The notes below the pieces were generated by a model, which searched no databases, was not told the origin of the DNA, and was given only the letters and a program-made list of their open reading frames with translations. A DNA stretch of 64,000 nt, from positions 744,001 through 808,000 of the forward strand of contig OW285196.1 of the NCBI GenBank assembly GCA_935421135.1, in the 5' to 3' direction. This stretch comes from Bugulina stolonifera. Taxonomy: Eukaryota > Bryozoa > Gymnolaemata > Cheilostomatida > Bugulidae. Positions 1 to 64,000 of this stretch are shown piece after piece. The position numbers and the translations under genes were made by a program. The stretch's first letter is position 1. Every line of letters starts with the position of its first letter.

Positions 1-360
1 GGGCGGCGTGGGGCCACGGCTGGACTCGCAAACGAGAACCGCCGCGAGGCGGAGGGGAGGGGTGGGGAGGGGCGGGGACGGGTGAAGGGAGGACGGGTGG
101 GGTTCGCGGGGCGGGGGGGCATGCGCGTACGCGCGCCCCCTCGCCCGAGCCGTGGGACGGGGACGGGGCGAGGGGTTTGCTCTTTAGACTGGGTTCTACG
201 GAACAGCCGATGAGGTTTTTGAAACCCCACCCGCGATCGGGGGGTAGGTTCTAGGGCTTTGCACATAGAGTGAGGTTTAGGGAAGGGGAGGGGGCGAGAG
301 GACGGGTGGGGTAGTCGTCCGCCCGGGGAGTTTTTGGATCTAGGGCTAATAAGACGCGGA
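1..360. other. GC-rich island at window start
   Basis: This stretch is strongly G/C-rich with many CpG steps, G-runs and AGGGG-type repeats, in sharp contrast to the AT-rich DNA that follows. I see no reading frame of note and do not recognise rRNA. It could be a CpG-island promoter for the formin gene that begins about 0.9 kb downstream, or spacer DNA of some other origin. The change to AT-rich sequence happens near position 370-400. Confidence 0.5.
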
Positions 361-470
361 AATGGCCGGGTGTCTGTGCAGATCTGCACTGACTATACTA
401 CTTGCATACAAGTAGAAGATGAGAAGGAGGGGTATAATATATTATGTGCATACTACCTTATAATAACTAA

Positions 471-650
471 GGCTGCTGAGCTGGTGTAGTGGTAGCATGC
501 TCTGTTCACTGCGCGATTAGGTGCCGTAGAGGCCCCGGGTTCAAACCCCAGCCAGGGTCATGGATGTGAAATGAGTCTCTGACTGCTCAAAAATAAATTC
601 CTTGCCTAAAAACACATCATATAGCAAAATGGCCAAACTCTCTGACGCAA
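471..650 (+). repeat. tRNA-derived SINE
   Basis: An A-box-like TGGTGTAGTGG (482-492) and a B-box-like GGTTCAAACCC (538-548) sit at tRNA-like spacing, so the head derives from a tRNA. The outer ends do not form a clear 7-bp acceptor stem, so I do not call a working tRNA. The tail from about 567 (GAGTCTCTGACTGCTCAAA) recurs at 25531-25614 with many shared bases, which shows this is a dispersed family and not a single-copy gene. Confidence 0.6.
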
Positions 651-765
651 CTAAGAAGTAATACGATATGAGCACATGTACTTTATACTAAGAAGTTATA
701 CAATATGAGTACATGTACTTTATACTAAGAAGATATACAATATGAGTACATGTACTCTATACGTT
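648..765. repeat. Short tandem repeat, about 38 bp, 3 copies
   Basis: Three copies of a unit containing ACTAAGAAG, ATATGAG and CATGTACT sit directly after the SINE tail. The rest of the stretch to 1269 is AT-rich, with a small repeat of GAAATACAT near 1200-1245 and no recognised gene. Confidence 0.6.
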
Positions 766-1269
766 AGGATGACCTTTTCAAACAGTAGAGTATCCATTTC
801 TAAAGTTTGTGTAAACAATAGCAAAGTGCCAATGCTAATAGCAGCACTAATTATTGAGTAACACTTTGGATATAGTACTTGTAGAGTGAGCTCATCTTAG
901 AGCCTGTATAACATTTTATTCATAGTCATATTGTCTAACTGAAGCAAAATGTCACAGTTTAAAATTACGGCAAAATATTTTACTTCCAACACGCAGGATA
1001 CAAGAATGGTTTGTAGGCTACACTCGAGTAGAATATTGCAATATTTTAGTATCGTACATGCTAGCTACTCACTCTCAGTTAAACAAAGCTATCATTATAA
1101 CCATTTCGACACAATTTTTATAATGGCATATAAAATTAGTTTTGTGTAATATAAAACGGGAGACAAGTGAACACAAAATATGAATATAAAGTGAGCTGAA
1201 ATACATGCTAGAAATACATTCTAGAAATACATGCTAGAAATACATGCACAGACCGTGTGAACAGCAGGG

Positions 1270-4200
1270 ATGGAGCTGGAAGCCATGCCACACACAATGG
1301 TAAGATACTGAGCTATTCATGCAGTGTACTGTAACATAATATCCTGTACTGTTATATTTTTACCAGATCCAAGCAGCATTCCAGAAGATTGACCTGGTCA
1401 ATTGTGATCCAGCCTTCTGTGTACGAATGCTGACCAGCATGGACCCTCTGAAGGTGCTGCCTGCCCTCAAACAGAAGCTGAAGAAGTGTGGATCTGAGTG
1501 GATAGAAGGGTTTATAGATGAGGATGGAGTAGCTAGGTGAGTGTATAGAATAGTTTATAGATGAGGATGGAGTAGCTAGGTGAGTGTATAGAATAGTTTA
1601 CAGTTATTGGATATGTTATGAAGTTGTCTTCTACTGGTTTTCTCTTTTCCTCTCCAGGGCTATGTTTCATCTCTTTCAACTTGGGTTCGTTTAAATCTCT
1701 ACGACTATGTTAATATGATTCCAAAACCCCAAAATCACTCTACTCACTGATATAATCATCATTTGATATCTTCAGTTAACTGTTCAGTATCTTGAAATAA
1801 GAGCTGCCAATTATGATTGTGTTTTGTATAATGTGTCTGCAGTCAGTACACACAGTATATCTACCTGCAGCACACACAGTATATCTACCTGCAGTATATA
1901 GGTTACTACATGTGGTGATGGTATTACCTATAAACTACATCTTGTGTTGTGATGAGATAGACCAGCCCGTGGGGAGCCGGGTTCATGGGTTTGCAGAACG
2001 AAACAAAAATCTATATGAGTGTTTTACAGTGACATTAATGTACATGTATATGATTGTATTATTACATAAATAACTGGGTAGGCTCGAGCCGAATTCCTAC
2101 TGAGTACTCAAGTATTTTATTATCTGAAGGCATAATGATGATTATCTGTGTTATTTAAATTAATTGTTTACTCAGTTAAGTAACATGATATGGGCACATA
2201 GTTATGTAAGGGTGTGGGGAGACACTGGGAAGAGACTGGGGGTATGTAGTGTAGTGCTGTAGTGTAGTGCAATGCAGTGCAGTGCAGTGTAGAGCAGTGC
2301 AGTATAGAGCAGTGCAGTGTAGTGTAGAGTAGTGTAGTGCAGTGCAGTGCAGAGCAGTGCAGTGTAGTGTAGAGCAGTGTAGTGTGTAGTGTAGTGTAGT
2401 GTAGTGTAGTGTAGTGTAGTGTAGTGTAGTGTAGTGTAGTGTAGTGTAGTGTAGTGTAGTGTAGTGTAGTGTAGTGTAGTGTAGTGTAGTGTAGTGTAGT
2501 GCAGAGCAGTGTAGTGTGGTGTGGTGTGGTGCAGTGCAGTGTAGTGTAGTGTAGAGCAGTGTAGTGTAGTGTAGTGTAGTGTAGTGTAGTGTAGTGTAGT
2601 GTAGTGTAGTGTAGTGTAGTGTAGTGTAGTGTAGAGCAGTGTAGTATAGTGTAGTGTAGTGTAGAGCAGTGTAGTATAGTGTAGTGTAGTGTGGTGTAGT
2701 GTGGGTGATGACCCTGCAACACCAGAGGTACTGTCAAACCTATTTCAGTGAGATGACGTTATAACAGGATGGGTAATAGGTTGTATATAGGTGTACGTGT
2801 AGGTAATAGGTTGTATATAGGTGTACATGTAGGTAATAGGTTGTATATATGTATACATATAGGTAATAGGTTGTATATAGGTGTACGTGTAGGTAATAGG
2901 TTGTATATAGGTTTACGTGTAGGTAATAGGTTGTATACACATGTAGGTAGTAGGTTGTATATAGGTGTACATGTAGGTAGTAGCTTGTATATAGGTGTAC
3001 GTGTAGGTAATAGGTTGTATATAGGTGTACATGTAGGTGTACATGTAGGTAATAGGTTGTATATAGGTGTTCATGTAGGTGTACATGTAGGTAATAGGTT
3101 GTATATAGGTGTACATGTAGGTAGTAGGTTGTATATACATGTAGGTGTACATGTAGGTAGTAGGGTGTATATAGGTGTACATGTAGGTAATAAGTTGTAT
3201 ATAGGTGCACATGTAGGTAGTAGGTTGTATATAGGTGTACATGTAGGTAGTAGGTTGTATATAGGTGTACATGTAGGTAATAGGTTGTATATAGGTGTAC
3301 GTGTAGGTAATAGGTTGTATATAGGTGTACATGTAGGTAGTAGGTTGTATATACATGTAGGTGTACATGTAGGTAGTAGGTTGTATATAGGTGTACATGT
3401 AGGTTGTAGGTTGTATATAGGTGTACGTGTAGGTAATAGGTTGTATATATGTGTACATGTAGGTAGTAGGTTGTATATACATGTAGGTAGTAGGTTGTAT
3501 ATAGGTGTACATGTAGGTAATAGGTTGTATATAGGTGTACGTGTAGGTAGTAGGTTGTATATAGGTGTACGTGTAGGTAATAGGTTGTATATAGGTGTAC
3601 ATGTAGGTAGTAGGTTGTATATACATGTAGGTAGTAGGTTGTATATAGGTGTACATGTAGGTAATAGGTTGTATATAGGTGTACATGTAGGTAGTAGGTT
3701 GTATATACATATAGGTAGTAGGTTGTATATAGGTGTACATGTAGGTAATAGGTTGTATATAGGTGTACATGTAGGTAATAGGTTGTATATAGGTGTACAT
3801 GTAGCTGAAGTTGTCTTTTCTCTCATGGAAAGAGAGGTCTCATAGTTCGATCCAATGAATATGTTTTCTGTATTATTTTATGAGACTTTGATCTACATAC
3901 ATACATATATTGTATATGTATTTTCTACTACATTATGCCGTTTGAGTCAGGGATAGCGTATGAGTCATTCATGCTGTTGATTATTACACTATCTAACTAA
4001 AAGAACGCAGGCAGGGAGAGAGGACAACTCAGTATTATAATCTATAGCTTACATGTACTTCCTCAGAACAACATTATACAGCATACACTTCTCTCTGGAT
4101 TTATCCTCTCCTACTGCTACAGCAGCCACCTACATTACACTATAAACACTGTATACAGTAAGGCTGATCTTACAAGGGATTTAGTGTAGTGGGTGTACAA

Positions 4201-7200
4201 CATATTGTATAATATAATACATCCACCCAATCAACTGTGGAATATATACATACAGGTAGAATAATTAATCATATTTCATGTATGACTCAAGTAGGTACAT
4301 ACTCGATATTACAGAGACAACTGGAATGGGACTGTATAATAGGCTAAGCATAATAATGAGTGTAATATTGTATACATGTACATGATTGTATAGTAGTAAT
4401 ATCTGGTGTCAGTTAGTCAGACGTAGGTATGCTTGCACCAGTATATGCAGTACTTACTTACATGTATATACACTTGTACCGTATGTATATACACTCGTAT
4501 TGTATGTGTACACTTGTATTGTATGTGTATAGACTTGCATTGTATGCATATAGACTTGCATTGTATGCGTATAGACTTGTATTTTATGTGTACACACTTG
4601 TATTGTATGTGTATAGACTTGTACTGTATGTATGTACTGTATGTGTATACACCTGTACTGTATGTATGTACTGTATGTGTATACACTTGTACTGTATGTA
4701 TGTACTGTATGTGTATACACTTGTACTGTATGTATGTATTGTATGTGTATACACTTGTACTGTATGTATGTATTGTATGTGTATACACTTGTACTGTATG
4801 TATGTATTGTATGTGTATACACTTGTACTGTATGTATGTATTGTATGTGTATACACTTGTACTGTATGTATGTATTGTATGTGTATACACTTGTACTGTA
4901 TGTATGTATTGTATATGTATACACTTGTACTGTATGTATGTATTGTATGTGTATACACTTGTACTGTATGTATGTATTGTATGTGTATACACTTGTACTG
5001 TGTGTATGTATTGTATACTGTTATACAGGTTACTGGACATGGTTGGACAGATGGGATCCCAGAGAGTTACACAGATCAGGGAGGCCATGTGTCTCCTAGA
5101 GTGTGTGGAATGTGTAAGAGCTGTTATGAACAGTAAAGTAGGTCTGGAGTACTTCATACAACACAGAGAACCAACCAGACAGCTGGTGGTGGGTAAGTGG
5201 CATTCTCTACCTCTATCTACATGTATTTGTACACCGTCTGCATTCTCTACCTCTATCTACATGAATTTGTACACCGTCTGTATTCTATACCTCTATCTAC
5301 ATGTATTTCTCCCACTGGTATGTACTACATGTATTTTTCCCTCTGTATGTACTATATGTATTTTTCCCTCTGTATGTACTACATGTATTTTTCCCTCTGT
5401 ATGTACTATATGTATTTTTCCCTCTGTATGTACTACATGTATTTTTCCCTCTGTATGACACTTGTGGAAGTACCTACATGTACTTCCATATCAATGCTAA
5501 TTACTGGGTAATTAAATTCCAGCAAGTTCCATTCATTTAACCGCCATAATCATGATATCTAATACAGTCATGTACATTCACCTCTTCCTCACCAACTAAG
5601 ATGTGTTTATTAAAATTAAAATTATCCAATAAACTTACTGAAATCTAGTGGAATGGTTGGGTGGTGTCGCGTGCCCGCAGAAAGGAGCTGCACAAGTCTA
5701 TAACATATTTCCTAAGCTATCTATCTGTCTCCGGTCATTGAATTAGAGAGATGCACTCCGATCATGTGATTCCTTTCATCCACGAATTAACAGTTACTAA
5801 ATACGGGATGAGAGGTGTCGATATGTTGAGGTTGGGTTTGAGCTAAGAGCAGACAACTTACAAAATGAAGAGAATACAACTCAATTTTTGAAGATTCGTA
5901 AAGTATTCGCTACATTATAACATGTACAAAGTTTCTTATCACGTATTTAGTGAATGTTAATACCTTTTTCATCGTTATTTATAGCCTTAGATACTACAAA
6001 CACAATGGTGAAGAAACAGGTGGTGGAGCTTTTGGCAGCCCTTACTCAGTACTCCAAGGATGGTTATAACACCACACTACATTCCCTAGAGCATTTCAAG
6101 GTATTCACTGCAAATTAACCTAATGACTCACATAACATATTATTTGTTCTGATGACTCACATAACTGTCTGCATATTCTCATTGATGCTCATAAATGTGA
6201 AAATAAATATACAATTGGTTATTATCTCCATGTACAGCCCTTCCGTGCCCACAACATTGGATCAGTTGCTAATGGTTGAGTCGGAGCAGCTGTATGCAAA
6301 CTGATCCTTTTTGAGAAGATTACTCTGTGTCACTATACTTCCATCCCTCTCTCTCTTGCTATACACTGTATACACACGTTATATGATACATATGTCGTAT
6401 GGGTATACTCATATGTATTGTCTACTCCTTTAACAATACAGGTAGCATACAAACAGAGGTACAGATTCAGTATACTGGTTAACGAGCTGAGAGCAGCTGA
6501 ACTCTCTCAGTACCAGTCTAGTCTGCTCCTGCTTATAAACTGCATGATAGAAGGCAACTCCGGCTGGTCAACCGGCTCTCACAGAAAGGTCATCAGAAGT
6601 GAATTCATAGGCAAGTCTGGTACTGAACCACTAAACCACTGAATCACTAAACCACTGAATCACTAAACCACTGAATCACTAAACCACTATACCACTAAAC
6701 CACTGAACCACTGATACTGAACCACTGATACTGAACCACTAAACCACTGCTATTCACTGGTATTGAATTTGAATGGCCTTACATCAAATAATGCAAATCT
6801 ACTTGTCTGTTTGGTACATAGGTAAAACTATTTTGTCCCCATAGTAACTAATCATAGAATGGCGACTAATTATAGAATAGTAACTAATTATAGAATGAGG
6901 ACTAATGTTATAGAATAGTAACTACTTATAGAATGGTGACTAATTATAGAATAGTAACTCATCATAGAATGGTGACTAATTGTAGCATGGTAACTAATTA
7001 TAAAATGGTGACTAATTATAGAATAGTAACTAATTATAGAATGGTGACTAATTGTAGAATAGTAACTAATTATAGAATAGTGACTAATTATAGAATGGGG
7101 ACTAATGTTATAGAATAGTAACTACTTATAGAATGGTGACTAATTATAGAATAGTAACTCATTATAGAATGGTGACTAATTGTAGCATAGTAACTAATTA

Positions 7201-10200
7201 TAGAATGGTGACTAATTGTAGCATAGTAACTAATTATAGAATGGTGACTGGATATAGAATAGTGACTAATTATAGAATGGTGACTGGATATAGAACGAAG
7301 ACCCATTTATATTGTAGTTCATGTTGGAATCCACCTGTGGACATTACATGCCTGGATTCTCAATCATTCCATTATGTAATTATACTACATTTTAATTTAA
7401 ATTCAGATGTACAGTGAATATATTATAATACATAATTTATTATATTATAATCCTACGTAAAATGTATATTGAATAAAACTAATTTTACGTGCAGCTACTT
7501 TATTTATCCATGACTATACATACAGCGTTAGATTTGAGTGTCAACTGTCTGTAGTATTATATTATTACAGTATATACACTTTAATGCTGATATTGTATTG
7601 AAGTATTAGCACTGGAGAGGGTTGGTAGCATACAGTATGCTTATAATACTGTGTTTGTGTGGTGTATGCAGTCAGATTTGTACTGCGTATAGCCATGACA
7701 AAACACATGTATACTTGTAACCAGTGTCTACATCGTATGACGGACATATTGGCTGTACGTCTCACAGGTCTGAACATCTTAGACTTAGTTCACAGACTGG
7801 TAGTTGATGAAGATGAGGGGCTGCAGGTTCAGTGTGAGAGGTTCCTTGACAGTATGCAGGAAGATGAACAGGGAACTGAGGACGTGGATTTTGCTGCCTC
7901 TCACCTTGGAGCTTTCAACTCGATTTTCAACAAGGTGATTTTTATCTATCAGTGTATTTAGTGCTAAGTCTGCCTCTGTCTGCCAGAGTTCACCACAAAA
8001 CTGATTCTATTAGCAACAGCAGTGGGCATATAATTATTATCCTTAGTGATTGTGGTTGTAGGTGTGTAACTCACCTGAGTCCGAGTCATTCCTGAATATT
8101 CTATACAACCTCAACACCATAGCAGACTCCAGTTGTAGGTCAGTACCTCTACCTAATGTTTGTATACGGTAATACCTATACAGGATACAGTATCTACATG
8201 TATGTAGTATACATGTACAGTATTTTGTACATCATATAGTATCCATATAGCACATACAGTTACCTACGTATTGTACAGTATTTGTACATCATATTATAGT
8301 ACCTACATATAATAGTACATGCAGTACCTACATGTACATACTCGTATAATATTGTACAGTATGTGTACATCATGTAGTAGTGCTGGCCTGTTTGGATTTG
8401 CATGTGTGCATTCAGCTTTTTTTGCTGATTTTTCAAAAAAACTGAATGAAACTGAGGTTTTCTTCTATCCCTCGGTTTAATTCAGTTTTTTAAATTCAGG
8501 AAAAGCACCAAATTGAATCGAAAACTGAATACTCAATGTTGGGAGTTGTCACACTCTGCTTTTATACTGTAATGGCGGCCATTTTTAAATTTCTCGAATA
8601 AAGCGCAATTATAAAATGCCAATTATCTATAATAATATGCAAGTGTAACAACTGGAATTTAGTGAAACTAAAGTAAATCTTCTCTGAGTGACCACGATGT
8701 TATTTATAGTGACACCATCTGGGAGTCGCTAGCTGCTATTACACTCCGTCTGTCCCTGTGCTCCAAGGCCACAGAAGTGGAGAGACTACACTATGCCTTC
8801 AGACACCCACACCTGGTGGACATTGGCAAGCTGGCGGGCATTGAGACACCACCATCTATACCGACCACACCCACATCATCTACTATACCCAGTAGCAGCG
8901 TAAGTGTACAGTAGAATCATGGAGGATACAAATTGCTCACTAGGAGGCATTTATATCAGTCATTTATATCACGTTCATTTATATGTGTTTTAGACTCTGA
9001 AACTCCGAATGCTGGCAGCAATTCAGGAAACAGCTAATGAGGACATGGGACCATCAAAAGCAAGTATGTGCTACCGATATAGTATGTACATTGTATGTTA
9101 CCATACCACTACAATATGTACATTGTATATTACCATACAACAACAATATGTACATCGTATGTTACCATACCACTACAATATGTACATTGTATGTTACCAT
9201 ACCACTACAGTATGTACATTGTATATTACCATACCACTACAATATGTACATTGTATGTTACCATACCACTACAATATGTACATTGTATGTTACCATACCA
9301 CTACAGTATGTACATTGTATATTACCATACCACTACAGTATGTACATTGTATATTACCATACCACTACAATATGTACATTGTATATTACCATACCACTAC
9401 AATATGTACATTGTATATTACCATACCACTACAATATGTACATTGTATGTTACCATACCACTACAATATGTACATTGTATGTTACCATACCACTACAATA
9501 TGTACATTGTATGTTACCATACCACTACAATATGTACATTGTATGTTACCATACCACTACAATATGTACATTGTATGTTACCATACCACTACAGTACACA
9601 CATTACACTTACAGCCAAACATCTCAACACAGAACAGAGAAATGGATACCCTTCTCCCCCACTGACACCAGCCAATATTTTTACTTCTGACAATCCTCTA
9701 GTCAACAGCTCACTCCACATACATAACAATCTACCAAAACCTCTCACCTCAGATGCTCCACCTCTGTCATCTTCAGAACATTCTGGTGTTGAGGCAGACA
9801 CAATTACCAAGCGAGCATCTTCTAACTCAGCGTCTGCAGTGCCAGGTATTCCCCCACCACCACCGCTTCCGCTCAATATGTCTGGTGGTTCAGTACATCC
9901 AACACCACCAGGGGTGTGCAGTGTACCACTACCTCTACAGGGTGTGCCCGGTATACCACCACCTCCACCACTACCTGGAGTTCCCAGCATACCGCCACCA
10001 CCTCCACCACCACCTGGAGTTCCCGGCATACCACCACCACCTCCACTACTACCTGGAGTTCCCGGCATACCACCGCCACCACCACCACCACCACCACCAC
10101 CTGGAGTTCCCGGCATACCACCACCTCCACCACCACCTGGAGTTCCCGGCATACCACCACCTCCACCACCACCACCAGGTGTTTCTAGCATACCGCCACC

Positions 10201-13200
10201 ACCAGGCATTCCTGGTATACCACCACCGCCCCTTCCCCCAGGAGTTCCTGGCGTACCACCACCTCCTGGGGGTGGTTCACTAATGGTACTTCCTGGAAGA
10301 AGGCCGAGTGGCTGTGTAGTTCTCACACCAAAGCCCAGCAGAAAAATGAAGTCGTACAATTGGGCAAAGATACAGAACAGACAGCTACAGAGTAAGTACT
10401 CACCTTCACACACCTGCTCATACATCTTTGATGTATCACTCAGATCCATTAGCTTTATCCAAACATTTTGCATATTTTCTATGGTTCAGGGTTCTTCAAC
10501 GTAATCTTGATACAGTAAATTAGTTAGTAAGTTAGTAAGTTAGTTAGTAAATTAGTAAGTAAGTTAGTAAGTTGGTTAGTTAGTAAGTTAGTTAGTAAGT
10601 TAGTTAGTAAGTTAGTTAGTAAGTGAGTAAGTCTATAGGTTTTGTTGAGGAAATGCAGTAGTTACTTAGTCAGTCAGCAATTCAGTCAGTTAATTAGCTA
10701 GTCAGTTAATTAGATGGTCAGTCAGTTAGTTAGTCAGTTAGTTACATTTACACTTTACATGTAGACGATCAGTAAGCTAGTTTAATCAGTAAGTTAGTTG
10801 AGACAAACTACTTCACTCAAGCCAAGCATCCGAATTTCATTAGTGATTAGGTGGTCGGTGTGTATGCGGAGTAGGAGTCATTCTCTCAACAGCATTTATC
10901 TGCATCACTTGCAGGTTCCGAGGAGAACGTCTGGGCCCAGGTGGCTCTGGTTGAAGACAAGGTCCACCCAAACTATGAACGAGTGGAAGAGCTTTTTTGC
11001 CAGAAAACTATTGACAAAACGGCAAACACAGCACCCGATCTCAAAACAAAGAAGAAAACGGAAGAGGTACATGTACATATCTACCTGCATGCACACAGTA
11101 GCTTCCCCCTTTACTCTTTTTTTCTATGCGTTTTGATAGCAATCATTTTTCTTACAATATAAACGTACATTTTGTCCGTGGAGGAGTGGCAGATGATGAT
11201 ATGATATTGATTGACAGATATCTCTGCTGGACTCAAAGAAGAGTATGAATGTAAACATATTTATGAAGCAATTCAAAATGCCAAACTCAGAGGTTATCGA
11301 GAAGTTAAGGCAAGGTGACCATGAGGTCATAGGTCAAGAGAAGCTCCTCGGCCTGCTGAAAGTCCTTCCATCAACAGAAGAGGTGAGTTTATAATGGTTG
11401 CATGCTTGTAGCATCTCAAACAATGAGATACCAGCCCGTTTAGGAGAGTATTATATACTTGTATGATCGAATTTGCGACTGTTCGAAAAAGACAGTTCGG
11501 AACAGAACGTTTTGAAACTGGACAGTTCCAAACCAGACAGTTCCAAACCCCAACCCCCAGATTTCAATTAATTTTTATTTTAAACATTATGATTTTTAAT
11601 TAATTTCATGAATTAAATAAATGAACTAAAATTAATGACCTGGGAGTTGTGTTCTTCTAAATGTAATCTACAGTTATTAACTGTCCTGTTTCGAACTGTC
11701 TTTTTTGAAATGCCCCTTCACCATATGATCATGGCATCTGAAAAGGATCACATTTGGGACATCACAAATAATGTGGAGTTGCAACACATAGCCTAAATAA
11801 TTGTAACACTTTTATAAGAATAATCCAACGATGGAAGACAACTCCGAGAAGCACTTGTCGTAATCTCCTGGGTGTGACCTACATGTACATAGTCAGCATA
11901 TCAATGTACATGTACAGTGTGGACGTTATACACGTACAGTGTGGACGTTATACATGTACAGTGTGGACGTTATACATGTACAGTGTGGACGTTATACACG
12001 TACAGTGTGGACGTTTGAATAAAAACAAATACATACTATTTGTGTTATTTTTATAGTTTTATTTATTGATTTCAATTGAAACAATATAATACTATTTCAA
12101 ATGAAGGTAATATATATATATACATGTAGGTCAGCCTATTAAAATGCACTATGAGGGTTGAACTCTGGTCACTTACTAGATCAGATATCATTGGCTGCTT
12201 GATGTATTTATTTATGATTTATTACATTAAAACAGGTGGAGACAATCAAGTCATTTGACGGTGATGTTACAAAGTTGGGATTTGCCGAGAAGTTCTATAG
12301 GGAGTTACTTACTCTCAATGGTGAGATTGTTGTGTAGTGTTGTGTGTTACCATTACTAGCATGCAATAGCTAAATAGTTCTTATAATGTGCATCTACTTT
12401 GTATAATCTATATGCATACTGTATACTCTATATTATACTATAGTCTATACTTCTATATCTACATGTATACTCTATATTATACTATAGTCTGTACTTCTAT
12501 ATCTACATGCATACTGTATACTCTATATTATACTAGTCTGTACTTCTATTTCTATATGCATACTGTATACTCTATATTATACTATAGTCTATACTTCTAT
12601 ATCTATATGCATACTGTATACTCTATATTATACTAGTCTGTACTTCTATTTCTATATGCATACTGTATAACTATATTATAATATAGTCTATACTTCTATA
12701 TCTATATGCATACTGTATACTCTATATTATACTATAGTCTGTACTTCTATATCTACATGTATACTCTATATTATACTATAGTCTATGCTTCTATATCTAT
12801 ATGCATACTGTATACTCTATATTATACTAGTCTGTACTTCTATTTCTATATGCATACTGTATAACTATATTATAATATAGTCTATACTTCTATATCTATA
12901 TGCATACTGTATACTCTATATTATACTATAGTCTGTACTTCTATATCTACATGTGTACTCTATATTATGCTATAGTCTATGCTTCTATATCTATATGCAT
13001 ACTGTATACTCTATATTATACTATAGTCTGTACTTCTATATATACATGTGTACTCAGATTACAAGTTAAGAATAGAGACAATGATTGTAAAGACAGAGTT
13101 CTCAAGTATCTCCGTTGAAATCTCAAGTACTCTCAAGTTGTATGAGAAGGCTATCAAGGAGACTATGGAGTCTCATTCCTTGGATGCTTTCCTTAGACTT

Positions 13201-16200
13201 GTGCTTCAACTGGGCAACTTTATAAATACAGTAAGTACATATAGTCATGTATTACTAGTATATACAGTAAGTACATATAGTCATGTATTACTATTATATA
13301 CAGTAAGTACATATAGTCATGTATTACTATTATATACAGTAAGTACACATAGTCATGTATTACTATTATATACAGTAAGTACATATAGTCATGTATTACT
13401 ATTATATACAGTAAGTACACATAGTCATGTATTACTATTATATACAGTAAGTACATATAGTCATGTATTACTATTATATACAGTAAGTACACATAGTCAT
13501 GTATTACTATTATATACAGTAAGTACATATAGTCATGTATTACTATTATATACAGTAAGTACATATAGTCATGTATTACTATTATATACAGTAAGTACAC
13601 ATAGTCATGTATTACTATTATATACAGTAAGTACATATAGTCATGTATTACTATTATATACAGTAAGTACACATAGTCATGTATTACTATTATATACAGT
13701 AAGTACATATAGTCATGTATTACTATTATATACAGTAAGTACACATAGTCATGTATTACTATTATATACAGTAAGTATATATAGTCATGTATTACTATTA
13801 TATACAGTAAGTACACATAGTCATGTATTACTATTATATACAGTAAGTACACATAGTCATGTATTACTATTATATACAGTAAGTACACATAGTCATGTAT
13901 TACTATTATATACAGTAAGTACACATAGTCATGTATTACTATTATATACAGTAAGTACATATAGTCATGTATTACTATTATATACAGTAAGTACACATAG
14001 TCATGTATTACTATTATATACAGTAAGTACATATAGTCATGTATTACTATTATATACAGTAAGTACATATAGTCATGTATTACTATTATATACAGTAAGT
14101 ACACATAGTCATGTATTACTAGTATATACAGTAAGTACATATAGTCATGTATTACTATTATATACAGTAAGTACACATAGTCATGTATTACTATTATATA
14201 CAGTAAGTACACATAGTCATGTATTACTATTATATACAGTAAGTACATATAGTCATGTATTACTATTATATACAGTAAGTACACATAGTCATGTATTACT
14301 ATTATATACAGTAAGTATATATAGTCATGTATTACTATTATATACAGTAAGTACATATAGTCATGTATTACTATTATATACAGTAAGTACATATAGTCAT
14401 GTATTACTATTATATACAGTAAGTACACATAGTCATGTATTACTATTATATACAGTAAGTACATATAGTCATGTATTACTATTATATACAGTAAGTACAC
14501 ATAGTCATGTATTACTATTATATACAGTAAGTACATATAGTCATGTATTACTATTATATACAGTAAGTACATATAGTCATGTATTACTATTATATACAGT
14601 AAGTACACATAGTCATGTATTACTAGTATATACAGTAAGTACATATAGTCATGTATTACTATTATATACAGTAAGTACACATAGTCATGTATTACTATTA
14701 TATACAGTAAGTACACATAGTCATGTATTACTATTATATACAGTAAGTACATATAGTCATGTATTACTATTATATACAGTAAGTACACATAGTCATGTAT
14801 TACTATTATATACAGTAAGTATATATAGTCATGTATTACTATTATATACAGTAAGTACATATAGTCATGTATTACTATTATATACAGTAAGTACATATAG
14901 TCATGTATTACTATTATATACAGTAAGTACACATAGTCATGTATTACTATTATATACAGTAAGTACACATAGTCATGTATTACTATTATATACAGTAAGT
15001 ACATATAGTCATGTATTACTATTATATACAGTAAGTACACATAGTCATGTATTACTATTATATACAGTAAGTACACATAGTCATGTATTACTATTATATA
15101 CAGTAAGTACATATAGTCATGTATTACTATTATATACAGTAAGTACACATAGTCATGTATTACTATTATATACAGTAAGTACACATAGTCATGTATTACT
15201 ATTATATACAGTAAGTATATATAGTCATGTATTACTATTATATACAGTAAGTACACATAGTCATGTATTACTATTATATACAGTAAGTACATATAGTCAT
15301 GTATTACTATTATATACAGTAAGTACATATAGTCATGTATTACTATTATATACAGTAAGTACACATAGTCATGTATTACTATTATATACAGTAAGTACAT
15401 ATAGTCATGTATTACTAGTATATACAGTAAGTACACATAGTCATGTATTACTATTATATACAGTAAGTACATATAGTCATGTATTACTATTATATACAGT
15501 AAGTACATATAGTCATGTATTACTAGTAAATACAGTAAGTACACATAGTCATGTATTACTATTATATACAGTAAGTACATATAGTCATGTATTACTATTA
15601 TATACAGTAAGTACATATAGTCATGTATTACTATTATATACAGTAAGTACACATAGTCATGTATTACTATTATATACAGTAAGTATATATAGTCATGTAT
15701 TACTATTATATACAGTAAGTACATATAGTCATGTATTACTATTATATACAGTAAGTACATATAGTCATGTATTACTATTATATACAGTAAGTACACATAG
15801 TCATGTATTACTATTATATACAGTAAGTACACATAGTCATGTATTACTATTATATACAGTAAGTACACATAGTCATGTATTACTATTATATACAGTAAGT
15901 ACACATAGTCATGTATTACTATTATATACAGTAAGTACACATAGTCATGTATTACTATTATATACAGTAAGTACACATAGTCATGTATTACTATTATATA
16001 CAGTAAGTACACATAGTCATGTATTACTATTATATACAGTAAGTACACATAGTCATGTATTACTATTATATACAGTAAGTACACATAGTCATGTATTACT
16101 ATTATATACAGTAAGTACACATAGTCATGTATTACTAGTATATACAGTAAGTACATATAGTCATGTATTACTAGTATATACAGTAAGTACACATAGTCAT

Positions 16201-17395
16201 GTATTACTATTATATACAGTAAGTACACATAGTCATGTATTACTAGTATATACAGTAAGTATATATAGTCATGTATTACTATTATATACAGTAAGTACAC
16301 ATAGTCATGTATTACTATTATATACAGTAAGTACACATAGTCATGTATTACTATTATATACAGTAAGTACACATAGTCATGTATTACTATTATATACAGT
16401 AAGTACACATAGTCATGTATTACTATTATATACAGTAAGTACACATAGTCATGTATTACTATTATATACAGTAAGTACACATAGTCATGTATTACTATTA
16501 TATACAGTAAGTACATATAGTCATGTATTACTATTATATACAGTAAGTACACATAGTCATGTATTACTATTATATACAGTAAGTACATATAGTCATGTAT
16601 TACTATTATATACAGTAAGTACACATAGTCATGTATTACTATTATATACAGTAAGTACACATAGTCATGTATTACTATTATATACAGTAAGTACATATAG
16701 TCATGTATTACTATTATATACAGTAAGTACACATAGTCATGTATTACTATTATATACAGTAAGTACATATAGTCATGTATTACTATTATATACAGTAAGT
16801 ACATATAGTCATGTATTACTATTATATACAGTAAGTACACATAGTCATGTATTACTATTATATACAGTAAGTACATATAGTCATGTATTACTATTATATA
16901 CAGTAAGTACACATAGTCATGTATTACTATTATATACAGTAAGTACACATAGTCATGTATTACTATTATATACAGTAAGTACATATAGTCATGTATTACT
17001 ATTATGTAACTACTATCCTTTCTCTATAATTCCAGCAGAAAATGTTTCATCAATCGTTTGGTCTATTTCTTCAGGGTAAATATTCAGGTGATGCTCAGGG
17101 GTTTAGGATGTCGTCCCTACTCAAACTCATAGATACTAAGGCTAACCGAGCCAGGGTTACTTTACTCCATTACATAGTAGAGGAGATAGTAGGACAGGAC
17201 CAGAATGTTCTAGACTTTGTACAGCATTTAGGACCAATTCTCAAGGCTATCATGAGGTTATAAGATAATAATATATTTTTATTATATCTGCAGTATAGTA
17301 TGCACATCTGCATGAGAGTATATACATGTATATACGTACAATAAAACCAAAGGTTCCACAGCTATTTTACTAATACATTATATACATGCATTATG

Positions 17396-17458
<63 letters not shown>

Positions 17459-19887
17459 TGGCTATCGGCTATTTTGAAGCAAATTCCTACTTTAAACTAG
17501 AGTTGGACAACAAGCATGTTATTAATATGTTATTCATGCGTATAGCCAATAGCCACTCTATATATATATACAATGCACATTGTACATTTGTATAATTATA
17601 TAATGCATGTATATTCTCCACTACATTAAACCATTTTATCTGATGAGTGTTTTAACACGAAACTAATAGTTTAAGACTCTTTGGTTTTATTGCGATATTT
17701 TAGTGCCAAACGTGTTTTATCGAGCACTTTTGCCATTGTTGCAATTTTATTTTATATTATACATGTAATGTACATGTACATGCATGTACATATACATGTA
17801 TACACATGTACATGTATATAATGTATATTATGTAGTACTCCTATTATAATGGCATTACCTGTATAACACCTAGTATATACTTTGTTATACCTATGTATTA
17901 CCTGTATAACACCTAGTATATACTTTATATACCTATGTACAATGTATTACCTGTATAACACCTAGTATATACTTTATATACCTACATGTATTACCTGTAT
18001 AACACCTAGTATTATAATTTATATACCTATGTATTACCTGTATAACACCTAGCATATACTTTGTATACCTATATATGTATTTCTGTTTTGCAGAACTTCT
18101 CTTGATCAGCAAGATGTTGAAATCAGACAAATCAAAACCAAAGTAGAGATGATAGAGAAAAGAATTGATAAAGCTGACGAGGAGGTTCAGCACCAGTACT
18201 CTGCGTACATCGCCGACGTTACGTCACAGATAGCTGACCTATCCGCTCTCTACAACTCTGTGAAGGTATGCTCACACATGTGTTTTCTGTGACTGTGCAA
18301 CTTTGGCTGGATAATATATGTGTGTCTACTACTAATTCAACTTTCTCTGTTGTTTACTGTTTTCTCTACGTTGTCTGCTCACAGCTTGGGTCTCAGAAAA
18401 TGGCAAAGTTTTTCTGTGAAGAGGAAAGGAGCTTCAACCCTGACGAGTTCTTTGGTAACCTCAACTCATTCTTAGATAAAGTGGTGCAGTGCAAGAAGGT
18501 GGGTACCTGATGGTACTGTCAGCTGACTGGACATTATACACATTTAGTGTCTTCGAGACCTCTTGGGTGGAACAGGGTCGCAAATAAAAATCGCAAAACG
18601 GCCATCCGGCCTCGGCCAAAAGGGCTATTGGCCTGGGATTTTGCTTGGCTGGATGAAGCCATCCCTAGCTCATCAGCACAACTGACTTCTTCGCACGGAA
18701 ATGAGAGTTATACTTTTCTCCCAGGCCGGTGTGTTCTCGACTCTGTGACAATTAATGTGTGCCAGAAAATATTTTAGCAAATAGACCTGTGCCTGGAATT
18801 TAGGTCGCGATGTCACTAATTACTGTATAGGATAATATATTACACAAGTCACCCTCCTCCATCTGACTGGATTTATTGCCGCTTCTACTATCAGTTGCTA
18901 GAAATGTAGTTTGTAAAATCGAAACGCTTGAAAATGAAAACAAAAAATAAAAGTAGAAAAACCCCAATCAGAAATGGCTACTTTCGTTGATGTATCCATT
19001 TCAATTGACATGTTTAAAACCCTTACATGACATTATACACTGTAGTTTGTTATATACACTGTAGTTTGTTATATACATGTACATGTACATGTAAATTATG
19101 TAGTTTAGTACAAAGTGAACCAGCTATGCCATGCCCTTTTTATTTGCATATTAAAGGACAATGAACAGAGGAAGGTGCAGGAAGAGAGGGCTTTGAAGAG
19201 AAAGAAAGAGCAGGAGGCCGAGCTGGCCAGACGTAAAAGTATGGGAGACCATAGCGCTGAAAATGGAAAAGTTAAAAACTCTTTACAGAGTGAGTTGCTA
19301 TCCGTGTTATCAACTGTAACATAGCACTGATATCTACATGTACTGTTATATTATATACTTTAACACATCACTGATATCTACTGTATGTACTTTAACATAT
19401 CACTGATATCTACTGTATCTACTCTAACACATCACGGATATCTACTGTATGGTGGCCGGGTGGTCTAGCGCTAGTCACACAGGTCTTGCAGCGATGACAC
19501 AAGTTATCTGCAAGGACGTGAGTTCGAGTCCTGCCAATGACCTGGAGGTTCTCGTCCCGAAGAAGGTCTTTCCTCTGTGCCATATCAAACTATAATAACA
19601 TCCTGTTCTAGGAGCCGTGGTGGCTCCTCGACTAGCTCTGCTATTGGGCAGCCACCCTAAAGAATTGTGTTTGGCGCCACAGATATTATATTATTATACT
19701 GTGAAATATCACTGATGTCTATTGTACTGTATATATACTGTAATATAGTTTAACTATATTATATTATTACTATTCAGGAGTCCAGGAGACTGAGGTCTGC
19801 CTAGTGGATATGCTACTCAGTGAGATACGTCAAGGTACCACCCTCAAAGCCAAGAAGCCCCTTTCTGCACGGGCCACAATCAGCTAG
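1270..19887 (+). CDS. INF2: Inverted formin (INF2-like), 19-exon model
   Basis: Actin-assembly formin. Modelled exons: 1270-1299 (start tentative), 1367-1536, 5029-5192, 5985-6100, 6442-6610, 7768-7934, 8062-8138, 8710-8899, 8994-9063, 9615-10391, 10915-11066, 11218-11382, 12236-12320, 13058-13230, 17075-17256, 18094-18265, 18385-18498, 19157-19289, 19778-19887. The lengths sum to 3216 nt (1071 aa) with consistent phase at all junctions. Residues about 11-345 form a DID armadillo domain with INF2-type wording ([29 protein letters not shown]). FH1 is about 460-603 (repeats of [11 protein letters not shown]), FH2 about 629-1000 (LGNFIN, GDAQGF, SSLLKL), followed by a charged coil and a final WH2/DAD exon ([12 protein letters not shown]). 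The donor after 6610 is GC (ATAG|GCAAGT); the donor after 17256 (GTTATA) is weak. The DID points to INF2 and not FHDC1. It is shorter than vertebrate INF2 because the tail after FH2 is short. Least certain: the 10-residue first exon. Confidence 0.88.
1510..1596 (+). repeat. Tandem duplication of an exon 3' end with its 5' splice site (2 x 43 bp)
   Basis: A 43-bp unit holding the last 27 bases of formin exon 2, the donor AG|GTGAGTGTA and adjoining intron is repeated once directly downstream. Use of the second donor would add 43 nt and meet an in-frame TAG, so the first donor should be the working one. Confidence 0.85.
2232..2705. repeat. Satellite-like array of a 5-bp unit (GTAGT)n with GCAGT/GAGCA variants
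   Basis: Almost 470 bp of GTAGT repeats, degenerate at the edges (GCAGT, GAGCAGT) and pure in the centre. It is open in some frames only because of its composition. Confidence 0.9.
2769..3803. repeat. 30-bp minisatellite, about 34 units
   Basis: Each unit contains GTAGGTAATAGG or GTAGGTAGTAGG, then TTGTATATAGG and TGTACAT. Several shortened or doubled units occur. A unit length divisible by 3 and a stop-poor unit keep long frames open on both strands; no other coding sign is present. Confidence 0.92.
4480..5020. repeat. 34-bp minisatellite abutting a 3' splice site
   Basis: Units contain TGTATGTATGTATTG and GTATACACTTGTAC with a 34-bp period. The array runs to within a few bases of the acceptor of formin exon 3 (TTATACAG at 5021-5028). 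Confidence 0.9.
5195..5460. repeat. Two short minisatellites in formin intron 3
   Basis: About 3 copies of a roughly 40-bp unit (CATTCTCTACCTCTATCTAC) start about 10 bp after the donor GTAAGT. They are followed by about 5 copies of a 27-bp unit (TTTTTCCCTCTGTATG). The rest of the intron to 5984 is AT-rich without a feature I can name. Confidence 0.8.
6612..7300. repeat. Two minisatellites in formin intron 5
   Basis: CACTAAACCACTGAAT-type repeats (6620-6745) begin directly after the GC donor. They are followed by an 18-bp array of TATAGAATGGTGACTAAT with variants AGTAAC and GGGAC (about 6850-7290). 7300-7767 is plain AT-rich intron. Confidence 0.85.
8139..8709. other. Formin intron 7 with a small foldback element
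   Basis: Between about 8438 and 8505 the phrase CAAAAAAACTGAATGAAAC and its near reverse complement face each other around a short loop, like a MITE or a hairpin. 8160-8370 is rich in TACATGTA-type words. No gene seen. Confidence 0.4.
9095..9598. repeat. 32-bp minisatellite in the intron before the FH1 exon, about 15 units
   Basis: Units contain CCATACCACTACAATATG and TACATTGTATGT with a 32-bp period. Because 32 is not a multiple of 3, all three forward frames pass through without stops, and one runs into the FH1 exon. The start of the array resembles the donor GTATGTGCTACC at 9064. Confidence 0.9.
9615..10391 (+). other. INF2: Formin FH1 exon (poly-proline) and start of FH2
   Basis: The exon starts after ACTTACAG and has a Ser/Thr/Pro-rich lead. 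From about 9840 to 10270 it carries about ten blocks of 5 to 11 prolines separated by GVPGI or GVPSI, the profilin-binding FH1 pattern. It ends with [10 protein letters not shown], the start of FH2. The Gly-rich and His-rich reading frames on either strand here are shadows of the CCA/GGT-rich DNA. Confidence 0.9.
10510..10800. repeat. AGTTAGTAAGTT-type simple repeat
   Basis: Degenerate TTAGTAAG/TTAGTCAG repeats fill much of the intron after the FH1 exon. Nothing else seen in the intron. Confidence 0.75.
11468..11722. mobile_element. Probable MITE with inverted arms
   Basis: The left arm has AAAAAGACAGTTCGGAACAG (about 11485-11504). The right end (about 11681-11712) contains its near reverse complement. 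About 170 bp of AT-rich sequence lies between. Size, inverted ends and lack of coding fit a non-autonomous DNA element. Target duplication not resolved. Confidence 0.5.
11912..12016. repeat. 22-bp minisatellite, about 5 units
   Basis: Units GTGTGGACGTTATACATGTACA are repeated head to tail inside the formin intron 11383-12235. The rest of that intron has no feature beyond the MITE. Confidence 0.88.
12400..13057. repeat. About 60-bp minisatellite ending at a 3' splice site
   Basis: Units contain ACTCTATATTATACTATAG, TCTGTACTTCTATAT and CATACTG. The last, partial unit becomes the acceptor of formin exon 14: array text TACATGTGTACTCTATATTA reads TACATGTGTACTCAG|ATTA at the junction. Array copies therefore look like the acceptor with its AG lost. 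Confidence 0.8.
13231..17005 (+). repeat. 36-bp minisatellite of 105 tandem 5' splice sites (formin FH2 intron)
   Basis: The first unit begins with the working donor of the FH2 exon ending at 13230 (ATACA|GTAAGTA). GTAAGT recurs every 36 bp from 13231 to 16975, exactly 104 intervals with no indel, so 105 donors are present. Variation is limited to a few sites (ACATATAG, ACACATAG, ATATATAG; CTATTA or CTAGTA). Each unit is 12 codons, has no stop in the exon's frame and starts and ends in phase 0. Reverse-strand frames are also open. Nothing else points to an independent coding gene; the sequence has extreme homogeneity and no domain. Confidence 0.97.
17005..17074 (+). promoter_or_regulatory. 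Two possible in-frame 3' splice sites after the donor array
   Basis: The conserved FH2 frame resumes at 17075 after TTTCTTCAG. A pyrimidine-rich tract and AG also precede 17036-17038 (AATTCCAG). Use of that earlier site would add 39 nt in frame with no stop. The later site fits the FH2 family better. Confidence 0.5.
17401..17580. mobile_element. About 107-bp inverted-repeat element beside an (AC)n tract
   Basis: Arms TAGAGTGGCTATCGGCTAT (17454-17472) and ATAGCCAATAGCCACTCTA (17542-17560) are near-perfect reverse complements. TA-rich sequence flanks both, and an (AC)n microsatellite lies just before. This looks like a small MITE. Confidence 0.6.
17860..18080. repeat. About 42-bp minisatellite, 5 units
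   Basis: Units contain TTACCTGTATAACACCTAG and TATATACTTTATATACC, lying in the formin intron before exon 18094. 17580-17860 is AT-rich with many ACATGTA words and no gene. Confidence 0.85.
18499..19156. other. Formin intron with a GC-richer insert
   Basis: 18545-18790 is richer in G/C (GGCCAAAAGGGCTATTGGCC, near-palindromic) than its surroundings and may be an old interspersed element that I do not recognise. The rest is AT-rich with short TATACACTGTAGTTTG repeats near 19035-19075. Confidence 0.35.
19451..19700 (+). repeat. Second tRNA-derived SINE (tRNA-Leu-like head)
   Basis: GGTGGCCGGGTGGTCTAGCG is close to the start of a class II tRNA-Leu, and the B-box-like AGTTCGAGTCC lies at 19521-19531. 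A non-tRNA body with a local hairpin (GGAGCCGTGGTGGCTCC) follows, and the element ends in an ATT-rich tail near 19680-19700. It lies in the last formin intron in sense orientation and differs from the SINE at 471. Confidence 0.65.
19778..19887 (+). other. INF2: Formin C-terminal WH2/DAD exon
   Basis: The exon encodes a 36-residue tail with [19 protein letters not shown], which matches the WH2/DAD pattern of INF2 (amphipathic helix, then LK and basic residues), and ends in TAG. In INF2 this element binds monomeric actin and the DID. Having DID and WH2/DAD at opposite ends supports an autoinhibited formin. Confidence 0.75.
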
Positions 19888-21971
19888 TCTCAGGAAACTT
19901 GCTGCTATGTTATTCATTCCAGTTGGTTGAGCAGATGTAGAGGCCTGAGTTGGTAAAGACGAGGATGGGTACATAGACTGTGTGGAACTCTGGCTACTGC
20001 CTCAGTCTAAAATTGTACTGTGATTTTATTACCAGGTTTAACTTACATGTCAGTTAATCAAGTTATATACTTGATCTCAATATGTTTTATTACGGTACAC
20101 ATAGAGATAGCGCATTATTGTATGTCTATGGTGGTACAGATTGCGTACTATTGTATGTCTATGCTGGTACAGATAGCACACTCTTGTAATATTTTCTATA
20201 CAATGCTTTTTTCCTTCAAAGGTTGTGATAGGACTATGCAGTTGACAGGCATACTCCTTTTATATCTGTATATACGTTAGTATAGAATGATTATTTTTAA
20301 CTCCACTATTAGTTGTATTTTTACTTTCAATGCATCTATCATCCTTGCGCATCTACACTATTATCATTCTAATACAATTGTATTATCATGCACAATAAGT
20401 GGCAGTAATGTTATCATCATCCTCCAATTAGATTTGGGGGCGAAAGCTGGTGTAATCTATATACATTGCAATGCTGCCGGTCTTGGTCTCGAATCCTGGT
20501 GGTGCTAGGTCCTTGGGACCAGAACCCCAGCATCGCTGCCTGGGTAGTGCCGTAGTTCTAGGCCCTGAACTCTGACCCAGTGTAAGGTGGGCCGTTACCC
20601 ACTTCACCTACCTGATTGGTGTTGGACCTCAAGCTGTTGGTATTGGGGGAACCCTCCTGGGTCTGGAGTTGTCTCCTCAATACAAGGGAACACAACCCCT
20701 CCTGGAATCCCTGTGACATGCCATCATCACCTTAGGTCATGTACATGCATGATCACAAGTCATGAATACATGCGAGTGAAGCAAACTAGTACTGCAGAGT
20801 CATGCGACGCAGACCCAAAAGGCTTGATGGAACATGCCCAAATGAAGCGAGGCGAGCGAGTACTGCAGTAAGACTTGTGTCGTAGACCAAGGCCCTAAGA
20901 GCTCGTAGTACAATACGGCTCAGGAAATTTCAGGATTTGGGTTGCGGTACTCATATTTTATGGGATGGGTACCAATGTTGGAGTTGGAAATGAGGGAGTC
21001 ATATCCTCCGGAATACTTGATAAGCTTGCTTGTAAAACACATTCAATATTACAGCACTCTATGGGCCCATTACTTTGCATTCATAACATACAATATGCGT
21101 ACATGTATGTTTTGAACATTTCACCTCCTTTCATTACCACAACACCAATGTGCACACAAGGTATTTTAGCTTCAAACAGCTAAGCTACATAGCAGCAAAA
21201 TTTGTAACTTCGCAATGTTTTGGCAAAGACCTGATAGGACCATTTCTGTCAACATATCTGGGCGCAGCCAGTGATTGGTCCACAATTGTATCTGGGGAAT
21301 TCACTCCTAACTGTGCCTTTGAGAGTAGCACATGTCTTGAGTAGAGTTCATTCTAGTATTGAAACGAGTCTGTAATTGGAATCCCTTTCACGCAGCAGCT
21401 TTGAGTATTGCTCAACTTACCATAAAAAAACTGTGCTTTTGTTTCTGAGCACGCAACTCGTAATTCCAGTACGATCAGGTGGCCCAGAAACACATGTACA
21501 TGTAATAGCACATGTTCATACAATATGTTGTACATTGTATAATGCAGTAATTTATACTAACTCTGCATACAGTGTATTGTATGGCACACTCTTATCAGCA
21601 CAGCTCATTGTTGGCACGAGGAGCGTACCTTGGCAACACTGTATAATATTTGCTGCAGAGCATGTTTAAAAAATGTGAAATATACTAAAGCATAAGCCTC
21701 CAGCTGCCGAAAACCATGATATTTGGAAACAATATATCTCTGTTACATCTTGCCAATCGCCAACTGGTGCACTATAATACTGTCACTAAAATTGTTGTTT
21801 TAGTAACTCAACAAAGAAATAAACTGCTATTTAGAAAATGTACTTTAACAAACATTCAGAATTCCTAGTGAATTGTTTCATGTCTTGTGAGCAGGACACT
21901 ATTTGCTAGTGTGTATCCCTGAATTATCAGCAGCGGTTGGGGAGATGTGACCCGTCCCTCAGCCATTCGTG
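19888..21971. other. Intergenic stretch between the formin and the MGCxCC gene
   Basis: Holds an inverted copy of the interspersed repeat seen at 48.4-49.3 kb (about 20430-20890, listed separately). Otherwise it is AT-rich DNA with short open frames and no domain or splice-consistent exon that I can support. Confidence 0.5.
20430..20890 (-). repeat. Interspersed repeat, inverted copy
   Basis: Read on the minus strand it matches the elements at 48405-48790 and 48808-49265: CTTGGTCTACGAC, a GCTCGCCTCGCTTCAT-like tract, GGTCCCAAGGACCTAGCACCA, then GCATTGCAATGTATATA. Several stop codons and no coding. Family type unknown. Confidence 0.7.
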
Positions 21972-23938
21972 ATGGGCTGTGCCTGCTGCAAGGAGATGGA
22001 GGAGTACTACTACACAACAGAGTGGGTACAGAAGCCCAACAAACAACAAACCAACGGCATCTCTCCTAGGAGACACGCCTCATCGGTGAGTCCATTCCAC
22101 ATCATTGTCTTCTTGTGTCTACTAGCATGACGCATGTTATATGGTGGTGCATGTAACCTGTGGTATTATATGGTGGCACATGTAACCTATGGTATATAAT
22201 AGTGGTACATGTAACCTGTGGTATATGGTCGTACATGCAACCTGTGGTATATGGTCGTACATATAACCTGTGGTATATGGTCGTACATGCAACCTGTGGT
22301 ATATGGTCGTACATATAACCTGTGGTATATGGTCGTACATGTAAACTGTGGTATATGGTCATACAGTGTACATGTAACCTGTGATATATGGTCGTACATG
22401 TAACCTGTGGTATATGGTGGTACATGTAAACTGTGGTATGTGGTCATACATGTAACCTGTGGTATTTGGTAGTGTATGTAACCGGTGGTATGTGGTGGTG
22501 CATGTAAACTGTGGTATATGGTGGTACATGTAACCGGTGGTATATGGTCATACATGTAACCTGTGGTATTTGGTGGTGCATGTAACCGGTGGTATATGGT
22601 GGTACATGTAACCTGTGGTATGTGGTGGTACATGTAACCTGTGGTATATGGTGGTACATGTAACCTGTGGTATTTGGTGGTGCATGTAACCTGCGGAATT
22701 TGGTGGTGCATGTAACCGGTGGTATATGGTGGTACATGTAAACTGTGGTATATGGTGGTACATGTAACCGGTGGTATGTGGTGGTGCATGTAAACTGTGG
22801 TATTTGGTGGTGCATGTAACCGGTGGCACAAGGTGGTACATGAAACCTGTGGTATTTGGTGGTGCATGTAACCGGTGGTATGCGGTGGTACATGTAACCG
22901 GTGGTATTTGGTGGTACATGTAACCGGTGGTATGCGGTGGTACATGTAAGTTGAGCTGCGTACTGAACTATTAAACTCTGGTGTGCTCTAATGTTAGTAG
23001 GGTTCCGTAGGATGGTTTGGGAAGCCATATCTGTATCCCAAAGTATCATCTACAGCACAGATTCTACCCACAGCTGATGAGGATGAGGTATGTACCTTCC
23101 TACATACTCATACATGTAGGTCTCTATGGCTTCACCTAAACTAACTGATTTGTAGCTCAATGTTCTCTTGCCCTAGGTTTGATGTGTACTTGTGCCTTGG
23201 CCAATCAATGCTGAACCCAAAGGGTGGTTATGAAGATTGCTATATAATTTAGTCCATTTTAACATGTAGCACATTCACAGGTATACCTGTGAATGTGCTA
23301 CAGGTTCCAATAGACTAAATTATATAGCAATTATTATATAGCAATTATTATATAGCAATTATTATATAGCAATTATTATATAGCAATTGTTATTTAGCAA
23401 GTATAATATTCTGGAGAGTCTGGTGGTTACTAGGGTTTGGTAGTAGTTTAGTAGTAGTTTACTTTTACATGTAGCAGGCTGACTAAACTGTTGATCGTTG
23501 CGCTTGCGATATATACTATTTACATAGCTACAGATTAGGTATGTATTACACCACTATACCATATAACATTGGGTGCACCTTGTGCCCCTCATCCTACACT
23601 ATATACTGTTGCTGTAGGAAATTATCTACTTCAACGCTAAGTATGTCCAAGATTCCATCACCGATTCTAAAACTGACGATCATCTAGACTTATTGGCCAC
23701 TGTGATCAGGCCGACTCACAGAAGTATGAGTACGCATACCACTCAGCAGGGCAGCAGAGGTTGGCCGAGTCACATAAAGCAACAAATATCACAGCCGAGT
23801 GTTGACTGGAGGTCACATGCATCCTCAGTTACAGCCAATACTCGCCCTTCAGGTAGAGACTTCAAAACACGAAGGGCCCACAAGACAATAGATCACAAGA
23901 GGTCACTTGGGGTTACAAGAAGTCTTATGGGGCCGTGA
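21972..23938 (+). CDS. Small protein with N-terminal MGCxCC acylation motif (3 exons)
   Basis: Exons 21972-22085, 23001-23087 and 23618-23938 join in phase 0 throughout and give 173 aa. The N-terminus MGCACCKEMEEYYYTTEW has Gly2 for N-myristoylation followed by Cys3, Cys5 and Cys6 for palmitoylation, so a membrane-anchored protein at the cytosolic face is likely. Exon 2 encodes an aromatic stretch (GWFGKPYLYPK) and exon 3 EEIIYFNAKYVQDS, then a Ser/Thr/Arg/His-rich tail. No enzyme motif, transmembrane segment or known domain is visible. Exon 2 must begin after TTAGTAG, because the earlier AG would give an immediate stop. It lies 2.1 kb downstream of the formin on the same strand and converges on the secreted-protein gene. 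Not recognised. A link to the formin's tail is possible but the formin already ends in a stop. Confidence 0.65.
22130..22955. repeat. 26-bp minisatellite, about 31 units, in intron 1 of the MGCxCC gene
   Basis: Units read approximately GTACATGTAACCTGTGGTAT plus ATGGTG, with variants CCGGTGG and TCGTACA. Open frames on the minus strand reflect the unit only. Confidence 0.92.
23237..23400. repeat. 94-bp foldback with a perfect 36-bp palindrome, then a 15-bp repeat
   Basis: GTAGCACATTCACAGGTA (23266-23283) is directly followed by its exact reverse complement (23284-23301). Outside that, TTGCTATATAATTTAGTC (from 23237) is mirrored to 23330 with few mismatches. The right end has then spawned about 5 copies of ATTATTATATAGCAA (23327-23400). 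It lies in intron 2 of the MGCxCC gene. Confidence 0.85.
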
Positions 23939-24049
23939 CAGGTGGTGGCATGGATCTGCAACAGTAACATAGGTACACACGGGGTCATAAAGGGTTATAG
24001 CTAGTCGCATGGGGCCAGGACAGGCCACATGTGACATATTTATGAGATT

Positions 24050-24055
24050 AATAAA
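24050..24055 (+). promoter_or_regulatory. Likely poly(A) signal of the MGCxCC gene
   Basis: AATAAA lies 112 nt after the stop codon at 23938, on the sense strand, before the convergent gene ends at 24425. Confidence 0.55.
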
Positions 24056-24424
24056 ATGTGCTTTACTCTTTTATGTGAATTATTACTTTTGATGTTCTGC
24101 AACGTTATTTGGCATAATGTGTAATGCAGTACAATGTAGTGCAGTGTTTGGTAGTGTAATACAGTAATGCCTTGTGTACTTTTGTAAACAATTGTTATTA
24201 CAAAATATAACTACATAGCGATTTTGGTATTATGATATTACTTATTACTATTGTGTAGTGAGTATAAATAATATGTTGTACAATAGTATATTATGTTGTA
24301 CAATAGTATATTATGTTGTACAATAGTATATTATGTTGTACAATAGTATATTATGTTGCATGACTGATATTACTTTGCAAAGGCTGCATGTATTGCCTGT
24401 CCCCACAATTGTAGTGGGTAGCCA
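24056..24424. other. Gap between two convergent genes
   Basis: AT-rich, with CAGTGTAGT-type words near 24120-24170 and a 21-bp minisatellite (TATTATGTTGTACAATAG, about 4-5 units) at 24265-24358. No gene seen. Confidence 0.7.
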
Positions 24425-27400
24425 CTACCCAACTACCTGTAGACCTAGCTTCTCCATCTTTTTACTGTCTGTCCCATGAGCTGGAATAGTACAGATATCT
24501 GTCAGACAAGACTCGGGAAGCCTGAAGATCTCATTGTCTGGTTGTCGAGAGGTTGGACAGCTCTTGACCTCCAAATCCAGAGTGTGACCATTATAGATAG
24601 AGCAGTTGCTTGCCTGTAACAGTGTGTGCTATAACACATGCTATACACAGTGTGTGCTGTAAAACATGCTATACACAGTGTGTGCTATAAGACATGCTAT
24701 ACCCAGTGTGTGCTATAAGACATGCTATACACAGTGTGTGCTATAAGACATGCTATACACAGTGTGTGCTATAAGACATGCTATACCCAGTGTGTGCTAT
24801 AAGACATGCTATACACAGTGTGTGCTGTAAGACATGCTATACACAATGTGTGCTATAAGACATGCTATACACAGTGTGTACTATAAGACATGCTATACAC
24901 AGTGTGTGCTATAAGACATGCTATACCCAGTGTGTGCTATAAGACATGCTATACACAGTGTGTGCTGTAAGACATGCTATACACAATGTGTGCTATAAGA
25001 CATGCTATACACAGTGTGTGCTGTAAGACATGCTATACACAATGTGTGCTATAAGACATGCTATACACAGTGTGTACTATAAGACATGCTATACACAGTG
25101 TGTGCTATAAGACATGCTATACACAGTGTGTGCTATAAGACATGCTATACACAGTGTGTGCTGTAAGACATGCTATACACAATGTGTGCTATAAGACATG
25201 CTATACACAGTGTGTGCTGTAAAACGTGCTATACACAGTGTGTACTATAAAAAATGCTATACACAGTGTGTGCTATAAGACATGCTATACACAGTGTGTG
25301 CTGTAAAACGTGCTATACACAGTGTGTACTATAAAACATGCTATACACAGTGTGTGCTATAAGACATGCTATACACAGTGTGTACTATAAGACATGCTAT
25401 ACACAGTGTGTACTATAAGACATGCTATACACAGTGTGTACTATAAGAGATGCTATACACAGTGTGTGCTGTAAGACATGCTATACCCAGTGTGTGCTAT
25501 AAGACATGCTCTACACAGTGTGTGCTGTACTTTGAAACAAGTCTCTGACTGCTCAAAGATAATTCCTTGCTAAAAATACATCATTTATGAAAAAAGTGGC
25601 CAAACCCCTTAACATTAACAGGATACTAACATAGTTAGTAATGAGTGAAACAGTGCCTTGCTGGTTCATCTGTGGCCAATCATCGTAAGTGTAGGATCTT
25701 GTGACGTGTGGTACACATTCTATAAATACAGTGTACACATTCTATAAAAAATACAGTGTACACATTCCATAAATACAGTGTACACACTATAATAGTACAG
25801 TGTAATCATTCCATAAATACAGTGTACACATTCCATAAATACAGCGTACACATTCTATAGATACAGTGTACACACTATCAATACATTGTTTTCATTCTAT
25901 AAATATAGTGGATTCATTCTACATGTATGTAGTGTACACATTCTATGAATACAGTGGATTCATTCTACATGTATGTAGTGTACATATTCTATAAAAAATA
26001 CAGTGTACACATTCCATAAACACAGTGTACACATTCCATAAATACAGCGTACACACTAATGGTACAGTGTATTCATTCTATAATAGTACAGTGTATTCAT
26101 TCTATAATAGTACAGTGTATTCATTCTATAATAGTACAGTGTATTCATTCTATAATACTGTAAATAACACAGTGTTGATCCTCTACAAATACACTGAACA
26201 CTATCTATTGCATAAGGATTAGCTGATGCCTGTTATTTAACTCCAACTCCACACAGATTAAGCATTTGCCCAACGGTTACCCTAGATAGTCCACTTTTGC
26301 TGGTTCACAAGCCACTATTTACATGGTACTATCCTTAGTAGACCTATAGACTATATATGATATTAGACTAACAACACGTCCACACACTATTTACATGGTA
26401 CTATCCTTAGTAGACCTATAGACTATATATGATATTAGACTAACAACACGTCCACACACTATTTACATGGTACTATCCTTAGTAGACCTATAGACTATAT
26501 ATGATATTAGACTAACAACACGTCCACACACTATTTACATGGTACTATCCTTAGTAGACCTATAGACTATATATGATATTAGACTAACAACACGTCCACA
26601 CAAATGTATAAAACTGCGGTACATTCATTGCACTTAAAAACACATACATGTAGATGTACAGTAGCACAGCCAGCTGAGTAGTTGAAAGCCCAAGCGAATG
26701 AATAAAAGAGGAAGCCTCTTGAAAACTAAACAAATATATCAGGTGATCAGATCACGTGTTCCAATAAAACGGCTGATAGCGTGTTGCGAATGACAACAAA
26801 TTCACTAGAAATATTGTGAGGGTAACCACGAGGGTAAACAGTGCAGATGAATGGTAAAAAGTCTTATCCTAAATTATGCATCTACTGGCAACTAACTACT
26901 AAATTGTGTGCCTGCACTAAACTGGCTACCACTAGTCACCAATGGTGGCAAAAGGCAATATACATACTATTACATGTGCACATGTAATACTACGTACATA
27001 TGTAACACTATGTACATAGTATTACATATGCACATGTAATACTTGAAATGCGAGACACTTTATACAATCTACTATAATATGCACTGACCTGGTGAGGGAG
27101 GACAAAGTGCCAGTATCTGTTCATAGTCTGAGTCACTTCTTTTACCTTCATCATCAAAGAGCACAGGCTGGACCCAAGTCTTGGTCCGACTGCATAATAC
27201 CTTGGATGTATTGGTGGATAGCTAAACAGTGATAGGGGGATAGTTGACTATAATACTATACACTATAATAAACTAAACGCTATATACATGTACATGCACT
27301 ATACACTATATACCATACACTATAATATTATACTACACTATGCACTATATACTATATCATGCACTATAATATTATACTTACACTAATGTTGTACCACTTG

Positions 27401-28732
27401 TCACCTTCTCTCTCGTCCCACCAAGTATCAAACCTAACAGATAGTTTATGAGAGCAAGGTTCTTCTACTAAGTCAGCAGTTGGCTGGTTCTTGCTGCATT
27501 CACCTACAATGTAACATACATACAACTACAAGTACATATTATATGTATGTGAGTATGTATGTACAAATGTACCTTACACTGTATATTGAAATCAACACTA
27601 ACATACATTTGAGTCTGCGCAAATTGCATTACACAGAACACGTTTTACTTCCACCAACCTGTTTGGTTCTTGAGGAGTGCCAATAGTTTCTCAGTGGTGG
27701 CAAGTGCCTCTTTGACGGTGACACTATCAGGACCTGTCTTCCTGCGAGCATAGAAACAATATATATGTAAAGCTATATAGTACAACCGACAGAATATGCT
27801 GGAGACAGAGAGAGTCTCAAAACTCATGCAGGCTGGCAGCAAGGCAGCGAGGCTAACAACCAACATGCGACGACACTTCTGTCATACATGCATTATTGCA
27901 ATCCCCAGACAGAGAGTTTTACCCGTAGATAACGAAATCCTAGTTTGGAGTTTTCACAATATTAAACATCTACACAGCAGGATGTTCAGAGTGAAAGAAA
28001 ATTGATCTCAGATTTTAACCTTCGGTAGACTACACTGCAGTAGAGTGACCGGTAGACTGACCGGTAAACTGACCGGTATGAACCTACGTAGGCCAGTCCA
28101 AGGTTCCATGAAGACACAAATTTTGCTATGAGTACGTGTATGTGGAGATGTGCGCTGACTATACTACTTATGAGTACATGTATGTGGGATAGCATTAAGC
28201 ATTTACTCTATGCTCTTTATGCTGTAAGACTATATTTATATTAGTGCTGCATAAACTGACTATTTCATGCATGTGCAGGGATATATTACTGATATATTAC
28301 TGGCATATTGCTGGTATATTACTGGTGTACTACTGGTATATTACTGGTGTACTACTGGTGTATTACTGATATATTACTGGTATATTACTGGTGTAATACT
28401 GATATATTACCGGTATATTACTGGCGCATTACTTGTATATTACTGGCACATTACTGGCATATTACTGGTATATTACTGGTATATTACTGTATATTACTGT
28501 ATATTACTGTATATTACTGGTATATTATTGGTATATTACTGGTATATCACTAGAGTTGTTTTGATACTGACATGCAGCTCTCCATCAACCTATCAAATGT
28601 TCCCTTCAGCTCCACTATGTTGGTGTCCAGCTGTTTCTTCATCATCTTCCATGGTTTTACCGGAGAACCACTTGACTCGGTGTATCCAATGTTAGCAGCC
28701 ATTAGAAAGAGGAGGAGGGTGTGTGAAAGCAT
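24425..28732 (-). CDS. Secreted Cys-containing protein, 6-exon model
   Basis: Minus-strand exons 28732-28572, 27741-27659, 27503-27382, 27221-27089, 25719-25631 and 24613-24425 join with matching phase and give 258 aa ending in TAG. The start MLSHTLLLFLMAANIGYTES is a typical signal peptide, so the product is probably secreted. The mature part begins with a helical, Lys-rich stretch (KPWKMMKKQLDTNIVELK), then has scattered Cys (about 10) with KLSVRFDTWWDEREGDKWYN, SYTYDDWPQMNQQGTVSL and NCSIYNGHTLDLEVKSCP, and N-glycosylation sequons (NIS, NTS, NCS). The all-Cys-in-pairs look suggests disulfides. No transmembrane segment or known domain was recognised. The acceptor of the exon at 25719 (TTTATAG|AATGTGTAC) lies inside a minisatellite. 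Start: first in-frame ATG, supported by the signal peptide. Confidence 0.72.
24625..25530. repeat. 28-bp minisatellite, about 32 units
   Basis: Units contain CAGTGTGTGCTATAAGACAT and GCTATACA, with an exact 28-bp period over most of the array. It fills the last intron of the secreted-protein gene and starts about 10 bp from the acceptor of its last exon. Confidence 0.93.
25531..25614 (+). repeat. SINE tail fragment related to the SINE at 471
   Basis: AGTCTCTGACTGCTCAAAGA followed by ATTCCTTGC, AAAATACATCAT and GTGGCCAAAC matches the tail at about 567-650. No tRNA-like head is attached, so this is a 5'-truncated or separate copy. It lies 16 bp from a coding exon. Confidence 0.7.
25715..26165 (-). 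repeat. 22-bp minisatellite that copies a 3' splice site
   Basis: On the minus strand the unit reads AATGTGTACACTGTATTTATAG. The working acceptor of the exon at 25719 is TATTTATAG|AATGTGTAC, so the exon start and the acceptor are one end of the array. About 15-20 degenerate copies follow, several keeping the TATAG|AATG phrase. Confidence 0.85.
26310..26605. repeat. 72-bp tandem repeat, 4 copies
   Basis: Copies start at 26314, 26386, 26458 and 26530 (ACTATTTACATGGTACTATC) and appear identical by eye, which suggests recent expansion. It sits in intron 4 of the secreted-protein gene. 26606-27088 is AT-rich with a TACATAGTATTACATATG palindromic stretch near 27000 and no exon that I can support. 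Confidence 0.92.
28270..28556. repeat. Degenerate 11/12-bp repeat (TATTACTGG)
   Basis: About 25 copies of TATATTACTGG and variants in the first intron of the minus-strand secreted-protein gene. Confidence 0.88.
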
Positions 28733-30389
28733 GGTGAGCTGGTAGATTCTGTTCCCATACTCTACCAAGTGCCTACAATGTTTGTGAGGCAGTGCATGGG
28801 AACGTACACCTGCTATTTCTTATCAACATCAATAGAATGCTGTTCAGTGTACACATGCTGTGGAGTGCATGCTTCACACAATTAGTGTGTGTGTTGCGTG
28901 CACACGTTACAGTTACACTGTACACCACATTACACTGTACACCACATTACACTGTACACCACATTACACTGTACACCACATTACACTGTATACTGCACAT
29001 AATTTACTTGTCTGATACAGATTCTGGACCGGTATTACGCATTGCCTATAGAGCTATGCCAATGGACAACATAGTCGCTCTGTCGAAGCCCAAGGTCTCT
29101 GCGTAGAGCGTATAGTACAGTTCAACCTGCAAATAATTTCATCTTGTGTAACTCTTGGCTACAATTAGCACATATCCAACATTCAATAGATGACTTCTAT
29201 TTGCCACTCAAAGGCCCACCATACAATATATAGTACAACAAAGAACAATTATATCGTACAATATCTGAATATCGCACAACATCATCCAATATCATACAGT
29301 AGACTCTACAGTGTAGTACAACATAGTGAAATATAGTACGGTGGATATATTGTAGTACAATAGGTTTGCCTTCCTTTTATACGAAATACTTTTTCTTGCA
29401 AGAAAAATCCTTTGTGGGCAGCCAGGGACTTGGCACCACACCTGCAGACATAGCCTTAGCCCTGACTAGGTTTGAACCCAAGGCTGTATTGTAGACTTCT
29501 CTCCCCATACTTGTAGCTGATAGGGAATGACGTGGATAGACTTGTGCATACAGCTCAGTGGATACGCTGTTTATACATTCATTTAGACAGGATTAAGGTA
29601 ATATAATACTATGTACGTATAACTTTCACACTTGTGATGGTATTAAACAGATTGATCACAGGTGGAATGTTTAGGTAGGTATAATCTCACTTACTAAATG
29701 ATATAGACATACAGAGAACTGTGCTACCATTGTTTATTTTGACGTAACACAGTGCTCTGTTTAGTAACATAGAAATTGAAGAGCTTTACAAGAGAATGTT
29801 AAACACAGTAGATGGGCAAACATCACAAGGTTAAGTTGACGTAATTGGTATCGAGTCCTTAATAAGCCTAAGCCAATCAACATTCAGTATACACTATTCC
29901 AGACGTCTTGTCGTACATCTGGAACATTGCCATAATCTAAGCTGGTCTTGCAGCCATTCCGGCAGGCGTTTCAGCGCATGGCCATGCTTCTTTGTTAGAC
30001 TATGGCTAAGCACATGATAATATAACATTGTTATAGTGATGCCCCATAGATTGCCATGCAGAATAACGTTACAACTCCACAGGAATTACCCGACGCTTCT
30101 CCTTATGCCCCGATATTCCACTGAGCATGCACGGCCTTTAATGGTCACAGCACCACTAGTCTGTCAGTGTATAAATAACACTCCAAGCCAATGGTAGTTC
30201 CAAGTCAAAATAGCACAACAATTTTGATGATGTAGCGTAACAAATAATGTAGATTGTAGTGTCCGGGAATACATAGATGTCTTGATAAGAACTTGAGTAC
30301 TGCCACTATTTATTCAAAAATTAGAAATTGGGAATGGACCAATAATTTGCTAGTTATGTGATTAGAACCAATAAGAGTAATTGCAGTTA

Positions 30390-30495
30390 AAGCACACGTC
30401 ACAAGAACCAATGAAAGAAAGCACACGTCACAAGAACCAATGAAAGCACACGTCACAAGAACCAATGAAAGCACACGTCACAAGAACCAATGAAA
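30390..30495. repeat. 25-bp tandem repeat, about 4-5 copies
   Basis: AGCACACGTCACAAGAACCAATGAA is repeated; one copy carries a 4-bp GAAA extension. The unit contains a CACGTCA word and a CCAAT box. Confidence 0.88.
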
Positions 30496-31764
30496 GCACT
30501 GACAACAAATCCACAAAAAGACCAGAGGTCTCCACATGTTACTGTTGTAAACAGGAAATGAGAAATGGCCGCTAGGAGCTGCATATAATATCTCGTTATG
30601 ATTGTTTAAACTACTATAATAGAAAGAGTTCAGCATTCCCATATTCCACATAAGCTGAGCATGCATACATCACGGCATTATTTGTAGGCTCCAGATCCGA
30701 AGTTCTGGTTCAGTTGGATTCTAGAGTGCAATTATAACTACTTACTTAACTACTTATATCTCTTTATATGACTGTATGCTCTTCATCTTTGGTCAAAACT
30801 TACAGGACTGCCTACAATTCTTCCAGCCTAGGTCTGTAGTATTAGTCATGCAGCTCTGACCTGCAAACAAGGGTCAGTCCTATACATGCTATAATAATCG
30901 CATGGCCAGTTGTACAGGTCATAGCCTGAGGTCTCTGTTGACAATCTAGTATAAGTCAGGTCGGCCTTAGGCTTTAGGTTTATGCTTGGATTTCAGTGTA
31001 TGTTGGCCTACATGTTACCTGCAGGAGAAAATTACAATATTATTATATTAAACTATTTAGTACCTTTGTGTGTATTGTGGTATTACTATGATTGTATAAT
31101 CCATATATTATATTATTTATGAATACTGTACAGTGTGTATGTAAAGTTAGTGCATCTAGTATAAGTATAAGACATTTTGTAACTATCTCTGCATTTTTTT
31201 GTATTTTGCAACCATGCACCATTATTATGCCCACATCGCAATCCTTCACACGATCTATAGGGCTGACTTTTTTGCATTGACCCTTGAGTGCCTCACATCA
31301 TATCCTAATCACCCTCCTGATGTCCTGTCATACCTTGAATAATTGCATATACATGTAATTCTTTTTATGGGCGATTTATGTAGGTCCACCTCTCATCGGC
31401 CCCCACTGGACCCCAAATGGAAATGATTTTACTATAAAAGAAGAGCAAATTTCTGTGTTGAATCATTGCTGCTGTGATTCTAATAGAGTACCTATGCACA
31501 GATAAACGCAGACGGCACATTCGGACCTGTTGGTTGTGATAAACACAAGGCATACTCGTATAGCTGCATCGTTAGTTGCGTGTAAAGAACCAGGATGGTA
31601 TCCTCACTCTTGTACTATAATATAAAAAAAGTACTATTGAGTGGCATTATGACCGAACCAACTTTCTTGACATCATGTCACTAAAGGCTTGTTCCAGAGC
31701 AAATCAGCCCGTTTGTTTGCATATGCCAAGACCAACATGTTGGTCTTTTCAGTTACAGCGTCAC

Positions 31765-31808
31765 AGGGTACTGTTGTAGTTGTAATTGTAATTGTAATTG
31801 TAATTGTA

Positions 31809-31878
<70 letters not shown>

Positions 31879-31903
31879 TGTGTGTGTGTGTGTGTGTGTG
31901 ATT
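31765..31903. repeat. Microsatellite (ATTGTA)n then (GT)n
   Basis: About 6 ATTGTA units pass into an almost pure (GT)n tract of about 90 bp. Confidence 0.95.
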
Positions 31904-32203
31904 TCCATAGCTAAATACACCTCTACTAATGGAATATTTAACCCTCATTGCTTTTCATTTTCAGCTTGAAAAATCTGAGTCTGCTGCATAATAAAACACC
32001 GTACGGCTAAGGCTAACTGTTGAAGAATCCTAATTTTGTCGTCAAACCTAGCAAGTGGGTAGGTGAGATAGAGTAAAAAGGTCAACTCACTGAAAATATT
32101 GTAATGCTTGATTTTTCAGATTGCAGCTCCTTATGAACCTCCTCTAGGAAAATGTGAGCTGCAGTGTTTACTCTAGATTAAGTATTTGAAGTAGGCCAAC
32201 TAT

Positions 32204-32211
32204 TATAAATA
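32204..32211 (+). promoter_or_regulatory. TATA box of the KPKWKKN/GS-rich secreted-protein gene
   Basis: TATAAATA lies 51 bp upstream of the ATG at 32255. A start of transcription about 30 bp downstream would give a 5' leader of about 20 nt. Confidence 0.6.
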
Positions 32212-32254
32212 GTGTGTGTAGACTGTAACACATCAGACACTTGTCAGCCTCAGG

Positions 32255-35200
32255 ATGAGAGTGACGCTCCTGCTTCTCCTTGGATTCATGGTCCTTGTCA
32301 CCGTCACGCTGGCACAAGGTGATGATGGTGCAGACAGTCAACCAGCCAGTGGAGGGGCAGCAGATAGTGATTCAACCCAGAGATCAGGAAAGCCAAAGTG
32401 GAAAAAAAATAAAAACAAGAAGAAGACGGGTGACAGCAGTGACAATGATGACTCGGAGGGAGAACCATCAGGTGGTGAAACTGCAAAGGGGTCAGGTAAC
32501 TAAGCGATAAGCACTATGTTCGGCTGAACATTCAATATTTACTAAATTATTCTTAATAGATCTTCATGTAGATATAGATAATATCTCTAAGCAAGTCCAC
32601 ACCTCAATGTACAGTACATGACTGTACAGGTGTGTAGTTAGAAAAAGAAGCATTTATTTGTTTGAAATAGCCTGCATGCAATAAATAACGTTTGAAAATT
32701 TTTATCAAGCTTCCAATATATTTTGTGATAGAAGTAAATGTATCAAGGTCTTATATACATGTAAATATGAAGGTAATGGAGATAAACCAAAATGGAAGAA
32801 AAATAATAAGAAGAAGACGACTGGGGCCGATGATGAAGGTGATGATGATGCTCACAGAATGGCCTTGTTCAACTTTCTGAAAAGAGAAGGTATTTCTATA
32901 GGGTGGTTAACCTGATTCTTTTACATATTGGCAAACATCAGAATGTACATGTATATCACCGTCCATGCATCATATAAATCATACTAGTGCATGCTGAAAA
33001 ACAGACCGTCAAACAATGGTTCATACCTGTTTTCCCATGCAGACCTCCATCACCCATATCCCCATCCTCCCATCAGGTCAATATTAAACTCCTCATTAGT
33101 TTCATGATTGTATTGTGTAAATTCTAATACATGCATCTGTCCAAACACAAACTCTATTACTGTAGCCTCTAAATATTGATTATGGAGCACATTAATCGTA
33201 AAGTAATCTCTAGTGCCGTAGTCTGAAATACAGTGTAAGTGGGCTGTGATTATAATACAGTGTAAGTGGGCTGTGATTATAATACAGTGTAAGTGGGCTG
33301 TGATTATAATACAGTGTAAGTGGGCTGTGATTATAATACAGTGTAAGTGGGCTGTGATTATAATACAGTGTAAGTGGGCTGTGATTATACATATTTTATG
33401 TTATCAGTCCAATATAGGAGATAAGCCCGAAAGCTGGTCTGGGTGTTGGCTGCTCTCTCAACCTGCAGCATTTTGTGAGCAGATATAAAACAGGATTGAA
33501 GAAGACCTACATGTACATGCACTTGTACATGTACATGTAATTTATAGGGTTCTAGCAAGAAATAATAATTTGTTAGCAATGGCTTAACACCAAGTCCATG
33601 AAACAAATGTGACTGTGCTCAAATAAAGAAACAACAAGATTTGTTTTTCAGGAAAGTGTACATTTCCAAAAGAGGCTGACTGGAAAGATAAAGTCGTAGA
33701 ATGCATGAAGGGTGACCAGAAATGTACTCTATTGGGGTCCAGAGGAAAAGGCGATGGAGGCACTGAAAGTACTGGAGCCACTGGTAGTACTGGAGCCACT
33801 GGTAGTACTGGAGCCACTGGTAGTACTGGAGGCAATGGTGGCTGTACAGGAAAATGGCCAAATAAAAGATGTAAGAACAAAGGAGGGAATGGAGGTAGTG
33901 GGGCGACTAGTGCAACCGGAGGTAGTGGAAGCACCGGAGGTACTGGTAGAAGTGGAGCAACTGGAAGCACTGGTGGAAATGCTGGCTGTAAATGGGCTAA
34001 ATGCAAGAACAAAGGAGGAGATAAAGGAAGTAAAAACAATGACGACAACCAAGGAGACGATGCTGCAGGTTCACGGATAAAAGAGCTGTATTCTAAGTTA
34101 AACGAGACATGCACTAACGCTGTGGGTGGTTTTATGAGTGCAATGAGAGAGAAGGTAGAAGGTCTAGGAGACTGGTATATGAATAGAAGCATGGAGAATG
34201 TGACAGAAAGGGTGTGGAACAGAACTGAGTGAGTACAAAACTAGAATTTGCAATGCTTGGCACATACATGGATCTTATTGTTATATTATACTACACTCTT
34301 TAAATTATTACTATACTGTTTTGTGCACATTTGTGTTGATCCCTATCTACATGACTTTACATTCATATTTAATCAAAACAACTGAGACCTAGATAAAGAA
34401 AGTGAAAACGGTGCTGAGAGTAAATTAGTGTCTAACACAGTTTTACCAGAGTACCAACATATACAGTGTATGTACAGTACATGTAATAACATGGCATTTA
34501 TTTCTGTTTACTAGAAAAGAAAAGGGTGAAAGGAAGCTGAGAGTGGCAGCCTGTGTTTTAACTACGATAATAAAGAAAGGTGAGGTTTAGATTAAAAGTA
34601 AAGATTCTCTAAGGTATATTTACACCGAGTATTTTTAAATTATGACAGAATATGTACAACAATGCAGGCCATGCACATGTATAATAGTAGGTTGTGTCAA
34701 TACATGTATAAAGACAACTGAATTAACAGTAGTCAGACCAATTGCTAATCATGAAATCTTTTTGGCACAGAAAAATGCCGATTTGGAATAAAGTTATTGT
34801 CGTTTATTTCTTGAGCATGTTGGCCATCAGCAAAACAATAACATTATATTTTACCAAAAAAGGGACCCATTATTTATACTAGGGGTAGTATTTCATTTTG
34901 TGACATTAGGAAACCAATTCAACAGTGAATACATAGCTCTGATACTCAAATTCCTTACTGAAAATTTTCAAGTTATTTGCACTTTGGAGCATGAGTCACT
35001 ACAGTGAGAGTTACTATGCAATGCTATATACATGTATATATACCTGTAGATACAATATACACACATTTTGCAGAGTTGTGCAATGCGAGTTTAGTCCCAT
35101 CTGTGATAGAGATGAGCGAAGATTGGAGGAAATGCAAGAATTTTAGCATCTCGTTTAAGAACTGTTCAACGGTTCAACAATATTTCGGCTGTGAGGGTGA

Positions 35201-35522
35201 AATGAGAAGTGGAGGTAATAGAACTGGTCGGGATGGAGGAAGTGGTGATGGAGGAAGTGGTGATGGGGGAAGTGGTGATGAAGGAAGTGGTGACGAAGGA
35301 AGTGGTGATGGAAGAAGTGGTGATGGAGGAAGTGGTGATGGAGGAAGTGGTGACAGAGGAAGTGGTGATGGAGGAAGTGGTGGTGGAGAAAGTGGTGATG
35401 GAGGAAGTGGTGACAGAGGAAGTGGTGATGGAGGAAGTGGTAGTGGTGATGGAGGAAGTGGTAGTCGAACAGATGGTAGAGGTGATATAGATGGTGTTCC
35501 AGATGATGGATCTAGAGGTTGA
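32255..35522 (+). CDS. Secreted low-complexity protein, 5-exon model
   Basis: Exons 32255-32495, 32773-32889, 33652-34228, 34515-34579 and 35074-35522 join with matching phase at all four junctions (1449 nt, 482 aa, stop TGA). The N-terminus [20 protein letters not shown] is a signal peptide. Exon 1 and exon 2 each carry a basic KPKWKKN block followed by an acidic block ([16 protein letters not shown]), apparently an exon duplication. Exon 3 has a Cys-containing start ([18 protein letters not shown]), STGATG repeats, two CKNKGG basic blocks and a helical Cys-bearing tail with NETC, NRS, NVT sequons. Exon 5 has more Cys and then a GDGGSG/GDRGSG tail. Alternating basic and acidic low-complexity blocks are usual in extracellular-matrix or mineral-associated proteins; that role is inference. 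Not recognised. Confidence 0.78.
33228..33392. repeat. 27-bp minisatellite, 6 units, with GTAAGTGGG in each
   Basis: Each unit carries CAGTGTAAGTGGGCTGTGAT plus TATAATA in intron 2 of the secreted-protein gene. The GTAAGT in each copy is a good 5' splice-site match, but no exon abuts it. Confidence 0.9.
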
Positions 35523-36318
35523 ATAACACTCGATATATCTCTGAGTCACATTTATAATTATTTTGACTCGAACGTCGTCTCGTGATGACAATTACATGTA
35601 ATGTTAGAGGCTGTAAAATCAGTAGCACAATCATGATAACTTTTGTTTATAATAAATTAATTATTATGATATAATTCACTGCTATGAAATTAAAATAATA
35701 TTATCTAACTTGCATAGAATGCCATGGGATTATTTCAGTTACACTTAAGCTCATGTACATACAAGTACATGTACATCATGTGCAATGACAAGTTTTCTGC
35801 CCATCCTATATTGAACTGCATAATGATAAAAGTATATAAATGATATACGGTTGCAGAGTAGTGATTGAAACTTTTGTAATTCTAACATGTAAATATATAA
35901 ATGTTGGCAAATTCTTTTAGGACAAATGCCTTAAATCCTAAAACCGAGTCCCGTCTTGTCTCAAATTTTTATGAAGTTGTGTCTCGAATTAAAAGATGCT
36001 GCCTTGTTTGACCTCTAGAAGGAAGAGTGTCAATTGGCGGTGCAGCCGTCTATTACTCTCGCAAAATTCAAATCAAATTTTAATAAAAACTTTTCTCGTT
36101 TATGTACTGGTATGATGACATTAGCAGCAGATCTTAGAATACATTTCTGAAAGAACAAACGTTATTGTTGAATTGATTACGTTTTCTTGATGAACATTTT
36201 GATATAGAAATTCAGCTGGTTACTGGTTAGCTTCATTTTTATGTTCCATGTGATAATAATACAACAATGCAAGCATTTTGCATCCATACAGCGATTAGTT
36301 AACTGGGAATCTGTACCG
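35523..36318. other. 3' flank of the secreted-protein gene up to the LTR element
   Basis: AT-rich sequence with a likely 3' UTR at its start. I see no further gene or repeat. Confidence 0.5.
35651..35656 (+). promoter_or_regulatory. Likely poly(A) signal of the 32255-35522 gene
   Basis: AATAAA lies 129 nt after the stop codon on the sense strand. Confidence 0.5.
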
Positions 36319-36480
36319 TGTAGTGATATAGATTATTTACCTTTAGGTTGGTGAGTTGCTTGGCTCCCAGCAACACGTCTGTCTGGCTCTGGTCAAGATA
36401 TTAGAGTGCCTCTGTATCCTGACGCATATCTGAGCATGTGTCTCCGGCACTTTCTATATCCGGTTTCACCACTTATTACA
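36319..36480 (-). repeat. 3' LTR of the Ty3/gypsy element
   Basis: Plus-strand text TGTAGTGATATA to CACTTATTACA; pairs with 47809-47970. Confidence 0.93.
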
Positions 36481-36513
36481 TCTCCCTTTCTCTCTCTCTC
36501 TCACTCCTCCCAG
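36481..36513 (-). other. Polypurine tract of the Ty3/gypsy element
   Basis: Next to the 3' LTR the minus strand reads GAGAGAGAGAGAAAGGGAGA, a purine run at the place where plus-strand priming is expected. Confidence 0.8.
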
Positions 36514-36642
36514 ACTCTTGTCCACCGACAGATAAGGTGCCGTCACACCTCACACTATAACGATACAAAGGCAGAGACCCAGCAGAGACAATCTCACAAT
36601 TTGAAACTGGATATCAATATGTAAAGTCGATCTGGTATTGTT

Positions 36643-36873
36643 TCAGCATAGTGTCCACACTTTATACCCCGATATATGTATTATAAATATCAACAACAAC
36701 AAATAACAACGTAACAAATAACAACATAACAAATAACAACGTAACAAATAACAACGTAACAAATAACAACATAACAAATAACAACATAACATCAACGAGA
36801 CCCAAGAAAGAGTATAATACCCTATACTCTTCATATCATCAGTCTTATATAAATAGTATATGTCTACATCAGT
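36643..36873. repeat. 15-bp repeat (AACAAATAACAACGT) inside the element's 3' part
   Basis: About 6 copies of AACAAATAACAACGT/CAT lie between the polypurine tract and the ORF at 36874. No coding sign. Confidence 0.8.
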
Positions 36874-37257
36874 CTAACGGCATCTCATTGCAAGGACATT
36901 GATTGTATGTACTCGCCTAATCTCCTTAATCCAATCTCTTACAATATCCTTTTTTGGGTGTAGTCCATCCTTTAAAAATCTATTCCTAAACACATAATGA
37001 TTATGGCGTCTGGTGAAGATACGTTTGTGCATGTAGGGAGTGGCAAATCCACTATAATGATTAAAGTCAACTATCAGTCTATTCTCAACCACAGTCATGC
37101 ACTTTAGTTTATTGTTATTCTTGCCATATCTATCTTGTAAAATGAGGCGGGTACCAAACCTGCTGCTCATTTTCATGTTATACTCCCAGAAGTCAATAGG
37201 ATATATAGTACATAAAATGATATGGATCTGATTGTCCAGGAACATGGACTTGTTCAT
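36874..37257 (-). CDS. 127-aa ORF, possible C-terminal half of an SGNH-type hydrolase
   Basis: An intact ATG-started frame lies between the integrase remnant and the polypurine tract, on the element's sense strand. It has HIILCTIYPIDFW near the start, then VDFNHYSGFATPYMHKRIF, and FLKDGLHPKK near the end. The phrase DGLHP followed by a helix resembles block V (the Asp-x-x-His pair) of GDSL/SGNH esterases, with the Ser-bearing N-terminal part missing. Could instead be an unrelated remnant of the host or another element. Family call is weak. Confidence 0.35.
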   Translation of the reverse strand: MNKSMFLDNQIHIILCTIYPIDFWEYNMKMSSRFGTRLILQDRYGKNNNKLKCMTVVENRLIVDFNHYSGFATPYMHKRIFTRRHNHYVFRNRFLKDGLHPKKDIVRDWIKEIRRVHTINVLAMRCR

Positions 37258-37462
37258 TTCAAAGCATGATTCTGGTGAGCCTAACTCTCCTTGTCACACT
37301 GAGCACTCCACTCTGTTTTCTGACTGATGCAACCTGGTAAAGCGAACTGGCCTTATGTGAATATATATTATGGAGTGCGAAAATTTACGCAAGTCTGACC
37401 TGACAAAGCGATGGGTCGCTTCCCAGTCCGCTCCTGGTAACACAATGGTGGTCCACGAAGGG

Positions 37463-38169
37463 TCATCCATTGCTCTGTGGGTATCTAGGTGAACTGGTAA
37501 TATGGTTCACACCCCATTTCCGCAGCAACTCTCTGAATGCTATAGAAATGAACTGCGGTCCATTGTCACTGCATACCGAGTCCGGAATGCCTAGCATGCA
37601 GAACAAGTCCTCCAGCTTTCCTACTACAGTTGCTGAGTCTGTTGAGTCCTTCAACTCTTAAACAGTTATGTATCTACTATAATAGTCCACGACTAGCAGA
37701 AACGTTTTTCCTTTCGATTCGAACAGTTCCATTGCCAACCTCCACCATGGCCTTTCCGGTAAAGGTGTACTCCGCAACGGTCATTCAAGGCCACCATAGA
37801 ACTTCTCTAGCCTTTCTAAGGCATTTAGACTCCCCCTGATGGCCTTTATGTATGTCTCTGAGCACGCCTTCTCTCTCTATAAGAGGGACATACACCCTGT
37901 CGTGATAGAACACAACTCCCTCGGCATATGTTAAGTATTCCCTGACACTGGAGAACTTCTGCAATTCCTCTGGGCACCTTCCTTTGTTTTGCCAACCCTC
38001 CGTAATGCACTTCTTTAACTGCAAGCCCATTTCATCTGCCAGTAGGGCGGCCCTAAGTCTATTTAGTCTACCCGAGGAGATTGGCAATGAGTGCAGGGAT
38101 TCTATGAACCACAACCAGTCCTGTGGTTTTCTCTCGGCCGTTTCTTTTTCTAGTGCCGGTGATCGTGAC
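37463..38169 (-). pseudogene. Ty3/gypsy integrase remnant
   Basis: The minus strand encodes the zinc-binding and linker part (about 38169-37785; VYVPLIEREGVLRDIHKGHQ) and, in another frame, the catalytic core with the first Asp (VVDYYSRY) and second Asp (SDNGPQF). A stop follows YPQSNG at 37463, before the third acidic residue expected just downstream. At least one frameshift and a truncation make it non-functional. Confidence 0.85.
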
Positions 38170-38695
38170 TGTAGCTGCTGGCACAGCAGCTAGAAGGCGG
38201 GTTATTATTTTGGAGCAGAGCTCTACATCGAATTGGTTTTCTTGTTATGATTGATAGGTATTACGCTGTTTATTTTTGACGAGTGAAACTAAAAATAACA
38301 AAGGATTAATTATATACATATTACAATAGAAAGGAATAATGATACTACAAAAAATAACGTTGAACAAGACATGAACCAAACAAAATGTGACATAAGGGAA
38401 TATAAAACACTCACCTCAGTGCTCCAATATTTCTACATAATTATAATATTGATACTGATTATAATATTATGGTTGTGTGCCTATAAAGAACCGAACCCGC
38501 ACTGAAGAAATCAACCCACTGGAACCCACATAACCCCCACGCAAGCCAAGCAGCTAGTCCAGCCACTGCAGCAAGCCCAACAGCCACTGCTTCAGACAAT
38601 GATGAAAGCTTTTTCCATCATTGTCTTAGGCCCACAAGCCCTATCCAACACAGCAGTGGTCACACCAATCACCGCAAGTCCCAGCGGCAGCTACA
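38170..38695 (-). repeat. 3' LTR of the nested element
   Basis: 526 bp. TG at 38170 and CA at 38694-38695. AATAAA on the minus strand near 38270 would be the poly(A) signal in the stated orientation. Confidence 0.92.
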
Positions 38696-38894
38696 CTCCC
38701 CCACCAAAAGACCAGACACACCACAGCACTCCCTTGAATCTTCCGTACTTAACCTCAGCAAAACATGTCAGTCAATGGTGCCAATTGGCCTGCATTATAT
38801 AATTTTCAGCCGGATCCATGTTCAATACATTAACAAAGGGAAAAGAAAGAAAAGAGAAAATGAGAATTTGTGTTTAAAGGGGCTCACCCATAGT

Positions 38895-40661
38895 CTAGCA
38901 AACCAACTGCAATTGTGAGAATTGTGGAAATGAGCCAATATGATCTTGATTGAGCTTCACTGCACGATCTTTCCATTTATGCTTCAACCACAGAGGAAGC
39001 AGTCGTTTGAGTTTGGTATTCTCCTGGGGATGATTCAGATGAGCAAGATTGAGAACACAAATCAGGGCTGTTTTTATATTCTTAAGGAAATCAACCAGTC
39101 TCTGAAGAGCCTTTGGATCATTTGGTGGAATCTTGTTCCATGATGCCAATTGACTCTGAAACGTTTGTGAGACCTTATAGGGATTTCCATATCTATCGTG
39201 TATGAGTCCACGAATCACCTCATAGGCACTTGCCTCCTCCAAAGCATAATAGCCTTTGACCATAGCCAATACATCACCAGCTGTGTACTTCGTAAGATAA
39301 AATAACTTCTCATCCGAGGATAGAGCCACATTGCAGTCAACAAACCTATTGAACGATTTGTTCCAATCATTGTACTCGCACACATATCCAGAGAACACCA
39401 TTGGCTCTGGCTCAGGCATTTTTGTTGATTTTATTGCATGTGCCAATGTTATGGCATCTTGCTCAATCGTATTCATAGTCCTGGCACAGAAATTATGAGG
39501 GTTCACTGTATATGACATGTGAGATTTCGAGATATTAGGATTGGATATGGGAGCAATAGGTAGACGACTCATATTAGCGCTTAGTTGCTCTATCGTATGA
39601 CCCAGAAGTTTAGGTACATTAGAAACCGGACAAGCTATCGCCTCACTATAGGTATGTAAAGCATGGGACACATCATTGGCATAATATGATGGTGTCCTAT
39701 ATGATGCTGGAGGAGGTATGCTATGCTGCGCCACGAATGGAGTCAGCTGAGGGGGTGGTTGGCATATGGAAATAGGTTGTTCCATAGTGGCAAAACTCAA
39801 AGACTTAGCACCAGCATTCAGAGTTGTGTTCGAACAATCTCTGAACTCTATTGGGGGTAAAAGTGATGATAACAATGGGTCATCATCAGTAGTATTGATA
39901 TTCGGTCTTACGTTGGAATCATGTTTGTATAAGTTTGAAATTGTACATTCCTGCTTTCTTGCAGGTAAGTATGACTTTGTATTATTGAGTAAATTACATG
40001 GCATATCATAATTTGATTGAAAGGAATAGGAATTTATATCATGAGGTACCCTATCATTTCGGGTACGGCTACGCTCATGTACCTTTGAGCTATCAACTGG
40101 TTTGTGCCCGGCATGCAGATTAGCAGCTATAATATGGCTAGGTTGTATGCCGAGGGGCGTACTTGGCTTTTGCGGTAATAACTCAAGTAAAAAAGTAGGT
40201 TTATATGTATGGCTATTGCTTCTCTGAAAGCTAGATAGCTGTAAATCATCAGCTATGGGTGGTGTATCTACACTGGTTTCTGTGTTGTTTACAAGCAATG
40301 AATGCAATATAGAATCATTAGGGTTGTCATCCCGTGGATTCCTATGCCTGTGTCTATGCGTAATGAAGGGCTCATTAGCTCGTGCTTTGATAGTGCGAGC
40401 ATGTCTACTGCTTGTTACACAATGGGATATGCCAGATTCAACATATCTATGTAAATAACTAGAAATATCATGTTCTAGCCCTGCTTCCTTAGATCTAATT
40501 TCAGACTCAAGCTCAAAAATCTCGCTCTCTAGATTTAATATTTCCTGATTGATAGTTGTGTCAGATATGACATCGATAATATTTATATTAGATTTGTAAT
40601 AACAGAAATGGATGTAGGAATCCAGGATGTAACCATATGGAATACCAGCATGTATACTCAT
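38895..40661 (-). CDS. gag: BEL/Pao-type Gag (DUF1759-like), 588 aa, intact
   Basis: A single 588-aa frame. The first 400 residues are Ser/His/Asn-rich and low in conservation. A coiled part near residues 40-65 (LESEIFELESEIRSKE) could oligomerise. From about residue 415 to 585 the pattern of the BEL/Pao Gag core is seen: PMVFSGYVCEYNDWNKSF, then SSDEKLFYLTKYTAGDVLAM, EVIRGLIHDRYGNP, and LQRLVDFLKNIKTAL. The CCHC zinc knuckles that usually follow are absent; the frame ends shortly after the core, about 200 bp before the LTR. There is no pol downstream. Minus-strand text just after the stop contains a donor-like ATGGGTGAGC, so splicing to another C-terminus cannot be excluded. Confidence 0.8.
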   Translation of the reverse strand: MSIHAGIPYGYILDSYIHFCYYKSNINIIDVISDTTINQEILNLESEIFELESEIRSKEAGLEHDISSYLHRYVESGISHCVTSSRHARTIKARANEPFITHRHRHRNPRDDNPNDSILHSLLVNNTETSVDTPPIADDLQLSSFQRSNSHTYKPTFLLELLPQKPSTPLGIQPSHIIAANLHAGHKPVDSSKVHERSRTRNDRVPHDINSYSFQSNYDMPCNLLNNTKSYLPARKQECTISNLYKHDSNVRPNINTTDDDPLLSSLLPPIEFRDCSNTTLNAGAKSLSFATMEQPISICQPPPQLTPFVAQHSIPPPASYRTPSYYANDVSHALHTYSEAIACPVSNVPKLLGHTIEQLSANMSRLPIAPISNPNISKSHMSYTVNPHNFCARTMNTIEQDAITLAHAIKSTKMPEPEPMVFSGYVCEYNDWNKSFNRFVDCNVALSSDEKLFYLTKYTAGDVLAMVKGYYALEEASAYEVIRGLIHDRYGNPYKVSQTFQSQLASWNKIPPNDPKALQRLVDFLKNIKTALICVLNLAHLNHPQENTKLKRLLPLWLKHKWKDRAVKLNQDHIGSFPQFSQLQLVC

Positions 40662-43517
40662 TATTAAAGGTGAAGACTACATGTAGACTCAGTACTTAAC
40701 TTTAATGGTAATTATTATGATAGAGTGGCGGCGGACACCGCCTCAACATTTTTGGATTGCTATATTACACATAACTAAGGCTTAGGCTAGTCAGTTAATG
40801 ACAGCAACCAGAGCCATTACATTTTTAATGCACTAGATATACTATCATAGACATATACAAACCTAGTTAACCAGCTGACCTACAGAATACATAGAAGAAA
40901 AACCCAAAACTAGATTACATTATATCATAAATTTTTTCTTATACCTTAGTGGGCAACAATATATATATAGTTACAGTAATTTCATTTTTTTCATCTTTTG
41001 TGGAACATAGGCCAAGGTTGTTAGTCAGCCAGCTATTTGCACATATTAGGCGAACATCAGCAGAAGAGTAAAGTTATCACATCATTAATCTTTCAGTAAT
41101 ATTTTTATAAGACATCATGGACAAAATATCGCATTTCGAATTAGGTAATACTAAGGACATTAGTTGTAGAACTATAGACAAAGAGAGATAAAAGCACTAT
41201 GATTACACACTATTATAAACGCATAGAATAGTAGGACTGTAACAAAACACATCAGACTACGCTAAAATTATACTATTATATGGATATATTAGATGATTCA
41301 GTTTATTCTTTTTTATTTTTCTGATGCCATTGTGTATCATTCCGTATCCACAGCAGTAGGCTTAATCTATGACATCAGGTTAGCACAAACACGGAAGTTG
41401 GCATCTGTAAATATTAATAGATTACTTTTTTTTGATGTGGTATAATCCTAGAAACACTATATCAATAGTTAATGTAACATTTGTATCCACAGTAGATATA
41501 CTGTGAAAGGTTGGGACTTACAGCTAATATCAATTCAATATAGACAGCAGTAAAAGTAGCATAGAGCAAATACATTTCTGGGAATTGGAATCAAAGTTAC
41601 AAATAGATAAAATAGGTGAACAACCACAGAGTAGAAGATATGCTGGCTGTCTGGGAATTGGAATCCAAGTTACAAATAGATACAACAGGTGAATAACCAC
41701 AGAGTAGAAGATATGCTGGATGTCTGGGAATTGGAATCACAAATAGAGTGACTCAGTTTGGAGATTGCTTAATAATTAACTTAGAAATTAAGAATAACAA
41801 ATGGCTGATGAAATACATAGGAAATATCATATATATATATATATATATTCATATCTTATAGAATTTTGCTGACTAAGAAAATACCTGCATAATTTAGTGA
41901 GAAAGGTATGTAGAATAAGCCAAGAATAGAATTGGAAAACCCAAGAAAGAGTATAAAAGAAGGAGAGAAAACAGTAAGAATCAGAGCACATTGGGAGAAC
42001 GCTCAGAGAGCACATTGGGAGAACGCTCAGAGAGCACATTGGGAGAACGCTCAGAGAGCACATTGGGAGAACGCTCAGAGAGCACATTGGGAGAACGCTC
42101 AGAGAGTACATTGGGAGAACGCTCGGAGGACACCTCAAGGGAGCACACAGGACAAAAGAAGAGATGACGATATTATAGAAGGAATAATCTAAGTGCTCAG
42201 TTATAATTGACTAGTATTATTATTAATTTTTTTTGGAGATATTCGGACTCAGACTCAGAGTAAGTCTTTATATATATATTACATAGATAGTGATATTCCC
42301 TTTTGATAAGGAGGCTGATTGACAATTGTAACAGCTATACCAAAGTGCTTGAATATTTCTTTTGAGATTGACCGATTGGAGATAACATTTTTTTTTTGGT
42401 AAGGCAATTAATTACATTCTGTACGCAGCAATTACAGACACTGATATTTTGGTTATTTGATCGCGAATTGGATTCAGTACATTGAACATTAGATTGAACC
42501 ATTATTGGAGATTCAAATTTACTGAGTGAATTACATTGAATTATTCGATTGGAGATACGGATAAATTTGGATGCAAAGTCTATATATATCTCAGAATTAC
42601 TGAGAATTCGATTGGACGAATTTATACAATTCCAGTGAGACAATTTCATATAACTCCACTGAAGCATTTTCATACAATTTCAGAGAGGCAATTTTGTACA
42701 ATTCCACTGAGGCGTTTTCATACAATTCCAGTAGGATATTTTTCATACTTTTTTCATGAAGAGATTTTAGTACATATTTCATTGAGGTAATTTCAAATAC
42801 AACAATTCTTGAACTCAAATTTATAGGAGAAGTGATTGATTTACAGGCAAATAACTCCTATCATACCTGATACACAGATCAAGGGAAAGAGATACACTTG
42901 AATAGAGTTGACTTGTTAGCACTTGCTGATTGGACAATATATATCGCATATAAATTCTCCAGGGGAGCTAGTCCCAATTCTGTCACTCGGATTCTTATAT
43001 TCTGAAATAGACAAGAATCACATTTTTTGTATGTCCACGAGAGGAAATAATTACTTGATTGCATACATCCTGAGTGTTACCATTACACGCACATAGAACC
43101 ATAGAACCAAATTATAACAATTCATATAATTAATAGATTGAGTACAGGAGGTTATAGAAATTATAGATTATTGAAACAAATTTATTCATAGTGTGAAGTT
43201 ATCACCTCTATCACGATTATCAGAATTGGCAGATATCCAATTGAATAAATTGCATGAACTTAGAAGTTATCTTCTCTCAATAGAGATATAATTGACGTGA
43301 GAAGACAACTATTAATTAGTGAGACAGACATTACATGTGAACCAAAGTTGTCTTCTCTTAATTTATTGGAGGTTAATAGGGGAAGATAATTCCAAATTAC
43401 ACAGTACATTACACAAACCATTGAATACAAACACAACCAGTCTATATATTATATATCACATAGAACTCTTAGTGTACTAGCGTACTTAGTATACGTATAC
43501 ACATATACAATATAACA
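40662..43517 (-). other. Long non-coding leader of the nested element
   Basis: Almost 2.9 kb without a convincing coding frame lies between the SAP ORF and gag. It contains a short duplicated stretch (41580-41735; two copies with GGGAATTGGAATC, ACCACAGAGTAGAAGATATG), a 24-bp minisatellite at 41985-42125 and a degenerate repeat of ATACAATTCCA(C/G)T with GAGGC(A/G) at 42620-42745. Confidence 0.7.
41985..42128. repeat. 24-bp minisatellite, 6 units, in the leader
   Basis: AGCACATTGGGAGAACGCTC followed by AGAG, repeated 6 times almost without change. In frame on either strand (8 codons per unit), but no start, domain or conservation supports coding. Confidence 0.9.
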
Positions 43518-43730
43518 TCACAATACACAAATTCCATTCCAAATCAATCTCATTTCCCTCGTGACAGTTGCAGGTTGATTATGACCTATGCAATCAAAAT
43601 GTAATGCCAATCTAGTAGCTAAGACTAACTTTAGTCCGGAGACTGGTAATGACAAGGCTTTGCATAGATCCTGTAATTCAGGTACTCTTAACTGCATAAA
43701 ATATTCGGTAGAATACACCTGAGTGGTCAT
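43518..43730 (-). CDS. SAP-domain small ORF (70 aa) at the 5' end of the nested element
   Basis: The frame from the ATG at 43730 encodes MTTQVYSTEYFMQL, then VPELQDLCKALSLPVSG and KLVLATRLALHF. Leu-x-Val-x-Glu-Leu, the Gly of VSG and the final Arg-Leu fit the SAP helix-extended loop-helix that binds DNA or tethers to chromatin. Residues 9-43 cover it. It lies about 0.7 kb inside the 5' LTR, sense to gag. Whether it is translated alone or spliced to gag is unknown. An upstream in-frame part (to 43859) is hydrophobic and Cys-rich and I leave it out. Confidence 0.55.
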   Translation of the reverse strand: MTTQVYSTEYFMQLRVPELQDLCKALSLPVSGLKLVLATRLALHFDCIGHNQPATVTREMRLIWNGICVL

Positions 43731-44462
43731 AATGCGACAGGTCAGCAGCCAGGGCAAGCCCAGCCAACACCAGGAAAGCAGCAACAGGCACAACCACGCA
43801 AGCCAGACATTGAATGGATGCCCGCAATGGCAACTGAGCAAACTACAGAGACCAGACAAACACTGCCCAACAATGCAAGGGGAACAATGCGCACCATAGG
43901 GCCAAGTCCTTCAGTGCAAGCTCAGTTAGCATAAACCCTAAGTACGGAACACTGAAGTGACTAAAATAATATATGAATTGAACAAAAACAGAAAATATAT
44001 AATTGCAATTACAAATTACGTTTAGACTGGATAGTTTTATAATAGTGAGTAGTAAATTGTTAGTAAAGTTAATATTCACCACTCAGATTCCGAAAAGTCA
44101 GCAGTAGTCGGTAGCGGCTGGTATAGCAGAGACGTCAGCAGGTGTTGAATCATCAAGTCATACGCACGAGGACAGGGTAAATACAGGGAGGCAGGGTAGA
44201 TGCAGATACCGGCAGCCAGGATAGGTTGTCTGTTGATGACGGTAGTTGTCAGTATGGTAGTGCACTCTGTGTCTAAGATGTTGGTGCTGTAATGGAGAGC
44301 AGCAGTAGTGTCTGATGTTGTGCTCTTGTTTCTGCTGTTATAACAGAGGTCTGCAGTTACGTCCGGTATGGCGTTGATATGGTGTAATTGATATGGAGAT
44401 CTCCATATACATGTATGTTCCATCAGAAGATAATTTTATATAGTGGTTGGTATGAGTTTCAC

Positions 44463-44988
44463 TGTAGCTGCTGGCACAGCAGCTAGAAGGCGGGTTATTA
44501 TTTTGGAGCAGAGCTCTACATCGAATTGGTTTTCTTGTTATGATTGATAGGTATTACGCTGTTTATTTTTGACGAGTGAAACTAAAAATAACAAAGGATT
44601 AATGATATACATATTACAATAGAAAGGAATAATGATACTACAAAAAATAACGTTGAACAAGACATGAACCAAACAAAATGTGACATAAGGGAATATAAAA
44701 CACTCACCTCAGTGCTCCAATATTTCTACATAATTATAATATTGATACTGATTATAATATTATGGTTGTGTGCCTATAAAGAACCGAACCCGCACTGAAG
44801 AAATCAACCCACTGGAACCCACATAACCCCCACGCAAGCCAAGCAGCTAGTCCAGCCACTGCAGCAAGCCCAACAGCCACTGCTTCAGACAATGATGAAA
44901 GCTTTTTCCATCATTGTCTTAGGCCCACAAGCCCTATCCAACACAGCAGTGGTCACACCAATCACCGCAAGTCCCAGCGGCAGCTACA
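44463..44988 (-). repeat. 5' LTR of the nested element
   Basis: 526 bp, one base different from 38170-38695 by eye (GATTAATGATATAC against GATTAATTATATAC). Confidence 0.92.
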
Positions 44989-46421
44989 GTGACAACGCAT
45001 CCGCCACCGCCAACTCTTTTCCTGGAGTGTACGTCATCTTATAAGTGTAGGCCATCATCCTAAGGCGAAATCTTTGTATTCTGAGAGGTAGCTTGGACAA
45101 CTCTTTATTACCTAACACTGAAATCAGAGGTTTGTGGTCTGTCTCCACCACAATCTCCTTTCTCGCAATGTAGTACCTGAATTTGTCGCACACCCAACAG
45201 AGTGCCAGGGCCTCCTTTTCAATTTGTGCATAACGGCGTTCAGCATTATTTAAAGCTCTGGATGCGTATGCAACAGGCCTCCACCTGTCTCCGACTCTAC
45301 TGAGTATGGGAGTAGCACCGGTGTGTTTGCAATTAGTGCTTTTAACTCCTTGAACTGTTTATCTTGAGCATGGCCCCAAACCCAATCATTGTTCTTCTTT
45401 AACGGTTCTCTTAGACTAGCCGTCTTTTCGGCAAGCCAAGGGGAAAATTTCCCCAGATAGTTCACCATGCCAAAAAAACGGCGAAGCTCTTTCTTCGTCT
45501 TTGGCACCGGAAAGTTCTCAATTGCCTTCGTTTTATCTGGATCTGCCTTAATGCCGTGCTGATCAATCACATGTCCCAGAAACTTAATTGTCTTCTTGTT
45601 AAATTCACTCTTTTCTTTGTTTAGAGTGACCCCTGCTTTCTGTAAACGTTCCAATATCGCCTTCATGCGTATATTGTGTTGTTCTACTGACGACCCGTGT
45701 ATCAATACATCGTCCAAATTACTCCTTCCAGATCTACCAACAGCTTTTGCATCTCTCTTTGGAATATCTCTGGTGCAGAGCTAATTCCAAATGGTAGCCA
45801 TTTGCAAAAATACCGCCCAAATGGAGTGATAAACGTGGTCAAAATCTGAGAGTTTTCTTCCAACTCCATTTGCCAATATCCACTGTTCGCATCTATCTTG
45901 CTGAACACACTGGAGTTCCTCAACTCGCCAAGTGTTTCCTCCTATGTTGGCAATGGATGAAACTCTCTTTTGACCGCCTTGTTTACATTTGTAAAGTCAA
46001 TACATACTCTGAGCTTTCCATTCGACTTTGGGACTACAACACAAGGAGAACACCATTTCGTGGGCCTCTCAATCTTCTGGATGACTCCTAGTCTCTCCAT
46101 CCGTTCCAATTCCTTCTTCAGCGCAGGCTTTCTGGCCGCCGCAACTTTTCTAGGCATGCTCTGTACGTATGGTTCCACCTTACTTCGAAGCGAAATTCCA
46201 ACTTTATTCGCCAGGGATCCGAGCTCCTTGAATAGAGTAGCGTATTCTTTCACCCAGTCGGGTCCTGAGTCGGTAACGAGTTCCCGTACAAACTGTATTA
46301 GTCCCAGCCTGGAAATTGCAGGCTTCCCTAATAACGGAGTCACCAAGTTTTTTGCCAGGTAGACTTTCTCATTTACCACTTTCTCTCCTGATGAAAGAAT
46401 CACTTCCGCTCTTCCAGTCAC
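44989..46421 (-). pseudogene. Ty3/gypsy RT-RNase H remnant
   Basis: Minus-strand blocks in order: RT N-terminal part (GVIQKIERPTKWCSPCVVVP, KLRVCIDFTNVN), palm part (FSKIDANSGYWQMEL, FGRYFCKWLPFG), then DDVLIHG with thumb (KFLGHVIDQHGIKADP) and an RNase H part (VVETDHKPL, ADALS). Frames change near 45930, 45710 and 45280. The expected Tyr-x-Asp-Asp box reads Asn-Leu-Asp-Asp after the shift, so the catalytic Tyr is lost. The target site of the nested element lies directly after ADALS. Confidence 0.88.
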
Positions 46422-46447
46422 CTCAAGCTTGTGGTTTCCCGCTCCTT

Positions 46448-47465
46448 TTAGAACTTTACCACACGTGATCTCATTGAATCTGAAATAGCAGTCACTGCTG
46501 CGCCGGTATCTACTTTGAAGACAATAGGTTTAAAATTCATGTGGATGTCTATTAGCCATGCCTTTCCTGTCTCTCTGACGTTTGCGGTAGACACCACGTC
46601 TAGTAAGCCTGACTCCTCCGAGTTCAGAAACAACCCCTCCAGATCATCTTCTGGAGCTTCCACTTCTACTGTCTTTATTTCCCTTCCTGCCCCTTTACAT
46701 GCCTTAGATTTAGCCCAGTGGCCTTTTCGCTTACATGTATGGCAGACGGCGTTGCGTGCTGGGCATTGGCTTCGGGCGTGTTCCGAAAATCGACAGTTCG
46801 GGCATCCCGGTTTCTCTCTGTCGTTTAATGGTTTGTCTCTGGATGGAGGGCTTTTCCTTGTCCCTCTCCATCTGTTGAATGTCGTAGCATCTACATTCTC
46901 CTGAGTCTCTTCAGCCATCTGTAGTACTTGTGAGTGGTGACTCACATATTGTTTCGACTTTTGTATACATTTAGCCAGATCCAAGTCATCCACATCGATT
47001 AAATATTCTCTAAGTTTAATAGTATTGACACCAACTACAATCCGATCTCTGATTAGCTGGTCTCGCATCTCTCCATATTCACAATTATCAGCTTGTGACT
47101 GTAACTCAGTTATAAACTGGTGTATTGGCTTGGATCCCTGTGTCATGCTATTAAACTTTACTCTCTCAAATATTACGTTTTTTACTGGCTCAAAGTGTTT
47201 GTCAAACATTGCTATCACGTTGTTTAGTGTTTTTGTTCGCCCCTCTTCGGTAGCATGAAATTCAAATTGGTCGAAAATTGGCACGCTTTCATGGCCCATT
47301 AATAACAGCAAGTTGGCTATTTGCACCTCCGCAGTCATGGCTGAATAGTTTTTTTGCAATGCGGATCACACTAAATTGTTTCTTGAACAAATTCCAACTA
47401 GTCGCCAGGTTACCTTCTGAAAAATTTAAGCACTGTACAAAGCGATCCTCTCTAGACTCGGCCAT
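46448..47465 (-). pseudogene. Ty3/gypsy Gag and protease start, frameshifted
   Basis: Starts at ATG 47465 (MAESREDRFVQC), shifts frame near 47365, and continues as Gag with capsid-like text (FERVKFNSMTQGSKPIHQF), two zinc knuckles (CPNCRFSEHARSQC and CHTCKRKGHWAKSKAC; the second is spaced unusually) and then the aspartic protease start VDTGAAVTAISD at the 3' end, where the frame breaks. Confidence 0.85.
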
Positions 47466-47794
47466 GATGATTGTTTTTATCTTATAATTATTTGTTATAC
47501 TTTATTCTTACTCTATCCGTTTTCTACTGGTATTCATCCAAATACCCAACTATCTTGTATACTCTTATATAATCGCGATGTTCCCACAAACACCTCTAAC
47601 CTCTGTATTGAATATTAATTCTGATTATGAAATACTGTCTCTTAGTCCCTCGTCTATAGTTATCTTGTCAGTGAATGTGAATGTCAAAGTCTAGTCTAAG
47701 TCTTGCATCAAATCTAATCTTACAACTGCGATCTCAGCTAAATTCGCTATCATAAAGGAACAGTTGAATTGGGATAGCCGACTGTAGGTCGGTT

Positions 47795-47808
47795 CACTTC
47801 TGACACCA
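47795..47808 (-). other. Primer-binding site complementary to tRNA-Leu
   Basis: Directly inside the 5' LTR the minus strand reads TGGTGTCAGAAGTG, complementary to the 3' end CACTTCTGACACCA of metazoan tRNA-Leu, as used by several animal Ty3/gypsy lineages. Confidence 0.8.
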
Positions 47809-47970
47809 TGTAGTGATATAGGTTATATACGTTTAGGTTGGTGAGTTGTTTGGCTCCCAGCAACACATCTGTCTGGCACTGGTCAAGATATTAGAGTGCC
47901 TCTGTATCCTGACGCATATCTGAGCATGTGTCTCCGGCACTTCCTATATCCGGTTTCACTACTTATTACA
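47809..47970 (-). repeat. 5' LTR of the Ty3/gypsy element
   Basis: Pairs with 36319-36480; flanked on the outside by TACTG. Confidence 0.93.
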
Positions 47971-48404
47971 TACTGATGCTTAAGCTTGATTCCCTCAGTT
48001 GTAATGAAACTCTGCCCACACATGCCAACTCTGCTTAGTTCTGCAGAAGACTTCCTCATTTTCTATTAAGATATGAATAATTTACCTCACCCAAATTGCA
48101 CTATATACACATGTACGGGTCCATTGAATCTGTCACATTTTATCTATGAGGAACTTCTAAAGTAAGGCATCGTCGCCAACAAAGCGCAGGCGCACATGTC
48201 AATCAGTCGGGCAGTGTGAGCGAAGTCGGAGGAACTGAGTACCAGCATTGAATAAATTATTTTCTTCAATCTTTTATTTATACACTGGTCGTTACTCACA
48301 TACAAGTACAATGGGAGTTACTGATTTGTTTGAATGTTCCCCGCCAAAAGGCTACAGAATCAAAAGGAAGGATACCAATGGGAAGGGCAATGTATAAATT
48401 ATCA

Positions 48405-48790
48405 GTACAAGCACTTCGTGCTTGGTCTGCGACGTAGGTCGCATTGCAATAGTTGCTCGCTTCGCTCTCATGCAATGATGGCATGTGTTCATGCACTGTG
48501 GTCATGCATGCGCATGACCCATGATGGTTCAGGTATTTTGCAGGAATTCCATGAGGATTTGTGCTTCTTTGCATTAAGAAGACAATTCCAAGTTTATAGC
48601 CTGAGTTCCAACTCCAATATAGCAGGTGAGGTGGGTCGGGTAACCACCTCGCCTTGAGTCGTCGTTGAGAGCCTAAGGCTACGAACCCACCCCGGCAGCA
48701 ATGTCGGAAGACCCGATCCCCAAGTCCTAGCACCACCCGAAGCCGAGATCCTCGCCGGCTGCATTGTAACATATATAAATCACAGGTCCA
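48405..48790 (+). repeat. Interspersed repeat, copy 1
   Basis: Left half: CAAGCACTTCGTGCTTGGTC (hairpin AAGCAC-TTC-GTGCTT), then a CTCGCTTCGC tract and CATTAAGAAGACAATTCC. Right half: GCCTGAGTTCCAAC, CCCAAGTCCTAGCACCA and GCATTGTAACATATATAAAT. The same order occurs inverted at 20430-20890. No coding capacity. 47971-48404 before it is AT-rich with nothing recognised. Confidence 0.75.
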
Positions 48791-48807
48791 GGAGTATCTC
48801 CGCTGCC

Positions 48808-49290
48808 GGCATAGCCTGAGTTCCAACACTTATTCAGCAGGTGGGGTGGGTTGTGTACTCACCCCACCCTAGGTCTGATCCGAGGGCCTAAGACTAGGAA
48901 TCCACTCTGACAGCGATACCTGGGTACCTGGTCCCAAGGTCCTAGCACCAAACGGAGCCGAGGTCCTGACTGGTAGCATTGCAACATATATAAATTGTCC
49001 CGATTTTCGACCCTAAATCTGATTGTAGTACGACAGATCGCAGACCGTTTCGTCTTTAGTTATTGTGATGTACAAGCACTTCGTGCTTGGTCTGTGACGC
49101 AAGTTTCATTGCAAAATTTCCTCGCTTCGCGCTAGCATGAAATGATAGTTTGAGTTCATGTACTTTGGTCATGCATGTGTATGACCTCTATTGGTGCAAA
49201 CATGTGACAATGATTCCATGAGGAGTTGTGCTCCCTTGCATTAGGGAGAAAACTCCAAGTACAGAACGCAGACCGTTTCGTCTTTAGTTA
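48808..49290 (+). repeat. Interspersed repeat, rearranged copy 2
   Basis: The right half comes first (48808-48998: GCCTGAGTTCCAAC, GGTCCCAAGGTCCTAGCACC, GCATTGCAACATATATAAAT) and the left half second (49068-49265: CAAGCACTTCGTGCTTGGTC, CCTCGCTTCGC, TTGCATTAGGGAGAAAACTCC). GCAGACCGTTTCGTCTTTAG stands both before and after the left half (about 49031 and 49268), a possible duplicated flank. Confidence 0.7.
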
Positions 49291-49372
49291 TAGTGGTTAT
49301 GACAAGCTCTAATTAGTTTCACTATAAAAATGCATGTGAAACACTATAATAATAAAGATTCGTCCATAATAC

Positions 49373-50179
49373 TGTAATGGTACAGGACATTTGTATACGA
49401 CTCCAACTACCGGACGAAGCTCCACCGCACCCTAAGTGCCTAGTAGTTGTTACAGCGCTACTCATCTGACACTCACACTCTCATAATTAGCTGTTCGTAT
49501 ACTTATATTCAATTGCATTGCATGTTAAACCATTTAATTACTGTCTATATACGTATCTCCATTTGTTTATACTCATTACTTATTCATGTACTCTACTCCT
49601 ATATTATTGTATATAGTTACATGATTATATCTAAGTCTTTTAATGCCTTTTATACCCATGTACAGAGGCCCGACCTCTCAGAATCCATTGATATTCATTT
49701 TGTACATGAATTGGACCATTATAAGTAACTTTTGTAGAACCCGACCTATTTTGGGTCGGCCGTCGGGCTTCCGGCGGCCATCTTGTTGCGCAACTTCCGG
49801 ACGACCACACGTCGTCTTTTCCCGACACTACGTCGGCCGGAAGTCCTTATACTATATAAAGGGCATTGTTTTACTGTTCATTGTCTCAGTCTTCACTTGG
49901 CTTTCAATAAAGACACATCTATAGTTGATACAGAGACTTTCACTTCCTTTTGTCAGGTCATTCGCTTAGCGAACCGCCTACTAGGTCGGATCACTCTCTT
50001 TCAAAGTATAGTCTGAAGGTCAGACTTGGGACCAGATGGGTCGTCTCTGGTAGTTATTGGGCTACTGAGACCGCTCAATCTTTCATGTAATGCGAAGTCC
50101 TATTACCACTCATAGGCACTTCATTTCTGGGTCGATAGTCGTCCAAGGACGACCGCACCAAATCACAGAAACCATTACA
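49373..50179 (+). mobile_element. Solo LTR, 807 bp
   Basis: TGTAATGGT at the left end and ACCATTACA at the right end are perfect inverted ends with TG...CA, flanked on both sides by ATAC (4-bp target duplication). A TATA box (TATATAAA, 49853-49860) and a poly(A) signal (AATAAA, 49906-49911) lie at the spacing of an LTR promoter and R region, so orientation is plus. No internal coding part remains. It is unlike both LTR pairs in this window. Confidence 0.85.
49770..49860 (+). promoter_or_regulatory. Core promoter of the solo LTR
   Basis: A GC-rich block with GGCGGCCATCTTG (49773-49785; YY1-like), two ACTTCCGG or GCTTCCGG words (ETS-like) and TATATAAA about 70 bp downstream. Several GTCGG/CCGAC inverted words surround it. 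Confidence 0.5.
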
Positions 50180-51432
50180 ATACACTGGGTAGAATAGTCA
50201 CACTCACAAGGAAATCTTTAGTTCTCAGACGGAGCAAGGATGGCTCATTCAGTGATAATAACCTTGGTGTCTCTCAGAATATGCCTAGTTTATTGCGGCA
50301 CCGCAATTCTTCTGCTAATTTTGGATAGACATTAGAATAGTGCATGTACGTCATGTATCATATTATGTGAATAATTTCTGGGGTCACAAGTCACAACAGA
50401 GAGGCATGTCCTTTATTGGTCTGAGGCACCCAAATAGAAATAGCACATTGCAGCTAAGGTAGCACAACTCCTTGTCTATTGCAGCTAAGGTAGCACAACT
50501 CCTTGTCTATTGCAGCTAAGGTAGCACAACTCCTTGTCTATTGCAGCTAAGGTAGCACAACTCCTTGTCTATTGCAGCTAAGGTAGCACAACTCCTTGTC
50601 TATTGCAGCTAAGGTAGCACAACTCCTTATCTAATCGTTTGTATGCAGGTGGGAAAGGGACCGGCTTTGGCTGAAGTGAATTATCTTTACTTCTATTGTC
50701 TGTGCCATGGCCAAAGATAATACAATTAGGCCAGAAATAGAAGGTCAAGGCATTTGTAACCCCATCATTATGAATATGAACATTTTTAGCAAGTGGCATC
50801 TATCTAAGCCAACCAGAAGTGGCAATTTTTGTAACGTTTCTTAGTTTTAAGCAGTCCTTCTACTACCTTTTATTGCAAATTCCTCTCAAAATTACAGGTG
50901 TTTCCCTTGATGTACAATCATGTAATATACAAGTTATCTAGTATACAGTATAATTCACTTCTCTAAAAGATATTGGGCATTCCAACTGGGCTTTTATCCA
51001 ACAATATGCCTAGAGTACTTGTACACACAACTCCCTACATAGTACAACACTTGGGAAGGGTCAGGGAGTAAGTAATAACTGAAGTGAGTATCCAATTAGA
51101 TATTAGATAGAGTTTATATTTACATGGCAGATAATACATTATATACAGCTATAATACAAGGTAAAGTATATGAAGGCATTTGATGCACCCAGGACAGTCA
51201 ATACCAGATAAAGGTAAGAGATACATGTAACTATACAAGTAATATTACTTATATAATTCATATAAAACTTTTAATACATTGAGCAGCATAAATCAAATTG
51301 TAAACATAGAAAGAATAATATATAATTGTATCACTATATTAAGTCATTGCACCAGCATTCTATAGCAGCTGTCATTATTCATTGATCTCTACACATTTGT
51401 TACTCATTGATCTCCGACATGATATTCTCTCT
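50180..51432. other. Stretch between the solo LTR and the PCF11 stop codon
   Basis: Contains a 31-bp minisatellite (next entry). The rest is AT-rich; part is presumably the 3' UTR of PCF11. A 73-codon frame at 50578-50799 (-) has no supporting sign. Confidence 0.5.
50440..50635. repeat. 31-bp minisatellite, about 6 units
   Basis: ATTGCAGCTAAGGTAGCACA followed by ACTCCTTGTCT, repeated with almost no change. Confidence 0.93.
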
Positions 51433-51437
51433 TTATT
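51432..51437 (-). promoter_or_regulatory. AATAAA overlapping the PCF11 stop codon
   Basis: The minus strand reads GAA TAA AG: the stop codon (51433-51435) is inside an AATAAA hexamer. It may or may not act as a poly(A) signal. Confidence 0.4.
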
Positions 51438-54400
51438 CCAGTTCATCTCTGACAGGGGTTGATCCACCGTCATCCCCCTCATCCAGGACAGGGGTGGCAC
51501 ACCTTTCTACCCCATCATCTATCTCATCTCTCACAGGGGTACCTTCATCCTCTTCCTCTGCTACCGCCTAATTACATACATGCATATATATAATACATAC
51601 AATGTACCAGCATGTACATGCATATAATAGTATACTACTAGGTATAACATACATATAGTATACTACTAGGTATAACATACATTGTACATATAGTATACTA
51701 TTATGGTGAAACGCCTACCTGAGTGGTGGGTGGCCGAGACATGGGCGGTAGACTGGTCATGAGAAGTGGAGGGGCACCTCCAGCCCGTGCCATCATGGCA
51801 GGTGGTCCACTAGCTAAAGGATTGACACCTCTATTCATCATCATGGCAGGTGCCCCACTGGCACTCACTTGCATGTGCCCCTGTGCCATCTGGTTGGGAG
51901 AGAAGCCGGTGGTACTCTGGTGTGATATAGTTCCCTGGGTAACCCTGTAGTCATACCAACAGTGTGTAGACAGAATGTATATGTATGCTATGTTTATTTC
52001 ACATTAGAACTAGTTCATATTACTACATAGTAGGTAGCTATGCCGTACCGGAACTGGGTGGGCTGTGCTGGTGTCATGTGTGGCTGCTGATGCATGGGTG
52101 GTTGCTGCAGCAGGGGTCGCTGCATAGTTGGCTGTCCTGGCTGCATTAGGGGAGCCGCCTGATTTGGATGCATGGGGAGACGGTGCATTCTGATTGGCTG
52201 AACTGGGGGATGCCTCAGTCTCATGGGTGGTTGGCCAGGATGTACTGGTGGAGTCTGATGTCTCACTGCTGCTGATAAAAGAGAACAGCTGAGAATGTTA
52301 TGAAACACTGTAGGGTTCGTTTACCCAACCAGTTACCGGTTACTATACACTGCATGCAAGAAGTAGTACAGTGTATAGTATGGTATATAGTGCAGTGTAT
52401 AGTATATAGTGTAGTGTATTGTATATAGTGTAGTGTATAGTATACAGTGTAGTGTATAGTATATAGTGTAGCGTAGGCTACAGTGTAACGTAGTATTTTA
52501 TAGTACAGGATAACTAGGGTGTAGAATGTAGTAATATACCAACCTGTAACATGCGCATACCCTTGACTGGGAGGGGCTTGAGGCAATAACGTAACATTAC
52601 TCTGAGGGATACGGACACCTACAACCATACAAACAGTCTACAGCCAATACTACTAGCCCTCAATAGGTGTGGGAAGCTACTGCGAACCTACAACTGCCAT
52701 GGGTAGAGGCTGCAGCATACACTAACAGGTAGAAGGTATAGAGGTACAAAGTATATACTAACAGGTAGAAGGTATAGAGGTACAAAGTATATACTAACAG
52801 GTAGAAGGTAGAAAGGTACAAAGTATATACTAACAGGTAGAAGGTAGAAAGGTACCAAGTATATACTAACAGGTAGAAGGTAGAAAGGTAAAAAGTATAC
52901 ACTAACAGGTAGAAGGTAGAAAGGTACAAAGTATATACTAACAGGTAGAAGGTAGAGAGGTACAAAGTATATACTAACAGGTAGAAGGTAGAGAGGTACA
53001 AAGTATATACTAACAGGTAGAAGGTAGAGAGGTACAAAGTATACACTAACAGGTAGAAAGTAGAGAGGTACAAAGTATATACTAACAGGTAGAAAGTAGA
53101 GAGGTACAAAGTATATACTAACAGGTAGAAGGTAGAGAGGTACAAAGTATATACTAACAGGTAGAAAGTAGAGAGGTACAAAGTATATACTAACAGGTAG
53201 AAGGTAGAGAGGTACAAAGTATATACTAACAGGTAGAAGGTAGAGAGGTACAAAGTATACACTAACAGGTAGAAAGTAGAGAGGTACAAAGTATATACTA
53301 ACAGGTAGAAGGTAGAAAGGTACAAAGTATACACTAACAGGTAGAAAGTAGAGAAGTACAAAGTATACACTAACAGGTAGAAAGTAGAGAGGTACAAAGT
53401 ATATACTAACAGGTAGAAGGTAGAGAGGTACAAAGTATATACTAACAGGTAGAAGGTAGAAAGGTACAAAGTATACACCTAACAGGTAGAAGGTAGAAAG
53501 GTACAAAGTATATACTAACAGGTAGAAGGTAGAGAGGTACAAAGTATACATTAACAGGTAGAAAGTAGAGAGGTACAAAGTATATACTAACAGGTAGAAG
53601 GTAGAGAGGTACAAAGTATACACTAACAGGTAGAAGGTAGAAAGGTACAAAGTATACACCTAACAGGTAGAAGGTAGAAAGGTACAAAGTATATACTAAC
53701 AGGTAGAAGGTAGAGAGGTACAAAGTATACATTAACAGGTAGAAAGTAGAGAGGTACAAAGTATATACTAACAGATAGAAGGTAGAGAGGTACAAAGTAT
53801 AGGTTACTATAAACTCACTTCCAATAGTAGAGATCTTTTTCACAACCTCAACTGGTTCTTTCTTCACGTCGTCCTCATGTTTGATGGGCAGCTGTACCAC
53901 TGGTTTGGGGGTCGGCATGTTTCCACCACTAGTATCAATAGTAGGTTCAGCCTTGATCTTAACTTCTCCAGTGGTGGATACAGGAATGGGTACACTAGTG
54001 GAAGGTACACTGGTGGTGGTTACTGAAGGGGTGGATGTAAGGTTGGAGGCAGTGACTGGTTCCTCTTCACTCTTACTAACTGGAGTTTTCACTGACTTCA
54101 TCAGTCCAGCCAGCATTTGAAGGGGGTCCTTTTCCTTCCCCTCCACCTGGACTGAGCTCGGCCTAGCCTCAGTCTTACTGATGAGACCAGAGAGTAGGTC
54201 GAAGGGGTTCACTGCAGCCGCTGGCTTAGCGGATACCTGACTAGAGGTAGAGCTAGCGATCGACTACAACATACACATAATACCTTCAGATTTAACTACA
54301 TGTACATGTACACTGTATATTATACACCTGCATAATACGTACATGTATATAATATTAACATGCGGGTATTAAATAGATACTATCTAGACTAGGTCAGGGC

Positions 54401-57400
54401 AAAGCGCTGCTTCGTTCCATATAAAACTTTTGTTAGTTGACTGGTAAATAATTAGATAATCATATGAAATATCTTATATGTATTAGATATAAACGTTCAG
54501 ATATAAACATTTAGATATAAACAGGGGAGAGGATTCATTAAGGCAAATGATAAGGTGCTTGAGAATCACTTCATTTATTCCTGAATAAATGGCATTTGAA
54601 AAACTATCATCTCCCGGATGGAAGTGGAATGTGACAGTATTTATAATTCGATACACTACTTCATAAAAATTCGAGAAGAGACTAGGTTTTAGGATTCAAG
54701 TGATTTTTAATCTAAAAATTCTATTAACTTTTATATCTGCAAGTTATATGATTGCAATAGTTTCAATTGTTACTCCGCAACTGTTCATAGTTTATAATAT
54801 GCATTTCAATAAATGATGAGCAGAAAACTAATAATTTCTAATATTAATGTGGAATGCATTGTACATGAATGTAAGCGTATATGGGTTGTGTACAAGTGAA
54901 ATTAACAACTGGTAGGGAGTTATGTTTCCATTAATGAAATAATACCATGAGTAGATAACTTTTAGTATGAACTTGACATTGAGTTATGGGGGAGTTGATC
55001 GGAATGTAGTTAGTAGTTGTGTAGACTGTGTGTTGAGCTGGACTGTTAGTACAGTGCTAGCTAGCTGAACGACTATTACTAAGAAACTAGTACATGGGAA
55101 GGTAGGTAGTATGACTGACTAGTGACTGGAATTTTATTTCATAGATTTATTATAAACAAAAACTATTATGTGCATTTACAAATCTAATCTCGAACACGAC
55201 TTGCAAGACAACCTGAGACAAGACTCAAGATTTCTCGAGTCTCGTTCCATCTCTGCTCCCGGACAAGATTAAGTTATTGAGTCTCGTTCCATCTCTGCTC
55301 CCGGACAAGATTAAGTTATTGAGTCTCGTTCCATCTCTGCTCCCGGACAAGATTAAGTTATTGAGTCTCGTTCCATCTCTGCTCCCGGACAACATTAAGT
55401 TATTGAGTCTCGTTCCATCTCTGCTCCCAGACAACATTAAGTTATCGAGTCTCGTTCCATCTCTGCTCCCGGACAACATTAAGTTATTGGCCAGAAAAGC
55501 TTCCGGTGTTAAATTGTGGAGTTGGATTTTGGAATCCATAACTACGAATTAAGTTCCAGGTGTCAGTTTTAATATTGTTCACAAATTCTCAAGGTGAAGG
55601 TCATTTACCACTAAGTGATTGGAGCTTAGCAATTAAACCAGATCATTTTGACATCACAACATATCATATCTGATAAACCCTAGTTATTGAGAGGCAGGTA
55701 CAACTTTGTGCCTGTTGGCCATAGCCCAGGGTCCTTCAGTAAATGTCAGATGGAGAAGTTGTCTTTTCCATTACACATGGTGTCACTCCACAATCACAAA
55801 CAAAAATCGAAGGCTACATGAAATTGTGCCATATTGCACATAACAGGTTAATGAGTGGGTAATTTAGTTATTGTCAGCCATTATAAGCACAATGTATCAA
55901 TAAGGGTATCGTATAAATGTATCAACAAGGGGATCATATCAATGTATCAACAAGGGTATCATATCAATGTATCAACAAGGTATCATTTCAATGTATCAAC
56001 AAGGGTATCATATCAAATGTATCAAAAAGGGTATCATATCAAGGTACTTGTTGTATTTAGCTGCAAAACCCTCAGGAGTTGAGAAATACCACCTCTTAGT
56101 AGATGTTAGTAATGTTTAGAGGTGGATCTATCTATTGGGATGGATGATGAACTGCAGCTTATATGGTATGGCTTGCTGAGTGGGCGAGGTAAACAGGGGG
56201 AGGTAAGCAGGGGGAGGTAAACAGGGGGAGGTAAACAGGGGGAGGGAGGGAGAGAAGATAACTCGATTGGAGATTGTCGTTCTCATGTTCGCAACTAAAC
56301 TGATTTATTTGTTGATCTAAAGTACAATGAATGAACTGTGGTGGTGGTGGACAACTCCACAGTCACATTACAACTCCATTACAGCACCAATCATGTGTAC
56401 TAACAGTAGATACATGTAGGTAGGCAATACTCACCGAGAGAGAGGGAGGCTGGGCCAATGTAGGGGAGAGTAGAGGAGTCCTTGGTGAGCTGGGAGTTAA
56501 GCTAGCCTGTGGAGACTGGGGTACACTGCCAGCACCCGCTGCACTCACTGATGACATGTCCTCGGCGCTCAAGCTATTCTCCATCATAGATGTCTCCACT
56601 GCATCCTCGTAACACACTGGATGGTATGTCTGTAACACAGGGCAGGCAGAGTAGAGTAGCTACAGATGGAGCTAATGGACAACCTACGCTCATATAGGTA
56701 TGTATGGACTGCAGCCAGTGGAGGAGTAAACCTAGAGACAAGTAGACCTAGAGACAAGTAGACCTAGAGACAAGTATACCTAGAGACAAGTAGACCTAGA
56801 GACAAGTAGACCTGGAGACAAGTAGACCTAGAGACAATTAGACCTAGAGACAAGTAGACCTAGAGACAAGTAGACCTAAGGAGGTGTGTACAGTGTGCAA
56901 TTGACACTTACCTTATTCTCAATTCTAACAGCCTCTTTCAGATGCCATTCCTCCTCATCGTCATCCCAGAATCTCTCAAATGGTTCGAGACAAACACAGC
57001 AGCTCTGTAACACAACTTAATATCATGAACATATTGCATTTAACAACATATTTGATAGTACTATGCTCACGGCGTATGTATTACTTACATCATTGATATC
57101 AGTACCGCTAGCCTTGGGGCAGTGCAAAGCATCAGGGTGGAGGCCCGCACCCCCTACAACTGTAGAGGATGATGTCCCTTGCTCAGACTGTGTGTTGAGG
57201 AAGATGTTTGACTCTGTTATATCTGTCTGTTCATAGTTTATCCAGTCCTACAAATGAACCACTTACATGTAGACTGGTGAACCACTTACATGTAGACTGA
57301 TGAACCACTTACATCATGTAGACTGGTGAACCACTTACATGTAGACTGGTGAACCACTTATATGTAGACTGGTGAACCACTTACATGTAGACTGATGAAC

Positions 57401-60400
57401 CACTTACATGTAGACTGATGAACCATGGTCTGGAGTTACTGAGCACACCGTGTCTCTTTCCCTTCTCCTTGGTGTTCTGTCTAAAGTGCCAGTCAAGGTG
57501 ATTGCTATACTTGGACTCGTCAGACTGTAAGAATCTGAGTCCACAAGTGGAGCACTGGTTACCAGTATATAGTCGTTGTATTACACCATTGTACTTTCTA
57601 CAATATGTGATATATAGTCCCTGTACTATACATTATAATATGTACTATATAATGTGATGCAGCCCTTGTATTCAAGTAGCCTGGGTCAAACGATAATCCA
57701 GCAAAATTACTGGCCGACAAGTCATTCAAGCTCATAAAAATGCTTGAACACAAAGTTCTAATCTGTCGCCGATTTCATACCCACGGGGCAAGAAGTAGCC
57801 GACAGAGAGAGAGTGGGAGAGAGAGATGTAGACTCACTGTTGCAGCAGCGATTGGGAGAGAGAGGTAAGGTCAGGTATCTTGTCCATTCTATCCACTTCC
57901 TCCTTTTTACTTATGATACCGTGTGCTAGTAGTTTACTGAACAACGAGTTTATGTCTACTGGTGGTGCAGCAGCAGCAGCACTAGGTGTACCTACAACAG
58001 TATATATACACATGTATAGACAGCGCATATACACATGTATAGACAGTATATATACACATGTATAGACAGTGCATATACACATGTATAGACAGTATAATAT
58101 ATACACATATATAGACAGTATATATACACATGTATAGACAGTATATATACACATGTATAGACAGTATATATACACATGTATAGACAGTATATATACATGT
58201 ATAGACAGTATATATACACATGTATAGGCTATGTGCACCTTACTGACACTATAATAATAAGCCGGGTGTGCATTGTAGCCTGAGATTAAACTCACCGGAT
58301 GCATGTGGGCTGTTAGCCTGGGCACCACTATGTCTGTAGTCAACATCCTGCTCTGGCTGCTGGAATGCTGCAGGGGGCCTAGTGAAGTCTGGTTTGGATC
58401 TGGGATCTCTAGGGGGTGCACCTGGATGACGTGGACCTCCAGGATAGTCAGACTGTAAACCCCTGAACCCATCAGGTGGAGGGAGTAGGGGAGGAGGCAC
58501 TCTGAAGTTCTGCTGGCGTATGGCAGGTCTGGTGTATCTACCCCCATGAGGTCTTGCCCTGTCTGTGGTAGAGAGAGGAAAAACACATTGAATACACGTA
58601 GACCTGTCGTTGTAGATGTTAACCCTCTATTACATGGTCAAAGGGGCATAATATACATGTAGATACACTGGTCTACAGACACACTGGTTTGCATAAGTAC
58701 ATTCACTTATTCACCTGTGACACTGTATATATACATATACATGTATATATACAGTAGTGTACTCACCGAAGAAGGGTGGTCTAGGAGGGTGTAGTAATGG
58801 CATTACATGCTGTGATTCTCCACCAGATGGCATGTCTGGTGTGGGAAGCAGCCCACCTAAAGCATATGATATGTATACACACTACTTAATACACCTAAAG
58901 CATATGATATGTATACACACTATTTAATACACCTAAAGCATATGATATGAATACACGCTACTTAATACAGGGAACGAGAAAGTCTTTCCTTTAGAAATGT
59001 CATAAACTTTACCAATTTCTGACTTGCCATTGTTTCAAAATGAATTAAAAAATTAATTATATTCTGCGCACTGTACATGGTCAAGGTAGGTTAACACAAG
59101 AGAGTATGTACATTATAATTGTACATATATGTACATATGCCGTCAATTCTATCGTCGGTGCCTGTTACTGAGTGTTAATGTATGGTAATAAAACTAAACT
59201 TTAACTCTATGTAACTCTAACAAGTATTACGTTTGTATGTAAGTGTATTTATAATTACACTGAAGAAATCGGATGCCACCAGCAGCTAATAACCACGTAA
59301 TAGCTCTTTGCAATATTCAAGTCCAAAACAATTCATTCTTGGAATCCTAATTATCTTTCTGTGACAGAGCGGATAACTCTGACTACATGCACATAGTAGT
59401 TCACTAAACAAGCCTATCGGTACGAAAGGAATAACACTACCCTATCCTGACAAGCAACACCATGCTGGTACGTCTGCAGGGAAAGTGTCCAATTAGTTTC
59501 AACCAATCACCTTTGACACTCCCACTGCGTAACAGCATGCTGCTTCTATTAGTTGTCTTTATGCACCATCAATGCCATTACATGATATATGCTAGGCACT
59601 GTAGAGATACATACCCCGTACAGGAGGTCTCGGGGGTGGTGACAGAGCCCGACTTGGATTACCAGCCTTTAGTGTTGAACCGTAGCTAAGGGAGGGACTA
59701 GGTTCATCAGGGCAAATCTCACCAAGTATCTTAACCTCTGGTACAGGACCATTCAGGCGTACCTCTCTCATTTTACCTCCTGCAAGACATTGACTGTATA
59801 TACTACACTACTACACTCTACAACCTCCAGTAAGACATTGACTGTATATACTACACTACTACACTATACTACCTCCAGTAAGACATTGACTGTATATACT
59901 ACACTATACTACCTCCAGTAAGACATTGACTGTATATACTACACTACTACACTATACTACCTCCAGTAAGACATTGACTGTATATACTACACTACTACAC
60001 TATACTACCTCCAGTAAGACATTGACTGTATATACTACACTACTACACTATACTACCTCCAGTAAGACATTGACTGTATATACTACACTACTACACTATA
60101 CAACCTCCAGTGAGACATTGACTGTATATACTACACTACTACACTATACTACCTCCAGTAAGACATTGACTGTATATACTACACTACTACACTATACTAC
60201 CTCCAGTAAGACATTGACTGTATATACTACACTACTACACTATACAACCTCCAGTGAGACATTGACTGTATATACTACACTACTACACTATACAACCTCG
60301 GAGCTACAGGATTATATAGTAGGGGTGCTCTTACTCACCTATCTTAACTGTTCTTGGTGGACCTTGAAAATTTACTTCATACGCTTTTCCGTCTATCATA

Positions 60401-61954
60401 ACTTCCATTCCTGGGCCACCAAATGCGAGCATGTGAGATCTGAGTCCAATCTTCACTCTGAGTGGATGTTCCATGGGAACCATGAATGCCATGTCGTCTA
60501 TTAATATCTCTCTGGGAGGTCCATTGAATCTGTGACAGTACATTATACTACTGTAAGGTATACTATATACATACTGTAAGGTATACTATACACGTACTGT
60601 AAGGTATACTATACACATACTATAAGGTATACCATACACGTACTGTAAGGTATGATGAGGCATACATAAAGTATAACATACCTGATACCATGTACTTTAC
60701 CGTCTATAACCACCATAGGGGCGGGGCCACCAAACTTAAGCTTACACGATTGCCCGTCTATGAGGATCTCACGTGGTGGAGCCTCAAACACCACACGATG
60801 CCGCCTTCCTCCGATATACACGTCATACGAAGGCCCACCAAACTGGCCCACAACACGGCCATCTACCAGGAACCTGTTGGTGTGACCTGGAACACACGTC
60901 GACTGGTATATTAGCTGTGAACACATATCGTCACAGTTACATTTGTGTAACCGTACTATAATGGGGAGTCTAGCTGATGTGGGCTCTGACTCAAACAGTA
61001 GCTAGAGGGCTCATAAGTAAGAATGAACACATAGAGCATATATACTCACTTTCTACTTGCACAATAGCCTTAGCATCACCTATATTGATTTCTAAAGGTG
61101 GAGCGTCATACCGAACATCCATCTACAAGAGAAACCACGACTAGCAACTACACTATTACTGCAAGGTATGTGAGTGTGGGTATGTGCACAAATGATACTG
61201 TGCTTTGCCATTTGGCAACTCCATGCTCAAAGCACACCATCAGCTCCCGTGTTTAAAACTACCTTCGTGGAGACTAGAGATTTCTTAGTTACCACTAGCA
61301 GCATGGGAGGCGGTTGTAACTTGCCTGTTATATAATTCAACAGCACACCGCTACTTTGTATGTGGTACACAAGAGAGAATACAACACTGACATCTAGTGT
61401 GAACCAGGGGAGGTAACTTTCATGGAGTCACTCTACTGGATGAACCACTCTACTGAATGAACCACTCTATTGAATGAACCACTCTACTGAAGGAACCACT
61501 CTACTGAATGAACCCCTCTACTGAATGAACCACTCTATAGAATGAACCACTCTACTGAATGAACCACTCTATAGAATGAACCACTCTACTGAATGAACCA
61601 CTCTACTGAATGAACCACTCTACTGAATGAACCACTCTACTGGATGAACCACTCTAATGTGAACAAAACTGTCTCAGAGGTTTAAAGCATGGAAATCTAG
61701 CAATGGTTATGTGTTATCGAAGGGAGTGAGTACCTGGTATCCATCTAGCCAGAAGTTGGCAGGTGCTCCCTGGTAGAATATGGTGTGTTTGACCCCAGCC
61801 AAGTACCAGTCTCGTACCGGCTCACCTATCTTATAGTAACACTTGCCGTCTATCAGTAGCTCTCTGTTCTCCTTGTCAGCCTGTATTAGACACTCTCTTC
61901 CCCCCACTGCTATCTTGCGAGGCTTCATCCCCATCGTAAGCTCAAACGAGTGAC
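51433..61954 (-). CDS. PCF11: PCF11 cleavage and polyadenylation factor, 3' 17 exons
   Basis: mRNA 3'-end processing and transcription termination factor. Minus-strand exons: 61954-61734, 61122-61050, 60886-60682, 60529-60339, 59779-59615, 58856-58767, 58562-58296, 57991-57838, 57597-57408, 57247-57089, 57004-56912, 56629-56435, 54263-53819, 52618-52544, 52268-52049, 51944-51719, 51567-51433. All junction phases match (3104 nt, about 1034 codons with stop). In order: about 14 short 'FGGP..hhIDG' repeats, Pro/Arg-rich part (PPPRPPVR), a helix IN-LFSKLLAHGII, zinc finger 1 (QCSTCGLRF, NHLDWHF), DWINYE, zinc finger 2 (CCVCLEPFERFWDDDEEEWH, TYHPVCYED), an FDLLSGL/IKHEDDVKKEP segment and a Met/Pro-rich tail. 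Finger wording identifies PCF11. The N-terminal CID lies outside the window. Confidence 0.9.
52330..52500. repeat. Degenerate GTATAGTATATAGTGTA repeat in a PCF11 intron
   Basis: About 8 imperfect copies of AGTGTATAGTATATAGTGT between the exons at 52268 and 52544. Confidence 0.75.
52700..53805. repeat. 36-bp minisatellite, about 30 units, in a PCF11 intron
   Basis: Units contain AACAGGTAGAAGGTAGAGAG and GTACAAAGTATATACT. Two reverse frames are open for over 250 codons because the unit is 12 codons without stops. It starts about 20 bp after the donor of exon 54263-53819 but does not copy that donor. Confidence 0.93.
54264..56434. other. Large PCF11 intron (2.2 kb)
   Basis: Contains a 42-bp minisatellite (55225-55490, about 6 units with GAGTCTCGTTCCATCTCTGC), a 25-bp repeat (55890-56045, TGTATCAACAAGGGTATCAT) and AAACAGGGGGAGGT repeats (56185-56245). 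No exon is needed, since flanking phases agree. The rest shows nothing. Confidence 0.75.
55225..55490. repeat. 42-bp minisatellite, about 6 units
   Basis: Units GAGTCTCGTTCCATCTCTGC, TCCCGGACAA(G/C)ATTAAG, TTATT with very few differences. Confidence 0.92.
56725..56882. repeat. 16-bp minisatellite, about 10 units
   Basis: ACCTAGAGACAAGTAG repeats in a PCF11 intron. Confidence 0.92.
57253..57425 (-). repeat. 23-bp minisatellite copying a PCF11 5' splice site, about 7 copies
   Basis: On the minus strand the exon end reads TGGTTCATCAGTCTACAT|GTAAGTGG, and the unit TTCATCAGTCTACATGTAAG plus TGG repeats into the intron. Each copy carries an apparently good donor. The unit is 23 bp and contains TAA in frame, so later donors would break the protein. 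Confidence 0.88.
58000..58235. repeat. 21/22-bp minisatellite, about 10 units
   Basis: TATACACATGTATAGACAGTA repeats in the PCF11 intron between 57991 and 58296. Confidence 0.9.
58852..58970 (-). repeat. 38/39-bp tandem repeat copying a PCF11 3' splice site, 3 copies
   Basis: On the minus strand the acceptor ATATGCTTTAG|GTG of the exon at 58856 is present three times (also near 58895 and 58934), each with ATATCATATGCTTTAGGTG and TGTGTATAC context. Confidence 0.85.
58971..59614. other. Rest of a PCF11 intron
   Basis: AT-rich. Nothing beyond TACATATGTACATATG-type palindromes near 59120-59145. Confidence 0.5.
59785..60300 (-). repeat. 48-bp minisatellite, about 11 units, related to a 3' splice site
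   Basis: On the minus strand the acceptor of the exon at 59779 reads CAGTCAATGTCTTGCAG|GAGGTA. Array units read CAGTCAATGTCTTACTGGAGGTAG. The unit therefore contains the splice-site region with the AG destroyed. Confidence 0.88.
60545..60665. repeat. About 24-bp tandem repeat, 5 units
   Basis: TACTGTAAGGTATACTATAC with CACATAC/CACGTAC variants between two PCF11 exons. Confidence 0.85.
61425..61668. repeat. 17-bp minisatellite, about 14 units
   Basis: ACTCTACTGAATGAACC repeats in the PCF11 intron between 61122 and 61734. The rest of the intron (61123-61424) is not repetitive and holds no exon that I can support. Confidence 0.92.
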
Positions 61955-62029
61955 CTGTGAGTATATATAAATATGATACACATACATGTAGATAGACAGG
62001 CAGACTAACATGCTTACACTGCATACTAC

Positions 62030-62848
62030 ACACTCACTGCAGCAGATAGACACTGTATAGAGGTACTACTGAGTACTATATTATACTAATACACACTCAC
62101 TGCAGCAGATAGACACTGTATAGGTGTACTACTGAGTACTATATTATACTAATACACACTCACTGCAGCAGATAGACACTGTATAGGTGTACTACTGAGT
62201 ACTATATTATACTAATACACACTCACTGCAGCAGATAGACACTGTATAGAGGTACTACTGAGTACTATATTATACTAATACACACTCACTGCAGCAGATA
62301 GACACTGTATAGGTGTACTACTGAGTACTATATTATACTAATACACACTCACTGCAGCAGATAGACACTGTATAGGTGTACTACTGAGTACTATATTATA
62401 CTAATACACACTCACTGCAGCAGATAGACACTGTATAGGTGTACTACTGAGTACTATATTATACTAATACACACTCACTGCAGCAGATAGACACTGTATA
62501 GGTGTACTACTGAGTACTATATTATACTAATACACACTCACTGCAGCAGATAGACACTGTATAGGTGTACTACTGAGTACTATATTATACTAATACACAC
62601 TCACTGCAGCAGATAGACACTGTATAGAGGTACTACTGAGTACTATATTATACTAATACACACTCACTGCAGCAGATAGACACTGTATAGAGGTACTACT
62701 GAGTACTATATTGTACTACTACACACTCACTGCAGCAGATAGACACTGTATAGAGGTACTACTGAGTCCTATATTATACTAATACACACTCACTGCAGCA
62801 GATAGACACTGTATAGATGTACTACTGAGTACTATATTGTACTAATAG
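62030..62848. repeat. 63-bp minisatellite, about 13 units
   Basis: Units ACACTCACTGCAGCAGATAG, ACACTGTATAGAGGTACTAC, TGAGTACTATATTATACTAA. On the minus strand each unit shows CTGCTGCA|GTGAGTG, a donor-like site, but no exon that fits the phase of the PCF11 exon at 61954 was found here. Confidence 0.93.
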
Positions 62849-63260
62849 GGGAGAGCGGGGTAAGTTGGGACGCGGGGTAAGTTGGGACAGGGCTGTTTTG
62901 GGTATTATGAGACCCATTACATTTTTATGGTATGGACCAAAGGTTAGACCAACATAAATAAACATAACCCACTATTTTGTTTTTTAAGTTGGATAAATAT
63001 TTTTTTTGCAATTTGCAATAATGTAATATTTGCATGTTTGAGTAAATTTTTTTTTCTTGCCGAGTTTCTAATTTTTTTAATGAAAGAATGACTCCATAGT
63101 TTTGAAAATTTGCACATAGAGACTCTATAGCATCTAGTTAGAACAACTAAAGTTAAAATTAGCTCAAGTCAAAAATCTTAACAAAGAATTGTGTTTTGCA
63201 AAAAATCGGGAGTGTGGGGCAAGTTGGGACGCTGGAAGTGGGGCAATTTGGGACATCATT
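62849..63260 (+). repeat. Interspersed-repeat-like block with GGGGTAAGTTGGGAC motifs
   Basis: CGGGGTAAGTTGGGAC occurs twice at 62857-62889, and variants GGGGCAAGTTGGGAC and GGGGCAATTTGGGAC occur near 63215-63256, with AT-rich DNA between. The motif clusters mark the two ends of a roughly 0.4-kb unit. Type unknown. Confidence 0.5.
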
Positions 63261-64000
63261 TATAATAATAATTTATGTTTGTGGAATGATATGAATCCAA
63301 GATGACACTGTAGTTTCACCTTTTCTCTCACTAAAAATTGTTTGATGAATCTTGGATAGCATTTGACTTTGGTAAAGAACTCCAATCCTGTGTGGGGATG
63401 GCATTAATAATAATAATAATAATTATAGCTAGTATTGATATTACTGGTTGTAGAAACAGGTCAAACCTGACTCATTGCTATAACAGCTTCTGATCTCTGT
63501 TCTGTCCTCACTTTACTCATGACCCTGACAGCAGTAGCACCAACACAATGTATAAACTACATCCTTTTCCTACTCATACCTACACTTCGAACACGTTTCT
63601 ACGCCTTTTGAAACCCCCACCAGACCAACTAACACCATCAGGCAGCACCAAGCTAATAATTCGATAAATTATTAGGTATAATTTAGTTATAAAGTTTGGG
63701 GGATTCACTCTTTATTGTTCAAACTAGACAAGTAGGCTATATACATGTACACTCAATGTCTCTCCACACTTATTGTTACCCAACCCCAGTTGAACTACCA
63801 TCTTTGGTGAGAGTACCAAGGAATAGTTTAATCAAACATCATTGATAATCTATTTACAAAGTTATAGGTTTTCCATCTGTAAATATCCAATTTACCACTG
63901 TCCAAAACCCAGGAAAGGTAATTAGCACCAAGAGAAAGACGCAGGTTGGATCGACTCCATCTATTGAATGAGGCGGATTGACTACTATCGCCTGTGTCAT
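63261..64000. other. Right end of the window, no gene called
   Basis: Presumably intron or upstream DNA of PCF11. An (AAT)n tract lies at 63403-63425. A 48-codon minus-strand frame opens at the window edge (64000-63854) but has no support. Confidence 0.4.

Follow-up and report, generated by a model that had tools for sequence, protein, structure and literature searches.

A donor ladder within an INF2-type formin gene

The window, the whole 64,000-nt stretch of Bugulina stolonifera DNA analyzed here, carries on its plus strand a gene that, once spliced, encodes an FH2 domain (Pfam FH2, 3.4e-76). The best-matching solved structures are those of inverted formin-2 (INF2; 2.8e-54) and, judged by these matches, the gene is an INF2-type formin. 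Exon models and Pfam place FH2 exons of this gene at 10915..11066, 11218..11382 and 12236..12320. A further FH2 exon, identified by Pfam and by alignment to INF2, spans 13058..13230 and ends in ...QLGNFINT in phase 0, and the next, identified by alignment to INF2, spans 17075..17256. When these last two are joined directly, the 13230/17075 junction aligns gap-free to INF2 (GNFLNYGSHTGDADGF), in agreement with a sequence-only reading that had placed the repeat described below inside FH2, between these exons.

The 3844-nt intron that separates the two exons opens with 3775 nt of a 36-bp repeat and closes with a nonrepeat stretch (17006..17074) ending in the acceptor at 17074. Tandem Repeats Finder delimits this minisatellite at 13226-17005 (period 36, 105.0 copies, 97% matches, 0% indels, score 7119), and each copy contains a 5' splice site. 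By sequence count, ACAGTAAGT occurs 105 times on the plus strand within 13228-16980, with the donor GT running from 13231 to 16975, and no further copy lies on the plus strand of the window outside the array. We refer to such a series as a ladder and to its donors as rungs. Rung 1 is the GTAAGT at 13231..13236, whose use restores the conserved protein junction, and rung 105, the final donor, lies at 16975..16980. Donors are spaced by exactly 36 bp in 104 of 104 intervals, as expected from the sequence-only claim of 105 identical, evenly spaced donors with no indel. The extent claimed for the ladder, 13231..17005, is correct for the donors, which begin at 13231, but the array match itself begins at 13226, five bases within the exon, since exon and repeat unit both end in ATACA.

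Across the 104 full units, four of the 36 columns vary (8, 10, 28 and 31) and the donor 9-mer is invariant. Neither the exon's frame nor one minus-strand frame contains a stop codon, and the remaining four frames have 105, 106, 114 and 307. The unit is thus the stop-free, phase-0 block of 12 codons that had been described, and it encodes the peptide read from it (V-S-T-[YHI]-S-H-V-L-L-L-Y-T), with one additional 12-mer variant and a unit 105 that grades into flanking sequence. An exact-unit pattern, which misses six units carrying T in column 8, gave 99 forward matches across the genome, all at the INF2 array, and none in its reversed control. Recursive splicing at the INF2 rungs was considered and rejected: the unit reads ACAG/TAAGT, and joining at AG leaves no GT. 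At the other end of the intron, extra in-frame acceptors (CAGCAG, with AG at 17035 and 17038) lie behind a good pyrimidine tract and would insert 13 or 12 residues.

Among 430 long candidate proteins, none held the exon together with the repeat. A shorter query, for which 8000 candidates were scored, also returned no exon-plus-repeat product and yielded one relative, P0001, which is 75% identical to the window protein over the FH2 exon preceding the ladder. P0001 has the same exon end, followed by V-S as a GT..AG donor would translate, and similarity stops there. The nine codons visible past the exon end contain no repeat, and the open frame probably ends at a stop codon rather than at the end of a contig. 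The intron upstream of this exon (12321-13057) consists mostly of a 51-bp array that ends two bases short of the exon. It is missing from P0001, in which the two exons are fused, and was either gained in the window genome or lost in P0001.

Ladders at other exon ends

It has long been asked how one of several equal 5' splice sites is selected, and tests have mostly used two sites in a plasmid. The Bugulina stolonifera genome offers natural ladders at 11 exon ends, with between 3 and 105 near-equal donors each. Searching the 235-Mb genome for three exact copies of CAGGTAAGT at gaps of 12-42 nt gave 520 matches (318 + 202), and the reversed pattern gave 7. A donor-killing one-base change, CAGATAAGT, gave 20 matches, all from two arrays, with 11 for its own reversed control. 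The ACAGTAAGT pattern matched 1353 times versus 31 when reversed, a count that includes the window's own array and has reversal as its only control. Because matches overlap within arrays, it is the arrays that must be counted. Among the matches listed, we read 23 arrays, 15 with CAGGTAAGT, located on contig C1 or within the initial 18.9 Mb of contig C2, and eight with ACAGTAAGT, located within the initial 9.4 Mb of C1.

Ten of the 23 listed arrays start at the end of a coding exon in sense orientation: eight of the 15 CAGGTAAGT arrays (L021, L024, L025, L026, L027, L031, L032 and L034) and two of the eight ACAGTAAGT arrays (L045 and L047). Homology is firm in seven of these ten anchored exons (condensin Cnd3, F5/8C, PIGO_PIGG, plexin, ABCF, neurofibromin and Ufd2P_core), the Pfam hit of the neurofibromin exon lying under the cut-off. 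For the L045 exon, the only matches were under Pfam cut-offs (ephrin-receptor-like, ELAPOR1-like), and the L021 and L025 exons are supported by their open frame, with no protein family found. In 262,515 bases, just two unmasked frames stayed open for 110 codons or more, too few for a coding-hexamer model.

Another six arrays are antisense: each lies in an intron that precedes an exon of the opposite strand. That exon was identified by Pfam in two cases (L022, kinase; L033, smoothelin) and by its open frame, with no family, in L041, L043, L044 and L046. The last seven could be assigned to neither class (L023, L028, L029, L030, L035, L042 and L048). Given these antisense and unplaced arrays, sense exon edges account for only part of the excess of donor motifs. 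Four antisense-motif arrays (L022, L043, L044 and L046) end at or near apparent opposite-strand acceptors, and acceptor ladders may exist too. L042 is a second very long ACAGTAAGT array, with 38-bp steps over about 2.6 kb (G000:C1:1004752-1007331), and its upstream flank was assigned to no exon.

The anchored ladders share a precise relation to their exons. In 10 of the 11, INF2 included, exon donor and repeat share exactly the same register, the exception being L021; we estimate that random placement would produce this match in roughly one of every 25 to 46 arrays. The copied exon tail measures 0 nt in L027 and L047, 5 nt in the INF2 window and up to 32 nt in L024. Together, the register and the copied tails fit duplications that crossed the exon edge. 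The 36-nt unit of the condensin ladder (L024, reversed locus 4841-5092) runs from GTAAGT through the pyrimidine-rich exon tail to GCAG and resembles a tiny intron.

Choice of rung and reading frame

Because the rung 1 junction is ungapped relative to INF2, rung 1 yields the ancestral protein. We also joined the exon before rung 1 to the next exon in condensin subunit 3 (L024), neurofibromin (L034), plexin (L031) and ABCF (L032), checking acceptor AG and phase, and aligned the products to solved structures. All four junctions are ungapped; the single gap in the plexin alignment lies 15 residues into the query, away from the junction. All five of the ladders tested by homology (INF2 and these four), out of 11 anchored, have their conserved junction at rung 1. 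In these four genes rung 1 should also be the main choice, since later rungs would break the proteins.

The donor site itself gives rung 1 no advantage. Computed pairing to U1 is -7.0 to -8.2 kcal/mol for the rungs, with -7.0 for both rung 1 and rung 2 and -8.2 for one variant. By the same calculation, other donors of the INF2 gene range from -4.2 to -10.8 kcal/mol and the full consensus reaches -14.0 kcal/mol. With pairing equal or nearly so, position must decide donor choice, and the likely rules are how close the upstream acceptor lies, how long the exon is and in what order the sites are transcribed. At INF2, rung 1 would most probably be chosen nearly always, helped by being the first to be transcribed and by exon definition that starts at the acceptor 173 nt upstream, and the remaining 104 donors would be removed together with the intron. 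The puzzle is how splicing finds rung 1, rather than a family of 105 proteins.

Rung 1 may nevertheless dominate with some leakage at rungs 2 and 3 that would produce a handful of minor, functionless isoforms, a serious possibility to which we assign somewhat less than an even chance. Human IFI6 (6-16, G1P3) contains a repeat whose unit is 12 nt long and is present in about 26 copies. A minisatellite with multiple splice donors was reportedly described in this gene by Turri, Cuin and Porter in 1995. According to an excerpt of PMC4526556, two downstream repeat units of IFI6 act as donors, producing three mRNAs of which the form encoding 130 residues predominates. Because IFI6 uses downstream units in this way, and with equal donors adjacent to each other at INF2, some leak by the same route is plausible there. 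Strong leakage, however, would be costly in the other 10 ladders, where it would nearly always bring a stop or a frameshift. Since most ladders are out of frame, leakage should be readable as frameshifts. We consider it unlikely, but worth stating, that the genome holds a whole class of ladders, perhaps dozens to hundreds, in which position alone governs donor choice with a measurable probability that falls at each rung, and that INF2 thereby makes a graded set of FH2-insert proteins. If choice does depend on position only, with every INF2 rung in frame, INF2 would be a natural ruler of donor choice.

The in-frame property is real: 104 of 104 later rungs at INF2 keep an open frame, so every donor choice there leaves the frame intact, as the sequence-only reading had claimed. 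That reading also suggested that one locus could make up to 105 protein lengths, and here a ladder serving as such a device finds no support. The periods of the 11 anchored ladders are 36, 23, 36, 38, 34, 46, 35, 38, 25, 29 and 33, of which three are divisible by 3. Each of those three ladders lacks stops in one phase out of three, and this phase coincides with that of the exon at INF2 only. One fully open ladder is therefore expected by chance, and one was seen. Because the INF2 ladder was picked for its openness, the other 10 form the unbiased sample of frames. In a rung-by-rung count that took GTAAGT and GTGAGT and covered L045 and L047 within their 1-kb loci, the 93 later rungs include a single open one (L021, at an irregular +24 step), four that frameshift without a stop and 88 that hit a stop.

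These counts bear directly on the idea that INF2 makes a set of proteins differing by 12-residue steps in FH2, with the open frame kept by selection. The fully open ladder, the intact donors and the two downstream units employed by IFI6 (excerpt of PMC4526556) would all suit such a set, but openness at the chance rate, the 1/93 elsewhere, conservation of rung 1 in five of five ladders and the failure of either protein search to find an exon-plus-repeat product make it highly improbable. The insert is also hydrophobic (mean hydropathy +0.76 and +0.92), and a 12-mer of this kind is probably a poor insert for a packed domain. As the frame is not kept across the ladders of this class, we rejected the protein-length device as the main reading.

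Nothing we found points clearly to a function that would preserve the later rungs. In a column test that left out arrays with few units or cut off, seven anchored ladders had 8 varying donor columns versus 9.6 expected if donor columns behave like others, and four other arrays had 9 versus 8.7. In the INF2 array alone, none of the four variable columns is a donor column (p = 0.30), so intact donors by themselves say little for a set of proteins. Counted by cell, donor bases do vary less in eight anchored ladders (10/1152 versus 178/5349 for the rest), with 8/426 versus 35/1203 in other arrays. The cell count leans toward preservation, although cells copy each other and the sample is biased, all arrays except the window's having been found via intact donors.

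A related proposal is that the donors act in RNA as a binding platform for U1, either as a decoy or as a shield against early 3'-end formation. Each of the 105 sites can form at least 7 pairs with U1 by our calculation, and ladders recur in the genome. The intron of the INF2 ladder, however, contains neither AATAAA nor ATTAAA, which leaves no canonical 3'-end signal to be shielded from and undercuts the earlier suggestion that the ladder protects the intron from premature 3'-end formation. Considering too that later donors are not preserved in the column test, and that period, rung number and orientation vary widely among arrays, we rate the platform as slightly less probable again than the set of proteins. 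Least probable of all is that the copy number is an assembly artefact: a near-identical 3.8-kb array is difficult to assemble, but its unit variants are irregular along the array and more such arrays occur in the same 27-contig assembly.

Origin and growth of the ladders

From the sequence evidence, we think it probable that the ladder is a minisatellite that grew by tandem duplication across an exon/intron edge and was tolerated as rung 1 wins. The initial duplication would have spanned the edge, carrying the donor and the last exon bases. Each copy would bear a donor because the duplicated piece included it, and the duplications would be tolerated because the copy adjoining the exon still makes normal mRNA. 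Afterward, the array may have expanded to 105 copies through exchange or slippage, in part by blocks of about 14 units. A 15-unit block of unit labels is repeated at a 14-unit offset, against a longest block of 14 and a 95th percentile of 11 in shuffles (n = 300), which fits growth by multi-unit exchange. Autocorrelation of the unit variants gave a best z of 2.7, below the 95% limit of 3.0.

Tandem arrays make up 28% of the window, and five of the six introns between 10391 and 18093 hold one, indicating that minisatellites are common in this genome. The donor ladders are the portion of them that touches splicing, and they would show minisatellites seeded by exon edges.

The closest known case is IFI6, where, as excerpted from PMC4526556, a tandem repeat at an exon end carries a donor in its units and downstream units are usable as donors. 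At INF2, too, the donor within the repeat is that of the intron itself, and repeat and exon end share one register. While the excerpt describes one human gene with two downstream units in use, the ladder reported here has 105 rungs in a different gene and is accompanied by 10 further anchored exons. As far as our literature search reaches, a donor-bearing minisatellite in one human gene was already known, and the number of rungs and their recurrence across a genome are new. The search found no genome-wide donor ladders, which is weak evidence of absence since subscription journals lie mostly beyond its reach.

Two other systems are related. A section of PMC4974935 (citing Rogers 1989, Hellsten 2011, and Zhu and Niu 2013) describes how introns are gained when AGGT-bearing segments are duplicated in tandem. 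As in the cases set out there, including one in fission yeast with repeated 24-bp units, a stretch with a splice signal was duplicated in tandem and the protein would be unchanged. In those cases a new intron arises within an exon, whereas the INF2 intron already existed and had its donor multiplied. Gain of the ladder intron by this route was rejected because P0001 shares the junction, running through the same exon end into VS. In C. elegans, the intronic minisatellite CeRep25B has been tied to multiple splicing decisions by a statistical link; unlike the INF2 ladder, it is presented in the abstract of PMC4039745 in terms of intronic motifs, and the abstract names no donor copied in the unit. 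Elsewhere in the window, at 52717-53801, lies another 36-bp array, of 30 copies, whose unit has a branch-like ACTAAC followed by AG/GT.
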